DNA from: Pengzhenrongella sicca
GTDB taxonomy: Bacteria > Actinomycetota > Actinomycetes > Actinomycetales > Cellulomonadaceae
Direction of reading: 5' to 3'
DNA: 64,000 nt
Assembly: GCF_017569225.1 (NCBI RefSeq)
Contig: NZ_CP071868.1
Span: 2,666,001 to 2,730,000, forward strand
Positions within the stretch are counted from its first letter, which is position 1, and every line of letters starts with the position of its first letter. The position numbers were made by a program, and so were the translations under genes. Below are positions 1 through 64,000 of this stretch, one piece after another. The notes under the pieces are model-generated. The model worked only from the letters and a program-made list of their open reading frames with translations. It was not told the origin of the DNA and did not search any database.

Positions 1-653
1 TGCGCGAGGTCTTCGGCGGCCGCGTACCCGACCACGGAGTCCAGCCGGCCGGCGACCACCAGCGCCGGACCGGAGTAGGCCGGTCCGGGTTCGTCCGGGA
101 GCTCCCAGTGCGCGCCGAGGCGCTCGAGCGCCGCCTGATCGACCAGCGCCGCGGACGGCGCGACGAAGCGCTCGTACCGCTCGAGCATCTCGGGGCTGTG
201 CACCACGAAGTAGTCCCGAAAGACGTCGTCGCCGAGCTCGGCCGAACCGGTGACCACGCGATGGGCGGGGACGTCACGCACGCCGGGCAGCAACGGGCAT
301 ACCAGGGCGAGACCGGCGACCCGCGTCGGCGCCCTGGCGGCCATCGCCTGCGCGAAGTAGCCACCCGCCGAGTGGCCGATCAGGAGGTACTCGCCCCCGC
401 CCGCGATCTCCGCGGCGAAGCCGAGCAGCACGTCGAGGACGTCCGCGGCGCCGCGGAGCTCGGCGGGAGCCGCCGTGCGCCCCATCCCCGGCAGGTCGGG
501 GTAGATCCGCCGGAAGCCCGCACGCCCGACGAAGCACGGTTCGAAGCACGCCTCCGCCTCGCGGTGGTCGACGCCGGCGCCATGCAGCACCACCACCGGC
601 CGGCCCGCTCCGTGCTCGACGTAGTGGACGGTCGTGGCGACGCGAGGGCCCAT
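1..653 (-). CDS. alpha/beta hydrolase, partial (C-terminus beyond the window)
   Basis: The frame is open from the left edge to about 653, so the C-terminus lies outside the window. The translation is a typical alpha/beta hydrolase: an HG oxyanion motif in LHGAG near residue 24, and a nucleophile elbow GHSAGG with Ser at about residue 95. The acid region (VVAGRLDSVVG) is just before the edge, and the catalytic His is not visible. The substrate cannot be told. I place the start at the ATG 651-653; a GTG six bases upstream (657-659) is equally possible because neither has a clear ribosome binding site. It diverges from the ars regulator at 730 across about 75 bases, so a shared control region is possible, but no operator is obvious. 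Confidence 0.8.
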   Translation of the reverse strand, partial: MGPRVATTVHYVEHGAGRPVVVLHGAGVDHREAEACFEPCFVGRAGFRRIYPDLPGMGRTAAPAELRGAADVLDVLLGFAAEIAGGGEYLLIGHSAGGYFAQAMAARAPTRVAGLALVCPLLPGVRDVPAHRVVTGSAELGDDVFRDYFVVHSPEMLERYERFVAPSAALVDQAALERLGAHWELPDEPGPAYSGPALVVAGRLDSVVGYAAAEDLA

Positions 654-729
654 GCGCACAATCAAGCACGCATCCCTCGCGGACGCACCCCGGTTGACGT
701 GGCGATAACGGTCAGCGATCCTTGAGTCA

Positions 730-1431
730 ATGAGATCCGACCGGAACGCTGCGCTCGAACGTCGCGCGATGGTGCACGCCGCGTTGAGCGAGCCCTCACG
801 CCTCGCGGTGGTGGACGCGTTGAGCGTGGGCGACGCGTCGCCGTCGGAGCTGCAAGGGCTGCTCGGAATGCCGTCCAATCTCCTGGCCCACCACCTCAAG
901 GTGCTCGAGCAGGCCGAGATCGTGGCCCGGTCACGGTCGCAGGGCGACGGCCGGCGCACGTACCTCCGGCTCGTCGCCGGGTCGCTGGCCGACCTGCTGC
1001 CGACGGGTGCGCTGCCGACCGGTGTCGCCCCGCCTGCGCGGGTGGTCTTCGTCTGCACGCACAACTCGGCGCGCTCCCAGCTCGCGGTGGCGCTGTGGCG
1101 CGAACGCAGCCAGGTGCCCGCGACGTCGGCGGGAACCCATCCGGCCGCGGCGGTGGATCCGGGCGCGCTCGCTACGGCGCGCCGGCACGGGCTCGAGCTG
1201 CGCGGCGCCCGGCCGCGCGCGATGGCCGACGTCGCGGGCGACGGCGACGTCGTCATCACCGTCTGCGACCGGGCCCACGAGGAGCTGGGGGGCGCGGCAC
1301 TCGTGCACTGGTCCGTCCCCGATCCCGTCCGGGTCGGCACCGACGACGCCTTCGACCGAGCGTTCGAGGAGCTCACCCACCGGGTCGGCAACCTCGCCGC
1401 TCGCGTGCACGTCCCGCAGCCCGATCAGTGA
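730..1431 (+). CDS. ArsR-type HTH fused to low-molecular-weight phosphatase / arsenate reductase domain
   Basis: A two-domain protein of 233 residues. Residues 1-90 form an ArsR-family winged helix (LSEPSRLAVVDALS, then a recognition helix in LLAHHLKVLEQAEIV). Residues about 100-230 are an LMW-PTP-like domain with the P-loop Cys-x5-Arg in VCTHNSARSQ and a distal Asp-Pro (VPDPV). ArsC enzymes and protein tyrosine phosphatases share this fold. The HTH half has no cysteine, so the classical arsenite-sensing CxC pair of ArsR is absent. The dedicated arsC starts 9 bases downstream in the same direction, which supports an arsenic-resistance role. The gene may autoregulate, but I see no clear operator. 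Such ArsR-ArsC fusions exist in actinobacteria; which activity dominates is unknown. Confidence 0.85.
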   Translation: MRSDRNAALERRAMVHAALSEPSRLAVVDALSVGDASPSELQGLLGMPSNLLAHHLKVLEQAEIVARSRSQGDGRRTYLRLVAGSLADLLPTGALPTGVAPPARVVFVCTHNSARSQLAVALWRERSQVPATSAGTHPAAAVDPGALATARRHGLELRGARPRAMADVAGDGDVVITVCDRAHEELGGAALVHWSVPDPVRVGTDDAFDRAFEELTHRVGNLAARVHVPQPDQ

Positions 1432-1439
1432 GGAATCCC

Positions 1440-1871
1440 ATGCCCGAGTCCCCCACCCGCCCCAGCGCCCTCTTCGTCTGCGTGCACAACGCCGGCCGCT
1501 CGCAGATGGCCGCGGGGTTCCTCGCGACGCTGTCCGGCGGCGCCGTCGAGGTCCGATCGGCCGGCTCCCTGCCCGCCGACCAGATCAACCCCGCCGCCGT
1601 GGCCGCGATGCTCGAGGTCGGGATCGACCTGCGCGCCGAGCACCCGAAGGTCCTCACGACCGAGGCGGTCCGGGCGTCCGACGTCGTCATCACGATGGGC
1701 TGCGGCGACGTCTGCCCAATCTTCCCCGGCAAGCGCTACGAGGACTGGGCGCTCGACGACCCGGCCGGCCAGGGCGTCGAGGCGGTCCGCCCGATCCGCG
1801 ACGAGATCCGCGCCCGCGTCCTCGCGCTCCTGGCCGAGCTCGGCGTCGAACCGGTGCCGGTGCCCGTCTGA
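1440..1871 (+). CDS. arsC: arsenate reductase ArsC (LMW-PTP type)
   Basis: A 143-residue LMW-PTP-fold arsenate reductase. The P-loop Cys-x5-Arg is in FVCVHNAGRSQ near residue 14. The family-specific redox cysteines appear in MGCGDVCPIFPGKRY, and the distal acidic loop is LDDPAG. Enzymes with this pattern reduce arsenate to arsenite with thioredoxin or mycothiol as electron donor; in actinobacteria mycothiol/mycoredoxin use is common, but the sequence alone does not settle this. The start ATG at 1440 follows an AGGA motif (1431-1434). It sits directly after the ArsR-phosphatase fusion and is surely cotranscribed with it. No arsenite exporter (ArsB/Acr3) follows. Confidence 0.93.
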   Translation: MPESPTRPSALFVCVHNAGRSQMAAGFLATLSGGAVEVRSAGSLPADQINPAAVAAMLEVGIDLRAEHPKVLTTEAVRASDVVITMGCGDVCPIFPGKRYEDWALDDPAGQGVEAVRPIRDEIRARVLALLAELGVEPVPVPV

Positions 1872-2008
1872 ACCCACAATGTTGTTCGCCCATCGGCCAC
1901 CCGAGCGACGGCCGCCCGTCATCCTCGTCGTCCAGGCTGGCCGGACCGTAGCGGTCCGCCCAGGGGCGATCGGCCCGATCGACCGGGCGCACGATGAGGA
2001 GGTGTCGG

Positions 2009-2146
2009 ATGAACGGCATTCGCCACGCAGTGCTCACCTGCAAGTGCGGCTCGAGCACGCACGCCGGCCACCAGGCGTACGTCGACGGCGGCTTTGAGCC
2101 GCACACGTACGCCGGCGGATCGGATCCCGACGCGGCCCGGTCCTAG
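2009..2146 (+). CDS. 45-residue hypothetical protein with a CxC motif
   Basis: A short gene with a near-ideal ribosome binding site: AGGAGG at 1997-2002, six bases before the ATG. The product has 45 residues, with Cys-Lys-Cys at residues 11-13, several His residues, and Gly/Asp-rich ends. It has no signal peptide or membrane segment. I do not recognise the family. It lies 137 bases after arsC and 66 bases before the next small gene, so it may belong to either group. A single-strand CxC with nearby histidines could bind metal, but that is speculation. Good translation signals and sensible codon use make it a real gene more likely than not. Confidence 0.6.
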   Translation: MNGIRHAVLTCKCGSSTHAGHQAYVDGGFEPHTYAGGSDPDAARS

Positions 2147-2212
2147 CTGCCCCAGGAGGCCGACCGTCGCCGAGGCCTTGCGCGCCGGCCCGGCGGTGAG
2201 CACACTGCGACG

Positions 2213-2440
2213 ATGGTGACTATCGACGAGCAGCAGGCGCTGGCGCAGGTGTGCGACCGGTTGGCCGAGCGATACCCGGCCGTCCCGCCCGTCGACATCC
2301 GCCGGGCGGTGGACACCGCACATCGCCGGCTGGACGGTCGGCCCGTGCGCAACTACGTGCCGGTGCTGGTCGAGCGCGCGGCGCGCGAGACGTTGCGCGC
2401 CGCCGAGGGGCCCCGCGCGGCGGTGCTGACCGCGCACTAG
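2213..2440 (+). CDS. three-helix bundle dimerisation domain protein
   Basis: A 75-residue, all-helical, charged protein. It matches in pattern the actinobacterial three-helix-bundle dimerisation family: an N-terminal helix with ALAQVCDRLAERYP, a middle helix IRRAVDTAHRRLDG, and a final helix after the conserved VRNYVPVLVER. Its function is unknown; family members are small soluble proteins often found near stress or signalling genes. The ATG at 2213 follows CACACT after six bases, compatible with leaderless transcription. A GTG one codon later is an alternative. It ends 68 bases before the predicted start of the cyclic-di-GMP protein. Confidence 0.75.
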   Translation: MVTIDEQQALAQVCDRLAERYPAVPPVDIRRAVDTAHRRLDGRPVRNYVPVLVERAARETLRAAEGPRAAVLTAH

Positions 2441-2508
2441 GACTTCGCCTGCTGTTCACTTTCCGGACGGGCGACCCGCCTCAGCAATCGGGTCCACCGG
2501 TCGAAGAG

Positions 2509-5100
2509 ATGCTCGTGGCAACCCTGGGCATCTCACCGACCGCGTCGAGCGCCGTGCTGGAGTGGGTGCGAGACGGCGCCGGCAACACGACCGGAGGCCT
2601 GCTCTCGGACGTCTGCGTGCCAGCTCTCCTCGTCGCCGCGTCGATCCGGGCGGAGGACGTGGACGAGCTCTTTCGGGGTGACGCCGCGCTGCGCTGCGTC
2701 GTCCTGCACGGACCGGACGGTCCCGTGCTGGTGGATCGATCCTGGTTCGAGATGACGATCACCGGCCGGCTCGGCTACGGCCGGCTCCTGCATGCCTCCA
2801 CTGCCGTCCTCGACCTCATCTCCGAACCGTCGCTCGTCCTCGCGCACGACTGCACGGTCGCCGCCGCGGCGTCCGCGGTCATCGCCCGGCGCGTCCCCGG
2901 CGGGGCGGCCTCAGCGGTGGTGGTGCAGTGGCCGGACGGGACGTTGGGCGTGGCCCACGTCTCGACCCTGTTCGAGCAGCTCGCGCGCCAGTACGCCTAC
3001 CAGTCCTGGCACGACCCGCTGACGATGCTGCCGAACCGGCGATACCTGATGGATCAGATCCGGCTCATGGAGCTCCAGCTCGCGAGCGGCGGCGACAGCT
3101 GGCAGGCGGTGCTGTTCTACATCGACCTCGACCGGTTCAAGGACATCAACGACCTGCTCGGCCACAGCGCCGGCGACCAGGTGCTCGCCCAGTTCGCCGC
3201 CCGGCTGCTGTCGGTGTCGCGGGCGGGAGACATCGTCGTGCGTCTCGGCGGCGACGAGTTCGCGATCCTGACCGCCGCGCCGCTGACCGTCGCCCAGTCC
3301 GGTGCGATCGCGGCGCGCCTCGTCCTGGAGGCCGCGGCACCGTTCGTCGTCGACGTCACCGACTCCACCGGCACGGTGCAGGAGCACACGGTGACGATCG
3401 GCGCGAGCGTCGGGGTCGCGCACTCGGACCCCGCCCGGCCGAGCGTCCTCGTGACGTCGCTGGAGGTGCTGCTCAAGCAGGCCGACATCGCGATGTACCG
3501 CGCCAAGGAGCACGGCCGGGGGCGCGCAGCGCACTACGACCCGCAGATGCGCGCCGGCCTCGAGACCACGGAGACGACGACCGCGCGCCGACGGATGGAG
3601 CGACGCCTGCGCGCCGCGATCGAGCACGGCACGCTCACGGTGCACTACCAGCCCGTCGTCGCCCTGCCCTCGGGGCGGGTCACCGGTGTCGAGGCGCTTG
3701 CTCGATGGCACGACCCGGCGCTCGGCAACGTCCCGCCCGACCAGTTCATCCCGCTCGCCGAGGACACCGGCCTCATCCTCGACCTCGGCGAATGGGTCCT
3801 GCGCGCGGCGTGCCGCGAGGCCGCGCGCCCGGCCGAGGGCGTCGACACGGGGCTGACGGTCGCGGTCAACGTCTCCCCCGTGCAGCTCACCCAGCCGGGC
3901 TTCGTCGCCGTGGTGCTGGGCGCCCTCCGCGACACTGGGCTGGCGCCCCACCGACTGTGCCTGGAGATCACCGAGACGGCCGCGATCAGCGACCTCGAGG
4001 TGACCGCGAGCCGCCTGCGCGAGCTACGGTCCCACGGCGTGGGGATCGCGCTCGACGACTTCGGCACCGGCCACTCGTCGTTGACGATGCTGCGGGCGCT
4101 GCCGTTGACCATCGTCAAGATCGACCGTTCGTTCGTGGAGAACGTCGCCCGCAGCGCCCAGGATGCCGTCCTCGTGCGCATGGTCATCGAGACCGCGCAC
4201 ACGCTGGGGCTGGAGGTCTGCGCCGAGGGGATCGAGGACGCCGACCAGGCTCGCCAGCTCGTCGCCCTGGGCTGCGACACCGCTCAGGGCTGGTACTTCG
4301 GCATGCCGGAGCCGCCCTCCGAGCGACTGACCCAGTCCCTTCGCGCGACCGTCGGCCCGGACATGTTCGACGCCGCCGGGCCGGCCCCGGTCCCGCTCGG
4401 CGCCACCGATGAGCTCGTCCTGGTGACCACCGCCGCCCGGCTCATCACGTACGCGTCCTCGACGAGCTCGGCACTGGTCGGCTGGACGCCGCAGCAGCTG
4501 GTCGGGACCTACCTGCTGGACCATCTGCACCCCGAGTCCGCAGCGCACCTGTCCGCCCTAGAGCCGGGCGCCTTCCACGATGGCCATGCGACCCACCGGG
4601 TGCAGCACCGCGACGGCACCGATCGATGGCTCGACACCCGCACGAAGGCGCTGCGCGAAGCCGACGGGACGATCCGCGAAGTCATCTCCGTCTGCCGCGA
4701 CGTCACTGCGACGACCCACGTCCAGGCCGCGCTGGCCGACAGCGAGGAAAAGTTCCAGTGCGCGTTCGACGACTCCCCGACCGGCATGGTGCTCAGCGGC
4801 CTCGACGGCCAGATCGTGCGCGCCAACCCCGCGTTCGCCGCCATGATCGGTCACTCCCCGACGCAGCTCGTCGGGCGCTCGATCGCGGAGCTCACGCACC
4901 CGGACGACCTCGCTCTCGATCGAGCGAACCTCCGCGAGCTCACGACCGGGGCCGCCACCCGACACGAGCTCACCAAGCGCCACAACCACCGGGACGGCAG
5001 CCAGGTCACGGTGAACGTCCGGGCGTCGGTCATGCGCGACCGCAGTGGAAACCGCGCCTACGTGATCGCCCATGTGACCCGGGCGACTCGCAACGGGTAG
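2509..5100 (+). CDS. bifunctional GGDEF-EAL protein with C-terminal PAS domains
   Basis: A predicted cyclic-di-GMP signalling protein of 863 residues. Residues 1-155 are an N-terminal sensor-like region resembling a CBS-type pair. The diguanylate cyclase domain starts near residue 164, with GGDEF at about 247 and an intact inhibitory site R-A-G-D five residues before it. The EAL phosphodiesterase domain follows, with EAL at about 395 and the further catalytic motifs VNVS, EITE, DDFGTG, KIDRSFV and AEGIE all present. Two PAS domains occupy residues about 635-740 and 745-860. So both synthesis and hydrolysis of c-di-GMP look possible. PAS after EAL is the reverse of the usual order. The open frame extends upstream to 2251 but overlaps the previous gene; ATG 2509 is the first sensible start, and no strong ribosome site marks it. 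Confidence 0.88.
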   Translation: MLVATLGISPTASSAVLEWVRDGAGNTTGGLLSDVCVPALLVAASIRAEDVDELFRGDAALRCVVLHGPDGPVLVDRSWFEMTITGRLGYGRLLHASTAVLDLISEPSLVLAHDCTVAAAASAVIARRVPGGAASAVVVQWPDGTLGVAHVSTLFEQLARQYAYQSWHDPLTMLPNRRYLMDQIRLMELQLASGGDSWQAVLFYIDLDRFKDINDLLGHSAGDQVLAQFAARLLSVSRAGDIVVRLGGDEFAILTAAPLTVAQSGAIAARLVLEAAAPFVVDVTDSTGTVQEHTVTIGASVGVAHSDPARPSVLVTSLEVLLKQADIAMYRAKEHGRGRAAHYDPQMRAGLETTETTTARRRMERRLRAAIEHGTLTVHYQPVVALPSGRVTGVEALARWHDPALGNVPPDQFIPLAEDTGLILDLGEWVLRAACREAARPAEGVDTGLTVAVNVSPVQLTQPGFVAVVLGALRDTGLAPHRLCLEITETAAISDLEVTASRLRELRSHGVGIALDDFGTGHSSLTMLRALPLTIVKIDRSFVENVARSAQDAVLVRMVIETAHTLGLEVCAEGIEDADQARQLVALGCDTAQGWYFGMPEPPSERLTQSLRATVGPDMFDAAGPAPVPLGATDELVLVTTAARLITYASSTSSALVGWTPQQLVGTYLLDHLHPESAAHLSALEPGAFHDGHATHRVQHRDGTDRWLDTRTKALREADGTIREVISVCRDVTATTHVQAALADSEEKFQCAFDDSPTGMVLSGLDGQIVRANPAFAAMIGHSPTQLVGRSIAELTHPDDLALDRANLRELTTGAATRHELTKRHNHRDGSQVTVNVRASVMRDRSGNRAYVIAHVTRATRNG

Positions 5101-5142
5101 AGCCGACACCGGCGAGCGTCCAGGCCCGCACCGCCGGACCGC

Positions 5143-5604
5143 TCAGCGCAGGATCCGTGGCGGCACGTACTCCATGTCGATCGAGCCGTCGGGATGGCCG
5201 ACGACGCGCCAGGCGGCACCCTTCTCCGTGACCATCGGTCGCGCGGCGACCATCCCGGCGGCACGCCCCACGCGGAACAGGGCCTCGAAGACCTCGCCGT
5301 GGGTGCACACCGCCCAGGGCTCGCCCGCGTGCGCCAGCACCCACGGGAGCAGGCGCTCCGGGTCCGCACCCTTGGCCAGCAACGGGTGGTCCACGATGTC
5401 GAGGCCCCGCCGGGTGGCGAGTGGCGCGAGCGTCTGGCGGCAGCGCACCGTCGGGCTCGACCACAGCTTCGTGATGGCGTCGGTCGCGAAGACCAGGTCG
5501 AGCGCCTCGGCCTGAAGCTCCCCACGCACGGACAGCGGCCGCAACGACTCGTCATGGTCCCACCGCGCCTTGCTCTCGGCATGGGCATGGCGGACAAGGA
5601 TCAC
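5143..5604 (-). CDS. SixA-like histidine phosphatase
   Basis: A 153-residue phosphohistidine phosphatase-fold protein. The RHG-type motif is LVRHAHAESK at the very N-terminus, with the catalytic His following Arg. The second conserved Arg is in SSPTVRCRQT, and a second His is in VCTHGEV. In many actinobacteria this domain is fused behind a Nudix domain (MutT1-like); here it stands alone. Short SixA-like members dephosphorylate phosphohistidine proteins or small phosphoesters, and the target here is unknown. The start is a GTG preceded by TAGTGT and six bases, the leaderless pattern seen across this window. It is convergent with the c-di-GMP gene and divergent from the mycothiol enzyme. Confidence 0.85.
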   Translation of the reverse strand: MILVRHAHAESKARWDHDESLRPLSVRGELQAEALDLVFATDAITKLWSSPTVRCRQTLAPLATRRGLDIVDHPLLAKGADPERLLPWVLAHAGEPWAVCTHGEVFEALFRVGRAAGMVAARPMVTEKGAAWRVVGHPDGSIDMEYVPPRILR

Positions 5605-5715
5605 GACGCAACACTAGGCGAACGGGCGCGGTCTGCCACGCAAACCCGGCGATTCTCGGGCCGAGGTGTCGTGCCACCGAGACCGGAGCGCGCCGGGATC
5701 CGCGATGATCGGCGA

Positions 5716-6417
5716 ATGCCGACGCACCAGCTCGACCACCTGGCCGAGCTGGTCGACGTCCAGGAGGCCTTCGGGTCATCGATCGGCGAGGTCGACCCGC
5801 GGGCGCCCGTGCCGTCGTGCGGCACGTGGGAGGTGCACGACCTCGTCGTTCACCTCGCCACGATCCATCACTGGGCCGCGGCGCAGGGCCGCGGCGTCGA
5901 CGACGCGCCGCTCGGTCCCGGCCCGTTCGTGCTCGGCGACCTCTACCGCGCGTGCGCCCGCGAGCTGCGGGACACGTTGAGCGAGCTGGGCCCGGACGCC
6001 ATCGGTGCGACGCTGCTCGGCCCGGGCCCGGCGTCGTTCTGGCGGCGCCGGCAGCTGCACGAGGCGCTCGTGCATCTGTGGGACCTGCGGACGGCCGGCG
6101 GGCTCGGCCTCGCGGTCCGGCCACCGGTCTGGGCGGACACCGTGGACGAGGTCGTAACCGTGCTGCACCCGCGTCAGGTGCGGCTGGGCAGGATGCCGCG
6201 CCTGCGCGCGCCGATCGAGCTCGCCGCGACCGACGTCGACCGCATGTGGCGCCTCGACAGCGCCGCTGGCGGCCCGGCGGTCGCCCGGCTGCGGGCGCCC
6301 GCCTCGGTCCTGGCCCTGACGCTCTGGGGGCGCAGCTCGCCGGACGACCCGCGCCTCGAGGTGTCGGGCGACCGGACCGCGCTGCGCGCGGCGCTGGCCG
6401 GTCCGCTCACGCCCTGA
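5716..6417 (+). CDS. maleylpyruvate isomerase-family mycothiol-dependent enzyme
   Basis: A 233-residue DinB-like four-helix protein of the mycothiol-dependent maleylpyruvate isomerase family. The N-terminal bundle contains the metal ligands expected for the family: His in THQLDHLAEL, then CGTWEVHDLVVHLA and the later QLHEALVHLWDLR, with a three-His pattern. The C-terminal part (about 165-233) is the small beta-rich domain common in actinobacterial members. Such enzymes use mycothiol for isomerisation or detoxification; the substrate here cannot be assigned. The ATG at 5716 is followed by a coherent family N-terminus. The frame stays open far upstream, but that is antisense to the phosphatase gene. 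GATGAT lies six bases before the ATG. Confidence 0.82.
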   Translation: MPTHQLDHLAELVDVQEAFGSSIGEVDPRAPVPSCGTWEVHDLVVHLATIHHWAAAQGRGVDDAPLGPGPFVLGDLYRACARELRDTLSELGPDAIGATLLGPGPASFWRRRQLHEALVHLWDLRTAGGLGLAVRPPVWADTVDEVVTVLHPRQVRLGRMPRLRAPIELAATDVDRMWRLDSAAGGPAVARLRAPASVLALTLWGRSSPDDPRLEVSGDRTALRAALAGPLTP

Positions 6418-6515
6418 CGAGCGCCCGGCGCGCGACGGCCGCTCCTGGCGGTCGCCGTCGTCCTCGCACGGGTGCCCAGACACCCAGATTCCGGAAAGAT
6501 ACCCAGAACAAGAGC

Positions 6516-6545
6516 TGTCCTGATCGAGCAGTGTCCTGATCGAGC
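6516..6545 (+). repeat. tandem 14-bp direct repeat upstream of the ECF42-type operon
   Basis: TGTCCTGATCGAGC occurs at 6516-6529 and again at 6532-6545, a 16-base period and so same-face spacing of about 1.5 turns. It lies 61-90 bases before the start of the DGPF protein gene. The second copy begins with TGTC, and CGTC occurs 17 bases after its first six bases. That loosely resembles the TGTCGA / CGWC promoter type I recall for ECF42 sigma factors. It may be an autoregulated promoter or a protein-binding site; this is inference. Confidence 0.45.
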
Positions 6546-6605
6546 GTTCCCGTTCGTCGTGGTGGTACGCGGGAGGCCCGCGGCCGCGAGACACCAGGAG
6601 GACTA

Positions 6606-7346
6606 GTGAGATATCTGCAGCTGATCCGCGTCGCCCCCGACGCCGAGCCGGGATCCGACGAGGACCCGACCGCGTGGGTCGAGGACACGACCCGACGGGG
6701 CATCCGCCTGCGAGGCGACCGCCTGCGGCCCGAGGACGACGCGACGACCGTGCGCCGTCACGACGGGGCGACGCTCGTCACCGACGGACCGTTCGCCGAG
6801 GCCCGCGAGCAGATCGGCGGGTTCGACCTGCTCGAGGCCGCCGACCTCGCCGAGGCCGTCGCCGTCGCGGCCGCGCACCCGGTGACGCGCTTCGGCGCGA
6901 TCGAGCTCCGCGCGGTCGCGCCCTTCGGCGACCCCGAGCTCGATGCCGCCGGCCCGCCCGAGGCGGCTGACGCCCCGGCCCCTGCGGGATGGCACACCTA
7001 CGTCCTGCTCATGGGCGTCGACGGCGACGCCCCCGGGCCGGACTTCGACGACCCGGCGACGCAGGAGGCGTGGCGCACGCCCCTGCGAGAGTGGATCGCC
7101 GACGGCCGACGCCGGGGTCTCCTGATCGACGGGGCCGCCCTGACCGGACCCGAGCAGGCGACGACCGTCCGCGTGCAGGACGGCCGCACCGTCGTCGTCG
7201 ACGGACCGTTCGCCGAGGCCCGCGAGCACGTCGGGGGCTATCAGGTGATCCAGGCCCCCAGCCTGGACGACGCGATCGAGCTCGCCGCGACCCACCCCGC
7301 GAGCGCCGTCGGGCCGATCGAGATCCGGCCCGTATGGCCGATGTGA
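6606..7346 (+). CDS. tandem YCII/DGPF-domain protein of an ECF42 system
   Basis: A 246-residue protein made of two YCII-related domains, residues about 1-105 and 130-245. Each carries the diagnostic motif DGPFAEARE, followed by a GG(F/Y) segment and a C-terminal IE(L/I)R strand. Single-domain DGPF proteins are the conserved partners of ECF42 sigma factors; here two copies are fused in one chain. The biochemical role is unknown (YCII folds bind small ligands, and some are dehalogenase-like). The GTG start at 6606 has a clear AGGAGG at 6597-6602. The sigma factor gene begins at 7334, inside the 3' end, so the two are translationally coupled. Confidence 0.88.
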
Positions 7347-8614
7347 GCGCCACCGACGCGGCCCTCGTCCTCGCCTTCCGCGAGGAGTGGGGCCGCGTCG
7401 TGGCCACGATGATCCGGTTCACGGGCGACTGGACCCTGGCCGAGGAGAGCACGCAGGACGCGTTTGCGGCCGCCGTCGAGCGCTGGCCGAGGGACGGCGT
7501 GCCCCGCTCACCCGGCGCGTGGCTGACGACCGCGGCCCGCAACCGTGCCCTCGACCGCATGCGCCGCTCGACGAACGAGCGCAGGAAGCTGGCGGAGGCA
7601 GTCACGCTGAGCACCGAGGAGGTGGGCGCGGACGAGCGGGGCGGGGCCGACATCCCCGACGACCGGCTGCGCCTGATCTTCACCTGCTGCCACCCGGCGC
7701 TGCCGCTCGAGAGCCGGGTCGCGCTCGCCCTGCGAACCCTGTGCGGGCTGACGACGGCGGAGATCGCCCGGGCGTTCGGGGTCGCGGAGCCGGCGATGGC
7801 CAAGCGGCTCGTGCGGGCGCGGGCCAAGATCCGGCACGCGGGCATCCCCTACCGGGTACCCCCGCCCCACCTGCTGCCCGACCGGCTCGCCGGCGTGCTC
7901 GCCGTGCTGTACGTGATGTTCACCGAGGGGTACGCGGCCACGGCCGGACCGCTCACGCGCGCACCGGTCAGCGCCGAGGCGATCCGGCTGACCCGCGTGC
8001 TCGCCGCGCTCCTGCCGGCCGAGCCCGAGGTGCACGGGCTCCTCGCGCTCGAGCTGCTCCAGGACTCGCGCCGGGGCGCGCGCACCGACGCATCCGGGGA
8101 CCTGGTCACCCTGGATGAGCAGGATCGGACGGAATGGGACGCCGCCCAGATCGCGGCCGGGCTGGCGGCGCTCGCCGCGGCCGGTCCGCTCGACCGCGCC
8201 GGCCCGTACCAGCTGCAGGCCGCGATCGCCGCCCACCACTCGACCGCGACGCGCGCAGCGGACACGGACTGGCCTGCGATCGCGGCGCTGTACGACCGCC
8301 TCGCATCGCTCGTGCGTTCCCCCTACGTCGAGCTCAACCGCGCGGTCGCGATCGCGATGGCGCGAGGCCCCGCAGCCGGGCTCGTCCTGCTGGACGAGCT
8401 CGACCGAGCCGGTGCCCTCGGCTCGTACCACCTGCTCCCGGCCGCCCGGGCGGACCTGCTGCGGCGGCAGGGCCAGCACGAGGAGGCAGCGCACGCGTAC
8501 CGGCGGGCACTCGACCTCGCGACGAACGACGCCGAGCGGCGGTTCCTCGAGCGGCGGCTCGCCGACCGGGGTCCCGGGCCGGGGCCGTCGGACCGTGCCA
8601 AGGTCGGGACATGA
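7334..8614 (+). CDS. ECF42-type RNA polymerase sigma factor with C-terminal TPR-like extension
   Basis: A 426-residue sigma factor. Residues about 10-80 are sigma region 2 ([20 protein letters not shown], then the DAFAAA segment). Region 4 is near residues 115-170 ([35 protein letters not shown]). The remaining 250 residues are the long helical extension (DUF6596 and TPR-like) that defines the ECF42 group. Such factors lack a classical anti-sigma factor, and their output is thought to depend on the C-terminal extension. The start ATG 7334 overlaps the end of the DGPF gene by 13 bases; a GTG at 7343 is an alternative. The downstream GPP34 gene overlaps its stop in ATGA, so the three genes form one operon. 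Confidence 0.9.
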
Positions 8615-9267
8615 CTGCAATGGCGCTTTCTGAAGAACTCCTGCTGCTCGCGCACGACGACGAGCCCGACCGGCCCGGCTCGACCCTTCCGCTGGAGGGT
8701 GGGCTCGCCGCCGCCCTCCTGCTCGACCTGGCGACCGAGGGGCTGCTGGTCGCCAAGGGACGATCCGTCGTCGGCGTCGACGGCACGGCCTCACGCCCGC
8801 TCCTGGCGGCCGCCCTGGCCGCGCTGCGCGCCGAGGACGAGCCGCACGACGCGCGGTACTGGCTGGCCGAGCTGCCGGTTGCCCTCGGGCCGCTGCGCGG
8901 CCAGGTCGGCGCCGCCGTGGCCGAGCGCGGCGCGCTCACGGCGGACCGCTGCGCCGCGTTGGGCCTCACCGCCGCGCCCGGGCGGCCGGAGGTCGATCCG
9001 GCACCCGAGCACGAGCTGCGCGCGCGCCTGCATCGGGTCCTGGTCTACAGCGGTGAGCCGGACAACCGGACGGCCCTGCTCATCTCGCTGCTGCGCCCCC
9101 TCGCGATGGTGCGCGGCGTCGTCGACAAGCAGCACCGCAAGCAGGCCGACGCCCTGGCCAAGGCGATCACCCGGGCGACCGCCGACGCGGCCGCGACACC
9201 CGCCGCGATCTCGCGCGCGGTCCACGCGGCGCAGGCCGCGGTGGTGATAGCCGCCGTCGGTGGGTAG
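8611..9267 (+). CDS. GPP34 (GOLPH3/Vps74-like) family protein
   Basis: A 218-residue protein of the GPP34 family. The family N-terminus [13 protein letters not shown] is clear, followed by [17 protein letters not shown], and the C-terminal helix [25 protein letters not shown]. Eukaryotic relatives bind phosphatidylinositol-4-phosphate at the Golgi. The function of the many actinobacterial copies is unknown, with membrane-lipid binding the usual guess. Its ATG overlaps the sigma factor stop (ATGA), so it is translated from the same message. I know of no established link between GPP34 and ECF42 systems. Confidence 0.88.
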
Positions 9268-9313
9268 ACCTACGGTGAAGCGACGGATTCCTGACCCCGA
9301 GCGGAGGAGCGAC

Positions 9314-9868
9314 ATGACCACGATCACCGAACGGCCCCAGACCGCGCTCGTCGTCATCGACGTGCAGAACGGCGTCGTCGAGGAGGCGCACCTGCGCGAC
9401 GAGGTCGTCGCGACCGTGCACGACCTCGTCGAGCGGGCGCGCCGGGAGCACGTCCCGGTGGTCTGGGTCCAGCACGATGACGACTGGCTCACGCGCGGGT
9501 CCGACGCGTGGCAGATCGTCCCCGAGCTCGCACCCGATGCCGCCGAGCCGCTCGTCGCGAAGCACTACGGCGACGCGTTCGAGGAGACCAGCCTCGAGTC
9601 CGTGCTCGCGGGACTCGAGGTCGGCAGGCTCGTCGTCGTCGGCGCGGAGACCGACGCCTGCGTCCGATCGACGCTGCACGGCGCGTTCGTCCGGGGCTAC
9701 GACGTAACGCTCGTCGCCGACGGTCACACGACCGGCGACAAGTCCCCGTGGGGCGCGCCGACGCCGGCCGAGGTCATCGCGCACACCAACATGTACTGGG
9801 GCGACCAGGACGCCCCGGGCCGCACCGCCGCGGTCGCCCGCGCGAACGACGTGGACTTCGCGCCGTGA
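9314..9868 (+). CDS. isochorismatase-family cysteine hydrolase
   Basis: A 184-residue isochorismatase-fold hydrolase. The catalytic triad is visible: Asp in VVIDVQNG (near residue 17), Lys in LVAKHYG (near 79), and Cys in GAETDACVRST (near 115). These enzymes cleave amide or ester bonds in small substrates such as nicotinamide or carbamoyl compounds; the substrate cannot be told. The start has GGAGGAG at 9303-9309, close to the ATG. It lies 46 bases after the GPP34 gene with its own ribosome site, so it could be the last gene of that operon or independent. It is convergent with the VanZ-like gene after 3 bases. Confidence 0.9.
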   Translation: MTTITERPQTALVVIDVQNGVVEEAHLRDEVVATVHDLVERARREHVPVVWVQHDDDWLTRGSDAWQIVPELAPDAAEPLVAKHYGDAFEETSLESVLAGLEVGRLVVVGAETDACVRSTLHGAFVRGYDVTLVADGHTTGDKSPWGAPTPAEVIAHTNMYWGDQDAPGRTAAVARANDVDFAP

Positions 9869-9871
9869 AGC

Positions 9872-10375
9872 TCACGCGCCGCGTCCTCGACGGCCGGGGG
9901 GTCGTCCGACCGGCGTGAGGCGGAGCGCCGCCCAGCCGAGCGCCGCGCCGATGGCGACGCCGATCGTGTTGCTCGTCCAGTCGGTCGTGTCGCAGGACCG
10001 GCCGATCGCGGGGACAAGGGCCTGGACGAGCTCGATCGCACCCGAGAGCCCGGCGCCGGCGAGCAGGGTCAGCGCGGGGCGCCGGGTCGCGATCGCCAGG
10101 AGCAGCGCCGGCGCGACGAACAGCACGACGTTGGCCATCAGCTCGACGCGGGAGGGCGTCGGCACACTCCACTGCACGAGGCAGAACTGCTCCACCCGCC
10201 GACCGACAGGCGCAAGCGTCGTGACCGCGACGGGCACCAGCGAGACGCCAAGGAGCCACCACGCGAGCCGCGGCCGCCGCACGAGCGACCTGCCCAGGAG
10301 CGGGCCGCCCGCCACGAGCAGCGCGAGCGCGAGCGGGGACATCCACGGGTGCGCCAGCAGGACGTTCGTGATCAT
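9872..10375 (-). CDS. VanZ-like membrane protein
   Basis: A 167-residue integral membrane protein with about four to five transmembrane segments: residues 12-28, 38-55, 80-98, 100-120 and 135-155. The VanZ family signature is present as acidic and polar residues between helices: VELMANVVLF, SGAIELVQALVP and CDTTDWTSNTIG. VanZ-like proteins are common in actinobacteria, and their role in envelope biology or teicoplanin resistance is poorly defined. The start ATG 10373-10375 is the only good one. It is convergent with the hydrolase and has a 480-base region upstream. Confidence 0.85.
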   Translation of the reverse strand: MITNVLLAHPWMSPLALALLVAGGPLLGRSLVRRPRLAWWLLGVSLVPVAVTTLAPVGRRVEQFCLVQWSVPTPSRVELMANVVLFVAPALLLAIATRRPALTLLAGAGLSGAIELVQALVPAIGRSCDTTDWTSNTIGVAIGAALGWAALRLTPVGRPPGRRGRGA

Positions 10376-10550
10376 CGGCGGTCCTTGTGCTGGTCAGCGG
10401 CGCGGGTCGCCGCCGTCGGCGGTGCGCGCCGCAACCCTACCGACGCCGGCGGGAAGTTATCCACAGCGCACGCCATCCGCCTTGACCAGCTCGCGCGTCC
10501 TTGACGAGGGTGGAGCAGCATGAGTGGCGTCAGGAGAGGGGCGGTCGACG

Positions 10551-10694
10551 ATGAACCTGGTGCGGAGACTGACCGGGGTGCGCGCACGAGGCGACGCAGT
10601 CGCCGCACGGCAGCTGCACGATCTGCGGGCCCGCGCCCGTGCGACGCCGGGTGCGTACACGGCGGGGTTGGGGACCCCACAGCGGCCGCGATGA
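10551..10694 (+). CDS. small basic hypothetical protein
   Basis: A 47-residue open frame, very Arg/Ala-rich (MNLVRRLTGVRARGDAVAAR at its start), predicted mostly helical. AGGAGAGGGG ends about 10 bases before the ATG, an acceptable ribosome site. I do not recognise it. It is the only plausible gene in the 480 bases between the VanZ-like gene (starts 10375) and the end of the response regulator (10859). The rest of that stretch holds promoter-like DNA (TATGTA and TAGGAT near 10700-10715) and no other convincing reading frame. Confidence 0.35.
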   Translation: MNLVRRLTGVRARGDAVAARQLHDLRARARATPGAYTAGLGTPQRPR

Positions 10695-10858
10695 CGTTAT
10701 GTACGTAGGATCCCGCGAGTATGGGGGCGGGATCTTCGCTGCCCTGCCAGCGAAGGTTGGGCGCCGGGCCCGTCGTCACGACGAGCGGTCGTTCGCTTCG
10801 CGCGGAGTCGTCCGGCCAGGCAGCTTCGGTTCCGCGGCGCCCCGGCAGCGCGCCGCCA

Positions 10859-11506
10859 TCACTCGTCCGGCAGGTGCTGCTGTCCCCACAGCGCCGCGCT
10901 CGTGCGGTCCGTCACGCCGAGCTGGCGGAAGACGTGCCCGACGTGCGCCTTCACGGTGCGTTCGCTGATCCCCAGCGCGCGGCCGATCTGCTTGTTGGCC
11001 AGGCCCTTGCCGAGCAGCCGCAGCACCTGCAGCTCGCGCACGCTGAGCCGATCGGCGGGCGAGGCGGTCGTGGCCGGCAGGAGCGCCCGCGCCACGCGCG
11101 GGTCGAGTGGTGCGTACCCCTGCGCGGCCGACCGCACCGCCGCGATCAGGTCGCGGGGGTCGCAGTCCTTGAGCAGGTAGCCGACGGCGCCCGCCGCGAG
11201 GGCGTCCCCGACCCGGGTGGCGTCGGAGAACGACGTGAGCACCACGACGTGCGCGTCGGCCCGCGCGGCCACGATCTGGCGCGTCGCCTCGACGCCGTCC
11301 AGCACCGGCATCGACAGGTCCATGAGCACGACGGCGGGCCGCAGGTCGGCCGCGAGCGCCACGGCCTCGGCGCCGTCGGCCGCCTGCCCGACGACGCGCA
11401 TCCCGTCGGCACTGTCGACCAGGCCGGCCAGGGCGGAGCGGACCAGGTGATGGTCGTCCGCGAGCAGCACGGTCACCTCCTCCAGCACGGTCACCTCCTC
11501 GCTCAT
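10859..11506 (-). CDS. LuxR/NarL-family response regulator
   Basis: A 215-residue response regulator. The receiver domain spans residues about 11-128, with the acidic pair D17/D18 in LLADDHHLV, phospho-acceptor D63 in LMDLSMPVLDG, and Lys in GYLLKDCD. A LuxR-type HTH occupies 150-210 (LSVRELQVLRLLGKGLANKQ, then SERTVKAHVGHVFRQLGV). It is the partner of the upstream kinase: its ATG (11504-11506) overlaps the kinase stop by two bases. The N-terminus contains a perfect 18-bp tandem duplication (11465-11500) giving EEVTVL twice. Because each copy carries AGGAGGTGA followed by a GTG, translation could also begin at 11470. Confidence 0.92.
   Translation of the reverse strand: MSEEVTVLEEVTVLLADDHHLVRSALAGLVDSADGMRVVGQAADGAEAVALAADLRPAVVLMDLSMPVLDGVEATRQIVAARADAHVVVLTSFSDATRVGDALAAGAVGYLLKDCDPRDLIAAVRSAAQGYAPLDPRVARALLPATTASPADRLSVRELQVLRLLGKGLANKQIGRALGISERTVKAHVGHVFRQLGVTDRTSAALWGQQHLPDE
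11465..11500 (-). repeat. perfect 18-bp tandem duplication in the response regulator start region
   Basis: Read on the minus strand, GAGGAGGTGACCGTGCTG occurs twice without a gap or mismatch (11483-11500, then 11465-11482). Each unit holds a strong Shine-Dalgarno-like AGGAGGTGA and a GTG five bases after AGGAGG. The frame is kept, so the protein gains six residues. Confidence 0.9.
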
Positions 11507-12984
11507 GTCGTCGCCCCGGCTGGCCGCGCGTCGGCGGCCACCGTCAGCCGCCACCGGCAGCCGTGGCCGGGCGCCGACTGCACCTCGAGCAGCGCTCCGG
11601 CCGACGTCGCGAGATCACCGAGCAGGCGCAGGCCGAAGTGCCGGGCGGCGGGCGCCGAGAGCGCCGCGGGCGCGTCGAATCCGAGCCCGTCGTCGGCCAC
11701 CTCGAGCAGCACGTCGCCCCCGACCCGCGACAGGCGCACCACCACCTCGCTGGCCTGGGCGTGCACGACGGCGTTGCGCACCGTCTCCTGGGCGACGCGG
11801 TAGACCAGCTGTTCCCGCTCCGCTGCCAGCCCGAGGGTCGCGTCCTCCGCCAGCTCGAGGCGCACCGGCGTGCCCCGGGCGGCCAGGCCGCCGGCGAGGT
11901 CGACGAGCGCGGCCGCGAGCCCCGAGGTCTGCAGGCTGGGCGGGTAGATCTCGACGAGCAGCGAACGCAGGCCCTTGATGCTCGCGCGGACCGTCTGGGA
12001 CGCGCCGCGCAGCGGCTCGGCGAGCTCGGGCGCGCGGGACCGCTCGGCGCGGTCCGCGGCGCCGGCCAGGGCGAACGAGGACGCGGCGAGCTCCTGGACC
12101 ACGCCGTCGTGCAAGGTGGCGGCGATGCGCCGGCGCTCGTCGTCGGAGGCCTCGACCGCGCGCTGCAGGAGCACCTCGCGCTGGCGCTGCCCGCGCCGGA
12201 GCCGATCGAGCAGGGTCCAGAGCACGGGCAGCATCAGCACCACGAGCAGCAGGAGGCTCGTCACCGTGATCCCCGCGAACGCCCGCCACAGGGCGCCGGA
12301 GCGCTGCGTGACGACGTCGTAGCGGCTGTAGGTCTCGAACAGCAGCGGAGTCCCGTCCGGCGTCCACACGGGCCGGTAGACCTCGAGGAGCTTGCCCTGC
12401 CCCCGCTCGTTCACGTTCTCGGGCTTGTCGAGGTCGCTGACCTCGGCCTCGGTGGTGGGGTCGACGAGCACTGCGGCCTCGTCGTCGTCGAGCGGGAAGA
12501 CCCGCCCCACGAGCCGGTCGTCGTCGGAGTAGACGATCCGGCCGGCGCCGTCCCAGACCTTCACGCGGACGATCCCGTCCCCGAGCACGCCGTCGCGCAC
12601 CGCGGCATCGAGCGCCGCGAGCGCGCCGGGGTCGCCCGTGACGAGGCCGTCGAGCAGGACGGGCTGCACGACGGCGTCGGCCAAGAGGTCTGTGCGCCGG
12701 GCGGCGTCGTTCACCGCCTCCTGCTCGGCGATCCGACGGCTCGCGGTGAGACCGAGGAGGGCGACGAGCACCAGCACGATGGCGGTCGCCCCGACCAGCT
12801 GACCGAAGACGCGCCACGTCCGCACCGGGCGCTGCTCGCTCGGGACGCCGCTTCCGGCGCCGCGGCCCAGCGTGATCCACCGGAGCTCGGCAGGGGAATC
12901 GGCGGCGCGCACGTCGCTCACCCTAGGGGTGCCTGCCTCGACGTACGCGCCGCCCGAGCCCGTCGGTTCAGTCGTCGCTGCCAT
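11503..12984 (-). CDS. membrane sensor histidine kinase (HisKA_3 / NarX type)
   Basis: A 493-residue kinase. The first transmembrane helix is at about 62-84. An extracytoplasmic sensor region of roughly 150 residues follows; it is rich in Asp/Glu (VYSDDDRLVGRVFPLDDDE) and has a folded, single-Cache-like look. The second transmembrane helix is about 238-262. The HisKA_3 dimerisation box is DDERRRIAATLHDGVVQELA, with the phospho-accepting His at about residue 292. The HATPase domain has the N box (QETVRNAVVHAQA) and G box (VADDGLGFD). It resembles LiaS/DesK/NarX kinases. Its first 17 bases overlap the end of the secreted DDHGG gene and its stop overlaps the regulator start, so all three genes are coupled. 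The stimulus is unknown. Confidence 0.92.
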   Translation of the reverse strand: MAATTEPTGSGGAYVEAGTPRVSDVRAADSPAELRWITLGRGAGSGVPSEQRPVRTWRVFGQLVGATAIVLVLVALLGLTASRRIAEQEAVNDAARRTDLLADAVVQPVLLDGLVTGDPGALAALDAAVRDGVLGDGIVRVKVWDGAGRIVYSDDDRLVGRVFPLDDDEAAVLVDPTTEAEVSDLDKPENVNERGQGKLLEVYRPVWTPDGTPLLFETYSRYDVVTQRSGALWRAFAGITVTSLLLLVVLMLPVLWTLLDRLRRGQRQREVLLQRAVEASDDERRRIAATLHDGVVQELAASSFALAGAADRAERSRAPELAEPLRGASQTVRASIKGLRSLLVEIYPPSLQTSGLAAALVDLAGGLAARGTPVRLELAEDATLGLAAEREQLVYRVAQETVRNAVVHAQASEVVVRLSRVGGDVLLEVADDGLGFDAPAALSAPAARHFGLRLLGDLATSAGALLEVQSAPGHGCRWRLTVAADARPAGATT

Positions 12985-13459
12985 GACCGCCGTGATCGTC
13001 GCCGGCGTCGTGGCCGCTGCCGCCGTGGTCGTCGCCGGCGTCGTCGGTGCCGCTGTTGCCGCCGTGGTCGTCGCCGGCGTCGTGGCCCGAGTCGTCGGCC
13101 GCGTCGATGCTATCGGCCGCGTCGCGGTCGTCGCCCGGCTCGACCCGGTCGTCCCGATCGACGAGCCCGCCGTGGTCGTCCGCGACCGCCGGCGAGTTCG
13201 TCGGAGAACTTGTCGGAGAACTCGTCGGGCTCGGCGTCGCCGACGGGCTGGTGGTCGCGTCGCCCCCGACGGTTCGGTCGTCCCCGCTCTCGACCCGGTC
13301 GTCGCGCGAGGTGAGACCCCCGTCGTCGTCGAGGACGACCGCCTGGGCCGGCGGGACGACCGCGACCGACGGGCTCAGGCTGGAGTTGCCGGCAAGCCCG
13401 GCCACGGCGGGGACGGCGGCGAGAACGGCTGCTGCGGTGAACACGAGCATGCGCTTCAT
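12968..13459 (-). CDS. secreted Asp/His/Gly-repeat protein upstream of a two-component system
   Basis: A 163-residue exported protein. Residues 1-25 form a signal peptide (MKRMLVFTAAAVLAAVPAVA then AGLAG, with an Ala-x-Ala-like cleavage site). The middle is a Ser/Pro/Thr-rich linker (residues about 65-90). The C-terminal half is built from short repeats of DAGDDHGG and related units, about 25 percent Asp with regular His. It has no Cys, enzymatic motif or anchor. The composition suggests divalent-metal binding or an extended acidic filament. AAGGAG precedes the ATG. Its stop lies inside the kinase gene, so it is the first gene of the operon and may supply or tune the signal read by the kinase; that is inference. 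I do not recognise a named family. Confidence 0.8.
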   Translation of the reverse strand: MKRMLVFTAAAVLAAVPAVAGLAGNSSLSPSVAVVPPAQAVVLDDDGGLTSRDDRVESGDDRTVGGDATTSPSATPSPTSSPTSSPTNSPAVADDHGGLVDRDDRVEPGDDRDAADSIDAADDSGHDAGDDHGGNSGTDDAGDDHGGSGHDAGDDHGGHGSDD

Positions 13460-13534
13460 GGTGACTCCTTGGACGGCGTCTGTGCTGACGAGTCCTTTCT
13501 CCCTCGCCCGCGGTACGCCGCGCCATCGGACCTT

Positions 13535-13546
13535 GGTACTAGTACC
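13535..13546. promoter_or_regulatory. palindrome GGTACTAGTACC upstream of the DDHGG/two-component operon
   Basis: A perfect 12-bp palindrome lies 76 bases before the DDHGG start and spans the stop codon of the flavoprotein gene. NarL/LuxR-type response regulators often bind inverted repeats of this size, such as ACT-AGT centred sites, so it may be an autoregulatory site of the operon's own regulator. It contains an SpeI-like core and could occur by chance. Confidence 0.4.
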
Positions 13547-14768
13547 CCTCGCGCCCGAGCCAGGCCAGCGCGCCCTGCGCCGCGACCACGCCGGTGCTGA
13601 ACGAGGCCTGCAGCAGGTAGCCGCCCGTCGGCGCCTCCCAGTCCAGCATCTCGCCCGCGACGAAGGTGCCGGGCAGCCGGTTCAGCATCAGCGACTCGCC
13701 GACCTCCGCCCACGCGATGCCCCCCGCGGTCGAGATCGCCCGCTCGATCGGCATGGTCGCGCCCACCGCGACCGGCACCGCCTTGATCAGCGCGGCCATC
13801 GCGGCCGCCTCGGCCGGCATCGCGCCGCCGACCGCTTCGCGCAGCAGCGCGATCGCGACCGGTTCGAGGCCGAGCGAGCGCCGCAGCCAGTTCGAGCCGG
13901 AGTCCTTCGGCCGGCGATGCTGCAGGCGCTCAGTGAGGTGCTGGGAGGACAGGTCCGGGCGGAGATCGACCTCGAGCCGGCACGAGCCGTCGGCATCGAG
14001 GGCGGCGCGGATCGCGGCGCCGGTCGCGTAGACCGGTCCGCCCTCCAGCCCGGTCCGGGTCACCATCGCGTCCCCGCGCGCCGTCCGCCCGGCCTGGCCC
14101 GCGACGGTCAGCCCGACGTTCTTCAGCGGCGTCCCCTCGAACCGGTCCGCGAACAGGGTGGTCCAGCCGACCCGGACCCCGACGTTCGCGGCCCGCAGCG
14201 GGGCCACGGCCACGCCCGCGTCGGCGAACGGGCCGGCCCAGCCGCCGTCGGCCCCGAGCCGCGGCCACGACGCTCCCCCGAGCGCGAAGACGACGACGTC
14301 GCTCGTGACCTCGCGCACCGCGCCGTCGGCGTCGGCGAAGAGCAGCCCGGCGCGCGACTCCGTCCAGCCCGTCCAGCGCTGCCGCTTCTCGATCCGCACG
14401 CCGAGCTCGTGTAGGCGCGCCAGCCAGGCACGCAGCAGCGGCGTCGCCCGGAACGCCCGCGGGAACACGCGCCCGCTCGACCCGGCGAACGTCGGCTCGC
14501 CGAGGTCGGCGCACCACTGCCGCAGGTCGTCCGGGCCGAAGGCGGCGAGCAGCGGCGCGATCCGGTCGGCCGACTCGCCATACCGCGCGAGCATCAGGTC
14601 GCGGCCCTCGGAGTGGGTGATGTTCAACCCGCCGTGGCCGGCGAGCAGGAACTTGCGCCCGACCGACGGCATCCGCTCGTGGACCGTGACCGCCACGCCG
14701 GCCCGGGCCAGCACCTCCGCGGCGATCAGGCCCGCCGGGCCGCCGCCGATCACGCTCGCCGTGGTCAT
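13539..14768 (-). CDS. BaiN/HI0933-like flavoprotein (TIGR03862-type)
   Basis: A 409-residue FAD/NAD(P)-binding oxidoreductase. The N-terminus carries the dinucleotide fold SVIGGGPAGLIAAEVLA and the family signature GRKFLLAGHGGLNITHSE. Further motifs are SSGRVFPRAFRATPLLRAWL, VVFALGGASWPRLGADG and the C-terminal APTGGYLLQASFSTG. This matches the length of HI0933/TIGR03862 flavoproteins. Their reaction is poorly known (some BaiN relatives act on bile acids; others may be 23S rRNA dihydrouridine enzymes). The frame runs upstream to 15260, but that part is antisense-like noise over ridA. ATG 14766-14768 starts exactly at the fold. Confidence 0.87.
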   Translation of the reverse strand: MTTASVIGGGPAGLIAAEVLARAGVAVTVHERMPSVGRKFLLAGHGGLNITHSEGRDLMLARYGESADRIAPLLAAFGPDDLRQWCADLGEPTFAGSSGRVFPRAFRATPLLRAWLARLHELGVRIEKRQRWTGWTESRAGLLFADADGAVREVTSDVVVFALGGASWPRLGADGGWAGPFADAGVAVAPLRAANVGVRVGWTTLFADRFEGTPLKNVGLTVAGQAGRTARGDAMVTRTGLEGGPVYATGAAIRAALDADGSCRLEVDLRPDLSSQHLTERLQHRRPKDSGSNWLRRSLGLEPVAIALLREAVGGAMPAEAAAMAALIKAVPVAVGATMPIERAISTAGGIAWAEVGESLMLNRLPGTFVAGEMLDWEAPTGGYLLQASFSTGVVAAQGALAWLGREGY

Positions 14769-14851
14769 CGGCCGTCCGCCGGGGTGTCGACGACGCGGAT
14801 CAGCATCCAGCGAACGTAACCCACCGGCGACGCCGCCCTGACCGTCGACCC

Positions 14852-15244
14852 TCACGCCTCGGGAAGCGCGGCAACCGCCTCGATCTCGACGAGCGCGCCC
14901 GGTCGCGCCGGGCTGACCGCCAGGACGGTGACGGCGGTGCGGCGGGCACCCCAGACCGCGAGGGTCGCGGCGTAGGCCTGCCCGGGGTCGACCCCGACCG
15001 CGAGGTAGATCGTCAGCTTGGCGACGTGCTCGGGCCCGGTGCCGGCCTCGGCCAGCACGGCGAGCACGTTGCGCAGCGCCTGCTCCGTCTGGGCCTCGAG
15101 CCCCTCGAGCAGCGCGCCGGAGGCATCCGTCCCGTTCTGCCCACCGACGTAGAGCGTCGGCCCGGCCGGCAGGATCATGCCGTGCGCGAACGCCGGGCTG
15201 TGGTGCAGCGAGGGCGGGTCGACCGGGGTCGGTTGGGCGCTCAT
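14852..15244 (-). CDS. RidA-family protein
   Basis: A 130-residue RidA/YjgF/UK114-family protein, the usual length. Members act as enamine/imine deaminases or related small-molecule enzymes. Conserved features are SPAFAHGMILPAGPTLYVGG at the N-terminus, the central TEQALRNVLAVLAEAG, and GALVEIEAVAALPEA at the end. The usual C-terminal catalytic Arg of canonical RidA (in the position of a CxR segment) is not seen, so it may belong to one of the Rid1-7 subgroups without deaminase activity. The ATG 15242-15244 is chosen because further upstream residues are encoded by a 16-bp repeat array. It is codirectional with the flavoprotein, with an 83-base gap. Confidence 0.87.
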   Translation of the reverse strand: MSAQPTPVDPPSLHHSPAFAHGMILPAGPTLYVGGQNGTDASGALLEGLEAQTEQALRNVLAVLAEAGTGPEHVAKLTIYLAVGVDPGQAYAATLAVWGARRTAVTVLAVSPARPGALVEIEAVAALPEA

Positions 15245-15269
15245 GTGAGGAGCCTGCCATGCCACGCTC

Positions 15270-15360
15270 GCACAGTCACGGCGACGCACACTCCCGGCGA
15301 CGCACAGTCCCGGCGACCCACAGTCCCGAGGGCGCACAGTCCCGAGGGCGCACGGCCCGG
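15270..15360. repeat. 16-bp tandem repeat array, about 5.7 copies
   Basis: Units begin at 15271, 15287, 15303, 15319, 15335 and 15351, an exact 16-base period, with consensus CACAGTCCCGGCGACG. Copies differ by one to four bases, and the last is truncated. The array fills the gap between the Nudix stop and the ridA start, just upstream of ridA. Two copies carry CGAGGGCG in place of CGGCGACG, showing divergence and spreading of a variant unit. Confidence 0.9.
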
Positions 15361-15365
15361 CAGGT

Positions 15366-15983
15366 TCAGGGGCGCCCTGACCGGTCGGCCAGCTCCGCGA
15401 GGACGGTGCGCAGGCGCGCGGCGAACCCCGGGGGCAGCCGCGGCGGGAGCCGGTCGACGTCGAACCAGGCGACGGCCTCGCTCTCGTCGCTCGCCGCGGG
15501 CGCGGCGCCCGGGTCGGCGAACGCCACGAAGCCGACGTCCCAGTGAACCCGGCACGCCCCGAAGCGATCGCCCAGCGCGTGCCGATCGACGTCGATCGGT
15601 GTGCCGTCGAACGGCCGCAGGTCGACCAGGCCGCTCTCCTCCCGGGCCTCGCGGTGGGCCGCCGCGGCGACGGAGGCGTCGCCGGGCTCCACGTGCCCGC
15701 CGAGCTGCACCCAGAACTGGCCCTTGCGGTGCAGGCACAGCAGCACCCGGGACAGGTCGGGCGTCAGCACGAAGCAGCTTCCCGTCAGGTGCTCGGGTCC
15801 CGCGTGCCGGTCGAGCGCGGACGCGTCCGCCAAGCGCAGGAAGGTCTCGTACTCGCTCTTCAGCACCACCTGGGCCGGGGCGACCGGGGTCCACGCCTGC
15901 AGGGTCGCGAGGATCTCGCGCGCGGGGGTCGGCACGTCGGGGGTCGGCACGTCGGGGTTCTGGGCGTCGGGGCTCTGCACCAC
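15366..15983 (-). CDS. Nudix hydrolase
   Basis: A 205-residue Nudix protein. The Nudix box is visible as GGHVEPGD, then the REAREESGL core, with one more residue than the strict consensus between the two halves, a variant common in actinobacterial members. Upstream are strands ending in CFVLTPDLSRVLLCLHRKGQ, and the C-terminus has FDVDRLPPRLPPGF. It probably cleaves a nucleoside-diphosphate-linked substrate, but specificity is unknown. The start is uncertain. I chose the GTG at 15981-15983; the frame continues to 16133 with low-complexity residues. A short PDVPTP repeat follows the start. Confidence 0.85.
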   Translation of the reverse strand: MVQSPDAQNPDVPTPDVPTPAREILATLQAWTPVAPAQVVLKSEYETFLRLADASALDRHAGPEHLTGSCFVLTPDLSRVLLCLHRKGQFWVQLGGHVEPGDASVAAAAHREAREESGLVDLRPFDGTPIDVDRHALGDRFGACRVHWDVGFVAFADPGAAPAASDESEAVAWFDVDRLPPRLPPGFAARLRTVLAELADRSGRP

Positions 15984-16153
15984 CGCGCGAGCGTACCCAG
16001 GCCCGCGTTTCGGCAGCCGCTCCCGGCCCGCGGGACAGGATTCGCCCGCGCGATCGGATCCGTTCACCGCGGTGTCGGGTGCGCGTCGCCCGGCGCGACT
16101 ACCAAGGGGCGTGGTCCGGCAGACGGCCGACATGATCCGACCGAGGGAACCCG

Positions 16154-17308
16154 ATGCGCAAGCTGCTCCTGCTCGCCCCGCTCGCAGTCTCCATGCTCGC
16201 TCTGCCCGCGTGCAGCACCGCGGGGGCCGAGGGCTCCGGCGCCGCCTCCTCGACGACCGCGACCGCCGACGCCGCGTCCGGCACCTCGTGCGGGACGACG
16301 GTCGACGACATCGCGGCCGCAGCTGCGGACGAGGGCAAGGTCAACCTGATCGCCCTGCCCGACACCTGGGCGAACTACGGCGGCATCCTCGCGTCCTACC
16401 GGGACACGTACGGCATCGATGCGACGGTGGCAAACCCGGACGCGTCGTCGGCGGACGAGATCACCGCGATCCAGACGCTGCGCGGCCAGGCCGACATGCC
16501 CGAGGTCGTCGACGTCGGGGCGTCCTTCACGCAGCAGATGATCGACGAGGGGTACGCCGAGGTCTACAAGCCAACGGTCTGGGACGACATCCCGGATGCG
16601 CTCAAGGACCCCGAGGGGCACTGGGTCGCGTCGTACTACGGCGTGATGTCCATCGCGACGAACACGACGCTGGTTGCGGACCCGCCCACCTCGTTCGCCG
16701 ACCTCGAGGACCCGAAGTACGCGGGCCAGGTCACCCTCAACGGCGACCCGCGCGAGGCCGGGGCCGCGTTCGCGGCGGTCATGGCGGCGTCGCTGGCCAA
16801 CGGCGGCAGCTTCGACGACATCCTGCCGGGCATCGAGTACTTCGCCGGGCTCAAGGAGTCGGGCAACCTGCAGGCGGTCGACGTGTCCCAGGCGACGCTG
16901 CTGTCGGGTGAGGTGCCGATCGCGCTCGACTGGACCTACAACTTCCCGGCGATCGAGCCGCTGATGACCGACGCCGGCTTCGACCTGGAGGTCACGGTGC
17001 CCTCGGACGGGGTCTACGGCGGCTACTACGCCCAGTCGGTCGTGACCGAGGCCGCGCACCCGTGCGCGGCCCGGTTGTTCCTCGAGCACCTCGTCGGCGA
17101 CGACGGCGCGCTCGGGTACCTCGAGGGCGGCGCGATCCCGGCGCGGTACGCGACGCTCGTCGCCGAGGGCAAGGTCGACGCCGAGCTCGCCGAGAACCTG
17201 CCGGACGCCGACACGATCGACGCCATCACGTTCCCGAGCCAGGACCAGATCGACGCCGCGAAGGCCACGCTCTCCGAGCAGTGGGGCCCGATGGTTGCCG
17301 ACAAGTGA
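16154..17308 (+). CDS. ABC transporter substrate-binding lipoprotein
   Basis: A 384-residue extracytoplasmic solute-binding protein. It has a lipoprotein signal peptide with lipobox LPAC (Cys at about residue 20) and a Ser/Thr/Ala linker to residue 45. A periplasmic-binding-protein type II fold follows (VNLIALPDTWANYGGILASY; VVDVGASFTQQMIDEGYAEV; later ALDWTYNFPAIEPLM). It resembles the spermidine/putrescine, iron and aminoethylphosphonate binding group (PotD/PhnS-like). The ligand is not evident. It heads a tightly coupled operon: permease (GTGA overlap), second permease (ATGA overlap), ATPase and metallophosphoesterase. GAGGGAA precedes the ATG. The phosphoesterase at the end suggests a phosphate- or phosphonate-containing ligand, as inference. 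Confidence 0.9.
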   Translation: MRKLLLLAPLAVSMLALPACSTAGAEGSGAASSTTATADAASGTSCGTTVDDIAAAAADEGKVNLIALPDTWANYGGILASYRDTYGIDATVANPDASSADEITAIQTLRGQADMPEVVDVGASFTQQMIDEGYAEVYKPTVWDDIPDALKDPEGHWVASYYGVMSIATNTTLVADPPTSFADLEDPKYAGQVTLNGDPREAGAAFAAVMAASLANGGSFDDILPGIEYFAGLKESGNLQAVDVSQATLLSGEVPIALDWTYNFPAIEPLMTDAGFDLEVTVPSDGVYGGYYAQSVVTEAAHPCAARLFLEHLVGDDGALGYLEGGAIPARYATLVAEGKVDAELAENLPDADTIDAITFPSQDQIDAAKATLSEQWGPMVADK

Positions 17309-18270
17309 CCGGGTCCGACCTCGCGACCGGACCGGCGGCGCCGCCATCGCGGCGGACGCTCCGGTCCGGCGCGCGGCCCGCGCCGCCGCTCCCCGGGCAG
17401 GTCCGCCGCCCGGCCGGCCCGCGGCTCCGGCGCCCGAGCGGTGCGGTGCTCGCGCTCGTCCCGTTTCTCGCCTTCATCGCGGTCTTCCTGCTGTGGCCGA
17501 CGGCGGCCGTCGTCATCAAGGCGATCACCCCGGGCGGGTCGCTCGGGGTGAGCACGCTCGTGCGCGCCGTGTCGGGGCCCTATCGCAGCGCGTTCGAGAA
17601 CTCCCTGGCGCTCGCGGGCGCGTCGGCGGTCATTGGCGGAGCGGTCGGGCTCGCCCTCGCGTTCGCGGTGCGGGGGCTCGAGCGGCCCGGCTGGCTCCGT
17701 CCGGCGATCGACTCGTGGAGCTCCGTCGCGTCCCAGCTCGGCGGCGTACCGCTGGCGTTCGCGTTCGTGGCCACGATCGGCACGCAGGGGGTGGTGACGA
17801 AGGCGCTGAACGGGCTCGGCATCGACCTCGCGGGGTCCGGCTTCTCCCTCGCGACGCTCGCGGGGCTGACGATCGTCTACCTGTACTTTCAGATCCCGCT
17901 CATGTTCCTCGTCGTCATGCCCGCGGTCGCGGGGCTGCGGACGACGTGGCGGGAGGCCGCCTCGCTCATGGGCGCCGGTCCGGCCCGGTACTGGGCGACG
18001 GTCGCCGGGCCGATCCTCGCGCCGTCGGTGCTCGGCGGCATGCTGCTGCTGTTCATCAACGCCTTCAGCGCGTACGCCACCGCCTACGTCCTGAGCTCGA
18101 GCGGGCAGCTGGTCCCCCTGCAGATTCGGTTCGTCCTGCAGGGCAACGTCATCACGGGCGAGCAGGACCTCGGCTACGCGCTCGTCACGTGGACGGTCGC
18201 GCTGCTCGCGGTCGGGCTCGTCGGCATGAGCCTGCTGCAGCGCCGGGCCGCCCGCTGGTCCCGCGCATGA
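17305..18270 (+). CDS. ABC transporter permease (first)
   Basis: A 321-residue inner-membrane permease with six predicted helices after a Pro/Arg-rich cytoplasmic N-terminus of about 50 residues. Helices begin with VLALVPFLAFIAVFLLWP. The EAA loop that contacts the ATPase is near residue 215 (WREAASLMGAGPARYWATVA). The GTG start overlaps the binding protein stop (GTGA at 17305-17308), so translation is coupled. It is the partner of the second permease to form a heterodimeric channel of the PotB/PotC type. Confidence 0.92.
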   Translation: MTGSDLATGPAAPPSRRTLRSGARPAPPLPGQVRRPAGPRLRRPSGAVLALVPFLAFIAVFLLWPTAAVVIKAITPGGSLGVSTLVRAVSGPYRSAFENSLALAGASAVIGGAVGLALAFAVRGLERPGWLRPAIDSWSSVASQLGGVPLAFAFVATIGTQGVVTKALNGLGIDLAGSGFSLATLAGLTIVYLYFQIPLMFLVVMPAVAGLRTTWREAASLMGAGPARYWATVAGPILAPSVLGGMLLLFINAFSAYATAYVLSSSGQLVPLQIRFVLQGNVITGEQDLGYALVTWTVALLAVGLVGMSLLQRRAARWSRA

Positions 18271-19073
18271 CGGCGCGAACGGTCCGCGTGGCGTTCCTGG
18301 TGCTGCTCGCGGTCTTCTTCGTCGTCCCCCAGGTCGCGATGGCCCGCTTCGCGTTCCAGAACGTGCCCGTCGCGCTGCTGCACCCGGGCAACCTCGCCAG
18401 CCGCTGGTCGCTCGAACCGCTCCTGGCCGCCCTCGCCGAGCCGGCGCTGTGGGAGGCGACCCGGACGAGCGTGATCCTGGCGATTCTCGCCGTGCTGCTC
18501 AACCTCGCTCTCCTGCTCCCGCTCTCGATCCTCGCGGAGGTGCAGGCGCCCGCGCTGCGCCCCGTGCTCTCCGCGGTGACGCTGCTGCCGTGGGTCGTCC
18601 CGCCGATCGCGCTCGTCGTCGGGGTCTCCGCGACCTTCCGGGCGGTCGCGCCGTGGTTCCTGGCCAGCACCCTGAGCCTCGTCCCGTTCTACGCGATCTG
18701 GGCGATGCCCTTCACCTATCGCGCGCTCGACGCCGGCCTGCGCGCCATCAACGCGCGCACGCTGGTGGAGGCCGGTCGCAGCCTCGGCGCGGGGCCCGCC
18801 ACCCTCCTGTTCCGCATCCTCATCCCGAACCTCGGCGCGTCGATCGTCGCCGCGGCCGGGCTCACGACCGCGCTCGTGCTCGGGGAGTTCGCGTTCGCGT
18901 CGCTGCTGCTCAAGGACACGCTGCCGACGTACCTGGTCACCTACCAGCGCCAGGTGCCGCAGGGCGGCATGGCGCTCGCGCTGGCCATCCTGGTCCTGAC
19001 CGCGCTCGCGCTCGGCTCCGTGGTGCACCTGCTGCGGAGACGGGGGCTCGACGTGGCGACCACGGGCGTCTGA
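18267..19073 (+). CDS. ABC transporter permease (second)
   Basis: A 268-residue membrane permease, six helices, starting with VRVAFLVLLAVFFVVPQVAM. The EAA loop is LVEAGRSLGAGPATLLFRIL near residue 170. It resembles the PotC/PhnV-like half of spermidine or aminoethylphosphonate importers. The ATG overlaps the previous stop (ATGA, 18267-18270). After its stop, 64 bases of C/A-rich repeats (CCCCACGACGACG and CCCCACGACC) separate it from the ATPase gene. Confidence 0.92.
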   Translation: MTARTVRVAFLVLLAVFFVVPQVAMARFAFQNVPVALLHPGNLASRWSLEPLLAALAEPALWEATRTSVILAILAVLLNLALLLPLSILAEVQAPALRPVLSAVTLLPWVVPPIALVVGVSATFRAVAPWFLASTLSLVPFYAIWAMPFTYRALDAGLRAINARTLVEAGRSLGAGPATLLFRILIPNLGASIVAAAGLTTALVLGEFAFASLLLKDTLPTYLVTYQRQVPQGGMALALAILVLTALALGSVVHLLRRRGLDVATTGV

Positions 19074-19137
19074 TGCACCTGCCGACCCGACGACGACACA
19101 CCCCACGACGACGCACCCCACGACCCGAGGAGACCCG

Positions 19138-20181
19138 ATGGCCACGATCGAGATGACGGGCGTGCGCAAGTCGTTCGGCACGACCGTCGCCCTTGCGGAC
19201 CTGCACCTGCGGATCGAGTCCGGCGAGCTCGTGTGCCTGCTCGGCCCGTCCGGGTGCGGCAAGACGACCGCTTTGCGTCTGCTGGCGGGGTTCGAGCGGC
19301 CCGACGGCGGCTCGATCGCCGTCGACGGCGAGGACGTGACGCACGTCCTGCCCCGGCACCGCGGGTTCGGCATGGTGTTCCAGGACTACAGCCTGTTCCC
19401 GAACCTGACGGCGCGGCAGAACATCGCGTTCGGGCTCAAGGTCCGCCGCACGGGCGGGGCCGAGACGGCCGCGACCGTCGACCGGCTGCTCGGCGTGACC
19501 CGGCTCGAGCAGCACGCCGACAAGTACCCGCACCAGATGTCCGGGGGCCAGAAGCAACGCGTCGCGCTCGCGCGCGCGATCGCCACCCAGCCGCGGCTGC
19601 TGCTGCTCGACGAGCCCTTGTCCGCGCTGGACGCCAAGGTTCGCGAGCACCTGCGGGAGGAGATCCGCCGCCTGCAGCGCGAGGTCGGCGTGACCACGGT
19701 CTTCGTCACCCACGACCAGCACGAGGCGATGGCAGTCGCCGACCGGGTCGCCGTGGTGCGCGACGGGCTGATCGAGCAGATCGACCCGCCGCGCACGCTG
19801 TACAGCCGCCCCGCGTCCGAGTTCGTGGCGAGCTTCGTCGGCACGGTGAACCGGCTCACGGCCGAGCGCTCCTCGAGCGGGCGGTGGCTGGTGCTGGGCG
19901 CGCCGGTCGAGGCCGCCGACGCGGCCCAGAGCGACGGCACGATGCGCGCCGTCGTCCGGCCCGAGCAGCTCGAGGTCCGCGGGCTCGCGCCCACCGGCGG
20001 AACGGTCGCGCGCGTCGTCGGCCTGTCGTTCCTCGGCGCGTTCACCCGAGCCACCATCGATCATCCCGTCGAGGGGGTCGTCATCGCGGACATCCTCGGC
20101 GAGTCCGCCGACGAGCTCGCGGTCGGCGACGCCGTCGAGCTCCGCGTCCGGCCCGGGGCGGGCGCGGTGGTGCTCCAGTGA
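19138..20181 (+). CDS. ABC transporter ATP-binding protein
   Basis: A 347-residue ATPase of the polyamine/iron/phosphonate importer class. Walker A is GPSGCGKTT (near residue 38), the Q loop VFQDYSLFP, the signature MSGGQKQRVALARA, Walker B LLLLDEPLSALD, and the switch His is in FVTHDQHEA. Residues about 240-347 form a TOBE-type domain that may bind regulatory ligands. CGAGGAG precedes the ATG. It energises the two preceding permeases. Its stop overlaps the GTG of the metallophosphoesterase. Confidence 0.94.
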   Translation: MATIEMTGVRKSFGTTVALADLHLRIESGELVCLLGPSGCGKTTALRLLAGFERPDGGSIAVDGEDVTHVLPRHRGFGMVFQDYSLFPNLTARQNIAFGLKVRRTGGAETAATVDRLLGVTRLEQHADKYPHQMSGGQKQRVALARAIATQPRLLLLDEPLSALDAKVREHLREEIRRLQREVGVTTVFVTHDQHEAMAVADRVAVVRDGLIEQIDPPRTLYSRPASEFVASFVGTVNRLTAERSSSGRWLVLGAPVEAADAAQSDGTMRAVVRPEQLEVRGLAPTGGTVARVVGLSFLGAFTRATIDHPVEGVVIADILGESADELAVGDAVELRVRPGAGAVVLQ

Positions 20182-21776
20182 CCTCGCCGGCCCACGAACC
20201 GGCAGCGCGCTCGACCGCCGAGCGGACCCTCGCGCCGGCGGCGCCCGGTGCGCTCGGCTGGCGCGACCTCGAACCCGCGCCCGGCGAAACGCACCACGGC
20301 TCCCCGCCCCGGGCCGGCGGACGCGTTCTGGCGGCACTCGTGCACCTGTCCGACCTACACCTGTGCGACGCCGAGTCGCCCGCCCGCCAGGAGCACCTCG
20401 ACCACCTCGGCGACCCTGGGGGGCCGTACGCGCCGCGCCTGGGCCGGATCGGCACCTACCGACCGCAGGAGATCCTCACGGTGCAGGTCGCGGTGGCCGC
20501 CCTGCGGTCCGTGCACCGGCTCGACAGCGCGCCGCTGACCGGCGCACCCCTGGACGCCCTGGTCGTCACCGGGGACCTCACCGACAACGCCCAACGCAAC
20601 GAGCTGCGCTGGTACACCGAGCTGCTGGCGGGGCGGGCGGTTACCCCGCGCAGCGGTGACCCCGCGCGGAGCAGCTGGGTGGGGGCGCCGTCCACCGTCT
20701 GGCGACCGTACTTCTGGCACCCCGACGGCTCCCCCGACGCGGGCCCCGCCGACCTGCCGACGCTCCGCTACGGCTACCCGCAGGTCCCGGGCCTCGTCGA
20801 GGCCGCGCGCGCGGCCGTCCGGTCACCGGGCGCCCCGGTGCCCTGGTACAGCGTGCACGGCAACCACGACGCGCTGCTGCAGGGCACGGTCGCGCCCGAC
20901 GGCGCCCTGCACCGGCTCGCGATCGGCTCCGCGCGGGTCGTGGGGCTCGGGCCGCGCCAGACGCCGCTCGTCGCGCTCGAGGCCGCAGCCCCGCAGGGTC
21001 CCGCCCGCTACGCCCTGGACCCCGCCGCCCCCCGCGAGCGCGTCGTCGCCGACCCCGAGCGCGCGCTGCTCGGCGCGGGCGAGTTCGACGCGACCCACGC
21101 CTCCCGCGGAGCGGGCCAGCACGGCCCGGGCCGGGTCGCGGGCGCCGGCAACGCGTGGGCCTGCGACGTCGGGCAGGTCCGGCTCATCGCGATCGACACG
21201 GTCAACCCGCACGGCGGCTGGCAGGGGTCGCTCGACGAGACGCAGCTGCAGTGGCTCGCGGAGCGCCTCGACGAGGCGAACGACCGCTACGTCGTCGTCG
21301 CCTCCCATCACCCGTCGTGGACCCTGACCAACGCGTTCGCTCCCCCGGGCGCACCCCGCCGCGTGCTCGCGGACGAGGTCCTCGCGCTGCTCCTGGACCA
21401 CCCGGGCGTGCTGGCGTGGGTCGCGGGGCACGTGCATGCGCACTCGCGCTTGTGGCACCCGGCGCCCGACCGGGACGGAGGGCTGCTCGAGGTGACGACG
21501 TCGTCCCTCATCGACTGGCCCCAGCAGTTCCGCGTGCTCGAGCTCGTTCGCGAGCCCGGCGGGACGATCGCGGTGGCGAGCACGGTCGTCGACCATCGCG
21601 GCGGGCCGGGGCCTGGCGGCGGCGCGATCGAGGAGCAGGACACCCTCGCGTCCCTGTCCCGGACCCTCGCAGCGAACGACTACCGGGCACGGGACGACCC
21701 GCGGCTGCTCGCGGCGGCCGCCGGCCGTCCGTCCGATCGCAACGCGGTCTGGCGAATGCCCGACCCCTTCCCGTGA
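20178..21776 (+). CDS. TIGR03767-type metallophosphoesterase
   Basis: A 532-residue calcineurin-like metallophosphoesterase. Metal-ligand motifs are in order: HLSDLHLC (DxH), VVTGDLTDNA (GD), SVHGNHDAL (GNHD), ASHHPSW and VAGHVHAHSR (GHxH). The size and N-terminus match the actinobacterial TIGR03767 family, whose substrate is unknown. There is no clear signal peptide after the GTG start at 20178, which overlaps the ATPase stop in GTGA, so it is the last gene of the transporter operon. It may hydrolyse a phosphoester brought in by the transporter, by context only. The frame remains open much further upstream, but that overlaps the ATPase gene. Confidence 0.9.
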   Translation: MTSPAHEPAARSTAERTLAPAAPGALGWRDLEPAPGETHHGSPPRAGGRVLAALVHLSDLHLCDAESPARQEHLDHLGDPGGPYAPRLGRIGTYRPQEILTVQVAVAALRSVHRLDSAPLTGAPLDALVVTGDLTDNAQRNELRWYTELLAGRAVTPRSGDPARSSWVGAPSTVWRPYFWHPDGSPDAGPADLPTLRYGYPQVPGLVEAARAAVRSPGAPVPWYSVHGNHDALLQGTVAPDGALHRLAIGSARVVGLGPRQTPLVALEAAAPQGPARYALDPAAPRERVVADPERALLGAGEFDATHASRGAGQHGPGRVAGAGNAWACDVGQVRLIAIDTVNPHGGWQGSLDETQLQWLAERLDEANDRYVVVASHHPSWTLTNAFAPPGAPRRVLADEVLALLLDHPGVLAWVAGHVHAHSRLWHPAPDRDGGLLEVTTSSLIDWPQQFRVLELVREPGGTIAVASTVVDHRGGPGPGGGAIEEQDTLASLSRTLAANDYRARDDPRLLAAAAGRPSDRNAVWRMPDPFP

Positions 21777-21905
21777 CGACGCGCTCCGCGGCCGGGCGAC
21801 GCTCACCATCCGAGACCCCGGACGCTCGGCCTTGACGCGAGGCGACCCGCATGGTCCGCTACGTAGGTTCTCCGTCAGATCGAGAATCCACGAGGGGGGC
21901 AGCCG

Positions 21906-22013
21906 ATGACCGACACCCGTGTCGCGCCGTTGCTTCGCCGTGCGGGCAGCCCCGCCTCGCGCACCCGGGCCGGGCTGCCGCGGACGTGTCCGACCTGGTG
22001 TCAGCACTCCTGA
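21906..22013 (+). CDS. possible 35-residue peptide
   Basis: A short frame after a strong purine tract (GAGGGGGGCAG, ending four bases before the ATG). The peptide is Arg-rich with a C-terminal TCPTWCQHS, two cysteines separated by three residues. No family is recognised. It lies in the 566-base gap between the phosphoesterase (ends 21776) and the epimerase (ends at 22343). It may be a leader peptide or a chance frame with a good ribosome site. Confidence 0.3.
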   Translation: MTDTRVAPLLRRAGSPASRTRAGLPRTCPTWCQHS

Positions 22014-22106
22014 CGTTCACCAGGTCCATCCGTCCCGCGCGCCCTCGGCACTGAGCCGACGTCGCCCGCGTGGGGCGGTCCGCAGCCGCATCCGCGAGGT
22101 ACCCCG

Positions 22107-22304
22107 ATGGCCAGCACTCTCCCCTCCACCCCCGCCCCGACCGCCGAGCGAGTACTCGCGCGTCCGCAGCCCGCAGGGCATGCGCCGACGGCAGCGCACT
22201 CGCCGACCACGCTTGCCGGGCTCCGCAGCGATCGCCGCTGGTGGGCTCACCTCGACGCGCTCACGGGCATCTCGCCCGCGCGCCCGCCGGCGACGCGCGC
22301 CTGA
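22107..22304 (+). CDS. 65-residue hypothetical protein
   Basis: An open frame with GAGGT six bases before the ATG. The product is Ala/Pro/Thr-rich for 40 residues and then has DRRWWAHLDALTG, a more protein-like segment. There are no membrane helices. It is unrecognised. It and the 35-residue frame upstream are the only candidates in 21777-22342. The remainder of that gap holds a possible promoter region (TTGACG at 21832 and TAGGTT at 21864, spacing too long to be canonical). Confidence 0.35.
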   Translation: MASTLPSTPAPTAERVLARPQPAGHAPTAAHSPTTLAGLRSDRRWWAHLDALTGISPARPPATRA

Positions 22305-22342
22305 GTGGCCGGGCCGCATGAGCCGGCCGGGCCGGCCGATGG

Positions 22343-23230
22343 CTACGCGGTCGCGTCCCGCCACGAGTGCTCGGGCTCGAAGCCCAGGACCCGGCGGGCC
22401 TTGTCGATCGAGAGCAGCGTCTCGTGCTCGCCGAGCTGGCCGCGGACCTCGACCTCGGGGAAGACCTCCGCGAGCAGCTCGGCGCTGGACCGGCTCATCA
22501 CGGTGTCGGCGTTCGCGACGATGAACACGTCCAGGCCGGTCGCGTCGTGGTCGAGGGCGCGGCGCACCGCCTGGGCGCCGTCGCGCGCGTCGATGTACCC
22601 CCAGAGGTTCCACTTGCGCAGGTGGGCGTCCGCGTCGTAGGACGCGAACGCGGCGTAGTCGGCCGGGTCCATGACGTTCGAGAAGCGCAGCCCGATCATC
22701 TTCAGCCGCGGGTCCCAGCGGCACAGGTGGTGGGCCATCTCCTCCTCGAGCGCCTTGACGAGCGAGTACGTCGACTCGGGGCGCACCCGGTACTCCTCGT
22801 CGACCGGTACGTAGGGGGGTGGGGTCTCGAACGGCAGGCCCAGGACGGTCTCGCTCGAGGCCCACACGACGTTGCGGACACCCGCGGCGCGCGCGGCGTT
22901 GAACACGTTCCACGACGCCGTCGCGTTGTTGGCGAACGTCGCCGAGTTCGCCGTCAGCCCCGGCGCGGGCAGGGCCGCGAGGTGCACGACGGCGTCCACC
23001 CGCCCCCCGTGCTCGTCGACCGCGCCGGTCATGAGCTCGAGCACCTGGCCGTAGTCCGTCAGGTCCGTCGTCACGAACTCCCCGACCACGACGGCCGGCC
23101 GGACCCGGTCGACCGACACCACGTCCCACCCGTGCCGGGCCAGGTCGGCCGCCACCGCGCGCCCGAGCTTGCCCGCGGCGCCGGTGACGACGACGCGGCC
23201 GCTGCTGGTCGATCCGGTAGGCACAGTCAT
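22343..23230 (-). CDS. NAD-dependent epimerase/dehydratase (extended SDR)
   Basis: A 295-residue extended short-chain dehydrogenase/reductase. The nucleotide-binding motif is VVVTGAAGKLGRAVA (TGxxGxxG) at residue 14-26. The active-site Ser region is VWASSETVLG, and the YxxxK catalytic pair is in STYSLVKALEEE. An Asp (SVDRVRP) after strand two suggests NAD rather than NADP. Relatives include UDP-glucose epimerase-like and uronate dehydrogenase-like proteins; the substrate is open. The ATG is followed by a short Thr/Ser-rich lead. It is followed on the plus side by the universal stress protein gene, same strand, 81 bases away. Confidence 0.87.
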   Translation of the reverse strand: MTVPTGSTSSGRVVVTGAAGKLGRAVAADLARHGWDVVSVDRVRPAVVVGEFVTTDLTDYGQVLELMTGAVDEHGGRVDAVVHLAALPAPGLTANSATFANNATASWNVFNAARAAGVRNVVWASSETVLGLPFETPPPYVPVDEEYRVRPESTYSLVKALEEEMAHHLCRWDPRLKMIGLRFSNVMDPADYAAFASYDADAHLRKWNLWGYIDARDGAQAVRRALDHDATGLDVFIVANADTVMSRSSAELLAEVFPEVEVRGQLGEHETLLSIDKARRVLGFEPEHSWRDATA

Positions 23231-23311
23231 GGGTTACCTCGAGTCAGGTCAGGTCGGGCTGGGGGTGGGCTCGGAGCAGCCTAGATCGCCCGGTCGGGTT
23301 CGGCATCCGCG

Positions 23312-23854
23312 TCAGCGCCACAGCGGTGTCTTCCAGTCGACCACGCTGAGCGGGACGACGAGCACGGGCCGGTGCTGGTGATGGGACAGCTGGACCGCCA
23401 CCGACCCCTCGACGACCTCGCGGAGCCGGGCGCCCGGCCCGGGTGCGCGGGTCCCGACGACGATCGCGGCGGCGTCGACCGCCCGGGCGAGGTGCGTCAG
23501 GGCCCGGTCGGCACGGCCGGCGAGATACCGGAAGTGCCACGGGACGCCGGAGGGGTCGAGCACGTCGGTCAGCGACTGCTCGATCTGCTTCTGGCGTGCC
23601 AGCCACGTGTCGTCGACGGAGTCCGGGTCGACCTCCGCGTGGTGCACGGAGCCGTCGGGAAACTCCTCGACCACGAACCGCGACGGGTCCACGTACGCGA
23701 AGTAGAGCGGGACGCCGCCGGCGGCCTGGGACCAGGATGCCGCGGTCAGCACCACGAGCTCGGGCTGGTGCGGGACGATCGCCACGACGAACGGATGACC
23801 GCTGAAGGGCGTCATCCGGTCCGGGCTCGGCTGGGCTGCCGGTCGGTCTGGCAT
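23312..23854 (-). CDS. universal stress protein (UspA) family
   Basis: A 180-residue single UspA domain. The N-terminal strand is HPFVVAIVPHQPELVVLTAA. The ATP-binding glycine motif G-x2-G-x9-G(S/T) is near the C-terminus: GTRAPGPGARL, then VVEGSVAVQL. The final strand is RPVLVVPLSVV. In place of the usual Asp after the first strand there is PHQPELV, so ATP binding may differ. The start M at 23854 precedes 13 polar residues; an internal Met at residue 14 is an alternative start. Its role is stress adaptation, with the target unknown. Confidence 0.82.
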   Translation of the reverse strand: MPDRPAAQPSPDRMTPFSGHPFVVAIVPHQPELVVLTAASWSQAAGGVPLYFAYVDPSRFVVEEFPDGSVHHAEVDPDSVDDTWLARQKQIEQSLTDVLDPSGVPWHFRYLAGRADRALTHLARAVDAAAIVVGTRAPGPGARLREVVEGSVAVQLSHHQHRPVLVVPLSVVDWKTPLWR

Positions 23855-23870
23855 CGGGTCGGGACCGGCC

Positions 23871-24533
23871 TCAGGTCGCGGGCCGCGGCGCGAGCTGGTC
23901 CGCGCGAGGTCGCGCCGCGATCGCCCACCAGATGATTCCGCCGACGGCCAGGCCGAACCCCACCAGGCCCACGATGATCACCAGGAACACCCCGAAGACC
24001 GTCGAGAAGATGCCGGCGAAGAACGGCGCGAAGTCCTGGTCGGGCATGAGCATCACCGTCGCGTCCGAACCGTCAGCCATGGGCGGGGCCACCACCGTGT
24101 ACACACCCGACGTCGCCGCGTCGAACGCGCCGACCGACCGCGCCGCGACCCCGTCACGCGACGCGTTGATCGTGACCTGCGCCCCGCCGCCCGTGGCGAC
24201 GGCGGCGCCGTCCGGTGCGGTCACGTCGAGGTCGCGGGCGAGCTCGCCGGGCGCGGCCTCCTGCCGTGCCGCGACGATGATCGCGTACCGGCCGGCGTCC
24301 AGGTGGATCTCGGCCGTGCCCGGGGCGTCGACGGAGCCGACCACCCCCGTGCCCGGCGCGCCGTCGGCACCGAGCACGTCGAGCGGGAGGAGCCCGACGA
24401 ACTGCCGGGCGGTGAGCACCCCGAGCACGATCGCGCCGACGCACACGAGGGCACCGATGGCGGTCAGCACCTTCGCCCCGCGGGTCGACCGAGGGGCGCC
24501 CACAGGCGACGGTGCAGGAGCGACGTAGGTCAT
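23871..24533 (-). CDS. hypothetical membrane protein with N- and C-terminal helices
   Basis: A 220-residue protein of unknown function. After about 20 Pro/Ala-rich residues a transmembrane helix (residues 21-45) is followed by an extracytoplasmic beta-rich domain of 130 residues. A second helix pair occupies 180-210 (FFAGIFSTVFGVFLVIIVGL, then VGGIIWWAIAARP). The middle part resembles a jelly-roll or lipid-exposed sandwich but matches no family I can name. The ATG 24531-24533 is preceded by TAAGTT and seven bases, so it is probably leaderless; no ribosome site is present. The frame extends to 24590 but the extra residues are unlikely. It lies 61 bases after the ParA gene, same strand. Confidence 0.7.
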   Translation of the reverse strand: MTYVAPAPSPVGAPRSTRGAKVLTAIGALVCVGAIVLGVLTARQFVGLLPLDVLGADGAPGTGVVGSVDAPGTAEIHLDAGRYAIIVAARQEAAPGELARDLDVTAPDGAAVATGGGAQVTINASRDGVAARSVGAFDAATSGVYTVVAPPMADGSDATVMLMPDQDFAPFFAGIFSTVFGVFLVIIVGLVGFGLAVGGIIWWAIAARPRADQLAPRPAT

Positions 24534-24594
24534 AGGAGAGAACTTAGTCCGCGCGCCCGGCGCCCGGGTGCGCCCCGGCGGCCGCGGCACGGTC

Positions 24595-25350
24595 TCAACC
24601 GCGGCGGGTGAGGTGCGGCGGTCTGACCTCGTCCCACAGCTCCTCGTAGCAGCGCGCGGCCCGGCTGCTGGGCGCGAACGCGGTCACCGGGGCCCGGTGC
24701 TCGGCCATCTGCTCGATGATCGACAGCGCCGGGATCTCGGTGCTCGCCACGCGGGTGCCCCCGCGTGGGATGTTCTCGATCACGTCGTTGTGCAGCCGCT
24801 TGCGCCGGTCGACCATGGAGAAGAAGGCGACGAGGTCCGGGCGGGGCTTGTCGGACTCGGCGACGAACTGCTCGAGCTGGGCCAGCGTGCGCAGCGAGAG
24901 CGTCGCGGGGATCAGCGGCACGAGCAGGGTGTCGGCCGCGTGCAGGACGTTCTCCGACATCAGCGAGATGCTCGGCGGGCAGTCGAGGAAGACGACGTCG
25001 TACTCGTCCGCGACGCCGTCGAGCAGCTGGCCCAGCCGCCGCGTGCGCCGCTTCGCGTCGTCGAGCTCGAGGTCCATGTTGCGGTAGCTGAAGTCGGCGG
25101 GCAGCAGGTCGAGCCGGTCGAAGTCGGTCCCCTTGAGCGCATCCTCCAGGGGGCGTTTGCCGGTGACCAGGCCGTGCCCGCCGCCCTTGACCCGCGGGCG
25201 CACCCGGAAGATGTACGTCGCCGCGCCCTGCGGGTCGAGGTCCCACAGCAGGGTGCGTTGCCCATCGCGAGCGGCGAGGTGGGCGAGGTTGACCGCCGTC
25301 GCCGTCTTACCGACGCCACCCTTGATGTTGTACGTCGCGTAGACCTTCAC
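24595..25350 (-). CDS. orphan ParA-family ATPase
   Basis: A 251-residue ParA/MinD ATPase. The deviant Walker A motif is YNIKGGVGKTATAVNLA at the N-terminus, switch I LLWDLDPQGAATYI, and Walker B VVFLDCPPSISLMS. There is no N-terminal HTH and no ParB gene or parS-like cluster nearby, so it is not a chromosome or plasmid segregation ParA. Such orphan ATPases typically position protein cargo such as carboxysomes or storage granules on the nucleoid. Its GTG start (25348-25350) overlaps the stop of the CYTH/CHAD gene in GTGA, so both are made from one message. This suggests a ParA whose cargo involves the CHAD protein. Confidence 0.9.
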   Translation of the reverse strand: MKVYATYNIKGGVGKTATAVNLAHLAARDGQRTLLWDLDPQGAATYIFRVRPRVKGGGHGLVTGKRPLEDALKGTDFDRLDLLPADFSYRNMDLELDDAKRRTRRLGQLLDGVADEYDVVFLDCPPSISLMSENVLHAADTLLVPLIPATLSLRTLAQLEQFVAESDKPRPDLVAFFSMVDRRKRLHNDVIENIPRGGTRVASTEIPALSIIEQMAEHRAPVTAFAPSSRAARCYEELWDEVRPPHLTRRG

Positions 25351-26885
25351 CCGATGCCCCCTAGTGCGCGCAGCTGCTTGTCGGTGGACCGCGCCGCGAA
25401 CCGCGCGTACGCGTCGTCGAACTCGGCACGGGCCATGCGCTGGTCGGTGTCGAGGTGCCCGATCAGCTCGCCCATCGCGAGCAGCGCTCGCGCTGTCGTC
25501 CCGTCCGCCATCATCTCCCCCGCGAACACCTGCAGCGCGTCGCGCTGCACCTGGGAGTCCTGGAACCGACCGAGCACGTCCTGCAGCCCCGTCAGGTCGG
25601 CGATGGCGCGCTTGCGCGGACCCGCCGCGAGTATGGGGGCGAAGACCTCCAGCGCGTAGCGCAGGTCCTTGCAGCGTCCGCGCAGGGTGTGCAGGTCGTC
25701 GGCCGGAGTATCGGGGGCGATCGCCGCGCCGCCACGAACGACCCGCCGGTGCGCGCGGGCGATCGCCGCGCCCGCGAGCTCGGCCGCCGACGGCGCTCCC
25801 AAGGCGTCGCGGGACGCCTCGGCCAGCTCGCCGAGCTGCTGCGGCCAGTCCTGGACGAGCCGGCGGAACCGGGCGGACCGCAGCGCGCGGACCAGCTCGG
25901 CTCGCGCGGCCTCCCGGCGGCGCCGCACGTGGGCTGCGAAGGGCTCGAGGTCGGCGGCATCGGCCGCCACGAGCCACCGCGCCATCGCGGGCAGGCCCAA
26001 CGCGTACACGTCGAGGTCGCGCACGGGCGCAGTCACCGCGCCGAGCCAGCGAAACTCGGGCTCCCAGCGGATCGCGCGCTCGGGGCCGAGCACCGGCCGG
26101 CCGAGCCGGAGGGTCGCCCGCGTGCGCCGCAGGGCGACGCGAAGGTCGTGCAGGAACTCGCTGTCGACGTCGTCGAGCACGCCCGGCACGTTGGCCAGCA
26201 TCGACGCGGAGAACCCGGTCAGCACCCGGGCCAGGAGCGCGGCCGCCGGCTCCGTCGAATCGCCCGTGGGTGGAGTGCCCCCGCGCCGCGCGGGCGCGGC
26301 GTCCGGGCGCCGGGGCACGCCGGGATCCTCCTGGAGCCCGGCGTCGACGAGGAGGCCGACGGCGCGTCGCCCCTCGCCCGCGTACCCCCGGAGCGGACGC
26401 ACGGTGAGCCGTGCGGGCGAGAGGCCGGCGGCAGAGAGGTCGCCGGCGGCGGGCTCGTCGAGCTCGAGGCGCGCGACGAGCTTTCGGTCGCCGTTGCGCA
26501 GCTCCAGGCCGCGCAACCGACGACGCTCGGTCGCGACCACCACGAGTGCGCGAATGCCGGCCACGGGAGCGACCGCGTCGCGGACCGGACCGGCCGGCAG
26601 CACCTGGGCGAACGCTGGCCACAGCGCGTTGCGGTCCAGCTCGGCCACCGTGACCGCGCCGTCGGCACGCCCGAGCTCGAGTCGAGAGTCCGCCGCGCCG
26701 GTTCGCTGCCGTAGCTCGAGCCCGGCCGCTTCCAGCCGACGGTCGAAGGTATCCAGCCGGGTGCGGCGCTCGCCGCGCGGCCCGGTGACGTCGACGACGA
26801 ACTCGCGCGCCAGCTGCGCGACGATCGCGTCGAGCACAAGGCCCCGACCATCGACGGTCTGCATCGCTACGGGTGGCCCGGTCAT
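25347..26885 (-). CDS. CYTH-like/CHAD domain protein
   Basis: A 512-residue, Arg-rich protein. Residues about 10-200 form a CYTH-like region (TRLDTFDRRLEAAGLELRQR) that lacks the N-terminal ExExK catalytic motif, so triphosphatase activity is doubtful. Residues about 225-500 form a CHAD domain, with the conserved FLHDLRVALRRTRATLRL (His) and later LHTLRGRCKDLRYALEVF. CHAD domains bind inorganic polyphosphate and locate to polyphosphate granules in bacteria. Its stop overlaps the ParA start by four bases. The start could be ATG 26885 (used here) or the ATG seven codons later. It lies 60 bases downstream of dinB, so read-through from the SOS promoter is possible. Confidence 0.87.
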   Translation of the reverse strand: MTGPPVAMQTVDGRGLVLDAIVAQLAREFVVDVTGPRGERRTRLDTFDRRLEAAGLELRQRTGAADSRLELGRADGAVTVAELDRNALWPAFAQVLPAGPVRDAVAPVAGIRALVVVATERRRLRGLELRNGDRKLVARLELDEPAAGDLSAAGLSPARLTVRPLRGYAGEGRRAVGLLVDAGLQEDPGVPRRPDAAPARRGGTPPTGDSTEPAAALLARVLTGFSASMLANVPGVLDDVDSEFLHDLRVALRRTRATLRLGRPVLGPERAIRWEPEFRWLGAVTAPVRDLDVYALGLPAMARWLVAADAADLEPFAAHVRRRREAARAELVRALRSARFRRLVQDWPQQLGELAEASRDALGAPSAAELAGAAIARAHRRVVRGGAAIAPDTPADDLHTLRGRCKDLRYALEVFAPILAAGPRKRAIADLTGLQDVLGRFQDSQVQRDALQVFAGEMMADGTTARALLAMGELIGHLDTDQRMARAEFDDAYARFAARSTDKQLRALGGIG

Positions 26886-26945
26886 CGTGGGGTTCACGAT
26901 ATTGCGGGCGGCGCGCAACCGCGCGCAGACGCGCGCGGCGCGCCG

Positions 26946-28205
26946 TCAGACGTCGTGCTCGGCGAGCTCGCGGAACTCGTCGGGCACGGCGGCGGCCGGG
27001 CGCAGCACCGCCGGGAGGTACCCGACGGCGTCGGCGCCGAACCGGTCGCGGATCTCGTCCATCGACCCGTCGACCGCGCCCCGCGCGGCGCCGGGGGCCG
27101 ATCCTGCGCGCCACGGGTCGGGCGTGGCGAGGTCCAGCTCGAGCTGGACGGCCCGCTGGTCAGCGAGCTTCGACACGGCCACCGCGAGCAGGGTGATCTC
27201 GGTGGCCGCCGACGCGGACCCGATCGCGGACCAGACCAGCCGCTCGGCGATCTCGGTGAGCGTCAGGGTCGCCGAGACGGGCTCGGCCACCGTGTGCGAG
27301 CGGGTGACCGAGCGCATGCCGACGAAGCGCACCCGCACGGTCACGGTGCGGCCGGCCCGGCCCTTGGCCCGCAGCCGGCGCGAGACCCGGTCGGCCAGGT
27401 GAGCCAGCACCGCCCGCACCTCGGCTGCCACGGCCGGCCGCCGACCGAACGCCGACTGGGCGCCCACCGACCCGGCGCGACGCGCCGTGACGACCGGCCG
27501 GACGTCGTCGTTCCTGGCCATCGCGCTGAGCTTGTGGCCGACGGCATGCCCCAGGATGCGCTCGAGCGCCCCGGACGGGATCTGGGCCAGGTCGCCGATC
27601 GTCCGGATGCCGAGGTCGGCGAGGCGCTGGCGATGGACCGGCCCGACGCCCCAGATGAGTCCGACGGGCAGCGGGTCGAGGAACTCCCGCTCATGGCCCG
27701 GCTGCACCACGACCAGGCCGTCCGGCTTCGCCACCTGGGACGCGATCTTCGCCAGGTGCTTGGTCCGGGCGGCCCCGACCGAGATGGGCAGCCCGATCTC
27801 GGCGCGGACCCGACCCCGGATCAGCACGCAGATGCGCTCGGGCGGGCCGAACAGGTGCGTCGAGCCCGCGACGTCGAGGAAGGCCTCGTCGATAGAGACC
27901 CGCTCGACGAGCGGGGTCACTCCCGCCAGAACCTCCATCACCGCGTCCCCCAGCCGCTGGTACTCCCCGAAGTGGCCGCGGACGAACAGCAGCTCGGGGC
28001 ACAGCTGCGCGGCGCGCCACCCGGTCATGCCGCCCTGCACGCCGAAGGCCTTGGCCTCGTATGACGCCGCGAGGACGACGCCGCCGCTCGGCCCGCCGCC
28101 GACCGCGATCGGCCGGCCGCGCAGGGCGGGATCGAGCAACTGCTCGACCGAGGCGTAGAACGCGTCGAGGTCGGCATGCAGGATCGTCGGTCCGCCGTCG
28201 GGCAT
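26946..28205 (-). CDS. dinB: DNA polymerase IV (Y-family)
   Basis: A 419-residue Y-family translesion polymerase. Palm motifs are HADLDAFYASVEQ near residue 10 and the catalytic VSIDEAFLDV near 105. The thumb has the helix-hairpin-helix LIWGVGPVHRQRLADLGIRT, and a little-finger domain spans about 245-345. The C-terminal 70 residues are Ala/Pro/Asp-rich, without a perfect clamp-binding QLxLF, though VQLELDL resembles it. The gene copies damaged templates in the SOS response. The ATG is leaderless (TATCGT, six bases, ATG), and a consensus LexA box sits directly upstream. Confidence 0.95.
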   Translation of the reverse strand: MPDGGPTILHADLDAFYASVEQLLDPALRGRPIAVGGGPSGGVVLAASYEAKAFGVQGGMTGWRAAQLCPELLFVRGHFGEYQRLGDAVMEVLAGVTPLVERVSIDEAFLDVAGSTHLFGPPERICVLIRGRVRAEIGLPISVGAARTKHLAKIASQVAKPDGLVVVQPGHEREFLDPLPVGLIWGVGPVHRQRLADLGIRTIGDLAQIPSGALERILGHAVGHKLSAMARNDDVRPVVTARRAGSVGAQSAFGRRPAVAAEVRAVLAHLADRVSRRLRAKGRAGRTVTVRVRFVGMRSVTRSHTVAEPVSATLTLTEIAERLVWSAIGSASAATEITLLAVAVSKLADQRAVQLELDLATPDPWRAGSAPGAARGAVDGSMDEIRDRFGADAVGYLPAVLRPAAAVPDEFRELAEHDV

Positions 28206-28218
28206 CCTTCCACGATAC

Positions 28219-28234
28219 TCGAACAGGTGTTCGA
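28219..28234. promoter_or_regulatory. LexA (SOS) box of dinB
   Basis: TCGAACAGGTGTTCGA is a perfect match to the actinobacterial SOS box TCGAAC-N4-GTTCGA. It lies just upstream of the dinB -10 element (TATCGT on the minus strand, 28212-28217), 14 bases from the ATG. LexA bound here would block the promoter. The box also lies next to whatever begins to the right, but I see no convincing divergent gene. Confidence 0.92.
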
Positions 28235-28555
28235 GCGTCTAGCCTCGTTCGTGCGCGCCGGGATCGCTCGTGGCGCGCGCGCTCACGCCGAACTGCGGCG
28301 CCGCACCATGACCGCGGCAGCGCCGACGACGCCGGCGATCGTCGCAGCGATCCCGACCATGCGTCCGCGCCGCCGCCGGGGCGCGTCCTGCGTTGGTTCC
28401 AGCTCGGCCTTCTCGACATCGTCGTCTCCTTCGACCTCGGTGAGACGGGACCTACGGGCGCCCGTCGGACGCCGCTCGACCCGTCACCCCAGTGTCGAAA
28501 CTCCGCAGCCTGGGGCATCGCCCGTACGGGATGAGCAGCATGCCGCCAGTCGACG
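28235..28555 (-). other. stretch without a complete gene; remnant of a small membrane protein
   Basis: No complete reading frame with normal signals is found between the SOS box and the YwqK-like gene. One minus-strand frame from 28483 to 28283 encodes a plausible sequence: an acidic part, then an Arg-rich turn, then a transmembrane segment (MVGIAATIAGVVGAAAVMV) and a basic tail. It has no ATG, GTG or TTG before the helix (ATG at 28358-28360). A good Shine-Dalgarno (GAAGGAG) before ATG 28417-28419 points into another frame. This looks like a frameshifted small gene, or else the helix alone is translated as a 25-residue peptide. Confidence 0.35.
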
Positions 28556-28975
28556 TCAGGCCCGCCCACGGTGCTGAGTGGTCCGGACAAGGTTTCCCGC
28601 GGGGTCGAACTTGCGCCACTCGCCGACCTTGGTGCCCGCATCCCAGGTGCCCTGGTCGAGAATCGCGCCCGTGCTGTGGTGGCGCGTCCAGAAGCCGTCC
28701 TGCAGCCCGCCGACGAACGAGCCGGACTGCAGCGGCTTGCCGTCGACCCTGAACCACTCCCAGGGGCCGTCGTGCTCCCCGCGTACGTAGCTGCCGCGGG
28801 CGCGCACCCGGCCGTTCTGGAACCAGAACGTCCACGCGCCGACTCTCGCGCCGGCGTCGTACCTCCCGACCGCGGACACCCTCCCGTTGGTGAAGCGCTC
28901 CTCCCAGCTGCCCGTCGGGCGACCCTGCGCATCGACCTCGTTCGGCGCCGCCGGCGGCGTGACGGCCTCCGTCAC
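28556..28975 (-). CDS. MORN-type / YwqK-family antitoxin-like repeat protein
   Basis: A 139-residue protein made of about five MORN-variant repeats of the form GxWxxWxxNGRxxxxGxY (for example GAWTFWFQNGRVRARGSYV and GPWEWFRVDGKPLQSGSF). This pattern is annotated as YwqK-family antitoxin, although many such proteins are not part of a toxin-antitoxin pair. No toxin gene is next to it here. The GTG start 28973-28975 overlaps the stop of the VOC gene (GTGA), so the two are cotranslated. MORN repeats often bind membranes or partner proteins. Confidence 0.8.
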   Translation of the reverse strand: MTEAVTPPAAPNEVDAQGRPTGSWEERFTNGRVSAVGRYDAGARVGAWTFWFQNGRVRARGSYVRGEHDGPWEWFRVDGKPLQSGSFVGGLQDGFWTRHHSTGAILDQGTWDAGTKVGEWRKFDPAGNLVRTTQHRGRA

Positions 28976-29358
28976 GAGCTGCTCGCGAGCTGGATGAGGT
29001 TCCCGCACGTGTCGTCGAGCACCGCCGTGGTGACCGGGCCCATCTGCAGCACGTCCTGCGTGAAGTGGACTCCCAAACCCTTGAGTCGATCCACCTCGGC
29101 CGCGACGTCGTCGACCGCGAAGGACGCGAACGGGATCCCGTCCGCGCTGAGCGCCGACTTGAAGGGCCCCACCGCGGGATGGTCATCCGGCTCGAGCACG
29201 AGCTCCACCCCGTCGCGATAGCGGGGCGAGACGACGGTCAGCCACCGGTGCTCCCCCAGCGGGATCTCGGTCTTCTTCTCGAAGCCGAGCACCTGCGTGT
29301 AGAACTGCAGCGCCTTGTCCTGATCATCGACGAACACGCTCGTCAGGTTGATCCACAT
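28972..29358 (-). CDS. VOC-superfamily (glyoxalase/bleomycin-resistance-like) protein
   Basis: A 128-residue single VOC protein with paired beta-alpha-beta modules: residues 1-60 start INLTSVFVDDQDKALQFY, and residues 65-125 start IPFASFAVDDVAAEVDRLK. Possible metal ligands include His37 (LGEHRWLTV) and Glu/Asp in VELVLEPDD. The product is probably a small-molecule binding or detoxifying enzyme; the substrate is unknown. It lies downstream of the ArsR-type regulator (29704-29432), same direction, 73 bases away. ArsR-VOC is a frequent operon pairing in actinobacteria. Confidence 0.87.
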   Translation of the reverse strand: MWINLTSVFVDDQDKALQFYTQVLGFEKKTEIPLGEHRWLTVVSPRYRDGVELVLEPDDHPAVGPFKSALSADGIPFASFAVDDVAAEVDRLKGLGVHFTQDVLQMGPVTTAVLDDTCGNLIQLASSS

Positions 29359-29431
29359 GAACTGTTCCCTTCGCTGGGTCGGTCTTTGAGCCGGTCGCTC
29401 GAGTTGGTCGGTCTGTGTTCAGGTCGGCGGG

Positions 29432-29704
29432 TCACTCGGGCAGTGGCCAGCGCTCGACGACGGCCCGCAAGGGCGAGGTGTCCAGGTCGTGATACTTGAA
29501 CCGACCCTGCCGCCGCGTCACGACCAGGCCGGCGGCCTCCAGGACGTCGAGGTGCTGGGAGATCGCTTGCCGGGACGAGCTCACGCCGTGCGTCGCCGTC
29601 AGCCGCACGCACAGCTCGAACAGGGTCTGATCACCTCGCTTGCGCAGCTCGTCGAGCAGGGCCCGCCGGGTCGGGTCGGCAAGAGCCCTATACACATCAC
29701 CCAC
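29432..29704 (-). CDS. ArsR-family transcriptional regulator
   Basis: A 90-residue winged-helix protein. The N-terminal VYRALADPTRRALLDELRKR and the recognition region SRQAISQHLDVLEAAGLVV are classical, and the wing is VTRRQGRFKYHDLD. It has only one Cys (FELCVRL), not the paired metal-sensing CxC, so it probably does not sense metals. The GTG 29702-29704 is chosen because the frame further upstream crosses a palindrome that looks like its operator. It is the first gene of a likely ArsR-VOC-YwqK operon. Confidence 0.87.
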   Translation of the reverse strand: MGDVYRALADPTRRALLDELRKRGDQTLFELCVRLTATHGVSSSRQAISQHLDVLEAAGLVVTRRQGRFKYHDLDTSPLRAVVERWPLPE

Positions 29705-29717
29705 ACGCTCACCATAG

Positions 29718-29733
29718 GCAAGTATTCGCTTGC
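29718..29733. promoter_or_regulatory. probable ArsR operator
   Basis: GCAAGTATTCGCTTGC is an inverted repeat with 5-bp arms (GCAAG/CTTGC) around an AT-rich core, 14 bases upstream of the ArsR start. Its AT content stands out from its surroundings. ArsR-type regulators usually bind such dyads overlapping their own promoter, so autoregulation is likely. Confidence 0.6.
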
Positions 29734-29808
29734 ATGACAAGGCTGAATCAACCCCGAGCTGGGGGACGGTCCCGTTGCGCGGGGGCGCCGCTCAGAGCAC
29801 GCGGCCGG

Positions 29809-30375
29809 TCATCTCCATCGGCCGAGGTTTTCTACGGCGGCCGCAATGAGCTCGTCGTCGGTGGAGTCTCGTTCGATGGTGGCTCGAAAGTAGATCGGTC
29901 CGATCGCGAGGGCGGCTGCATGGCGGGGAGCGGTGTGCAGATCGACTTCCCCCCGCGCTTGAGCTACTTCGAGGGCCTCGGTCAGCCGGTTGGTGAGCAG
30001 GCGGGCGTAGCCCTCGCGACGTGCGTCCATGTCGTCCTCCCAGAGTGCGGCGTTGGCCAACGTGGTGGCGACGACCCGTACGTCGTGGTGATCGAGTTGT
30101 CGGGCGATGGCGGTCAGCTCGTGGACCAGCCAGGCGCGAGTCGGCACGCTGGGAGCGTCGAAGAACGGCATCGGCACGGTGGTCATCGCCGCAGCGAGAA
30201 GTTGATCGGTGCGCGGCCAGTGCCGGTAGACGGTGGCCCGCGCGATCCCCGCCTGTTCGGCGACCCGAGCGTGCGTGATAGCTCCGGGCCCGTGCGCCAC
30301 CAGCAACTCGCGGGCAGCGTTGACGATCGCTGCTCGGCTGCGCAGGAACCGCGGATCGTGTCGAGAGGAAGCCAT
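29809..30375 (-). CDS. TetR/AcrR-family transcriptional regulator
   Basis: A 188-residue TetR regulator. The HTH is residues about 12-58 (AAIVNAARELLVAHGPGAIT, then AEQAGIARATVYRHWPRTDQ). The ligand-binding C-terminal part resembles the TetR_C_11-type domain seen with small-molecule efflux or oxidoreductase genes. The ATG is preceded by TAGACT and six bases (leaderless). It is divergent from the NAD(P)-binding oxidoreductase operon at 30432, so it probably represses that operon. The dyad GTCTATGAGAC lies between them. Confidence 0.9.
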   Translation of the reverse strand: MASSRHDPRFLRSRAAIVNAARELLVAHGPGAITHARVAEQAGIARATVYRHWPRTDQLLAAAMTTVPMPFFDAPSVPTRAWLVHELTAIARQLDHHDVRVVATTLANAALWEDDMDARREGYARLLTNRLTEALEVAQARGEVDLHTAPRHAAALAIGPIYFRATIERDSTDDELIAAAVENLGRWR

Positions 30376-30382
30376 GGCTCCA

Positions 30383-30393
30383 GTCTATGAGAC
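30383..30393. promoter_or_regulatory. short dyad in the TetR/oxidoreductase divergent region
   Basis: GTCTATGAGAC has GTCT/AGAC arms around ATG and overlaps the TetR -10 element (TAGACT on the minus strand). TATGAGAC recurs at 30430-30437 at the start of the divergent gene. The spacing of about 43 bases between the two TATGAGAC copies suggests paired half-sites for the TetR protein. The dyad is short, so the assignment is tentative. Confidence 0.4.
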
Positions 30394-30431
30394 ATCTTGA
30401 CTTAGATCGTAGCGGATGACACGCTCTCGCT

Positions 30432-31070
30432 ATGAGACAAGAAGTCGCACAAAAGCGGATCGTCGTGCTGGGAGCGACCGGCGCCACGGGCCGTCTCGTA
30501 GTGTCGACCGCGCTCGGGCGCGGTCACCACGTCATCGCCCTGGTCCGCCGGAAGGGCGCGTTCGAACCCGCGCAGCGCTTGCGGGAGACGGAATGGAGCG
30601 TCCTGGGCGACGCGGCGACGTTATCGTCGGCCCTGACGGGCACTGATGCGGTCATCAGCGCCTTGGGCGGAGCGGCGAGGGGCCCGACCTCCGTCTGCAC
30701 CGACGCCATGGCCGTCACCGTCCCGGCGATGCAGCGCGCGGGGATCTCCCGGTTGATCGTCCTCAGCGCCCACGGAGTAGCCGAGAGCCGCGACCGGTCG
30801 CTGTTCTCCCTCGCGGTGTGGGCCGGAGTCGGGGAGAAGATGCGCGACAAGGAGACCATGGAGCCCCTCATCACTTCCTCGAGCCTGGAGTGGACGATCG
30901 TGCGTCCGCCGATGCTCAAGGACACCCCAGCGATCGGGAAATACCGGGTCGCCACCGACCTGCCGGTGCACCTGTGGACCTCGATCGGCCGCGCCGACCT
31001 CGCCGACTTCCTCGTTCGCGAGGTCGATAGCCCTCACTACGTGCACGCCTACCCGCGGATAGCCCGATGA
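30432..31070 (+). CDS. NAD(P)-binding oxidoreductase (atypical SDR, NmrA-like)
   Basis: A 212-residue protein with the Rossmann motif IVVLGATGATGRLVV (GxxGxxG) at residues 10-24 and Arg residues after strand two (LVRRKG) that suggest NADP. Further on it has AVISALGG, then SRLIVLSAHGV and WTIVRPPMLKD, typical of NmrA/biliverdin reductase-like atypical SDRs without the YxxxK pair. Possible roles are redox sensing or flavin reduction. Its stop overlaps the ATG of the next SDR gene (ATGA, 31067), so the two form an operon controlled by the divergent TetR. Confidence 0.88.
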   Translation: MRQEVAQKRIVVLGATGATGRLVVSTALGRGHHVIALVRRKGAFEPAQRLRETEWSVLGDAATLSSALTGTDAVISALGGAARGPTSVCTDAMAVTVPAMQRAGISRLIVLSAHGVAESRDRSLFSLAVWAGVGEKMRDKETMEPLITSSSLEWTIVRPPMLKDTPAIGKYRVATDLPVHLWTSIGRADLADFLVREVDSPHYVHAYPRIAR

Positions 31071-32017
31071 CCGCTCGGCGATCCCGCACCCCTGGCTCCA
31101 TTGCCGGCACCCTCGTCGGTGTGGACCTCGAGGGCGCGGTCGCGGTGGTCACCGGCGCCAGCGGCGGCATGGGGCGAGTCATCGTCGGCGAGCTCGCCCG
31201 GGCCGGCGCGCACGTGGTGACCGTGGCACGGGACGCCTCCCGCACCGAGAGCCTGCTGCTGGAAACCGTCGGTAAGGGCGGTCCGGGAGGGTTCGAGGTC
31301 ATCCAAGCAGACCTATCCCTGCGCAAGGGAGTGCTCGGCGCGGCCGCGGAGATCAGCGAACGCCACGAACGGGTGCATGTACTGGTCAACAACGCCGGTG
31401 CGCACTTCCCGGACCGACGCCTGACACCCGACGGGGTCGAGATGCACGTCGCGGTGGACTACCTGGCCGCCTTCGGACTCACGTACCTGCTGCAAGAGAA
31501 CTTGGCGCGAGCAGCGGGGCGGGTGGTCAACGTCGCCTCCAACACCCTGAACGACACCCGCCAGGTCAAGCTCCCCGGACGCAGCCGCCCGGCCACCCTC
31601 GACCCCGGGCACCTCGACGACCTCACCCGCCTGAACCCGGTGACCGGCTTCGTTCCCTTCGAGGCCTACGCCCGCGCCAAACTCCTCGCCGTCACCAGTG
31701 GCTACCACTTCGCGAGAACCTTGCGACCCCACGCCGTCACGGTGAACTCCGTGCACCCCGGCATCGTGGCCACCAACATCATCAACGACCTCGTCCCAGC
31801 GGCACTGCGGCCCTTCAGCGGGCTCATCCGCGCGACCATGTTGACCCCCCGCGAGGGAGCCTCCGCCGCGCTGCGGCTGGCCACCGACCCCGCTCTCGCG
31901 GGTCTGACCGGTCGCTACTACAGCAGGGAAAAGGAGACGGCAACCCCCGCCATCTCTCACGACGCAGCCGTTCAGCAGCGACTGCACGAGACAAGTAGCA
32001 GGTGGTTCGAGCACTGA
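31067..32017 (+). CDS. short-chain dehydrogenase/reductase
   Basis: A 316-residue classical SDR. The cofactor motif is VAVVTGASGGMGRVI (TGxxxGxG), the structural motif is VNNAG, and the catalytic Ser lies in VNVASNTL. The pair YARAK (Tyr-x3-Lys) is near residue 205. It resembles the retinol dehydrogenase/protochlorophyllide reductase-like long SDRs. Its ATG overlaps the preceding stop. The two oxidoreductases and the divergent TetR make a compact detoxification-type module. It is convergent with the HNH gene, 29 bases apart. Confidence 0.9.
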   Translation: MTARRSRTPGSIAGTLVGVDLEGAVAVVTGASGGMGRVIVGELARAGAHVVTVARDASRTESLLLETVGKGGPGGFEVIQADLSLRKGVLGAAAEISERHERVHVLVNNAGAHFPDRRLTPDGVEMHVAVDYLAAFGLTYLLQENLARAAGRVVNVASNTLNDTRQVKLPGRSRPATLDPGHLDDLTRLNPVTGFVPFEAYARAKLLAVTSGYHFARTLRPHAVTVNSVHPGIVATNIINDLVPAALRPFSGLIRATMLTPREGASAALRLATDPALAGLTGRYYSREKETATPAISHDAAVQQRLHETSSRWFEH

Positions 32018-32046
32018 TCCGAGCACGTGGCGCGACCCGCGACTTT

Positions 32047-33429
32047 CTATTGTATGAGGTTTCCGTTGCGGTCGGTGAATTCCCAGTGGCCGGTGGGTGC
32101 GTTTTTTCTGCTGCGTTTGCCGTGTTTTTCGGTGCTGGTTTCGGTGGGGTGGGTTTTCCAGGTGATGTCGATGTCGTGGGTGTGGACGTGGATGTGGTGG
32201 TGCCAGCACAGGAGGACTCCGGTGGTGGCGTCGGTGGTGCCGTGGTCGCGGCCCCAGTGTTTGGTGTGGTGGGCTTCGCATAGTCGTGGTGGGGCGGTGC
32301 AGCCGGGGTATTGGCAGTGTGTGTCGCGGGCGATGATGGCGCGGCGGAGCTCGTCGGGGTAGATGCGTTCGGTGCGGCCGATGTTGATGAGTTGGGAGTC
32401 GGGTCCGAAGATGTAGCGGCTGATGGCGGCGTCGCACAGCAGGGAGTCCAGCACGGCGCGGGGGACGACCTGTCCGTCCTCGAACACCGCGGGCGTCACG
32501 GGCCCGAGCCCGTCGGCCGGACAGGTGCAGGTTCCCGTCTGTCCGGTCTTGTCTCCTGCGTCGGTGTGGGTGGTGAGGTGGTGCAGGGTGGGGTAGTCGA
32601 TCAGGACGGACAGGTGGGGGCGGATGATCGCGCCGCGGCGCAGGAGGCCGCGGTCCAGGCAGGTGCGGGCGAGGTCGGTCAGGGCGCCGGCGCGTCGTTG
32701 TGGTCCGGTGCGGGTGTCCCCGGGTGCGGGCTTCGACGTGACGGCGTCCAGGGCGACGAGGAGGGCTTGGCCGTGGTCGGTGGTGAGGTACCCGGCGAGG
32801 TGGTAGCCGCCGGTGGTGGCGGCGACGTCGAGGTATTCGCGGTCGGTGGCGGTGCGGTACCCGCGTTCGTCGGCGTCGGGGTCGACCACGGCGGCCCAGC
32901 GGTGGGCGACGAGGCGGAACTGGTCGGCGGGCAGGGTGCGGGCCTGGGTGAGCAGGAACCGTTGTCCGTCGTGGTCGGGGTCGGCCAGCAGGGTCCGGCG
33001 TAGGTCGCTGGTGGCGGCGGCGCTGATCAGGATCTGCGCGTGATCCACCCCCAGGCGCTCGGGCCCGCCCGCGCGGATGGCGGCGGCGGTGGGGGTGAGG
33101 TCACCGGTCAGGGCCCGGCCCAGGCGGGTCAGGCGGTGGGCGTAGGCGCGGGTCACCCGGGCGCGCGCGGCGACCCAGGACGCGAAGGACCGCGCCCCCG
33201 CGCAGGCCCACATCCCGTCGTCGTCGATCGTGGGCAGGACGCTCGCGGCGGCGGCGTGCAGCCGGTCGGAGGCCTCGAACACCTGATCGAAGAACTCCAC
33301 CGCGGACGCCCCGAGTTCCCGCGGGTCGATCGCAACGAGGGCATCGACCTCGGCCCGCAACCGGACCAGCCGGTCCGCCACGCTCACCTCCCGCCCGGCG
33401 GTCGCGGCGAGGCTCTCAAAACTGTTCAT
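32047..33429 (-). CDS. DUF222 / HNH endonuclease family protein (intact copy)
   Basis: A 460-residue protein. Residues 1-300 are the helical DUF222 region. The C-terminal 100 residues hold the HNH core: CQYPGC, CEAHHTKHW, TTGVLLCWHHHIHVH, with two Cys pairs for zinc and the His-Asn/His-His pattern. These genes occur in many copies in actinobacteria; their function (nuclease, intron/transposon-associated or domesticated) is unknown. The start ATG 33427-33429 is leaderless (TATTGT, seven bases, ATG). The last 350 bases are notably richer in A and use rarer codons than the neighbourhood. A nearly identical but broken copy lies in opposite orientation at 47586-48907. Confidence 0.92.
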   Translation of the reverse strand: MNSFESLAATAGREVSVADRLVRLRAEVDALVAIDPRELGASAVEFFDQVFEASDRLHAAAASVLPTIDDDGMWACAGARSFASWVAARARVTRAYAHRLTRLGRALTGDLTPTAAAIRAGGPERLGVDHAQILISAAATSDLRRTLLADPDHDGQRFLLTQARTLPADQFRLVAHRWAAVVDPDADERGYRTATDREYLDVAATTGGYHLAGYLTTDHGQALLVALDAVTSKPAPGDTRTGPQRRAGALTDLARTCLDRGLLRRGAIIRPHLSVLIDYPTLHHLTTHTDAGDKTGQTGTCTCPADGLGPVTPAVFEDGQVVPRAVLDSLLCDAAISRYIFGPDSQLINIGRTERIYPDELRRAIIARDTHCQYPGCTAPPRLCEAHHTKHWGRDHGTTDATTGVLLCWHHHIHVHTHDIDITWKTHPTETSTEKHGKRSRKNAPTGHWEFTDRNGNLIQ

Positions 33430-33874
33430 GCGAAAGACAATACGGACCGCCACTGACATTCCCGGCCCGGATTACCCACCCCCGTCTCACCATTCGACAC
33501 GCCCCAGAAATCTGTGGAAAAGAATACACAAACACAGCCTGTGGGTGGGTGAAAGAGACCTTCAAACGACCGGGACGAGCACGTCCCCCGACGTACCCCG
33601 GCCCCCTCGCAGGCCCGCGCCCGTCGCCATCACTCAGGGGTCGCGCTCCAGGCCTCGACCCTGCGAGCATTCTGAGAACCCGCCCGAACCGGCTCGGACT
33701 CGTACCGCGACCGCGGTACGGCTTCGCCCCCTCAGGAGGATGCCCACGAGCCCAGCAGGATCGACGATGAGTACTGTCGCCTAGGCCGTTCAGGCCGGAC
33801 CTCGCGCGAAAGAGACAGCGCGTGACCGAAGCACCACGCAGGACCGAAGGACCACGCATGACAGCAGGCCGCGC
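33430..33874. other. 445-base non-coding region with a 20-bp palindrome
   Basis: No convincing gene is present between the divergent HNH and lipid kinase genes. A 13-codon frame (33739-33780) follows AGGAGG, but the motif abuts the ATG, so it is doubtful. The region holds a near-perfect palindrome (33701-33720). A set of imperfect 17-18 bp repeats built on GACCGAAG-NACCACGCA (about 33824-33860) lies just before the lipid kinase start. Confidence 0.6.
33701..33720. promoter_or_regulatory. 20-bp palindrome CGTACCGCG-AC-CGCGGTACG
   Basis: Two 9-base arms are exact reverse complements around a 2-base centre. It is the most symmetric element in the divergent region between the HNH gene and the lipid kinase gene, 154 bases from the latter. 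It may be a regulator site or a cruciform/terminator element; nothing else identifies the binder. Confidence 0.45.
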
Positions 33875-34933
33875 ATGACCGACGTCCTCCCCCCGATCCC
33901 CGCCACCCGCCGGCGAGGCGGCAGCGGCTGCCCCAGTGCGCCCGGCTCCCCCAGTGCGCCCGGCGTCCCCGGCGCACCCGGATCGCCGGGGGCGCCCGAG
34001 ACCGAGACCACCCTGGTCGCGTTCGTGGCAAACCCGACCAAGCGCGCGTCCGCGTCGTTGCACGCCGCGGCGATCGCCCAGTGCCAGACACGCGGGCTGC
34101 CCGCGCCGCTCTGGTTCGCGACGACCGCCGAGGACCCGGGCGTCGGTCAGGCCCAGCGCGCGCTCGACCTGGGCGCCACCGTCGTGGTCGCCGTCGGCGG
34201 CGACGGCACCGCGCGCGCCGTCGCGCAGGCCCTGCTCGGCACGCGCGTGCCGATGGGGGTGATCCCGTTGGGCACCGGAAACCTGCTCGCGCGCAACCTC
34301 GGACTGCCGCTGACCAGCACCGACCACGCACTGCGGCTCGCGCTGACCGGGCGGGAACGGGCGATCGACGTCGGCTGGCTGCGCGTGGAGGACGACCCGC
34401 GCGAGAACCTCTTCCTGGTGATGGCCGGCCTCGGCTTCGACGCCGCACTCTTGGGCGGGGCCGATGCTCGCCTCAAGGCCCGGTTCGGCTGGGCTGCCTA
34501 CTTCATCTCCGGCGCTCGCCAGTGGAACGCCCGCCGTCTGCGCGCCGAGATCGACGTCGACGGCGGCGCGGTGATCTCGCAGCGCGTGCGCACCCTCGTG
34601 ATCGGCAACTGCGGCCGCCTGCAGGGCGGGCTCACGCTGCTGCCCCGGGCCCGCCCCGACGACGGATGGCTCGACGTCGGCGCCGTCGGCACTCGGGGCG
34701 GGATCCAGGGCTGGCTCGAGCTGATCCACCGGGTCGTGCTCCAGAGCACCGGTGTGCGCCGACGCCCACGCCGCGCGGCCGGGAACGCGCCGATCGGCCA
34801 CGTCCGAGCACGCCGTGTGCGCGTGCGCACGGATCGCCCCGAGGCAATCCAGGCCGACGGCGAGCTGCTCGGCCGCGCGCAGGAGGTCACCGCCCGCGTC
34901 GACCCGGGCGCCCTCCTCGTGCTGGTCGCCTGA
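33875..34933 (+). CDS. diacylglycerol kinase-family lipid kinase
   Basis: A 352-residue DAGK catalytic-domain protein. After a Gly/Pro/Ser-rich lead (residues 12-42, collagen-like GxP repeats) the fold starts at VAFVANPTKRA. The nucleotide loop is VVVAVGGDGTARAVA (GGDGT), followed by GVIPLGTGNLLARNLGLP. Later motifs are VMAGLGFDAALL and the C-terminal QADGELLGRAQEV. Members phosphorylate lipids such as diacylglycerol, or a sphingoid or phosphatidylinositol precursor. The Pro/Gly N-terminal stretch is not part of the family. The start ATG at 33875 gives the longest product; there is no strong ribosome site. Confidence 0.88.
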   Translation: MTDVLPPIPATRRRGGSGCPSAPGSPSAPGVPGAPGSPGAPETETTLVAFVANPTKRASASLHAAAIAQCQTRGLPAPLWFATTAEDPGVGQAQRALDLGATVVVAVGGDGTARAVAQALLGTRVPMGVIPLGTGNLLARNLGLPLTSTDHALRLALTGRERAIDVGWLRVEDDPRENLFLVMAGLGFDAALLGGADARLKARFGWAAYFISGARQWNARRLRAEIDVDGGAVISQRVRTLVIGNCGRLQGGLTLLPRARPDDGWLDVGAVGTRGGIQGWLELIHRVVLQSTGVRRRPRRAAGNAPIGHVRARRVRVRTDRPEAIQADGELLGRAQEVTARVDPGALLVLVA

Positions 34934-35085
34934 CGCAGTAGCTGCGCGACGCCACGAGATCGAGCAGGCCACCTAGCGTCGGGGACTCACCGCCGGACCC
35001 AGCAGACGATGGTCGAGCAGCGCCAGCGCGAGGCCGCCCATCGCTCCCCGGCGCAGCCGCGCGGAACCATCACCCCGGACCATGC

Positions 35086-35553
35086 TCACGTCGGCGTCGC
35101 CGCGCTCGCGGCGCGCGCCAGCCGATCGGTCACAACGGCCTCCATGGCCGCATCGAGCCAGGCGAGGGCGGCGACGACCTGGCCCGCGTCGGGAGTCCGC
35201 TCGCTGAGCAGCTCCAGCTGGCGGGACATGCGCCGTTCGGCGCGTCCGAGCAGGTCCGCGCCGTCCTGCGTCAGCGAGAGCGTCGCGGCCCGGGCGTCCC
35301 CCGGCACGCTCAGGCGGTCGATCAGGCCGCGCTTGCCGAGCGAGTCGAGCGTCGAGCTGATCGTCGGCCGGCTGAGCAGCAACCGATCGGCGATCCGCGA
35401 CGGGCTGGCGTCGCCCATGGCGATGATCGACAGCACGCGGAAGTCCGCGACGCTGAGATCGCCGGTCCCGCTCTCGACGAGGCGCGACGCGCGCACGAGG
35501 CCGCGGACCGCGGCCAGCAGGAGCGGGTCGGTCGGGACCGGTTCGGTGGACAT
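35086..35553 (-). CDS. MarR-family transcriptional regulator
   Basis: A 155-residue MarR protein. The winged helix has LSVADFRVLSIIAMG, then SPSRIADRLLLSRPTISSTL and the wing LIDRLSVPGDARAATLSL. The C-terminal helices dimerise. The ligand is unknown. The start ATG is preceded by TAGAGT and six bases (leaderless). It lies downstream of the YjbR-like gene, with 20 bases between that gene's stop (35574) and this start, and a dyad GTTAGACGGTCGAAC spans the gap and the end of the YjbR gene. The regulator may therefore control itself. Confidence 0.9.
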   Translation of the reverse strand: MSTEPVPTDPLLLAAVRGLVRASRLVESGTGDLSVADFRVLSIIAMGDASPSRIADRLLLSRPTISSTLDSLGKRGLIDRLSVPGDARAATLSLTQDGADLLGRAERRMSRQLELLSERTPDAGQVVAALAWLDAAMEAVVTDRLARAASAATPT

Positions 35554-35572
35554 GACCGCACTCTACCGGATA

Positions 35573-35587
35573 GTTAGACGGTCGAAC
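35573..35587. promoter_or_regulatory. probable MarR operator
   Basis: GTTAGACGGTCGAAC is a 15-bp dyad with six of seven pairs matching around a central G. It is flanked by direct repeats of CTACCGGA (35563 and 35592). It sits 20 bases upstream of the MarR start, next to the -10 region, and overlaps the stop of the YjbR-like gene. This is a typical autoregulatory location. Confidence 0.5.
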
Positions 35588-35978
35588 CATCTACCGGACC
35601 GTCTCCCCGCCGCCCGCCGCCCAGCGACCGCAAGGACGAGCGCAGCCGCGCCGGCAGCCCGGCGACCACGGTGTCGTAGGAGTCCTCGATGAGCTCGCCG
35701 ACGAGGTCCAGCTCGGTCGCAGGGCTCAGCACGACCGTGATCCAGTGGCGCTTGTTCATGTGATAGCCCGGAAGGATGCCGTCGTGCGCCGCGATGAGCA
35801 GCGGCACCTCCGCGGGCTCGGCCTTCAGGTTCACGAACGGGTGCTCGCTCACCCGCGGGTTCGTCATCAGCAAGGCGAACACCTTGCGGTGGACCCGGAA
35901 CACGTCGGCGTCCGGGCCGAACGGCCAGTCGACGCCCGCACCGGGGAGCGCGAGGCAGGCCTCGTGGCACCACCGCAC
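35574..35978 (-). CDS. MmcQ/YjbR-family DNA-binding-fold protein
   Basis: A 134-residue YjbR/CyaY-like-fold protein. Family motifs are CLALPGAGVDWPFGPDADVF (usual L-P-x-x-x-x-x-x-PFG), FALLMT, and the terminal YHMNKRHWITVVL. The structure resembles phosphoribosylglycinamide-binding or DNA-binding folds, but the function is unknown. The GTG 35976-35978 is chosen because GGGGGAG lies just upstream and the family core starts there. It is preceded by the TetR gene on the same strand, 35 bases apart. Its C-terminus is an Arg/Gly/Asp-rich tail. Confidence 0.84.
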   Translation of the reverse strand: MRWCHEACLALPGAGVDWPFGPDADVFRVHRKVFALLMTNPRVSEHPFVNLKAEPAEVPLLIAAHDGILPGYHMNKRHWITVVLSPATELDLVGELIEDSYDTVVAGLPARLRSSLRSLGGGRRGDGPVDGSTV

Positions 35979-36013
35979 CCCCAACTCCCCCGCCGCGCCC
36001 GGCGTCGTCCCGG

Positions 36014-36574
36014 TCAGGGCATCACGCCGGAGGCGATCCGGAGCGCGGCCGCCGTGCGCTCCGCGTCGGTGCCGCCGACGTCGTCGGCGCTCTTGTTCGA
36101 GATCAGGATGGTCATGATCGCGACCCGCGCACGCAGCTTGTCCTCGATGGTCGCCTCCGGCGGCGTGCAGGCGCGCCACAGCTCGTCCTTGTACTGGTGG
36201 ACGACCGCCATCGTCTGCGGCATCGACCCGACCGCCACCTCGTTCTGCTGGACGCAGCGCATGAGATCGCCGACGCCGCCGCGGGTGAGCTCCGCCAGTC
36301 GGCGCAGCATCTCGAGGCGCCGCTCGCGGGTCGACGGCGCCGAGCTCACCCAGGTGATCAGCTCCCCGATCGACTCGCCGACGTCGGTGACGAGGCTCTC
36401 GAGGATGTTCTCCTTCGTGCGGAAGTGGTAGTACAGCGCCGCCTTCGTGACACCCAGATCCTCCGCGATCTCCCGCAGCGACGTCTTGTCGTACCCGTCC
36501 GCCGTGAACCGGGACAGTGCGACCCGCTGAATCTTCGAGCGGGTATCGCCTCGTCGCCGCGTGTCCGCAGTCAT
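36014..36574 (-). CDS. TetR-family repressor of the adjacent MFS exporter
   Basis: A 186-residue TetR regulator. The HTH is residues about 10-58 (IQRVALSRFTADGYDKTSLR, then AEDLGVTKAALYYHFRTKEN). The C-terminal domain is ligand-binding and of unknown specificity. The ATG 36572-36574 has a strong GAGGAGG five bases upstream; longer in-frame starts run into the operator region. It is divergent from a drug-efflux-type MFS transporter, and two similar palindromes lie between them, so it is almost certainly its repressor. Confidence 0.92.
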   Translation of the reverse strand: MTADTRRRGDTRSKIQRVALSRFTADGYDKTSLREIAEDLGVTKAALYYHFRTKENILESLVTDVGESIGELITWVSSAPSTRERRLEMLRRLAELTRGGVGDLMRCVQQNEVAVGSMPQTMAVVHQYKDELWRACTPPEATIEDKLRARVAIMTILISNKSADDVGGTDAERTAAALRIASGVMP

Positions 36575-36621
36575 GTGCCTCCTCGAGCGCGCTGATGAGC
36601 CAAGAAATCCGAGCATACTTA

Positions 36622-36637
36622 CTTGACGACCGGCAAG
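36622..36637. promoter_or_regulatory. TetR operator, copy 1
   Basis: CTTGACGACCGGCAAG shares its outer half-sites CTTG...GGCAAG with copy 2 at 36664-36679. It lies 48 bases upstream of the TetR start. The left half is imperfect, so it may bind more weakly. Confidence 0.65.
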
Positions 36638-36663
36638 CATGCCTCTACGGTTCAAGAATACTA

Positions 36664-36679
36664 CTTGCCGGCTGGCAAG
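36664..36679. promoter_or_regulatory. TetR operator, copy 2
   Basis: CTTGCCGGCTGGCAAG is an inverted repeat with 6-bp arms (CTTGCC/GGCAAG) around GGCT. It is 42 bases (four helical turns) from copy 1, so bound dimers would sit on the same face of DNA. It is 84 bases upstream of the MFS start. Confidence 0.75.
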
Positions 36680-36762
36680 CAGGTGCGCCACCCCCGTGTC
36701 ATCGACGGGCATCCCGCCGCCACCGAGCGCCGCCGCTCCCCCTCCCTTTGGAAGGCTCTCCC

Positions 36763-38280
36763 ATGGACACACCCACGCCCGGCACCCGCCCACCCGTCGA
36801 CGCCGTCGACGCCGTCGGCCCCGCCGACCCGGATCCTCGCCGCTGGTGGGGCCTGGCCGCGATCGCCCTCGCGCAGCTCATGGTCGTGCTCGACATGACC
36901 ATCGTGAACATCGCCCTGCCGTCCGCGCAGGCCGACCTCGGCATCAGCGACGCCGACCGGCAGTGGGTCATCACCGCGTACACGCTCGCGTTCGGCGGCC
37001 TGCTCCTGCTCGGCGGCCGCATCGGCGACCTGATCGGCCGACGGCGCGCGCTGATCATCGGCCTGATCGGCTTCGCCGTCGCGTCGGCGCTCGGCGGCAT
37101 CGCCTCGACCGGGGGGATCCTGCTCGCCGCGCGCGCGCTCCAGGGCGTCTTCGCGGCGCTGCTCGCCCCCGCCGCGCTGTCCCTGGTCAGCGTCACGTTC
37201 ACCGAGCCGCACGAGCGGGCCCGCGCCTTCGGGATCTACGGCGCGATCGCCGGCGGCGGAAGCGCCGTCGGCCTGATCCTCGGCGGTCTGCTCACCGAGT
37301 ACCTGGACTGGCGCTGGTGCCTGCTCGTGAACACCCCGATCGCGATCCTCGCCGTCGTCGGCGCCGTCGCGTTCCTGCACGACCGTCGCGCGGAGAGCGA
37401 GACCCGGCTCGACGTGCTCGGCGCCGTTCTCGCCAGCGGCGGCCTCCTCGCCGTCGTCTACGGCCTGAGCGAGGCGGAGCAGCGCGGCTGGACCTCCGGC
37501 GTCGTCCTCGCGCTCCTGGCCGGCGGGCTGTTCCTGCTCGCGCTGTTCGTCGTCGCCGAGCGTCGCGTCGCGCACCCCCTGCTGCCGATGCGCGTGCTGC
37601 AGGACCGCAACCGCGCGGGCGCCCTGCTGAGCGTCGGGTTCACGACCGTCGGCATGTTCGGCATGTTCCTGTTCCTGACTTACTACCTCCAGGTCACGCT
37701 GGGGTACTCCCCCGTGCAGACCGGGCTAGCGTTCCTGCCCCTGACGGCCGGCATGATGACGGGCTCGCTCGGCATCGCGGCCCGGCTGCTGCCGCGGGTC
37801 CCGGCCCGGCTCATCATGACGCCCGGGCTGCTGACCGCGGCCGTCGCGCTCGCCCTGCTCACGCGGATCCAGGTCGACTCGAGCTACGCGACCCACGTCC
37901 TGCCGTCGCTCGTCCTGCTCGGGATCGGCATGGGGGCGACGTTCATGCCGGCCATGAGCACCGCGACCTACGGCGTCGACCGACGCGACGCCGGCGTGGC
38001 CTCGGCCACCGTCAACACAGCCCAGCAGGTCGGCGGCTCGATCGGGATCGCGCTGCTGAACACCGTCGCGACGTCCGCAACGGCGGGCTACCTCGCCGTG
38101 CACGGGACGGACGCGGCCGCCCAGGCTGCCGGCGTCGTGCACGGGTTCTCGATCGCCATCTGGTGGGCCGTCGGGTTCCTGCTCGTCGCGGCCTGCGCCG
38201 CGGCGGTCCTGATCACGGCCCGTCCGGCCCCGCGCGTCGTGGCCGAGCTCCCCGCGGAAGCCGTCGCCACGCCGGTCTGA
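36763..38280 (+). CDS. MFS drug exporter (DHA2, EmrB/QacA type, 14 TM)
   Basis: A 505-residue membrane protein with about 14 hydrophobic helices. Motif A is present as GGRIGDLIGRRRAL (near residue 85), motif C-like GGLLTEYLDWRWCLLVNTPI after helix 5, and the early LDMTIVNIALPSAQ is the family-defining first-helix motif. It is a proton-coupled exporter of drugs or metabolites. The ATG at 36763 is preceded by weak GAAGG. It is divergent from TetR with two operators between, so expression is likely induced by an exported compound. Its 3' end overlaps the convergent PAP2 gene by 68 bases. Confidence 0.93.
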   Translation: MDTPTPGTRPPVDAVDAVGPADPDPRRWWGLAAIALAQLMVVLDMTIVNIALPSAQADLGISDADRQWVITAYTLAFGGLLLLGGRIGDLIGRRRALIIGLIGFAVASALGGIASTGGILLAARALQGVFAALLAPAALSLVSVTFTEPHERARAFGIYGAIAGGGSAVGLILGGLLTEYLDWRWCLLVNTPIAILAVVGAVAFLHDRRAESETRLDVLGAVLASGGLLAVVYGLSEAEQRGWTSGVVLALLAGGLFLLALFVVAERRVAHPLLPMRVLQDRNRAGALLSVGFTTVGMFGMFLFLTYYLQVTLGYSPVQTGLAFLPLTAGMMTGSLGIAARLLPRVPARLIMTPGLLTAAVALALLTRIQVDSSYATHVLPSLVLLGIGMGATFMPAMSTATYGVDRRDAGVASATVNTAQQVGGSIGIALLNTVATSATAGYLAVHGTDAAAQAAGVVHGFSIAIWWAVGFLLVAACAAAVLITARPAPRVVAELPAEAVATPV

Positions 38281-39097
38281 CGACCGGGCCGTCCACCACC
38301 GGGCCGTCCACCACCGCGTCGACCACCACGCGCGAGACGACGAAGAGGAGGAGGGCCGCGACGGCGTCAAGGACGAAGTGGTTGCCGGTCGCGACGACGA
38401 CAAGGAGCGTCGCGACCGGGTAGAGGATGCCGAGAGCTCGGACGAGCGGCCGGCGCGCGAGCTGGGCGATGAGGACACCCGACCACAGCGCCCAGCCCAC
38501 GTGCATCGACGGCATCGCCGCGTACTGGTTGGACGCCGACACGACCGGAGCCGACGCGGCGTTCCCCCACGTCTCGAACACCCGCACCGTGTCGACGAAC
38601 CCCGCACCCTCGGTCAGCCGGGGCGGGGCCAGGGGGAACAGGTAGTACCCGGCGAGAGCGAGCACCGTCATCGTGAGCAGCACCGACCGCGCGCGGAGGT
38701 AGTGCGCAGGCTTCGCGAGGTACAGCCAGCACAGGACCGACGCCGTCACCGTGAAGTGCAGCGTCGCGTAGTAGTAGTTCGCCGGGACCGCCAGTACCCG
38801 GTGCGACGCCGCCACGGCGTTGATCCACCGCTCGACGTCGAGGCCGACGAGGTCCTCGACCCGCAGGATCCAGTGCGCGTTGGCCTCAGCGACGTCGATG
38901 CGCTCGGGAACCGCGTTGCGGATCAGGGAGTACAGCAGGTAGACCGGGGTCAGGAGCGCCAGCTCGCGCCACCACCGGGGTCGGGACAGTCGGACCGGCT
39001 CTCGGGCGACCACGTCGGCCGACGCGGCCGAGGCGGCCGGGCCGACCGACCCAGGCGACCCAGGCGACCCAGTCTTGGTCAGCGGTCCAGGTTTCAT
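38213..39097 (-). CDS. PAP2-superfamily phosphatase (inositol phosphorylceramide synthase-like)
   Basis: A 294-residue membrane protein of the PAP2 superfamily. After a Gly/Ser/Pro N-terminus it has six hydrophobic helices. The catalytic region reads QYAAMPSMHVGWALWSG (Ser-x-His) and, 40 residues later, TGNHFVLDAVAALL (His with Asp), the pattern of the IPC-synthase/DUF212-like lipid phosphatases. It may dephosphorylate a lipid or transfer a headgroup. The start ATG 39095-39097 is preceded by CATACT and six bases (leaderless). The C-terminus after the last helix is Val/Asp/Gly/Pro-repeat (VDGPV twice) and lies on a 15-bp tandem repeat. The stop lies 68 bases inside the MFS gene. Confidence 0.84.
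   Translation of the reverse strand: MKPGPLTKTGSPGSPGSVGPAASAASADVVAREPVRLSRPRWWRELALLTPVYLLYSLIRNAVPERIDVAEANAHWILRVEDLVGLDVERWINAVAASHRVLAVPANYYYATLHFTVTASVLCWLYLAKPAHYLRARSVLLTMTVLALAGYYLFPLAPPRLTEGAGFVDTVRVFETWGNAASAPVVSASNQYAAMPSMHVGWALWSGVLIAQLARRPLVRALGILYPVATLLVVVATGNHFVLDAVAALLLFVVSRVVVDAVVDGPVVDGPVVRPAWRRLPRGARPRRAGPDGP
38284..38313. repeat. 15-bp tandem repeat at the end of the PAP2 gene
   Basis: CCGGGCCGTCCACCA occurs twice in tandem (38284-38298, 38299-38313) just after the MFS stop. It encodes the repeated VDGPV of the PAP2 protein on the other strand. Confidence 0.8.
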
Positions 39098-39152
39098 CGC
39101 AGCAGTATGTGCGCCGCTCGGGCCGTCGACATAGTCCAACGCACCCGGCGGT

Positions 39153-39596
39153 TCAGCCGGCGCGGAGCGTGAGCAGGAACTGCCCACCGCCCTCCTCGAC
39201 CTGGGTGCTGACGGCGAGCCCCGGGGCGAACCGGGAGAGCCGGTCGATCAGCCACTCGGCCGCCGCGTCGGCGTCGCCGCGCGTCGGGCAGCGCGCGACC
39301 AGCTCGCGCCCGCCCTTGCGCCCCAGCCGCTCGACGGTCGCGACGATCGGGGCCGGCTCCACGACGAACAGCGCCGGAGACCACGCCACGACCGGCTTGA
39401 CCGCACCCTTGCGCGTGTTGCACGCGCGGTGCGCGAGCCGTTCGGTACCTGCCGGTGCCTTCTTGCCCTTCGGCGCGGCGCCGCCGTCGAGGCTCGGGCC
39501 GCGATCGGAGTTGACCGACGCATCCGGGTCGACCAGCTCGTCGCACAGCCAGCAGCGCCAGGACTCGCGGTCGCCGACCTCGCTCAAGGTGCTCAT
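39153..39596 (-). CDS. hypothetical protein with degenerate HNH-like zinc site
   Basis: A 147-residue protein of unknown function. The N-terminal 65 residues look like an HNH/treble-clef nuclease: CWLCDELVDPD, a Gly/Lys loop, and then LAHRACNTRKG. The usual central DH...P box is replaced by LDGGAAP, so the catalytic His is missing. The C-terminal half is a mixed alpha-beta domain with an unknown role. The ATG is preceded by TAGCCT and six bases (leaderless). It lies 55 bases before the PAP2 start, same strand, with the divergent 39698 gene on its other side. Confidence 0.75.
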   Translation of the reverse strand: MSTLSEVGDRESWRCWLCDELVDPDASVNSDRGPSLDGGAAPKGKKAPAGTERLAHRACNTRKGAVKPVVAWSPALFVVEPAPIVATVERLGRKGGRELVARCPTRGDADAAAEWLIDRLSRFAPGLAVSTQVEEGGGQFLLTLRAG

Positions 39597-39697
39597 GGGC
39601 GAAGGCTACCGGCCGCGGTTCGCCCCGTCGTCGGCCCCTCATGTGCCGGCCCGGGCGGGCGCCGGGTGCGCCAGGCGCGACCCACTAGGGTCGGCAC

Positions 39698-40267
39698 ATG
39701 CTTCTCACCGACCTGCAGAACCGTGTCCGCATCGCGCTCACGACGACGATCGTGAACGAGTGGTCCCTGCTCAGCCAAGCCGGGGGCACGAGCCGCCCGA
39801 GCGAACGCGCGGTCGCCTTCCACCTCGGCTGGTACCTGCGCCCGATGGTCGAGGGCTCCTGGAACATCGACTGCGAGTACAACCGCTCCGGCATGCACCT
39901 CGAGGAGTCCGTGCGCCTCGTCGACGACGAGGGGCGTCGCATCCCCGACCTGATCGTGCACCACCGCGGCAAGCTGGGGCCCGAGCACAACCTGCTGCTG
40001 CTCGAGCTCGCGACCGACCGCGCGGACGTCGACGGCGCCGCCCCGACCGGCGACTTCCGGCGGGCGCGCGCTCTCCAGGCGCGCTTCGGGTACCAGTACG
40101 CCGCCGTGCTCGACCTGCGGCTGGGGGCCGCCGGGGCGTCCGCTCCGGTCGCCCCGGTCTGGCAGTGGGGCGAGCTCGACCGCGACCCGGCCGAGGCCGA
40201 GGACGTCTACGAGGACGACGCGCTCGCCGAGATCCTCGGCCGCGCGGGCGCTGCCCCACGGCCGTAG
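39698..40267 (+). CDS. hypothetical protein, possible degenerate PD-(D/E)XK fold
   Basis: A 189-residue protein with no named family. The central part has IPDLIVHHRGKLGPEHNLLL followed by LELATDR. This order, Pro-Asp then an (E/D)-x-(A/K) strand, resembles PD-(D/E)XK nucleases, but the catalytic Lys is replaced by Ala, so activity is doubtful. The C-terminus is acidic (AEAEDVYEDDALAE). The ATG is leaderless: TAGGGT lies six bases upstream. It overlaps the convergent 40207-40614 gene by 61 bases. It diverges from the HNH-like gene at 39596, about 100 bases apart; the two may be functionally linked. Confidence 0.72.
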   Translation: MLLTDLQNRVRIALTTTIVNEWSLLSQAGGTSRPSERAVAFHLGWYLRPMVEGSWNIDCEYNRSGMHLEESVRLVDDEGRRIPDLIVHHRGKLGPEHNLLLLELATDRADVDGAAPTGDFRRARALQARFGYQYAAVLDLRLGAAGASAPVAPVWQWGELDRDPAEAEDVYEDDALAEILGRAGAAPRP

Positions 40268-40614
40268 GGGTCGAGCTGGGCGGGCCGGGCGGGCTGGGCG
40301 GCCTCGGCGCCCGCTCCGGCGCCCAGCGTCCGCGCGGATGCCCGGACGGCCGCCGCGGAGAGCTCGTGCGGCCCGCAGAGCAGCAGCCGGTGCGCCCGCG
40401 CGAACCGGCGGGCGAGCATGACCCACGCGTCGTCGGCCACCGCGCCGAGGCGGGCGCCGGCCGCGCCCTCGAGGTCGAGCACGATCACGGCGAGGGCGGC
40501 GCGCGTTACCGGGGTCTCGACGGCGGCGGCGACCGCGGTCGCCAGCTCGTCCAGCGCGGTGGTCATCGCGGTCGTGGTCATCGCGGTCGTGGTCATCGCG
40601 GTCATCGTCCCCAC
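40207..40614 (-). CDS. hypothetical protein with N-terminal 15-bp repeat
   Basis: A 135-residue protein, unknown family. The N-terminus is the product of three perfect 15-bp repeats (TAMTT units), so any of several ATGs could be the start. The core (residues 22-90) is alpha-beta and contains AALAVIVLDLEGAAGARL and ARRFARAHRLLLCGPHEL, which faintly resembles a STAS-like or Rossmann-like fold. The C-terminus is low-complexity Ala/Pro and overlaps the 39698 gene. The coding bias is good in the core. Confidence 0.5.
   Translation of the reverse strand: MGTMTAMTTTAMTTTAMTTALDELATAVAAAVETPVTRAALAVIVLDLEGAAGARLGAVADDAWVMLARRFARAHRLLLCGPHELSAAAVRASARTLGAGAGAEAAQPARPAQLDPYGRGAAPARPRISASASSS
40559..40603. 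repeat. three perfect 15-bp tandem repeats
   Basis: GTGGTCATCGCGGTC occurs at 40559, 40574 and 40589 without mismatch. The unit is a multiple of three, so copy number change would add or remove the TAMTT peptide without a frameshift, and it shifts which ATG can start translation. Confidence 0.9.
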
Positions 40615-40736
40615 CCCTCAGCAGTCCCAGCGTGCTCCGTCCCGGTGCGGGCCGTGCGTCCACCCTCCCGTGGCCCCACGCCGCAGACGAGTGGCAGGGC
40701 TGTCCCTGACCGCCAACTTCCTGCCACACTGGCGCC

Positions 40737-41723
40737 ATGCTGAAGAACGTGGTTGCGGTGGTCTACGACGGCGTCGGTTCGTTCGGCCTCGGAGTCGTCT
40801 CGGAGGTGTTCGGGTACGACCGCTCCGCGGCGGGCCTGCCCAGCTACGACTTCGCCGTCGTCGCCGAGCAGCCGGGAACGGTGCGCACGGACACGGGGCT
40901 GCTCGTCGTCGTCGAGCACGGCCTCGAGCGCATGGCAACCGCCGATCTCGTGTGCGTGCTCGGCTGGGAACGGGCCGACATCAGACCGAGCGAGGCGCTG
41001 CTCGAGGCCCTGCGCGAGACCGTCGCCCGCGGCGGGCGGATCATGAGCCACTGCAGCGGCGCGTTCGTGGTGGCGGCGGCGGGCCTGCTGGACGGGCGCA
41101 CGGTGGCGACCCACTGGATGCACGCGGCGGAGCTCGCGCGCCTGTACCCGGCGGTGACGGTCGACGCCGATGTGCTCTACGTCGACGACGACCCGATCTT
41201 CTCGAGCGCCGGGACGGCCGCGGGGATCGACGCCTGCCTGTACCTGCTGCGCCTCGAGCACGGCGCGACGGTGGCCAACGCGGTGGCCCGCCGGATGGTC
41301 GTCTCGCCGCACCGGGACGGCGGCCAGGCGCAGTTCATCACCGCGTCCGTCCCCGAGATCGACGACAGGTCACTGCTTCGCGAGACGCTGACGTGGGCCT
41401 TGGGCCACCTCGACACCGACCTCACCGTCGATGAGCTGGCGCGCCGAGCGCTGATGTCGCCGCGCAGCTTCGCCCGGCACTTCCGCACGGCCACCGGCTC
41501 GACGCCGCACGCTTGGCTGCTCGCGCAGCGCGTGACCCTGGCGCAGCAGCTGCTCGAGGGGACCGACCTCGCGGTCGACGAGGTGGCCCGACGCAGCGGG
41601 CTGGGCGCGGCCACGACCCTGCGGCACCACTTCGCCCTCCGGGTCGGCACCTCGCCCCAGGCCTACCGGCGCACCTTCCGGGGCCGGCAGCCCGGGGTCG
41701 ACGGCGAGCTCGCGACCGCCTGA
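40737..41723 (+). CDS. GlxA-type AraC-family regulator with DJ-1/PfpI domain
   Basis: A 328-residue regulator of the GlxA/AraC class. Residues 1-180 form a DJ-1/PfpI-like domain with a nucleophile-elbow Cys in MSHCSGAFVVAAAGL and the early VVYDGVGSFGLGVVSEVFG. Residues about 220-320 are two AraC HTHs (TVDELARRALMSPRSFARHF, then LAVDEVARRSGLGAATTLRH). Such regulators usually respond to small molecules and often activate neighbouring genes. The ATG is preceded by CACACT and six bases (leaderless). It faces the LacI gene in the same direction, with the small 41828 gene between. Confidence 0.92.
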   Translation: MLKNVVAVVYDGVGSFGLGVVSEVFGYDRSAAGLPSYDFAVVAEQPGTVRTDTGLLVVVEHGLERMATADLVCVLGWERADIRPSEALLEALRETVARGGRIMSHCSGAFVVAAAGLLDGRTVATHWMHAAELARLYPAVTVDADVLYVDDDPIFSSAGTAAGIDACLYLLRLEHGATVANAVARRMVVSPHRDGGQAQFITASVPEIDDRSLLRETLTWALGHLDTDLTVDELARRALMSPRSFARHFRTATGSTPHAWLLAQRVTLAQQLLEGTDLAVDEVARRSGLGAATTLRHHFALRVGTSPQAYRRTFRGRQPGVDGELATA

Positions 41724-41756
41724 GCGGGGCAGCCTGCGGGGCACCCTGCGGGGTAC

Positions 41757-41796
41757 TTGACCGGTACAGCCGCAGGGGTTTACTGTAGCGGTACAG
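41757..41796 (+). promoter_or_regulatory. sigma-A-type promoter with CTGTA/TACAG palindrome
   Basis: TTGACC (41757-41762), 18-base spacer, TACTGT (41781-41786) is a good housekeeping promoter. The dyad CTGTAGCGGTACAG (41783-41796) covers its -10, and GGTACAG also occurs at 41763-41769 just after the -35. So a repressor could block it. AAGGAG and the ATG of the small gene follow 18 and 32 bases downstream of the dyad. Confidence 0.7.
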
Positions 41797-41827
41797 AAGC
41801 ACGCCGGACCGCTAAGGAGCTGACCTC

Positions 41828-42067
41828 ATGGACCCCTTCGTCCCACTCGCCCTGCTGTTCTCCCGCGATGCGGTGATCCGCGAGGTGGACAGCGCCCGCC
41901 CCTGGGCGCCAGTCGTCGAGCCGCGCCCGCCCCGACGGCCGATGCGGCGGTCGCGGGCGGCCGTCGCCGGGCTGCTGGAGCGCGCGGCCCACGCCGTCGC
42001 ACCCTCGCCCGCCCACGCGCCCGCCCACGCGCCTGCATCCCGGAGCCTCACCAGCGCGACGCGCTGA
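41828..42067 (+). CDS. 79-residue hypothetical protein
   Basis: A small gene with strong signals: a sigma-A-like promoter, AAGGAG eight bases before the ATG, and normal coding bias in the first half. The product starts MDPFVPLALLFSRDAVIREV, is Arg-rich in the middle, and ends in AHAPAHAPA repeats. There is no membrane helix long enough to be certain. It is unrecognised. It lies between the GlxA-type and LacI-type regulators, so either could control it. Confidence 0.6.
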   Translation: MDPFVPLALLFSRDAVIREVDSARPWAPVVEPRPPRRPMRRSRAAVAGLLERAAHAVAPSPAHAPAHAPASRSLTSATR

Positions 42068-42156
42068 GGGCTCGACGCCCCGAGATGCGGATCGACGCCC
42101 TCTGGCCCGCCCCCGCGGATTACCCTGTCCCGCATGGAGCGCAACGGGGTGACGCC

Positions 42157-43218
42157 GTGGGGCGGGTGACGCTGCAGACGATCGCGGACGAGGTCGGTGT
42201 CAGCCGCATGACCGTCTCCAACGCGTTCTCCCGACCCGATCAGCTCTCCGCCGACCTGCGCCGCACCATCCTCACCGCGGCCGAGGCGCTCGGCTACGTC
42301 GGGCCCGACCCGGCGGCCCGCGCACTTGCGCGGGGCACCACCGGCGCCGTCGGGGTGCTGCTGACCGAGTCGCTCGGCTCCGCGTTCTCCGACCCGATCG
42401 CCGCCGGCTTCTTCGGCGCGCTGGCCGAGGAGCTCGCGCCGACCGGCCTGGCCCTGTCCCTGCTGCCGTCGACCGGGACCACCGAGATGATCCCGGCCCG
42501 CGACATCCCGATGGACGGCGCGCTCGTGTACGCCTGCGCCGGCGAGTCCGACGCGATCACCTGGCTGGTCCGGCGACGGCTGCCGCTCGTCTTCGTCGAC
42601 CAGGATCCCGTCGCGGGCGCCTCGAGCGTGCTGCTCGACGAGCGCGCCGGGTCGCGGGCCGCCGCGACGCATCTGCTCGAGCTGGGGCACGAGGCAATCG
42701 GCCTGATCGCCTTCTCGAGCGCCGGGCACCGCGGCGTGCTCCAGGACCCCGCCGCCGCCGGGTCGGGCTACACCTCGCTCGAACGCGTCGCGGGCTGGCT
42801 CGAACCGCTCGTCGCGGCCGGCGCGCGCGTCAGCGCCGTCGACGTGCCGGTGAACTCCGAGCCGGACGCCTACGCGGCCGCCCAGGAGCTGCTCACGCTC
42901 GCGACGGCGCCCACCGCGCTCCTGTGCTACTCCGACGTCATGGCCTGGGGTGCCCTGCACGCGGCCCAGGACCTCGGGCTGCGGGTGCCCGACGACCTCT
43001 CGATCGTCGGGTTCGACGACAGCGCGCTCGCGCGGCGAGTGCGGCCCGCCCTGACGACCATCCGGCAGGACCTCGGGGCCAAGGGCCGCGCGGCGGCGCT
43101 CGCGCTGACCGCCGCGATCGCCCGGGGCCGCGCCGGCGCGGGGTCCGAGCCCGAGGCCATCGTCCTCCCGACCGAGCTCGTCGTCCGCGAGTCGACGGGC
43201 CCCGCGCCGAGCCGGTAG
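42157..43218 (+). CDS. LacI-family transcriptional regulator
   Basis: A 353-residue LacI/GalR protein. The HTH is at the N-terminus (TLQTIADEVGVSRMTVSNAF) with the hinge ALGYVGPDPAARALARG. The effector-binding domain has the periplasmic-binding-protein type I fold, with VGVLLTESLGSAF, VYACAGESDAI and SIVGFDDSALA. Its length and architecture are normal. The inducer is unknown. The start could be GTG 42157 or the GTG three codons later; ATG 42134 is in another frame. It precedes a frameshifted HEAT-repeat gene by 46 bases that hold the near-duplicate AGCGGGAGAGAA. Confidence 0.9.
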   Translation: MGRVTLQTIADEVGVSRMTVSNAFSRPDQLSADLRRTILTAAEALGYVGPDPAARALARGTTGAVGVLLTESLGSAFSDPIAAGFFGALAEELAPTGLALSLLPSTGTTEMIPARDIPMDGALVYACAGESDAITWLVRRRLPLVFVDQDPVAGASSVLLDERAGSRAAATHLLELGHEAIGLIAFSSAGHRGVLQDPAAAGSGYTSLERVAGWLEPLVAAGARVSAVDVPVNSEPDAYAAAQELLTLATAPTALLCYSDVMAWGALHAAQDLGLRVPDDLSIVGFDDSALARRVRPALTTIRQDLGAKGRAAALALTAAIARGRAGAGSEPEAIVLPTELVVRESTGPAPSR

Positions 43219-43264
43219 CGACAGCGGGAGAGAACCAGCGGGAGAGAAACCGAGGGAGCGAGCC

Positions 43265-43986
43265 ATGACCGTCGCGACGAGTTCCGGGACGCCCTGGCGC
43301 CGCTCGACGCCGCCCAGACGCGCGCCTTCCTGTCCGCCCACTCCGGCCTGCCCGGGCCACGCGGCAACCTCGAGCTGCTCGCGGCGTTCGGCGACGTCGC
43401 GCCGGCCGAGCTCGTCCTGGCGCTGGTCGGTTCCGACGACGAGTACCTGGCCGCCTGCGCGGCCGCGGCGCTGGGTCGGCTGGTCGCCGACGCCGACGCC
43501 GCCGGGGCACGGCGCGCAGAAACCGTCGACCTCCTCCGCGCGCAGGCGAGCGACCAGCGCTGGCGCGTCCGGGAGGGGGTTGCGATGGCGCTGCAACGGC
43601 TCGGCGACGCGGATGCGGCCGGGCTGCGCGCCGTCGTCGCCGCCTGGGCTGACGACGCCGACCCGCTCGTGCAGCGCGCCGCCGTCGCCGGGATCTGCGA
43701 GCCGCGGCTGCTCGCGACCCGCGCCACGGCCGAGGCTGCCCTCGACGCCTGCCGACGGGCGACCGCCTCGCTCGCGGAGCGGGACCCGGCGCAGCGGCGC
43801 GGGGACGTCCGGGTGCTGCGCCAGGGGCTCGGCTACTGCTGGAGCGTCGCGATCGCGGCGGTTCCCGAGCGCGGGCTGCCCGCCTTCGCCGCGCTCGCGA
43901 CCTCGACCGACCCGGACGTCGCCTGGATCGTCCGGGAGAACCGGAAGAAGTCCCGCCTAGCCCGCCTGCTCGCGCCCGCGGGGTAG
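43265..43986 (+). pseudogene. HEAT-repeat protein with a 5' frameshift
   Basis: From 43267 to the stop at 43986 one frame encodes a coherent HEAT-like repeat protein of about 240 residues (LELLAAFGDVAPAELVLALV, then QRWRVREGVAMALQRLGD). That frame has no ATG, GTG or TTG before 43585. A normal start (ATG 43265 with GAGGGAG upstream) is two bases out of frame. So a one- or two-base indel occurred at the very 5' end. If real, the gene is broken unless an unusual start is used; otherwise it is a sequencing error. A 133-residue C-terminal part could still start at ATG 43585. The function of such HEAT proteins (adjacent to LacI here) is unknown. Confidence 0.65.
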
Positions 43987-44066
43987 GCGGGCGCGCCGGC
44001 AGCCCGCGGGCTCGTCCACCTCAGCGGGCCCGACTATCCTGGGCGGCCCCGACTACCCTGGGCGCG

Positions 44067-44588
44067 GTGCCCCCCTCGGTGATCCTGCGCCCACTGTCCC
44101 CCGACGACATCGAGACGCTTCTCGCCGAACGCCTCACGCCCGACGGCGCCGGCGCGTTCCAGTGGTTCGGCCTCGAGGCGCGCACCGCGCTGCGCGCGAA
44201 GGCATCCGCCGACGAGCTCGTGACCGCGGAGGCCGGCGCGCTCGCCGTCGCGGTCGACGGCGCGCTCGCCGGCAGCGTCGAGTGGTTCCGCGGGGCGTGG
44301 GGCCGCCCCGAGACGTCCTGGTGCTGGACCATCGCTATCGGCCTGCGCCCGGACGCGCGGGGCCACGGCGTCGGCCGCGCCGCGCAAGCGCAGCTCGTCG
44401 ACTACCTCTTCGCCCACACGCGGGCCGAGCGGGTCCAGGCCTTCACGGACCACGCCAACGTCGCCGAGCAGCGCGCGCTCGAGGCGTGCGGGTTCGCGCG
44501 CGAGGGCACGATCCGCCGCGCGCAGTGGCGCGCCGGGGCGTGGCACGACCAGCTCATCTACTCGATCCTGCGCGGCGAGTCCGCCTGA
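44067..44588 (+). CDS. GNAT N-acetyltransferase (RimJ/RimL-like)
   Basis: A 173-residue GNAT protein. The acetyl-CoA-binding motif A is WTIAIGLRPDARGHGVGRAA (R-x-x-G-x-G/A) near residue 100. The C-terminal motif is ERVQAFTDHANVAEQRALEA, followed by CGFAREGTIRR, typical of RimJ/RimL-like enzymes. The substrate is unknown (N-termini, antibiotics or metabolites). The GTG start is leaderless: TACCCT, seven bases, GTG. A TATCCT copy lies just upstream within a repeated CCGACTAYCCTGGGCG block. It is convergent with the MocR gene over a hairpin. Confidence 0.87.
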   Translation: MPPSVILRPLSPDDIETLLAERLTPDGAGAFQWFGLEARTALRAKASADELVTAEAGALAVAVDGALAGSVEWFRGAWGRPETSWCWTIAIGLRPDARGHGVGRAAQAQLVDYLFAHTRAERVQAFTDHANVAEQRALEACGFAREGTIRRAQWRAGAWHDQLIYSILRGESA

Positions 44589-44593
44589 GGCGG

Positions 44594-44614
44594 GCGGCCC
44601 GCGCCGCGGGCCGC
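44594..44614. terminator. hairpin between convergent genes
   Basis: GCGGCCCGC and GCGGGCCGC are exact 9-base inverted arms around GCC, between the GNAT stop (44588) and the MocR stop (44617). There is no T tract, so it is a possible bidirectional terminator of the type without U-run seen in high-GC genomes. Confidence 0.5.
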
Positions 44615-44616
44615 GC

Positions 44617-46125
44617 TTAGACCGCGGTGCCGAGCTCGGCCCCGAAGGCCGTCGTCCCGGGCGCCGGCTGCCCCGGGGACCCGGCGCCGTCGAGCCGGAG
44701 TGAGCGCCACGCGGCCGCCAGCGCCTCGATGCCGCGCGCGGCCTCGGGCAACGGCTGCCCGAACGGCAGCCGGAGCCGGTCCTCGAACGAGCCGTCGACG
44801 CCGAAACTCGGGCCGGGGGCGACCCGGACCCCGTGCTGGGGCGCGACCGCCGCCAGCGCCGACGACGCCGGCCAGCCCAGGTGCACCCACAGCGAGAGGC
44901 CGCCGGCGGGCGCGCTGACCTGCCAGGTGGGCAGCAGGCGGCCGACCAGCTCGATCAGGCCGTCGCGCTGGGCCCGCACCGCGGCCCGTCGGGCGAGCAG
45001 GATCTCCGCGCCCGACGTCAGGAGCTGCTCGGCCACGAGCTGCTCGAGCACCGGCGTGCTCAGGTCGTCCCGGGCCCGCTCGCGGGCCAGACGCGCGACC
45101 AGCTCGCGGCTGCCCCGGATCCACCCGACCCGGAGCCCGCCCCAGAACGCCTTCGCGGTCGAGCCGATCGCCACGAGGGCACCCGCCGGGGCGGCGCCGA
45201 GGAACGTCCCGGGCCGCTCGCCGTCGAGCGTGAGCTCGGTCAGGGTCTCGTCCCCGATGACGAGCGTCCGGTAGCGCCGCGCGATCTCGCGCACGCGCGT
45301 CCGCGCCTCGGCGTCGAGGCTGAGCCCCGTCGGGTTGTGGTGGTCGGGGATCAGGTAGACGGCGCGCGGCGACGTCTGCCGGACGGTGGACTCGAGCAGG
45401 TCGACGTCGAGGCCGCCGCGGCCGACCGGGACGGGAACGGCTCGCGCGCCAACGCTGCGCACGGTCGCGATCGCGTTCGAGTACGTCGGGTGCTCGACCA
45501 CCACCCGGTCCCCCGGCCCGACGACAGTGCTCAGGAGCAGGCTGAGCGCCTGCTGGGCGCCGCTCGTGATGAGGATCTCGTCCGGCGACGTCGGCGTCCC
45601 GCGGCTGGAGTACTCCGCCGCGACCGCAGCCCGCAGGACGTCGAGGCCGAGGTAGTGGTACCCGGGCCCGGCCAGGTAACGCGGCAGCTCGGTCAGCGCC
45701 GCGACGTAGGCGAGGTGCAGGCCCGGGGGCGAGGGCGATGCCGCGATGGTGAGGTCGACGACGTCGCGGGCGCCCGCCACGACGCCCGGCGCGCCGCCCG
45801 CCGCGGCGGCGGCCCGCTCCTGCGACGGCAGCGTCGTGACGGTTCCGGACCCGCGCCGGCTCACGAGCAGGCCGCCGTCGCGCAGGTGCTGGTAGGCCGA
45901 GCTCGTGGTCGTCCTCGACAGCCCGAGCGCGTCGGCGAGCTCGCGCTCGCTCGGCAGCCGGGTGCGCAGCGGCAGCGTCCCGTCCAGGACGGCGCGCCGG
46001 ATGCCGGCGGCGAGCGCGAGGTAGGCGGGACCGGCATGCCGCCAGGAACCGAGCAGCCGCACGAGGGTGCCCGTGGCCATCCGGCGCTCGAAGACGGCCG
46101 GGTCTGCCTGCACGAGGGAGTTCAT
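44617..46125 (-). CDS. MocR-type regulator (GntR HTH + aminotransferase-fold), YczR-like
   Basis: A 502-residue MocR/GabR-family protein. Residues about 25-100 are a GntR-type winged helix (YLALAAGIRRAVLDGTLPL, then LPSERELADALGLSRTTTSS). The long C-terminal part is a fold-type I PLP-binding aminotransferase-like domain: LITSGAQQALSLLLS, YLIPDHHNPTGLSL, GDETLTELTLDGE, with the PLP Lys expected in AIGSTAKAFWGGLRVGWIRG. These proteins sense PLP or amino compounds. It is divergent from a YczE-like membrane protein gene, the arrangement reported for the YczR subgroup (from memory). The start ATG 46123-46125 abuts a mirrored 11-bp inverted repeat. Confidence 0.92.
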   Translation of the reverse strand: MNSLVQADPAVFERRMATGTLVRLLGSWRHAGPAYLALAAGIRRAVLDGTLPLRTRLPSERELADALGLSRTTTSSAYQHLRDGGLLVSRRGSGTVTTLPSQERAAAAAGGAPGVVAGARDVVDLTIAASPSPPGLHLAYVAALTELPRYLAGPGYHYLGLDVLRAAVAAEYSSRGTPTSPDEILITSGAQQALSLLLSTVVGPGDRVVVEHPTYSNAIATVRSVGARAVPVPVGRGGLDVDLLESTVRQTSPRAVYLIPDHHNPTGLSLDAEARTRVREIARRYRTLVIGDETLTELTLDGERPGTFLGAAPAGALVAIGSTAKAFWGGLRVGWIRGSRELVARLARERARDDLSTPVLEQLVAEQLLTSGAEILLARRAAVRAQRDGLIELVGRLLPTWQVSAPAGGLSLWVHLGWPASSALAAVAPQHGVRVAPGPSFGVDGSFEDRLRLPFGQPLPEAARGIEALAAAWRSLRLDGAGSPGQPAPGTTAFGAELGTAV

Positions 46126-46126
46126 C

Positions 46127-46184
46127 GGGCCACTCTGCCGCAAGTGGCTATGTCATGCGAGGCCAATGTGCCTCAGAGTGGCCC
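46127..46184. promoter_or_regulatory. mirrored promoter/operator between MocR and YczE
   Basis: GGGCCACTCTG (46127-46137) and CAGAGTGGCCC (46174-46184) are perfect 11-bp inverted arms, 36 bases apart. Each arm ends next to one start codon. CAGAGT lies six bases before the ATG on both sides (CAGAGT-GGCCCG-ATG and CAGAGT-GGCCCC-ATG), so both genes probably use identical leaderless promoters. AGTGGC also occurs at 46143-46148. One regulator could therefore control both directions equally. Confidence 0.75.
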
Positions 46185-46185
46185 C

Positions 46186-46848
46186 ATGACGACAGCTCAT
46201 ACCAACCTCCTCCCCCGCCGCAGCGCGCAGCTGTTCGCCGGTCTCGTGGTCTACGCGGCGTCGATCGCGATGCTCGTGCACGCCGGACTCGGGAACATGC
46301 CCTGGGACGTGCTGAGCCAGGGCCTGGCGCGGCAGCTGGGCTGGACGTTCGGCACAGTAACGATCGTCGTGAGCGTCGTCGTGCTGGCGTGCTGGCTCCC
46401 GCTGCGGCAGCGTCCCGGCGCGGGGACGGTCGCGAATGTCGTCGTCATCGGCCTGCTCGTCGACCCGTTCCTCGCCCTGGCGCGCCTGCTCGGGCCGCTG
46501 CCGGTCGGGGCAGCCGCAGCGCTGACCGTGGCTGGCGTCGCGGCGAACGCGGTCGCGACGGCGTGCTACCTGGGGGCGCAGCTCGGGCCCGGGCCCCGCG
46601 ACGGGCTGATGACCGGGCTGGTCGCGCGGACCGGCGGTTCCGTGCGCGTCGTTCGCGTCGGCATCGAGGGCGTCGTCGTGCTCAGCGGCTGGCTGCTCGG
46701 GGGCACGGTGGGGATCGGGACGCTCGCCTACGCGCTCGCGATCGGCCCGCTCGTCCACGTGCTGCTGCCCCGGTTCAGCGCCCGCCCGACCCCGGCAGGG
46801 GCCACCGGGACGGTTCTCACCAGCCGAGCGTCCCGGGCGCTCCCTTGA
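46186..46848 (+). CDS. YczE/YyaS/YitT-family membrane protein
   Basis: A 220-residue inner-membrane protein with about five hydrophobic helices (FAGLVVYAASIAMLVHAG; TVTIVVSVVVLACWL; VANVVVIGLLVDPFL; ALTVAGVAANAVATACYLGA; GIEGVVVLSGWLLGG). It has the family motif LGNMPWDVLSQGL and the conserved GPRDGLMTGL. Its role is unknown; members are linked to amino-acid-sensing MocR regulators. It shares a mirrored promoter region with the MocR gene. The 3' end overlaps the convergent DUF427 gene by 32 bases. Confidence 0.9.
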   Translation: MTTAHTNLLPRRSAQLFAGLVVYAASIAMLVHAGLGNMPWDVLSQGLARQLGWTFGTVTIVVSVVVLACWLPLRQRPGAGTVANVVVIGLLVDPFLALARLLGPLPVGAAAALTVAGVAANAVATACYLGAQLGPGPRDGLMTGLVARTGGSVRVVRVGIEGVVVLSGWLLGGTVGIGTLAYALAIGPLVHVLLPRFSARPTPAGATGTVLTSRASRALP

Positions 46849-47332
46849 ACGGGCCGACGACGCGCGCCGTGATCCAGCCGCCGTAGAAGCCGCCCACCTG
46901 CGGGGTCACCGGCTCTCCGTCCACCTCGCAGCCCTCCGTCGCTCCTGGGTAGAGCGCGACGCGCCCGGCGAGCGCCTCGTACCCGGGCCAGGGCTCGGGG
47001 TAGTACCAGCCGGCATGCGCCGCCCCGGCCGACCCCGCCCGGAGGTCGACGTACCGCGCATCCCCCTTGAACTCGCACCGGGACGCACCCCCGCCCTCGA
47101 CGAGGGTGCCCGGGGCGAACGCGGCCCGCGGGAGGTAGTAGACGGGCGGATGGCTCGTCTCGAGCACCCGGACGGCGTCGGTCGTGTCCACGACGACCCG
47201 GCCGCCGAACCGCACCGTCACGCGCTCGGAGCTCGCCTCGACGCGCGGCGGGCGGGGGTAGTCCCACACGGACTCCTGGCCGGGGCCGGGCACGATCCGC
47301 TGGGAGGGCAGGGGCGGGGGCAGCGATCGCAT
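46817..47332 (-). CDS. DUF427 domain protein
   Basis: A 171-residue DUF427 protein. Features of this beta-rich family are VDTTDAVRVLETSHPPVYYL, CEFKGDARYVDLR, and YPEPWPGYEALAGRVALYPG. Members are small, often annotated as nucleotidyltransferase-like without experimental support. The ATG 47330-47332 is preceded by CATGCT and six bases (leaderless). The frame is open to 47425 upstream but with low-complexity Arg residues. Confidence 0.88.
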   Translation of the reverse strand: MRSLPPPLPSQRIVPGPGQESVWDYPRPPRVEASSERVTVRFGGRVVVDTTDAVRVLETSHPPVYYLPRAAFAPGTLVEGGGASRCEFKGDARYVDLRAGSAGAAHAGWYYPEPWPGYEALAGRVALYPGATEGCEVDGEPVTPQVGGFYGGWITARVVGPFKGAPGTLGW

Positions 47333-47585
47333 CGCTCCAGCATGCGGCCCGCGTCGCGTCCGCGCAGCGCGGCCGTGACCGCTGTGGACCCTCCGCGGCG
47401 GTCCGCAATGCTCTTCGCGGGTCACGCGAATGCGCTTGGTGCGCCATGGCGAGCCTTTGTCAACGACCCGCCCACAGGCTTCCTTGACGACGAACTATCC
47501 ACAGATCTGCAGCCGTTTCCAGATGCTGAGATACCGGCGGGCCAGAGCCGGTGGAATGTCAGTGGCGGTGCGTAATGTCGTTTGC

Positions 47586-48907
47586 ATGAACAGTTTTGAG
47601 GGACTCGCCGCGACCGCCGGGCGGGAGTTGAGCGTGGCGGACCGGCTGGCCCGGTTGCGGGCCGAGGTCGATGCCCTCGTTGCGATCGACCCGCGGGAAC
47701 TCGGGGCGGGTGCGGTGGAGTTCTTCGATCAGGTGTTCGAGGCCTCCGACCGGCTGCACGCCGCCGCCGCGAGCGTCCTGCCCACGATCGACGACGACGG
47801 GATGTGGGCCTGCGCGGGGGCGCGGTCCTTCGCGTCCTGGGTCGCCGCGCGCGCCCGGGTGACCCGCGTCTACGCCCACCGCCTGACCCGCCTGGGCCGG
47901 GCCCTGACCGGTGACCTCACCCCCACCGCCGCCGCCATCCGCGCGGGCGGCCCCGAGCGCCTGGGGGTGGATCACGCGCAGATCCTGATCAGCGCCGCCG
48001 CCACCAGCGACCTACGCCGGACCCTGCTGGCCGACCCCGACCACGACTCCCAACACTTCCTGCTCACCCAGGCCCGCGCCCTGCCCGCCGACCAGTTCCG
48101 CCTCGTCGCCCACCGCTGGGCCGCCGTGGTCGACCCCGACGCCGACGAGCGCGGGTACCGCACCGCCACCGACCGCGAATACCTCGACTTCGCCGCCACC
48201 ACCGGCGGCTACCACCTCGCCGGGTACCTCACCACCGACCACGGCCAAGCCCTCCTCGTCGCCCTGGACGCCGTCACGTCGAAGCCCGCACCCGCCTAGA
48301 CCGCGGCCTCCTGCGCCGCGGCGCGATCATCCGCCCCCACCTGTCCGTCCTGATCGACTACCCCACCCTGCACCACCTCACCACCCACACCGACGCAGGA
48401 GACAAGACCGGACAGACGGGAACCTGCACCTGTCCGGCCGACGGGCTCGGGCCGGTCTCACCCGCGGTGTTCGAGGACGGACAGGTCGTCCCCCGCGCCG
48501 TGCTGGACTCCCTGCTGTGCGACGCCGCCATCAGCCGCTACATCTTCGGACCCGACTCCCAACTCATCAACATCGGCCGCACCGAACGCATCTACCCCGA
48601 CGAGCTCCGCCGCGCCATCATCGCCCGCGACACACACTGCCAATACCCCGGCTGCACCGCCCCACCACGACTATGCGAAGCCCACCACACCAAACACTGG
48701 GGCCGCGACCACGGCACCACCGACGCCACCACCGGAGTCCTCCTGTGCTGGCACCACCACATCCACGTCCACACCCACGACATCGACATCACCTGGAAAA
48801 CCCACCCCACCGAAACCAGCACCGAAAAACACGGCAAACGCAGCAGAAAAAACGCACCCACCGGCCACTGGGAATTCACCGACCGCAACGGAAACCTCAT
48901 ACAATAG
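47586..48907 (+). pseudogene. DUF222/HNH gene, inverted second copy broken by a 61-bp deletion
   Basis: Nearly identical to the intact HNH gene at 32047-33429, on the opposite strand. The start ATG 47586 is leaderless (TAATGT, seven bases). Differences from the intact copy are few: ten to fifteen residues in the first 240 codons, none in the last 145. At 48283-48290 a 61-bp segment present in the intact copy is absent. In the intact copy that segment is bounded by two CCCGCACC octamers, so replication slippage explains it. The resulting frameshift gives TAG at 48297. The HNH half remains in another frame (48467-48907) and is unlikely to be translated. Confidence 0.9.
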
Positions 48908-49057
48908 GCCGGCCCGGGTACAGCCTCGGGCTGAGCATTCGACAGTTGCATGAATCACCAATCGCCACGTGCAGCCGGCACAATTCCCGTTGCCCAGGAC
49001 GCCGCCGGCGCGCTACCGTCTCGTGGATCGTGTCCCCGTCGGCAGGAGGTGAGACCC
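48908..49057. other. short intergenic region before the leader peptide
   Basis: This is the end of similarity with the other HNH copy (after ACAATAG) and the upstream region of the patatin operon. I see no gene or clear promoter in it. Confidence 0.5.
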
Positions 49058-49117
49058 ATGAACGCGGTATCCACAGTGGGTGCTCCTGCGCAGTCCGTGC
49101 CGGCGCGACTGAGCTAG
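49058..49117 (+). CDS. possible 19-residue leader peptide
   Basis: The ATG at 49058 has an ideal AGGAGGTGA six bases upstream and is followed by 19 codons (MNAVSTVGAPAQSVPARLS) and TAG. It lies 45 bases before the patatin-like gene. There are no runs of a single regulatory amino acid, so attenuation is not evident; it may help translation reinitiation. Confidence 0.4.
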   Translation: MNAVSTVGAPAQSVPARLS

Positions 49118-49162
49118 TCGCTACCGGGAGCGCCCCCATCGCATTCGCGAAAGGCGACTCCC

Positions 49163-50122
49163 ATGACCGCGACACCTTCCCCAACCCCGCACGTCACCTC
49201 AACGACCTCCGACGCGACCGCGCGGGCGCGCATCCCGGGCGGCCGAGCGTTGGTGTTCGGCGGCGGCGGGTCGACAGGCAATGCGTGGCTGATCGGCGTC
49301 ATCGCGGGCCTGTCCGAGGCTGGGCTGGATGTGACCACCGCCGATCTGACCATCGGGACGTCGGCCGGCGCGACGACCGCGGCCCAGCTCGTTGGCGCGA
49401 CCCCGTCTGAGCTGCTGACCGCCATCCTCGCCGAAGCCCCCCAACAACGGAGCAATCCGGCCGGGTCCGCCCGAGGGCGCCCTCCGATCCGGCCGACGGC
49501 GGACCACCTGGAGCGGCTGCGCGCGATCATCGCCGCCGCCGACGATCCTGCTGACCTGCGCCGCAGAGTCGGCGCCGCCGCGCTCGCCATGGACCCGGCA
49601 TCGGCCGACTCCTGGGGGACGCAGTGGCGCTCCATCGTCGCTGCGCGGCTGCCCCGTCGCCGCTGGCCGCGACGAGCCGTGCTCATCACGGCGGTGGATG
49701 CCCAGACCGGAGCACCGGTCGTGTTCGACCGCCACAGCGGAGTCGACCTGGCGGACGCCGTCGCCGCCAGCACTGCCGGAGGCGGCTTCGCCTACCCCAT
49801 CGGCGTCCACCGCTACATCGATGGCGGCTACCGCTCCAACGCCGAGAATGCCGACCTGGCGGCCGGGTACGAGCGGGTGCTGGTGCTGTCGCCGCTCGGC
49901 GGCAGAACCCTGACTCCGGTGGCCTGGGGCCTGGACCTCGCCACCCAGGTCGACGAGCTGCGCGCAGGCGGCAGCAGAGTCGAGACGATCGTCCCCGACA
50001 GCACCTCCGAGCACCTGTTCGGCGCCAATGCGATGGATGCCTCGCTGCGTCCGCCTGCCGCTCGAGCCGGCTACGACCACGGCAGGGCCCTCGCGGGCCA
50101 GCTCGCCGAGTTCTGGCACTGA
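49163..50122 (+). CDS. patatin-like phospholipase
   Basis: A 319-residue patatin-family lipase. The oxyanion motif is VFGGGGSTGNAWLIGV, and the nucleophile Ser lies in IGTSAGATTAAQ (GxSxG). The dyad Asp lies in YIDGGYRSNAENADL (DGG), so both catalytic residues are present. The N-terminus has a Ser/Thr-rich lead of 25 residues without a signal peptide. It probably acts as an acyl hydrolase on lipids in the cytoplasm or at the membrane; the substrate is unknown. It is convergent with the LysR gene. Confidence 0.9.
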   Translation: MTATPSPTPHVTSTTSDATARARIPGGRALVFGGGGSTGNAWLIGVIAGLSEAGLDVTTADLTIGTSAGATTAAQLVGATPSELLTAILAEAPQQRSNPAGSARGRPPIRPTADHLERLRAIIAAADDPADLRRRVGAAALAMDPASADSWGTQWRSIVAARLPRRRWPRRAVLITAVDAQTGAPVVFDRHSGVDLADAVAASTAGGGFAYPIGVHRYIDGGYRSNAENADLAAGYERVLVLSPLGGRTLTPVAWGLDLATQVDELRAGGSRVETIVPDSTSEHLFGANAMDASLRPPAARAGYDHGRALAGQLAEFWH

Positions 50123-50138
50123 CCCCTGGCGAGTCAGC

Positions 50139-51035
50139 TCATCGGCCCGCTACGCCGAGCGCCGCGAGCAGCCCACGCAGCGCGGGCGTCCCGGCCGCGT
50201 CGGCATGATGGGTCACCGCGAGCCGTCGGGAGCCCGCGCCGACGACGTCGCGCACCTCGACCCCGGGGTTAAGGACGCTGCGCAGCGCGAGCTCAGGCAG
50301 CAACGCGACCGCGAGGCCCTGCGCCACCAGCGACTGCACGATCACGTAGTCGTCGGTGCTGTGCCGCACGTCGGGCGTGAACCCCGCACGCGCACACACG
50401 CGCAGGAGGTGCTCGCTGCACTGCACGCAGCCACCGACCCACCGCTCGTCGGCGAGGTCCGCGAGCTGGATGCTCGTGCGCCCGGCGAGCCGATGGCCAG
50501 CCGGGAGCACGAGCCGGATGGCCTCGTCACCGAGCGGATGCTCGACTAGCGACCCGGCCGCGCCGCCCGGCCGCGCGGGCTCGTCGTCGTAGCGAAACAC
50601 GAGCGCGGCGTCGACCTGGCCGAGCTCGAGCAGCGCAAGCGCCTGCGCCGGCTCGGCGTCCGTGAGCCGTACCTCGAGCCCCGGGGTCCGGCCGGTCATC
50701 ACCTGCATCGCGGCGGGCACGAGCGTCGCGCCCGCCGTCGGGAAGGTCGCCAGCCGGACGCTTCCGGCCAGGCTGTCCGCGATCGCGGCCACCTCGGCAT
50801 CGGCCGCGCGCAGGCGCGCGGCGACGGCGTTGGCGTGCTCGAGCACCACGAGCCCGGCCTCGGTCGCGACCGCGCCGTGCGCGCTGCGCACGATCAGCGG
50901 CACCCGGAGCTCGCGCTCGAGCGCGCGGACGTGCTGGCTGACGGCGGGCTGGGTCCAGCCGAGCTCGCGCGCCGCGGCGGCGAGGGAGCCGGCGCGGACG
51001 ACCGTGCCAAAGATGAGTAGGCGCTTGGCGTCCAT
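50139..51035 (-). CDS. LysR-family transcriptional regulator
   Basis: A 298-residue LysR regulator. The winged HTH is residues 1-62 (LLIFGTVVRAGSLAAAAREL, then TQPAVSQHVRALERELRVPL). The effector domain (about 90-290) has VRLATFPTAGATLVPAAMQV and the periplasmic-binding-like core. The start ATG is preceded by CATACT and six bases (leaderless); in-frame residues upstream are antisense to the next gene's region. It is divergent from the racemase-aminotransferase genes, about 70 bases apart, so it likely controls them. Confidence 0.92.
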   Translation of the reverse strand: MDAKRLLIFGTVVRAGSLAAAARELGWTQPAVSQHVRALERELRVPLIVRSAHGAVATEAGLVVLEHANAVAARLRAADAEVAAIADSLAGSVRLATFPTAGATLVPAAMQVMTGRTPGLEVRLTDAEPAQALALLELGQVDAALVFRYDDEPARPGGAAGSLVEHPLGDEAIRLVLPAGHRLAGRTSIQLADLADERWVGGCVQCSEHLLRVCARAGFTPDVRHSTDDYVIVQSLVAQGLAVALLPELALRSVLNPGVEVRDVVGAGSRRLAVTHHADAAGTPALRGLLAALGVAGR

Positions 51036-51102
51036 GACCCAAGTATGGCTTGGGGCGCGGCGTAGGAGAACGGTCTTCCGGTGGCGGTCCCGACGGACGA
51101 CG

Positions 51103-51858
51103 ATGGCACGCATGCAGACCACCGCCACGCAGGCCAGCACCCCGACCGCCGCCATGCAGACCATCGGCCTCCTCGGCGGGATGAGCTGGGACTCGTCCGC
51201 CACGTACTACCGGGTCATCAACGAGGAGGTGCGCCGGCGGCTCGGCGGGCACCACTGCGCGCAGGTCGTGCTCGTCTCGCTGGACTTCGGCCAGGTGCGC
51301 GAGCTCCAGCTGCGGGGCGACTGGGACGAGGCGGGAGCGATGCTCGCGGCCGGCGCCGCGCGGCTCGAGGCCGCCGGTGCGGACGTCCTGGTGCTGTGCA
51401 CCAATCTCATGCACAAGGTCGCACCCTCGATCGAGGCCTCGGCCGGGGTCCCGCTGCTGCACATCGCCGACGCGGTGGGCGCGCGCGCCCGCGCGCTGGG
51501 AGCCGACCGCATCGGCCTCCTCGGGGCCCGCCAGGTCATGGAGGAGCCGTTCTACCGGGACCGGCTGCGCGAGCGCTGGGGCATCGAGGTGCTCGTGCCC
51601 GGGGACGACGATCGCACGCTCGTCGACCGGGTGGTCTTCGACGAGCTGACGACCGGCCGCCTCGAGCCCGCGTCCCGGCGCGCCTTCGTCGAGGTGATCG
51701 ACCGGCTCGCCGGCCGGGGCGCGCAGGCGGTCGTGCTCGGCTGCACCGAGATCGGGCTGCTCGTCGGGCCCGCCGATACCGCGATGCCCCTGATCGACTC
51801 CGCGCTCGTGCACGCGCTCGCCGCGGTCGACGCCGCCCTGGCGGGGGTCGCGCGGTAA
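51103..51858 (+). CDS. aspartate/glutamate racemase-family protein
   Basis: A 251-residue Asp/Glu/hydantoin racemase-superfamily protein. The N-terminal phosphate loop is TIGLLGGMSWDSSATYYRVI. Both catalytic Cys are visible, in VLVLCTNLMHK and VVLGCTEIGLL. The motif set matches aspartate racemase RacX/YgeA-like enzymes that interconvert D- and L-amino acids. The start is uncertain: ATG 51103, 51112 or, closer to the fold, 51154. The PLP aminotransferase gene follows in the same direction after 99 bases. Confidence 0.9.
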   Translation: MARMQTTATQASTPTAAMQTIGLLGGMSWDSSATYYRVINEEVRRRLGGHHCAQVVLVSLDFGQVRELQLRGDWDEAGAMLAAGAARLEAAGADVLVLCTNLMHKVAPSIEASAGVPLLHIADAVGARARALGADRIGLLGARQVMEEPFYRDRLRERWGIEVLVPGDDDRTLVDRVVFDELTTGRLEPASRRAFVEVIDRLAGRGAQAVVLGCTEIGLLVGPADTAMPLIDSALVHALAAVDAALAGVAR

Positions 51859-51957
51859 CCTGCGGGCACGCACCTCGACCAGGGCCTTACCCCCGTGCCG
51901 CCGACGCGGAACCACCGCGCGCGCAAGCACGCCACGTGCCCGACCCGAGGATCTGCC

Positions 51958-53214
51958 ATGACGACGCCCGCCGCCGCAGTCAACGCGACCACCAACGCCA
52001 CTCCCCACGCGACAGCCCACGCGACGCCCCACGCCACCGCGCACCTCGCCGCCCGGATGCGCGGCGTGGCCAGCTCGCCGGTGCGCGACCTGCTCGCGCT
52101 GATCGCGCGGCCCGAGGTGATCTCGTTCGCCGGCGGCCTGCCGGCGCCCGAGCTGTTCGACGTCGCGGGGCTGCGCGCGGCGTTCGACCACGTCCTGGCG
52201 GGCCCCTCCGCGAGGCGCGCGCTCCAGTACGCGCCGACCGAGGGCGACCCCGACCTGCGCGCCCTCGTCGCCGCGCGCCTGACCCGCCGCGGGCTGCCGA
52301 CGACGGCCGCCGAGCTGCTCGTCACCACCGGCTCCCAGCAGGGGCTGGCCCTGGTCGCGACCGCGCTGCTCGACCCGGGCGCCGTCGTCGCCGTCGAGGA
52401 GCCGACCTACCTGGCCGCGCTCCAGGCCTTCCAGCTGCTCGGGGCGCGGATCGTCGCGGTCCCCGGCGACGACGACGGCCTCGACCCGGCAGCGCTCGCC
52501 GAGGTGATCGAGCGGGAGCGGCCGTCGCTGCTGTACCTGGTGCCCACGTTCGCGAACCCCACGGGCCGGACGCTCAGCGCGCCGCGCCGCGCGCTCGTCG
52601 CCGAGCTCACGGCCGCGCACGACCTCTGGGTGATCGAGGACGACCCGTACGGCGAGCTGCGCTACCGCGGGGACGCGATCGCGGCGCTGGCGGCCGAGCC
52701 GGCCGCGGCGGGGCGGACCCTGCACCTCGGCAGCTTCTCCAAGATCGGCGCGCCCGGGCTTCGCCTGGGGTGGCTGCGCGCGCCCGCGGAGCTCATGCCC
52801 GCGCTCGTGGTCGCCAAGCAGGCGGCCGACCTGCACACCTCGACGATCGACCAGGCGGCAGCCGCGCGCTGGCTCGCGACGACCGACCTCGACGCCCACG
52901 TGCACGCGCTGTGCGACGCGTACCGCGTGCGGCGGGACACGATGCTCGCCGCCCTCCCGGCGGCGCTCCCGGCGGGCAGCACCTGGAGCGATCCGGACGG
53001 CGGCATGTTCGTGTGGGTCCGGCTGCCGGCCGGCTTCGACACCGAACGGCTCCTGCCCCAGGCGCTCGCCCGCGACGTCGCGTTCGTGCCCGGCGCGCCG
53101 TTCTTCCCGGCCGAGCCGGACCGCCGCACGTTGCGCCTGTCGTTCACGACGCAGCCCCCGGACCGGATCGACGCGGGGCTCGCGCGCCTCGGCGCGGCCT
53201 TCGGCCAGGCCTGA
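51958..53214 (+). CDS. PLP-dependent aminotransferase (class I/II, LysN/2-aminoadipate type)
   Basis: A 418-residue fold-type I aminotransferase. The N-terminal 30 residues are a TPHATAHA low-complexity repeat. The body has GGLPAPELF, VTTGSQQGLALVATAL, a substrate/cofactor region VPTFANPTGRTLS, DPYGELRY, and the PLP Lys in SFSKIGAPGLRLGWL. It resembles 2-aminoadipate/valine-pyruvate-type aminotransferases of the group without a GntR domain. GAGGATC precedes the ATG. Together with the racemase and LysR it suggests D-amino acid or amino-acid catabolism; the substrate is open. Confidence 0.9.
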   Translation: MTTPAAAVNATTNATPHATAHATPHATAHLAARMRGVASSPVRDLLALIARPEVISFAGGLPAPELFDVAGLRAAFDHVLAGPSARRALQYAPTEGDPDLRALVAARLTRRGLPTTAAELLVTTGSQQGLALVATALLDPGAVVAVEEPTYLAALQAFQLLGARIVAVPGDDDGLDPAALAEVIERERPSLLYLVPTFANPTGRTLSAPRRALVAELTAAHDLWVIEDDPYGELRYRGDAIAALAAEPAAAGRTLHLGSFSKIGAPGLRLGWLRAPAELMPALVVAKQAADLHTSTIDQAAAARWLATTDLDAHVHALCDAYRVRRDTMLAALPAALPAGSTWSDPDGGMFVWVRLPAGFDTERLLPQALARDVAFVPGAPFFPAEPDRRTLRLSFTTQPPDRIDAGLARLGAAFGQA

Positions 53215-53303
53215 GCACCCCGCCAACGCCTGAGCAGGTCGGCATCGCTGAGCCGGCCCAGCGGTCCCGCATCGGGACCGCGGCGCGGGCATAGCCTGCG
53301 CCC

Positions 53304-54026
53304 ATGGAGACCCTGCCCGACTCGAACGAGGCCATCTGGAAGTCCGCGCAGCACGTCCGCGAGCGCGCGACCAAGACCGCCGAACGCGAGCAGAGGTCCG
53401 CCGCGCAGTGGCGGCTCCTGGGCCTGCTCCTGCCGTTCGACACCCAGGACGAGTTCACGTTCGCGGACCTGGGCGCGGGGACGGGCTCCGCGGCGCGCGC
53501 GATCCTCGCGCAGTATCCCCGGAGCACCGCGGTCCTCGCCGACTTCTCCGCCGAGATGATCGCCGTCGGCACGCAGGAGATGCAGCCGTTCGAGGGGCGG
53601 TACCGCTACGTCGAGTTCGACATGTCGACGCCAGCCTGGCCGGCGGCGATCCCCGCGGGGCTGGACGCCGTCGTGACCTCGATGAGCGTGCACCACCTCC
53701 CGGACGCGCGCAAGGAGGGGCTGTTCGCCGAGATCTTCGACCACCTGCGCCCCGGCGGCTGGTACGTCAACTACGACTCCGTCCGCTCGGCGGACCCCGC
53801 AGTGTCCGCGACCTGGGTGCGGGTCGCCGACCGCGAGGACCCGCTCGCCGCGGACGCGCGGGCGCGCCGGACCCCCGCGGAGCTCGCCCGGCGCGCGAAC
53901 CACGAGCGCGACCTGATCCCCCTCGCGCAGCAGCTGGACTACCTGCGCGCCGCGGGGTACCGCGGCATCGACGTCTACTGGAAGCACCTGGACGACGTCG
54001 TCATCGGCGGATACCGCCCCGCATGA
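53304..54026 (+). CDS. class I SAM-dependent methyltransferase
   Basis: A 240-residue Rossmann-fold methyltransferase. Motif I is FADLGAGTGSAARAI near residue 53, the Asp after strand two is AVLADFSAEMI, and motif III-like TSMSVHHLPD is followed by the post-motif LRPGGWYVNYDSV. The substrate is unknown; small-molecule (not rRNA) methyltransferases look like this. The ATG is preceded by TAGCCT and six bases (leaderless). The 3' end is unusual: the last 20 coding bases are repeated after the stop. Confidence 0.88.
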   Translation: METLPDSNEAIWKSAQHVRERATKTAEREQRSAAQWRLLGLLLPFDTQDEFTFADLGAGTGSAARAILAQYPRSTAVLADFSAEMIAVGTQEMQPFEGRYRYVEFDMSTPAWPAAIPAGLDAVVTSMSVHHLPDARKEGLFAEIFDHLRPGGWYVNYDSVRSADPAVSATWVRVADREDPLAADARARRTPAELARRANHERDLIPLAQQLDYLRAAGYRGIDVYWKHLDDVVIGGYRPA

Positions 54027-54045
54027 TCGGCGGATACCGCCCCGC
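54003..54045 (+). repeat. 20-bp direct duplication around the methyltransferase stop codon
   Basis: ATCGGCGGATACCGCCCCGC occurs at 54003-54022 and again at 54026-54045, with only ATG (54023-54025) between. The stop TGA (54024-54026) falls at the junction. A readthrough of the stop would encode the same IGGYRP ending in the second copy. Confidence 0.9.
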
Positions 54046-54074
54046 GTAACCGGCCCGCCGTCTACCGTGGGCCG

Positions 54075-55205
54075 ATGACCGCGGACGTCGACGTCGACAC
54101 CCTCATCATCGGCGCCTCGGCCGCGGGCCTGGCCACGGCCGCCTGCGTGCGCACGTCGGGTCGCTCGGTCGAGATCCTCGAGGCCGCCGACGCCGTCGGC
54201 CCGGCCTGGCGCGGTCACTACGACCGGCTGCACCTGCACACCCCGAAGTCCATCTCCGCGCTGCCCGGGTTGCGCATGCCGGCCTCCTGGCCGAGGTACC
54301 CGTCCCGCGACCAGGTCGTCGAGTACCTCGAGCGGTATCGCGCGCACCACCGCCTGGCACCCCTCTTCGGCCAACGCGTCACCCGGCTCGAGCGCGCCGG
54401 CGGCGCCTGGGTCGCGACGACGGCCGACGGCGATCGCCGGGCGCGCGCCGTCGTCGTCGCGACCGGCGCGAACCGCGAGCCGGTGCGGCCGAGCTGGCCG
54501 GGTCAGGACGACTTCGGCGGGCAGGTCCTGCACTCGAGCCAGTACCGCAGCGGGGCAGCCTGGGCGGGACGCGCCGTGCTCGTCGTCGGCTTCGGCAACT
54601 CCGCCTGCGAGCAGGCGATCGACCTCGTCGAGCACGGCGCGCACCCGCACCTGTCCGTCCGGTCGCCCATCAACGTCATCCCCCGCGACGTGTTCGGCAC
54701 GATTCCGGTGCTCCAGCTCGGCATCGCCCTGCGGCACCTGCCGCCGGCCGTCTCGGACGCGCTCGCCGCGCCGCTGGTCCGCCTCACGATCGGTGACGTC
54801 CGCGACGTCGGCCTGCGCAAGCTGCCCTACGGGCCGAACACGCAGATGGCGCGCGACCGGCACATCCCGCTCCTCGACATCGGCACCATGGCGCACCTGC
54901 GGGCCGGCCGGATCGGTGTGCACCCCGGGATAGCCCGGTTCACCCCACGCGGCGTCGTCTTCACCGACGGCGCGGCGCTCGACGTCGACGCGGTCGTGCT
55001 CGCCACCGGCTACCGACCGGCGCTCGAGCAGTTCCTCACCCCGTGGCGCGAGGTCTGCGACGACGACGGCGTGCCCCTCGCCTCGGGCCGACAGACCGCC
55101 CTGGCGGGCCTGTACTTCTGCGGCCAGTTCGTATCGCCCGCTGGGATGCTCCGCGAGATCGGGATCGAGGCCCGTAGGATCGCGGCCCTGCTCGCGACGG
55201 CGTGA
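54075..55205 (+). CDS. flavin-containing monooxygenase-like NAD(P)/FAD oxidoreductase
   Basis: A 376-residue flavoprotein. The FAD motif is TLIIGASAAGLATAACV (with Ala in the place of the usual Gly) at residues 9-25. The NADPH motif is VLVVGFGNSACEQAIDL near 175, with the linking segment VVVATGANREPVRPSWPGQ and the C-terminal VVLATGYRPALE (ATGY). It resembles YUCCA-like or other FMO-class enzymes that hydroxylate small lipophilic substrates. The ATG is preceded by TACCGT and six bases (leaderless). It lies about 50 bases after the methyltransferase. Confidence 0.9.
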   Translation: MTADVDVDTLIIGASAAGLATAACVRTSGRSVEILEAADAVGPAWRGHYDRLHLHTPKSISALPGLRMPASWPRYPSRDQVVEYLERYRAHHRLAPLFGQRVTRLERAGGAWVATTADGDRRARAVVVATGANREPVRPSWPGQDDFGGQVLHSSQYRSGAAWAGRAVLVVGFGNSACEQAIDLVEHGAHPHLSVRSPINVIPRDVFGTIPVLQLGIALRHLPPAVSDALAAPLVRLTIGDVRDVGLRKLPYGPNTQMARDRHIPLLDIGTMAHLRAGRIGVHPGIARFTPRGVVFTDGAALDVDAVVLATGYRPALEQFLTPWREVCDDDGVPLASGRQTALAGLYFCGQFVSPAGMLREIGIEARRIAALLATA

Positions 55206-55233
55206 CTGCGTGACGGCGTCGATGGACGATGGA

Positions 55234-55268
55234 CGACGGCCGACGGCCGACGGCCGACGGCCGACGGC
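55234..55268. repeat. 5 perfect CGACGGC heptamer repeats
   Basis: CGACGGC is repeated at 55234, 55241, 55248, 55255 and 55262, preceded by GATGGAC-type near repeats. It lies between the monooxygenase stop and the GltD start, outside any coding frame. Confidence 0.9.
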
Positions 55269-55408
55269 CGAGGCGGGACGTTCGATCCACGATCGGGCGC
55301 CGCGACGGGCCTAGCGTTCCGTGCAGGTGTGCGCCCCCACTCGGTGGACGGCTCTGCCCGAGCTGGCTGTGCCCGAACTGATGTGCCCCTGACCCGGAGG
55401 TGGGACCG

Positions 55409-56881
55409 ATGGCCGATCCGCGTGGCTTCCTGACGACCCGCGAACGCGAGCTGCTCACCGACCGCCCGGTCGCGGTGCGCATCCTCGACTGGCGCGAGGT
55501 GCACGCCCACCGCGCCGGCCACGCCGACGACCTCGCCGCGCTGCACCGCCAGTCGGGCCGCTGCATGGACTGCGGCGTACCGTTCTGCCACAGCGCCTGC
55601 CCCCTGGGCAACCTCGTGCCCGAGTGGAACGACCTCGTGTGGCGCGGGCAGTGGGCGGACGCCGCCGACCGGCTGCACGCGACGAACAACTTCCCGGAGT
55701 TCACGGGCCGGCTGTGCCCGGCGCCGTGCGAGGCGGGCTGCGTGCTGGGCATCAACCAGCCGCCGATCACGATCAAGAACGTCGAGGCGTCGATCATCGA
55801 CGAGGCGTACGCCCGCGGCCTCGTGGTCCCGCAGATCCCGCAGTGGCTCACGGACAAGGCCGTCGCCATCGTGGGCTCCGGGCCGGCCGGCCTCGCCGCC
55901 GCGCAGCAGCTCACCCGCGCCGGGCACACCGTCGCCGTGTTCGAGCGCGCCGACCGCATCGGCGGGCTGCTGCGGTACGGGATCCCCGAGTTCAAGATGG
56001 AGAAGCGGCACATCGACCGCCGGCTCGCGCAGATGGAGGCCGAGGGCACGCGCTTCCGCCCCGGCGTCGATGTCGGGCGCGACATCAGCGGCGACGAGCT
56101 GCGGCGCCGGTACGACGCCGTCATCCTCGCCGTCGGGTCGACGACGCCGCGCGATCTGCCCGTCCCCGGCCGCGGCAGCGCCGGCGTGCTGCAGGCGATG
56201 GAGTACCTCCCGCCGGCGAACCGGGTGGCCGCCGGCGAGGTGCTCACCGATCAGGAGCTCGCCACCGGCAAGGACGTCGTGGTCATCGGCGGCGGCGACA
56301 CCGGAGCGGACTGCGTCGGGACCGCCGTGCGCCAGGGCGCGCGCTCGGTCACGCAGCTCGAGATCATGCCGCAGCCGCCGCAGGAGCGACCCGACAGCCA
56401 GCCGTGGCCGACCTACCCGACGCTGTACCGGATCGCCAGCGCGCACCAGGAGGGCGTCGAGCGGACCTACGCGGTCAGCACGCAGGAGCTCCTCGCCGAC
56501 GACGCCGGTCGGGTGCGCGCGCTGCGCCTGGTCGACATCGAGCTCGTGGCCGGGCGCCCGACCGCGATCGAGGGGTCCGAGCGCGAGCTGCCCGCCCAGC
56601 TCGTGCTCCTGGCGATGGGGTTTACCGGGCCGGAGCAGGGCCCGCTGCTCGCGCAGTTCGGCGCGACCCTGACGCCCCGCGGCGCGATCGAGCGCACGGA
56701 CACCTTCGGGACCGACGTGCCGGGCGTCTTCGTCGCGGGCGACGCCGGTCGCGGACAGTCGCTGATCGTCTGGGCGATCGCCGAGGGCCGGGCGGCGGCC
56801 GCCGCGGTCGACGCCTACCTCACCGGGAGCACCGCGCTGCCAGCGCCCATCACGGCCAGCACGGTGTCGATGCGCGCCTGA
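55409..56881 (+). CDS. gltD: glutamate synthase small subunit (GltD)
   Basis: A 490-residue GltD. The N-terminal cysteine-rich domain has CMDCGVPFCHSACPLGN and LCPAPCEAGC, the ligands for two 4Fe-4S clusters. The FAD fold is VAIVGSGPAGLAAAQQL, and the NADPH fold is VVVIGGGDTGADCVGTA. The C-terminal ATGY-like element is GDAGRGQSLIVWAI. In GOGAT this subunit passes electrons from NADPH to the large subunit GltB. GGAGGTG ends six bases before the ATG. No gltB or other large-subunit gene is in the window, so the partner may be elsewhere or this may be a stand-alone NADPH:acceptor subunit. Confidence 0.94.
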   Translation: MADPRGFLTTRERELLTDRPVAVRILDWREVHAHRAGHADDLAALHRQSGRCMDCGVPFCHSACPLGNLVPEWNDLVWRGQWADAADRLHATNNFPEFTGRLCPAPCEAGCVLGINQPPITIKNVEASIIDEAYARGLVVPQIPQWLTDKAVAIVGSGPAGLAAAQQLTRAGHTVAVFERADRIGGLLRYGIPEFKMEKRHIDRRLAQMEAEGTRFRPGVDVGRDISGDELRRRYDAVILAVGSTTPRDLPVPGRGSAGVLQAMEYLPPANRVAAGEVLTDQELATGKDVVVIGGGDTGADCVGTAVRQGARSVTQLEIMPQPPQERPDSQPWPTYPTLYRIASAHQEGVERTYAVSTQELLADDAGRVRALRLVDIELVAGRPTAIEGSERELPAQLVLLAMGFTGPEQGPLLAQFGATLTPRGAIERTDTFGTDVPGVFVAGDAGRGQSLIVWAIAEGRAAAAAVDAYLTGSTALPAPITASTVSMRA

Positions 56882-56895
56882 GTCGAGCTGCCGGG

Positions 56896-57180
56896 TCAGT
56901 GGATGCCGGCCGCGAGCGCCCAGGTGATCGCGTCGAGGCGGGTCTGTACGCCGATCTTGCGGTAGAGGCTGCGCACCTGCGACTTGACCGTGTTCCGGGT
57001 CACGAACAGCCGCGTGGCGATCTGCTCCAGCGTCGCGCCGTCCAGGAGCTGGGTCAGGACGACGACCTCCCGGCGCGTGAGGCGGGGGTTCGGCTGCGGT
57101 GCGACCCGCATCGGTGCTTCCTGCAGTGACGCGCCTTGAAGTGACGTACCGGGCGGCCGGATCAGTTCGATGGTGCTCAC
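56896..57180 (-). CDS. small LuxR-type HTH protein
   Basis: A 94-residue protein with a LuxR-family HTH in residues 30-90 (RLTRREVVVLTQLLDGATLE, then ATRLFVTRNTVKSQVRSLYR) and no receiver or ligand domain. It may act alone (orphan, GerE-like) or bind a partner. The GTG start 57178-57180 gives 23 extra residues before the HTH region; ATG 57110-57112 is an alternative. It is convergent with gltD over a 14-base gap. Confidence 0.86.
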   Translation of the reverse strand: MSTIELIRPPGTSLQGASLQEAPMRVAPQPNPRLTRREVVVLTQLLDGATLEQIATRLFVTRNTVKSQVRSLYRKIGVQTRLDAITWALAAGIH

Positions 57181-57277
57181 GGTGACCTCGGAGTGCTCAC
57201 GGCCGTTCCCGGCCTCCGGATGGGTGTCACCGTCAGGAGGCCGGGCTTGCCGCGCGAGATACGTGCGAGATCCTCGC

Positions 57278-57622
57278 CTAGGTCGCGCAGGCGGGCCGCA
57301 GCCGCGGGGTCTGGCCAGCCGCGCCGCCGATGCCCCGCAGCCCGGTCAGCGCCGCAGCAAACGCACCCGGCGCGAGCCGGTACCAGGTGAATCGGCCCTC
57401 GGACTCGGCGAGCACGACCCCGGCCTCGCGCAGCAGGCGCAGGTGATGGCTGATAGTCGTCTGCTTCGCCCCGGCGAGCTCGACGAGGTGGCACGTGCAG
57501 AGCTGCTCGCGCGCCAGCGAGTCGACGATCAGCAGCCGGAGCGGATCGGCGAGCAGGGCGAACTGGGCCGCGAGCGCCGGCAGGGTCGCGGGGTCGGGCT
57601 GGATCGTCACGGCCGAGATCAT
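57278..57622 (-). CDS. arsR: ArsR-family arsenite-responsive regulator
   Basis: A 114-residue winged-helix repressor. It carries the metal-binding CxC in REQLCTCHLVELAG and the HTH LAGAKQTTISHHLRLLREAG. The N-terminal helix is SAVTIQPDPATLPALAAQFA. The ATG 57620-57622 is leaderless (TACGCT, six bases, ATG), which supports this start over the ATG two codons earlier. Divergent to arsD; arsenite would release it from the operator and induce arsDA. Confidence 0.92.
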   Translation of the reverse strand: MISAVTIQPDPATLPALAAQFALLADPLRLLIVDSLAREQLCTCHLVELAGAKQTTISHHLRLLREAGVVLAESEGRFTWYRLAPGAFAAALTGLRGIGGAAGQTPRLRPACAT

Positions 57623-57690
57623 GGCCATAGCGTAAGACACATCAGCCAACTTTGATATCAGTCCGTGCTGATGCATGATGGAGACGGAAC

Positions 57691-57706
57691 ATCGATATGC
57701 ATCGAT
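57691..57706. promoter_or_regulatory. dyad ATCGATATGCATCGAT in the arsR-arsD region
   Basis: A pair of ATCGAT half-sites around ATGC, 15 bases upstream of the arsD start, in AT-rich sequence that stands out strongly. A second related dyad (GATATCAGTCCGTGCTGATGC, about 57653-57673, imperfect) lies to its left. It is a plausible ArsR operator controlling both directions. Confidence 0.6.
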
Positions 57707-57720
57707 CTAGGGAGCGCGAC

Positions 57721-58107
57721 GTGGTCACGGTAGAGGTCTTCGATCCGGCGATGTGCTGTACGACCGGGGTGTGCGGGACGGACGTCGACCCGGTCCTGGC
57801 CCGGTTCGCGGCCGACCTCGACTGGCTCGCGGCCCAGGGAGTCGCGATCGAGCGCGCGACGCTCGCGCAGGAGCCCGGCAAGTTCGTCGCGAACGAGCTC
57901 GTGCGGGCGGCGCTCGACGCCGTCGGCACCGCGGCGCTGCCCGCCGTCGTCGTGGACGGCGCACTGAAGTCGACGGGCGCCTACCCCGCCCGCGACCAGC
58001 TGTCGGCCTGGGCGGGAGTCGCCCCGGTCACGACCCTGGCCGGGCTGCCCGCGGCGATGTCCGCGCTGCCGATGGCCGGCGGGTGCTGCGGCGGCGGGTC
58101 CTGCTGA
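57721..58107 (+). CDS. arsD: arsenite metallochaperone ArsD
   Basis: A 128-residue ArsD. With the GTG at 57721 (GGGAG six bases upstream) the cysteines fall at C12, C13 and C18, the same numbering as in E. coli ArsD. The C-terminus ends GGCCGGGSC, the second Cys cluster. ArsD binds arsenite and antimonite and hands them to ArsA; it also represses weakly. It lies one base before arsA. The frame also opens at ATG 57697, but that start overlaps the palindrome. Confidence 0.92.
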   Translation: MVTVEVFDPAMCCTTGVCGTDVDPVLARFAADLDWLAAQGVAIERATLAQEPGKFVANELVRAALDAVGTAALPAVVVDGALKSTGAYPARDQLSAWAGVAPVTTLAGLPAAMSALPMAGGCCGGGSC

Positions 58108-58108
58108 G

Positions 58109-59995
58109 ATGACGAGCGCCCCGGAGTCGACCGGCACCGTCGCCCGCCCCGAGATCCTGACCGCCGTGCTCGCCAATCCGACCCGGTACCTGTTCTTCAC
58201 CGGCAAGGGCGGCGTCGGCAAGACCTCGTGCGCGGCCGCGACGGCGATCGCGCTGGCCGACGCGGGGCGCCGCGTCCTGATCGTCTCGACCGACCCCGCG
58301 AGCAACCTCGCCGAGGTGTTCGCCATGGGCGACGTGACCGGCTCCGCGCCGGTCGCCGTCCCGGGGGTGGTGAGCCTCGCCGTCGTCAACATCGACCCGG
58401 CGGCCGCGGCCGCGCACTACCGCGAGCGCGTCGTCGGCCCCTACCGCGGAGTGCTCCCCGCCGACGCCGTCGCGTCGATCGAGGAGGAGCTGTCCGGGTC
58501 CTGCACCGTCGAGGTCGCCGCGTTCAACGAGTTCGTGACGCTGCTGACCGACCCGGCCGTCGCGGCGACCTACGACCACGTCGTCTTCGACACCGCCCCG
58601 ACCGGGCACACTCTGCGCCTGCTCGCCCTGCCCGCCGCCTGGACCGGGTTCCTCGCGACCAACACCGCGGGCGTGACCTGCGTCGGGCCCGTCTCCGCGC
58701 TCGGCCAGGCGCAGGAGTCCTACGCCGGCGCGCTCGCGACGCTGCGGGACCCGGCGGTCACGACGATGATCCTGGTGACCCGCCCCGAGGCGTCCGCCCT
58801 CGCGGAGGCGGCCCGCGCCGCCCACGAGCTGCGCACTCTCGCGATGACCCAGCAGCGGCTGATCGTCAACGGCGTGCTCGCCGCGGGCACCAGCGCCGAC
58901 GTCGTCGCGCTCGCCCGCGCGGGCCGCGAGGCCGACGCGCTGGCCGCGCTGGCCCCCGAGCTCGCCCACGTGCTGTCCGTCGACACGGTCCCGCTGCTCG
59001 CCCGGGCCCCCCTGGGAGTCGCCGGGCTGCGCGCTGCTCTCGCGCCCGCTCCCCCGGATGCGCCGCTGGGTGCGCCGCTGGCCGCCGTCACCGGCGCGCC
59101 CGGGGCCGCCACGACTGCCCCCGCCACCACCGGGCGCGACGTCCCCGGGGTGGCGCTGCGCGACGTCGTCGACGCCGTCGCGGCGGCCGGGCCTGGCCTC
59201 GTCCTGACGATGGGCAAGGGTGGGGTCGGCAAGACGACCGTCGCCGCCGCGATCGCCCTCGCGCTCGCCGACCGCGGGCTCCCCGTGTCGCTCACCACGA
59301 CCGACCCGGCGGCGCACGTCGACGACGTGCTGCCCGATCCGCCCGCGAACCTCACGATCACGCGGATCGACCCGGTCGCCGAGACGGCCCGCCACACCGC
59401 GCACGTGCTGGCCACGGCGGGCAGCCACCTCGACGCCGCGGCGCGGGACCTGCTCGCCGAGGACCTGCGCTCGCCGTGCACCGAGGAGGTCGCGGTGTTC
59501 CACGCCTTCGCGCGCACGATCGCCGACGCTGCGGGCCGCTACGTCGTGATCGACACCGCGCCGACCGGGCACACGCTCCTGCTGCTGCAGTCGTCCGCGG
59601 CCTTCGCCCGCCAGGGCCAGTCGGGGGCCGACGCCCCCGCCGCGACGCTCTTCGGGTCCCTCAGCGACCCCGAGCACACCCGGATCCTGCTCGTCGCACT
59701 GGCGGAGGCCACCCCCGTGCACGAGGCCCAGGCGCTCCAGGCAGACCTCGCCCGCGCGGGGCTCGCGCCCTTCACCTGGGTGGTCGACTCGTCCCTGGCG
59801 GCCACGGCGACGACCCATCCCGTGCTGCGCGCCCGCGCCGACCAGGAGTCCCGCTGGCTCGCCGAGATCGCCGCGTCCAGCCCGCGCCCGCCCGCGGTGA
59901 TCGGCTGGCTGCCCGAGGTCCCCACCGGCGCCGCCGGGCTCCGTCAGCTCACCGCACCCCCGACAGCGGCCCCGGCCACGACTGCGCGAGGATGA
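58109..59995 (+). CDS. arsA: arsenite-translocating ATPase ArsA
   Basis: A 628-residue, two-halved ArsA. Each half has a P-loop GKGGVGKT (near residues 32-39 and 369-376) and the downstream signal motif VFDTAPTGHTLRLL / VIDTAPTGHTLLLL. The three metalloid ligands of ArsA are conserved: Cys132, Cys191 and Cys457, at the spacing of C113/C172/C422. So activation by ArsD-bound arsenite should work. It normally energises the ArsB or Acr3 permease, but no permease gene is in view. The linker between halves is an Ala/Pro/Thr-rich stretch with repeat-like character (about 310-350). Confidence 0.95.
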   Translation: MTSAPESTGTVARPEILTAVLANPTRYLFFTGKGGVGKTSCAAATAIALADAGRRVLIVSTDPASNLAEVFAMGDVTGSAPVAVPGVVSLAVVNIDPAAAAAHYRERVVGPYRGVLPADAVASIEEELSGSCTVEVAAFNEFVTLLTDPAVAATYDHVVFDTAPTGHTLRLLALPAAWTGFLATNTAGVTCVGPVSALGQAQESYAGALATLRDPAVTTMILVTRPEASALAEAARAAHELRTLAMTQQRLIVNGVLAAGTSADVVALARAGREADALAALAPELAHVLSVDTVPLLARAPLGVAGLRAALAPAPPDAPLGAPLAAVTGAPGAATTAPATTGRDVPGVALRDVVDAVAAAGPGLVLTMGKGGVGKTTVAAAIALALADRGLPVSLTTTDPAAHVDDVLPDPPANLTITRIDPVAETARHTAHVLATAGSHLDAAARDLLAEDLRSPCTEEVAVFHAFARTIADAAGRYVVIDTAPTGHTLLLLQSSAAFARQGQSGADAPAATLFGSLSDPEHTRILLVALAEATPVHEAQALQADLARAGLAPFTWVVDSSLAATATTHPVLRARADQESRWLAEIAASSPRPPAVIGWLPEVPTGAAGLRQLTAPPTAAPATTARG

Positions 59996-60059
59996 CTGCC
60001 GGTCCGGCCCGCCGCCCGACCAGCCTCACGCCCGCCCGACCCTCAGGGAGCCCTCACCC

Positions 60060-61853
60060 GTGCGCAGCATTCTCCGGATCCTCGGCTCGGTCAGGGAGCT
60101 CTGGCCCTACTACGCGGCAATCGTCGCGTGCTCGCTCGGGGTCGCCGTCACCGGCCTGCTGACGCCGTTCATCATCAAGGCGGCGACCGACTACGTGGTC
60201 GCCGCGACGGAGGGTGAGGCGACCGGCATCTCGACGGTCGTCTGGTTGGCCGCCGCGCTGCTCGCCGCCGACCTCACGAACACGCTGCTCACCAACGTCG
60301 GCGGGTACCTCGGCGACACGATGGCGGCCAAGCTCCGGGCGGCGCTGTCGGGCCGCTACTTCGCCAAGCTGCTCTCGCTCCCGCAGCGGTACTTCGACGG
60401 CGAGCTCACCGGGACCGTCATCAACCGGCTCTCGCGCTCGATCACCGAGACCACCAGCTTCCTGAACATGTTCGCGAACTCGTTCTTCCAGATGGTGCTC
60501 ACCGTGGTGGCGGTGCTCGCGATCACGGCCTTCTACTCGTGGCCGATGGCGCTCCTGCTCGCGGTCGTCTACCCGATCTTCATGTGGCTGACCACGATCA
60601 CCAGCGCGCGGTGGCAGGAGCTCGAGGCGAGGAAGAACCACGAGTTCGACGTCGCGGGCGGGCGCTTCGCGGAGGTCATCGGGCAGATCCGCGTGGTCAA
60701 GAGCTTCGTCCAGGAGCGGCTCGAGCTCAGCGGGTTCACCGCCCGCTACGACCGGACGGTGCGGATCACGCGCACGCAGTCGCGCTACTGGCACACGATG
60801 GACACCTCGCGCCGCGCCGCGCTCAACGTCATCTTCTTCGGCGTCTTCGCGATCCTGTTCGCGCAGACCGTCCGGGGCGTCTTCACAATCGGCGTGATGG
60901 TGCTGCTCATCCAGCTCGTGAACATGGCCCGGCAGCCGGTGTTCTCGATGAGCTTCCTCGTCGACTCCTCGCAGCGCGCGATCGCCGGGAGCCGGGACTA
61001 CTTCACCGTGATGGGCGAGCTCGCGGAGGCCGACGGCCTGCCCGAGCCCGCCGACCGGCCCGAGGGCGCCGGCCGCGCGCCGGTCGCGATCGAGTTCGAC
61101 GGGGTGTCCTTCGGGTACCCCGGCGGCGAGGACGTGCTGCGCGAGGTCGCCTTCTCGATCCGCGCGGGCGAGCACGTCGCATTCGTGGGCGAGAGCGGCG
61201 GCGGCAAGACCACCCTGGTGAGCCTGCTGCTGCGCCTGTACGCGCCCAGCGTCGGCACTATCCGGATCGGCGGGACGGACGTCGCCGGGCTCCCGCTCGA
61301 GGACGTCCGCGCCGACGTCGGCGTCGTGTTCCAGGACCCGTCGCTGTTCTCGGGCACGATCCGCGAGAACATCGCGTACGCCCTGCCGGGCGCCTCGACC
61401 GAGGAGATCGTCGCCGCGGCCACGGCGGCGAACGCGCACGACTTCATCTCCCGGTTCGCCCGGGGCTACGACTCCCAGATCGGCGAGCGCGGGCTCAAGC
61501 TCTCCGGCGGGCAGAAGCAGCGCATCGCCGTCGCGCGCGCGATCCTCAAGGACGCGCCCGTCCTCGTCCTCGACGAGGCCACGAGCTCGCTCGACTCGAA
61601 GTCGGAGCGGCTCGTGCAGGAGGGCCTCGAGCGCCTGATGACCGACCGGACCACGCTCATCATTGCCCACCGCCTGTCGACGATCTCAGCCGTCGACCGC
61701 ATCGTCACGCTGCGCGACGGGCGCGTCGACGAGATCGGCACCCCGGCGGAGCTCGCCGCGACGACCGGCATCTACGCCGAGCTCCTGGCCCTGCAGGCCT
61801 CAGCGACGACCAAGGACCGCAAGCGCATGCACCGGTACGACATCCGGTCCTAG
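60060..61853 (+). CDS. ABC exporter, fused permease and ATPase (MsbA/MdlB-like)
   Basis: A 597-residue half-transporter: residues about 1-320 are six transmembrane helices (type IV ABC exporter), and 345-590 are the ATPase with Walker A GESGGGKTT, Q loop VFQDPSLFS, signature LSGGQKQRIAVARA, Walker B VLVLDEAT and the H-loop IIAHRL. It probably exports lipids, peptides or drugs as a homodimer, or as a heterodimer with another half. The GTG start at 60060 follows CAGGGAG. It lies 64 bases after arsA, same direction; an arsenic role is not indicated. Confidence 0.93.
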   Translation: MRSILRILGSVRELWPYYAAIVACSLGVAVTGLLTPFIIKAATDYVVAATEGEATGISTVVWLAAALLAADLTNTLLTNVGGYLGDTMAAKLRAALSGRYFAKLLSLPQRYFDGELTGTVINRLSRSITETTSFLNMFANSFFQMVLTVVAVLAITAFYSWPMALLLAVVYPIFMWLTTITSARWQELEARKNHEFDVAGGRFAEVIGQIRVVKSFVQERLELSGFTARYDRTVRITRTQSRYWHTMDTSRRAALNVIFFGVFAILFAQTVRGVFTIGVMVLLIQLVNMARQPVFSMSFLVDSSQRAIAGSRDYFTVMGELAEADGLPEPADRPEGAGRAPVAIEFDGVSFGYPGGEDVLREVAFSIRAGEHVAFVGESGGGKTTLVSLLLRLYAPSVGTIRIGGTDVAGLPLEDVRADVGVVFQDPSLFSGTIRENIAYALPGASTEEIVAAATAANAHDFISRFARGYDSQIGERGLKLSGGQKQRIAVARAILKDAPVLVLDEATSSLDSKSERLVQEGLERLMTDRTTLIIAHRLSTISAVDRIVTLRDGRVDEIGTPAELAATTGIYAELLALQASATTKDRKRMHRYDIRS

Positions 61854-61964
61854 CGCGGGCGGGACTGCGGCTCAGACTGCGGAGCGGGCCGAACCGGGTT
61901 ACGTTGCCTGGGCCCTCCTGGTCCGCGGGAGGGGCGCACTCCCCCGGCAAACAAAGGCACCCCC

Positions 61965-62111
61965 ATGACAACGCTCCTGTGGATCCTCGCGGTCGTCCTC
62001 GTCATCGCCGGCGTCGCCGCGATCCTCCGCAAGCAGCTCCTGTGGGGCATCGTGCTCATCGTCGTCGGCCTCCTCGTCGGCCCGGGCGGCACCAGCATCT
62101 TCACGAGCTAG
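61965..62111 (+). CDS. GPGG-motif small membrane protein
   Basis: A 48-residue protein with two transmembrane helices (residues 2-20 and 25-38) joined by a basic turn (LRKQ), and the diagnostic C-terminal motif GPGG. This is the short actinobacterial membrane family of that name; its function is unknown. The ATG is preceded by AAAGG nine bases upstream. It lies 111 bases after the ABC exporter, same direction. Confidence 0.88.
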   Translation: MTTLLWILAVVLVIAGVAAILRKQLLWGIVLIVVGLLVGPGGTSIFTS

Positions 62112-62159
62112 CCCCTCGCCACGCCCCCGGACTACCCGCCGCGCCGTGCCCGCCAGGGG

Positions 62160-63836
62160 CTAGGTCAAGGGCGGGTAGCCGGGGAGCCAGCGCGCGGCGC
62201 GGACGAGGCGCTCGATGTCCTCGGGCGAGCGCGGGTCGGCCGAGCCGTCCGCGATCGCCGCGGTCGCGACCGCGATCGCGACGTCGATCGCGACGTCGGC
62301 CAGCCGGTCGAGCGCGGGCAGCACCGCCCCGCGCGGGTCGGTGTGGATCGTCGCGTTGCGCGCGATCGCATCGGCCGCGGCCGTGAGCATCGGGTCCGTG
62401 ATCCGGCGGGCGCCGATGGCGACGGCGGCGAGGCCGATCGCCGGGAAGACGTAGATGTTGTTGCACTGAGCGACGGCGACCTCGCCGCGAGCCGTGCGCA
62501 TCGGTGGGAACGGCGAACCGGTCGCGACCAGCGCCGCACCCCCGGTCCAGTCGGCGAGATCCTGCGGGTCGGCCTCGCTGTGGCTCGTCGGGTTGGACAG
62601 CGGCATGATGATCGGCCGCCGCGCGGCCCCCGCCATCGCGCGGACGACGGCCTCGGTGAACGCGCCGGCCGCCGTGGACAGCCCTAGCAGCGCCGTCGGA
62701 CGCGCGTGCTGGACGACGGCGAGCAGGTCGGGCGCGCCGTCGGCCGGCCACCACGCGCGCACCGCCGCCGCCGGCTGCGCGAGGCGCCGCTGGGCCGGGC
62801 TGAGGTCGGTGCGGTCGTCGGTGAGCAGGCCGACGGCGTCGACGACCTGGATCCGGGCGCGGGCCTGCGCGTCGGTGTCGCCCTGCGCGATCATCGTCCG
62901 CACGATCTGCTCGCAGACCCCGACGCCGGCGGACCCGGCGCCGACCATGACGATCCGCTGGTCGCGCACCGCCGACGACGTCGCCACGCACGCCGCCGTG
63001 AGCGCCGCCACCACGACCGCCGCGGTGCCCTGGATGTCGTCGTTGAACGTCAGCAGCCGCTCGCGGTACCGCTCGAGCAGCGGCAGCGCGTGCTCGGTCG
63101 CGAAGTCCTCCCACTGCAGCAGCACGTCGGGCAGCTCGGCGCGGACCGCCTCGACGAACTCGTCGACGAACGCGTCGTAGTCGGCGCCGCCGACGCGGTG
63201 GTGCCGCCAGCCGAGGTAGGCCGGGTCGGCGAGCCGGTCGGCGTTGTCCGTCCCGACGTCGAGCACGATCGGCAGGGTGCGCGCGGGGTCGATCCCGCCC
63301 AGCGCCGTGTAGAGCGAGAGCTTGCCGATCGGGATGCCGAGCCCGCCGATGCCCTGGTCGCCGAGGCCGAGGATGCGCTGACCGTCGGTCACGACCACGA
63401 CGTCGACGTCGCGCCGCGGCCGGTTGCGGAGCACCTCGCGCAGGTGCCCGCGCTGGAGGTAGGAGACGAACAGCCCGCGCGGGCGGCGGTAGATCGCGCT
63501 GAACCGTTCGCACGCCTCGCCGACCGTCGGCGTGTAGACGATCGGCAGGAGCTCGCCGACGTGCTGGCGGATGAGCTCGTAGAAGACGACCTCGTTGCTG
63601 TCCTGCAGCGCGCGCACGTTGATGTGCCGGCGGATGTCGGTGTTCTGCGCGCGGAACGAGACGTAGGCCCGGTCGACCTGCTGCTGCAGGTCCTCAACGG
63701 CCGGCGGGATCAGCCCGTGCAGCCCCAGCGCGGTGCGCTCGGCCGGCGTGAACGCGGTGCCGCGGGCGAGCAGCGGATCGTGCAGCAGCCGCTCGGTGCT
63801 GGCTGTAGCGGGCGGGCTGGGCACAATGGTGGGCAC
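62160..63836 (-). CDS. NAD-dependent malic enzyme
   Basis: A 558-residue malic enzyme of the large (eukaryotic-like/SfcA) type. It converts malate and NAD to pyruvate, CO2 and NADH. The substrate motif is LPIVYTPTVGEACERFS (catalytic Tyr), then GLGDQGIGGLGIPIGKLSLY (Lys), metal-binding TFNDDIQGTAAV, and the dinucleotide fold IVMVGAGSAGVGVCEQIV. The C-terminal helix is near 530. The GTG 63834-63836 is chosen because GGGAG lies seven bases upstream; the frame extends to 63866. Links glycolysis and TCA metabolism; no operon partner is visible. Confidence 0.94.
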   Translation of the reverse strand: MPTIVPSPPATASTERLLHDPLLARGTAFTPAERTALGLHGLIPPAVEDLQQQVDRAYVSFRAQNTDIRRHINVRALQDSNEVVFYELIRQHVGELLPIVYTPTVGEACERFSAIYRRPRGLFVSYLQRGHLREVLRNRPRRDVDVVVVTDGQRILGLGDQGIGGLGIPIGKLSLYTALGGIDPARTLPIVLDVGTDNADRLADPAYLGWRHHRVGGADYDAFVDEFVEAVRAELPDVLLQWEDFATEHALPLLERYRERLLTFNDDIQGTAAVVVAALTAACVATSSAVRDQRIVMVGAGSAGVGVCEQIVRTMIAQGDTDAQARARIQVVDAVGLLTDDRTDLSPAQRRLAQPAAAVRAWWPADGAPDLLAVVQHARPTALLGLSTAAGAFTEAVVRAMAGAARRPIIMPLSNPTSHSEADPQDLADWTGGAALVATGSPFPPMRTARGEVAVAQCNNIYVFPAIGLAAVAIGARRITDPMLTAAADAIARNATIHTDPRGAVLPALDRLADVAIDVAIAVATAAIADGSADPRSPEDIERLVRAARWLPGYPPLT

Positions 63837-63927
63837 GCGGGGCTCCCGAGGTCGGTGATGGCACAACCGGTGGTCAGGGCACGGCGGGCCGACACGGCTT
63901 CGCCCGCCACGGTACAGGCAGCGCCGG

Positions 63928-64000
63928 TCAGGCCACCGCGACCATCGTGCCGAGCGCGCGGGCCGGGCCGGGGTCGGCGCGCAGGGACGCGCTCAGCGCC
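63928..64000 (-). CDS. C-terminal end of an unidentified gene
   Basis: The last 23 codons of a minus-strand gene enter from the right edge and end with TGA at 63928-63930 (product ends ALGTMVAVA). The upstream part lies outside the window, so its identity cannot be told. It ends 91 bases upstream of the malic enzyme start and reads toward it. Confidence 0.5.
   Translation of the reverse strand, partial: ALSASLRADPGPARALGTMVAVA

Follow-up and report, generated by a model that had tools for sequence, protein, structure and literature searches.

A 64-kb stretch of the Pengzhenrongella sicca genome, analysed here over its whole length (the window), encodes a CHAD protein and a ParA-type ATPase in overlapping genes. 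It raises the question of what a partition-type ATPase does beside a protein of a fold associated with polyphosphate, a bacterial phosphate store. In our view the pair is a good candidate for what keeps polyphosphate granules spaced and shares them between daughters. We are highly confident that the pair is a real and widespread module with a strong polyphosphate link, and we think it probable that it forms a polyphosphate-linked ParA system, with granule positioning as its most likely task. Granule positioning is the best reading because a Soj-like orphan ParA adjoins a putatively polymer-binding partner.

The locus

The genes and elements discussed here are, in window coordinates:

24595..25350, minus strand: gene for the orphan ParA-type ATPase (251 aa, GTG start, KGGVGKT Walker A motif with the ParA signature lysine)
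25347..26885, minus strand: gene for the CYTH-like/CHAD protein (512 aa), the proposed polyphosphate-granule adapter
25347..25350, minus strand: GTGA stop-start overlap of the CHAD gene and parA, read from the sequence
26325..26885, minus strand: degenerate N-terminal CYTH (TTM) barrel, residues 1-187, without ExExK and with K135 and G167 invariant
25530..26216, minus strand: CHAD domain, residues 224-452, with polyphosphate pore residues H246, R249, R253, R289, R409 and Y410
25350..25490, minus strand: C-terminal extension beyond the CHAD core, residues 466-512, a candidate ParA contact
26909..26945, minus strand: strong RNA hairpin between dinB and the CHAD gene, a possible terminator or attenuator
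26946..28205, minus strand: dinB (DNA polymerase IV), a neighbour judged to lie outside the system
28221..28232, no strand assigned: SOS-box-like palindrome GAACN4GTTC upstream of dinB, an exact match

On the minus strand the genes run in the order dinB, CHAD gene, parA. The CHAD gene starts with the ATG at 26885 and ends with the TGA at 25347; an alternative upstream TTG at 26918 would give a protein of 523 aa. Its product matches Pfam CHAD at 2.2e-52, and ParA matches Pfam AAA_31 at 1.6e-35. A preliminary description of this DNA had named both genes and their GTGA overlap, which we confirm, and had described a ParA without a helix-turn-helix domain, in agreement with a Pfam scan that matched no HTH family. 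It had also stated that neither parS nor ParB lies nearby. The first part stands for the entire 64-kb window, where no parS-like site was found at up to 3 mismatches from the consensus, and the second stands for the eight neighbouring proteins scanned with Pfam, among which there was no ParB.

A plasmid or phage partition gene was rejected as the main reading on the grounds of the missing parS-like site and the small number of plasmid and phage matches. ParA is matched at 1e-25 by 21 of 72,556 plasmid records (best identity 48.8%) and by 13 phage records, all below 60% identity and at 32-34% for the five among the matches listed. The P. sicca genome, a single contig of 4.4 Mb, carries two CHAD genes, and the second of these has an intact CYTH domain. 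Its one PPK1 gene lies ~2.4 Mb from the CHAD-parA pair, a distance that rules out PPK1 as an adjoining gene.

Recurrence of the CHAD-parA pair

Related loci were gathered with ParA sequences alone (nine from the window's family), and CHAD was no selection criterion. At least 592 stretches of the genome collection matched the search pattern, 579 were confirmed and 80 loci were kept. Among these 80 loci, kept from at least 592 matches, a CHAD frame lies directly upstream of ParA on the same strand in 67, or in 67 of 77 when three loci ending at a contig edge are left out. The gap within the 67 pairs lies between -4 and +61 bases, and the exact four-base overlap is seen in 46 of them (27 ATGA, 19 GTGA); G047, which belongs to the window's genus, overlaps by ATGA. 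The 13 loci without CHAD comprise three cut at a contig end no more than 217 bases from ParA, seven from Methylobacter and three others.

Record titles place the pairs in Actinomycetota, Gammaproteobacteria, Thalassobaculum (Alphaproteobacteria), Deltaproteobacteria/Myxococcota, Acidobacteria and Dormibacterota, and most pair-bearing records are metagenome bins. The adjacency goes beyond chance because, of 80 ParA loci retrieved separately, 67 share a CHAD neighbour, and this count, together with the multiple phyla, rules out both chance and lineage-specific adjacency. The preliminary description had named confinement of the arrangement to a single lineage as a result that would refute its proposal; that result was not obtained, as the arrangement recurs across phyla. 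Distances among CHAD proteins and among their ParA partners correlate (r=0.81, 60 pairs), a figure confounded by shared descent.

No third gene accompanies the pair consistently. Across the 80 loci kept, the next cluster of non-overlapping frames occurs in at most nine, frames overlapping ParA or CHAD having been excluded from the count, and a conserved third gene was rejected. A ParA-CHAD fusion in L129 was likewise rejected, since the long ParA frame there appears to end in an unlike tail.

The CHAD protein

The AlphaFold model of the CHAD protein has a pLDDT of 93.8. Its C-terminal half matches the CtCHAD-polyphosphate complex 6qva with a TM-score of 0.89 on the target, and its N-terminal half matches CYTH/TTM barrels at up to 0.61 on the target. 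In CtCHAD, mutating His253, Arg256, Arg260, Arg296 or Arg418/Tyr419 caused a ~6- to 150-fold loss of polyphosphate affinity (PMC6537752). The window equivalents by phmmer alignment, H246, R249, R253, R289 and R409/Y410, are the same in all 62 aligned partners, so that the CHAD protein of the pair keeps the polyphosphate pore residues, as its earlier assignment as a polyphosphate binder would predict. The distal front-side auxiliary basic pair of CtCHAD, Arg438/Lys441, is missing from the window protein, which has A429/T432. At two flanking positions where 59 of 62 relatives keep a lysine, the window protein has G403 and T432, the latter corresponding to CtCHAD Lys441. Judged by its pore residues, the window CHAD protein probably binds polyphosphate.

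Pfam detects no CYTH domain in the protein at E<=1, and hhalign relates the N-terminal half to a CYTH-CHAD set with 97.6% probability. None of the 62 aligned partners has the ExExK motif in its first 60 residues, whereas K135 and G167 are invariant among them. The predicted fold, the hhalign result and the missing motif together bear out the earlier label of a CYTH-like domain without ExExK. The N-terminal half is thus a relative of the CYTH fold that lacks ExExK and is not classed as a CYTH/TTM triphosphatase enzyme.

The motif was found in 14 of 16 hand-picked CYTH-CHAD proteins (from 18, with L225 and L028 dropped). An unpicked recount took all distinct CHAD proteins that have 169 or more residues ahead of the CHAD domain, counting as partner-type those scoring at least 375 bits, and found ExExK in 1 of 78 partner-type proteins vs 27 of 52 others. 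The latter count is weaker than the hand-picked one and is the figure to trust. Others without the motif include a sister group at 235-370 bits, mostly without ParA. A dead barrel is no specific mark of the ParA link, because 25 of the 52 other CHAD proteins also lack ExExK, many of them without a ParA.

The profile match runs into the C-terminal extension in all 80 partner-type CHAD proteins and in 28 of the 73 others, and CtCHAD also aligns through this extension. Our guess is that either this tail or the dead barrel contacts ParA.

The ParA ATPase

The ParA model has a pLDDT of 91 and the ParA fold, with TM-scores on the query of 0.80-0.87 to the ten best Soj/ParA chains (Foldseek). The deviant Walker A motif KGGVGKT is present, and its lysines together with the catalytic aspartates (K10, K15, D39 and D123) are identical in 60 of 60 aligned relatives. 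A basic stretch is also kept, with R183 in 58 of 60 relatives and K or R at position 184 in all 60. We take the R183-K184 stretch, by analogy with Soj, to be the DNA-binding face. It may serve in non-specific DNA binding, and as a member of the ParA family the protein would be expected to bind the nucleoid.

Proposed mechanism

We propose that the pair could be a polyphosphate-granule positioning module that works as McdA/McdB does for carboxysomes. The CHAD protein would grip polyphosphate through its basic pore and present a different face to ParA; this face might be the C-terminal helix or the dead CYTH barrel. Dimers of ParA-ATP would bind the nucleoid non-specifically, and the granule-bound CHAD protein would stimulate ATP hydrolysis, clearing ParA locally. 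Granules would then be pulled up the ParA gradient, held apart and shared between daughters. Contact between CHAD and ParA and movement of the granules are modelled on other ParA systems and may hold here.

In its full form, our proposal is that polyphosphate granules are spaced and partitioned by an ATP-driven ParA system devoted to them, with a catalytically dead CYTH-CHAD protein as cargo adapter, and that this system occurs at the least in Actinomycetota, Pseudomonadota, Myxococcota and Acidobacteriota; in a sister ParA clade an RnfH protein seems to take the place of CHAD, so that this clade may serve a different cargo. We judge the arguments for and against this combined statement to be about evenly weighted.

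Polyphosphate and Pho genes near the pair

Genes of polyphosphate or Pho metabolism surround the pair in a minority of relatives. One locus (L115) begins at a contig end with the C-terminal part of PPK1, after which come, in order, CHAD, ParA and genes for CYTH, FRG domain, NUDIX and histidine phosphatase proteins; NUDIX and histidine phosphatase genes are reported to occur commonly beside ppk (PMC8003754). Six Paracoccus plasmid records match ParA, and each of the four opened carries a small protein, CHAD, ParA, CYTH and NUDIX, with the ATPase annotated in two pieces in L250. On P. marcusii CP157 the CHAD-ParA cluster lies behind pstB-phoU-phoB. Against the partner profiles, three Paracoccus CHAD proteins scored 339-360 bits and two ParA proteins 304-309; the small Paracoccus protein (62-67 aa) has no match in the 80 loci kept.

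Among the 67 pairs (loci kept from at least 592 matches), four have PstS-type (PBP_like_2) or PhoU genes within ~3 kb: PstS-type genes occur in L103, L108, L110 and L135, and PhoU also in L110. ParA is followed by NUDIX-histidine phosphatase genes in L068 and L072 and by a NUDIX gene in L074; in L095 a NUDIX gene lies upstream on the opposite strand. Polyphosphate or Pho neighbours were thus found, with few queries, at ~9 of 67 pairs, and none beside the window's own.

Of 27 named genomes, 23 contain PPK1 itself (20 of the 24 that have an adjacent pair and all 3 without one), and the four genomes with an adjacent pair in which no PPK1 was found are all bins. Among Pseudomonadota it is present in 5 of 5 genomes with an adjacent pair, 0 of 18 in the RnfH-linked clade described below and 22 of the remaining 42. 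Fisher tests give 3e-5 for 5/5 vs 0/18 and 0.0098 for 5/5 vs 22/60, values that are uncorrected for kinship and belong to a contrast confounded by shared descent.

Some ParA relatives, such as BcsQ and FleN, act as regulators. The ParA of the pair might similarly be an ATP-dependent switch on the CHAD protein that governs polyphosphate synthesis, degradation or access, so that its concern would be the amount of the polymer and not its place. The company of PPK1, CYTH, NUDIX and histidine phosphatase genes in L115 and Paracoccus is what such a switch would lead one to expect, and the Pfam BcsQ and MipZ models both pass their cut-offs on ParA. However, the closest solved structures are chromosome and plasmid Soj/ParA proteins, with BcsQ and FleN ranking lower, and ParA reaches no NCBIfam equivalog cut-off. 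We therefore regard a switch as unlikely.

ParA relationships

A ParA tree of 150 rows was built by a quick method, with one row per genome for repeated loci and a long-branch warning for L012 and L053. On this tree the CHAD-linked label requires 16 changes, vs a mean of 48.3 for shuffled labels (0 of 500 as low). The window ParA falls within a starred set of 12 rows, eight with CHAD and four without, and this mixture implies separation or loss nearby. An 18-row sister clade from Pseudomonadota has no CHAD; in 17 of its 18 loci a gene of the RnfH family, a name assigned on L187, diverges from parA.

The tree and the Soj likeness bear on a reading in which the direction is reversed, with polyphosphate granules titrating ParA through CHAD and so altering nucleoid organisation or segregation under phosphate or starvation stress. 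Polyphosphate granules are linked to cell-cycle exit, which would suit such an effect, as would the Soj-like character of ParA and the statement that the granules lie in the nucleoid region (PMC6537752). Against it, the window ParA subfamily stands apart from the Soj-type rows and the window holds no parS-like site, and we find this reading quite improbable. Granule positioning remains the preferred interpretation.

Distribution in surveyed genomes

Surveys that count the misses show how loosely or tightly the two genes are associated. In the window's family, ParA is found at 1e-30 in 11 of 101 genomes, two of which (L012, L013) read on frame inspection as Soj between xerD and scpB. Of the remaining nine, the coupled pair is present in G000 and G047. 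G098 has a CHAD gene 511 bp upstream, separated from ParA by a small frame; the product of this CHAD gene is of the ordinary CYTH type, scoring 115 bits against the partner profile. G036, G053, G013, G020, G050 and G078 have no adjacent CHAD. Four family genomes, two of them incomplete bins, encode a ParA 79-83% identical to the window's and no partner-type CHAD was found in them; a window-type ParA can thus exist without its partner CHAD.

Across 396 Actinomycetota genomes, ParA is found at 1e-40 in 50 and scores at least 190 bits in 24. By coordinates it adjoins CHAD in 13 of these 24, and 11 have no adjacent CHAD. Searching these 396 genomes in the other direction, with the CHAD profile, gave 79 positives at 1e-35. 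The 13 best matches (380-578 bits) come from precisely those 13 genomes in which CHAD adjoins ParA, a correspondence to be read in light of the profile having been built from ParA-linked CHAD proteins, with some genomes perhaps of the same species as its rows. The next 17 CHAD loci (up to 371 bits) lack such a ParA in the flank retrieved, which was 1.5 kb at most. Among 349 Pseudomonadota genomes, ParA is found at 1e-55 in 65, with an adjacent CHAD in five (G624, G843, G662, G638 and G678) and no CHAD link in the other 60. The two genes also occur apart: a Thiodictyon plasmid carries a partner-type CHAD (592 bits) with no adjacent ParA, and Methylobacter tundripaludum has a partner-type CHAD (625 bits) with the ParA on another contig.

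That the two genes are linked by shared transcription or co-transfer only, as ParA relatives without CHAD and the patchiness within the window's family might suggest, is hardly credible given the overlapping adjacency that recurs across phyla, the ParA-linked proteins at the top of the CHAD profile ranking, and the presence of both genes in M. tundripaludum though unlinked.

Comparison with known systems

The proposed module resembles McdA/McdB in being a two-protein system of a ParA-type ATPase and a cargo-bound adapter, with spacing over the nucleoid (PMC13052382). It differs in its proposed cargo, polyphosphate, in its adapter, a degenerate CYTH-CHAD protein, and in its ATPase, which is nearer to Soj/ParA chains (23-35% identity by Foldseek) than to McdA (18-19%). 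AlgP of Pseudomonas aeruginosa likewise spaces polyphosphate granules on the nucleoid (PMC9239181, PMC13052382), but it is histone H1-like, and no relation to CHAD or ParA is claimed for it in those accounts. With the CHAD phosins (Ralstonia CHAD proteins, CtCHAD, PptA) the window protein shares the CHAD fold and polyphosphate-binding residues (PMC6537752); it differs in that its gene overlaps parA and its CYTH half is without ExExK.

Synteny of ppk, parA and CHAD is already in print for Acidithiobacillus. A folD-ppk-parA-CHAD cluster with a CYTH-CHAD protein has been published there (PMC10892726, 2024; PMC6416229, 2019), in passages that take up copper resistance and cAMP and assign the ParA to plasmid or chromosome partition. 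The likeness to the present pair lies in this synteny. Among the matches listed from the open PubMed Central literature, at the level of titles and the opening parts of abstracts, no CHAD-ParA positioning proposal was found, and the word "polyphosphate" does not appear in the main text of a 2023 gene-neighbourhood study of ParA cargos (PMC10241942). A 2025 review names AlgP for the polyphosphate granules of P. aeruginosa, states that the proteins responsible in Caulobacter are not identified, and adds that energy expenditure in granule placement remains to be seen (PMC13052382). The recurring CHAD-ParA pair offers named genes, residues and many hosts for the question of how granules are placed and inherited. 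If our proposal is true, an inorganic polymer would join the cargo list of ParA ATPases.

Neighbouring genes in P. sicca

The preliminary description had suggested that DNA damage might alter the level of the pair through the SOS-controlled dinB directly upstream. The GAACN4GTTC palindrome before dinB is the only exact copy in the 64-kb window. The region between dinB and the CHAD gene (26886-26950) folds with -34.5 kcal/mol (z -2.0; 8 of 200 shuffles were as good), and among the frames of the loci gathered, the window's own DinB is the only one found beside a CHAD-ParA pair. SOS control of the pair, and with it an SOS-coupled operon, is unsupported, because a strong hairpin separates dinB from CHAD and DinB adjoins no other pair searched. 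On the other side, 3' of parA, the next gene encodes a protein without a Pfam match that reads as membrane-bound, followed by genes for a Usp protein and an epimerase.

Relatives of ParA and CHAD in other genomes

Four genomes of the Cellulomonadaceae (loci L004–L007) encode a ParA that is 79–83% identical to the window ParA and has no CHAD gene adjoining it. A Bacteroidota plasmid, from Pontibacter (L246), carries a 44% identical ParA with nothing CHAD-like beside it, the next gene encoding a KilA-N protein. The sister clade in the ParA tree, from Pseudomonadota and without CHAD, comprises 18 loci (L182, L183, L186–L188, L191–L200 and L202–L204), and at 17 of these an RnfH-like gene lies divergent from parA. 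Six of the RnfH-like proteins bear a Lys/Ala-rich repeat tail, which we take to resemble histone H1/AlgP. The polyphosphate kinase PPK1 was found in 0 of the 18 genomes of this clade. The RnfH-like protein is a possible second adapter or cargo of ParA.

A sister group of CHAD proteins (L266–L282) shares the architecture of the ParA-linked kind, scoring 235–371 bits against the partner-CHAD profile; most members lack ExExK, and no adjacent ParA was found in the fetched flanks. In genome G098 (L019:5534–8447), a ParA gene of the same subfamily as the window's has an ordinary CYTH-CHAD gene upstream of it, which retains the motif as ELERK; 511 bp and a small frame separate the two. This arrangement may be an earlier form of the CHAD–ParA link, or one that arose independently.

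Genes and sites flanking the pair

Four Paracoccus loci (L244, L248, L250 and L251) encode a conserved basic protein of 62–67 aa just before CHAD, the two genes overlapping by 4 bases. From its sequence, we read this protein as probably ribbon-helix-helix-like.

One site precedes dinB in the window:

28221–28232, perfect SOS-type palindrome before dinB

Its sequence, GAACN4GTTC, has its sole exact copy within the window here.
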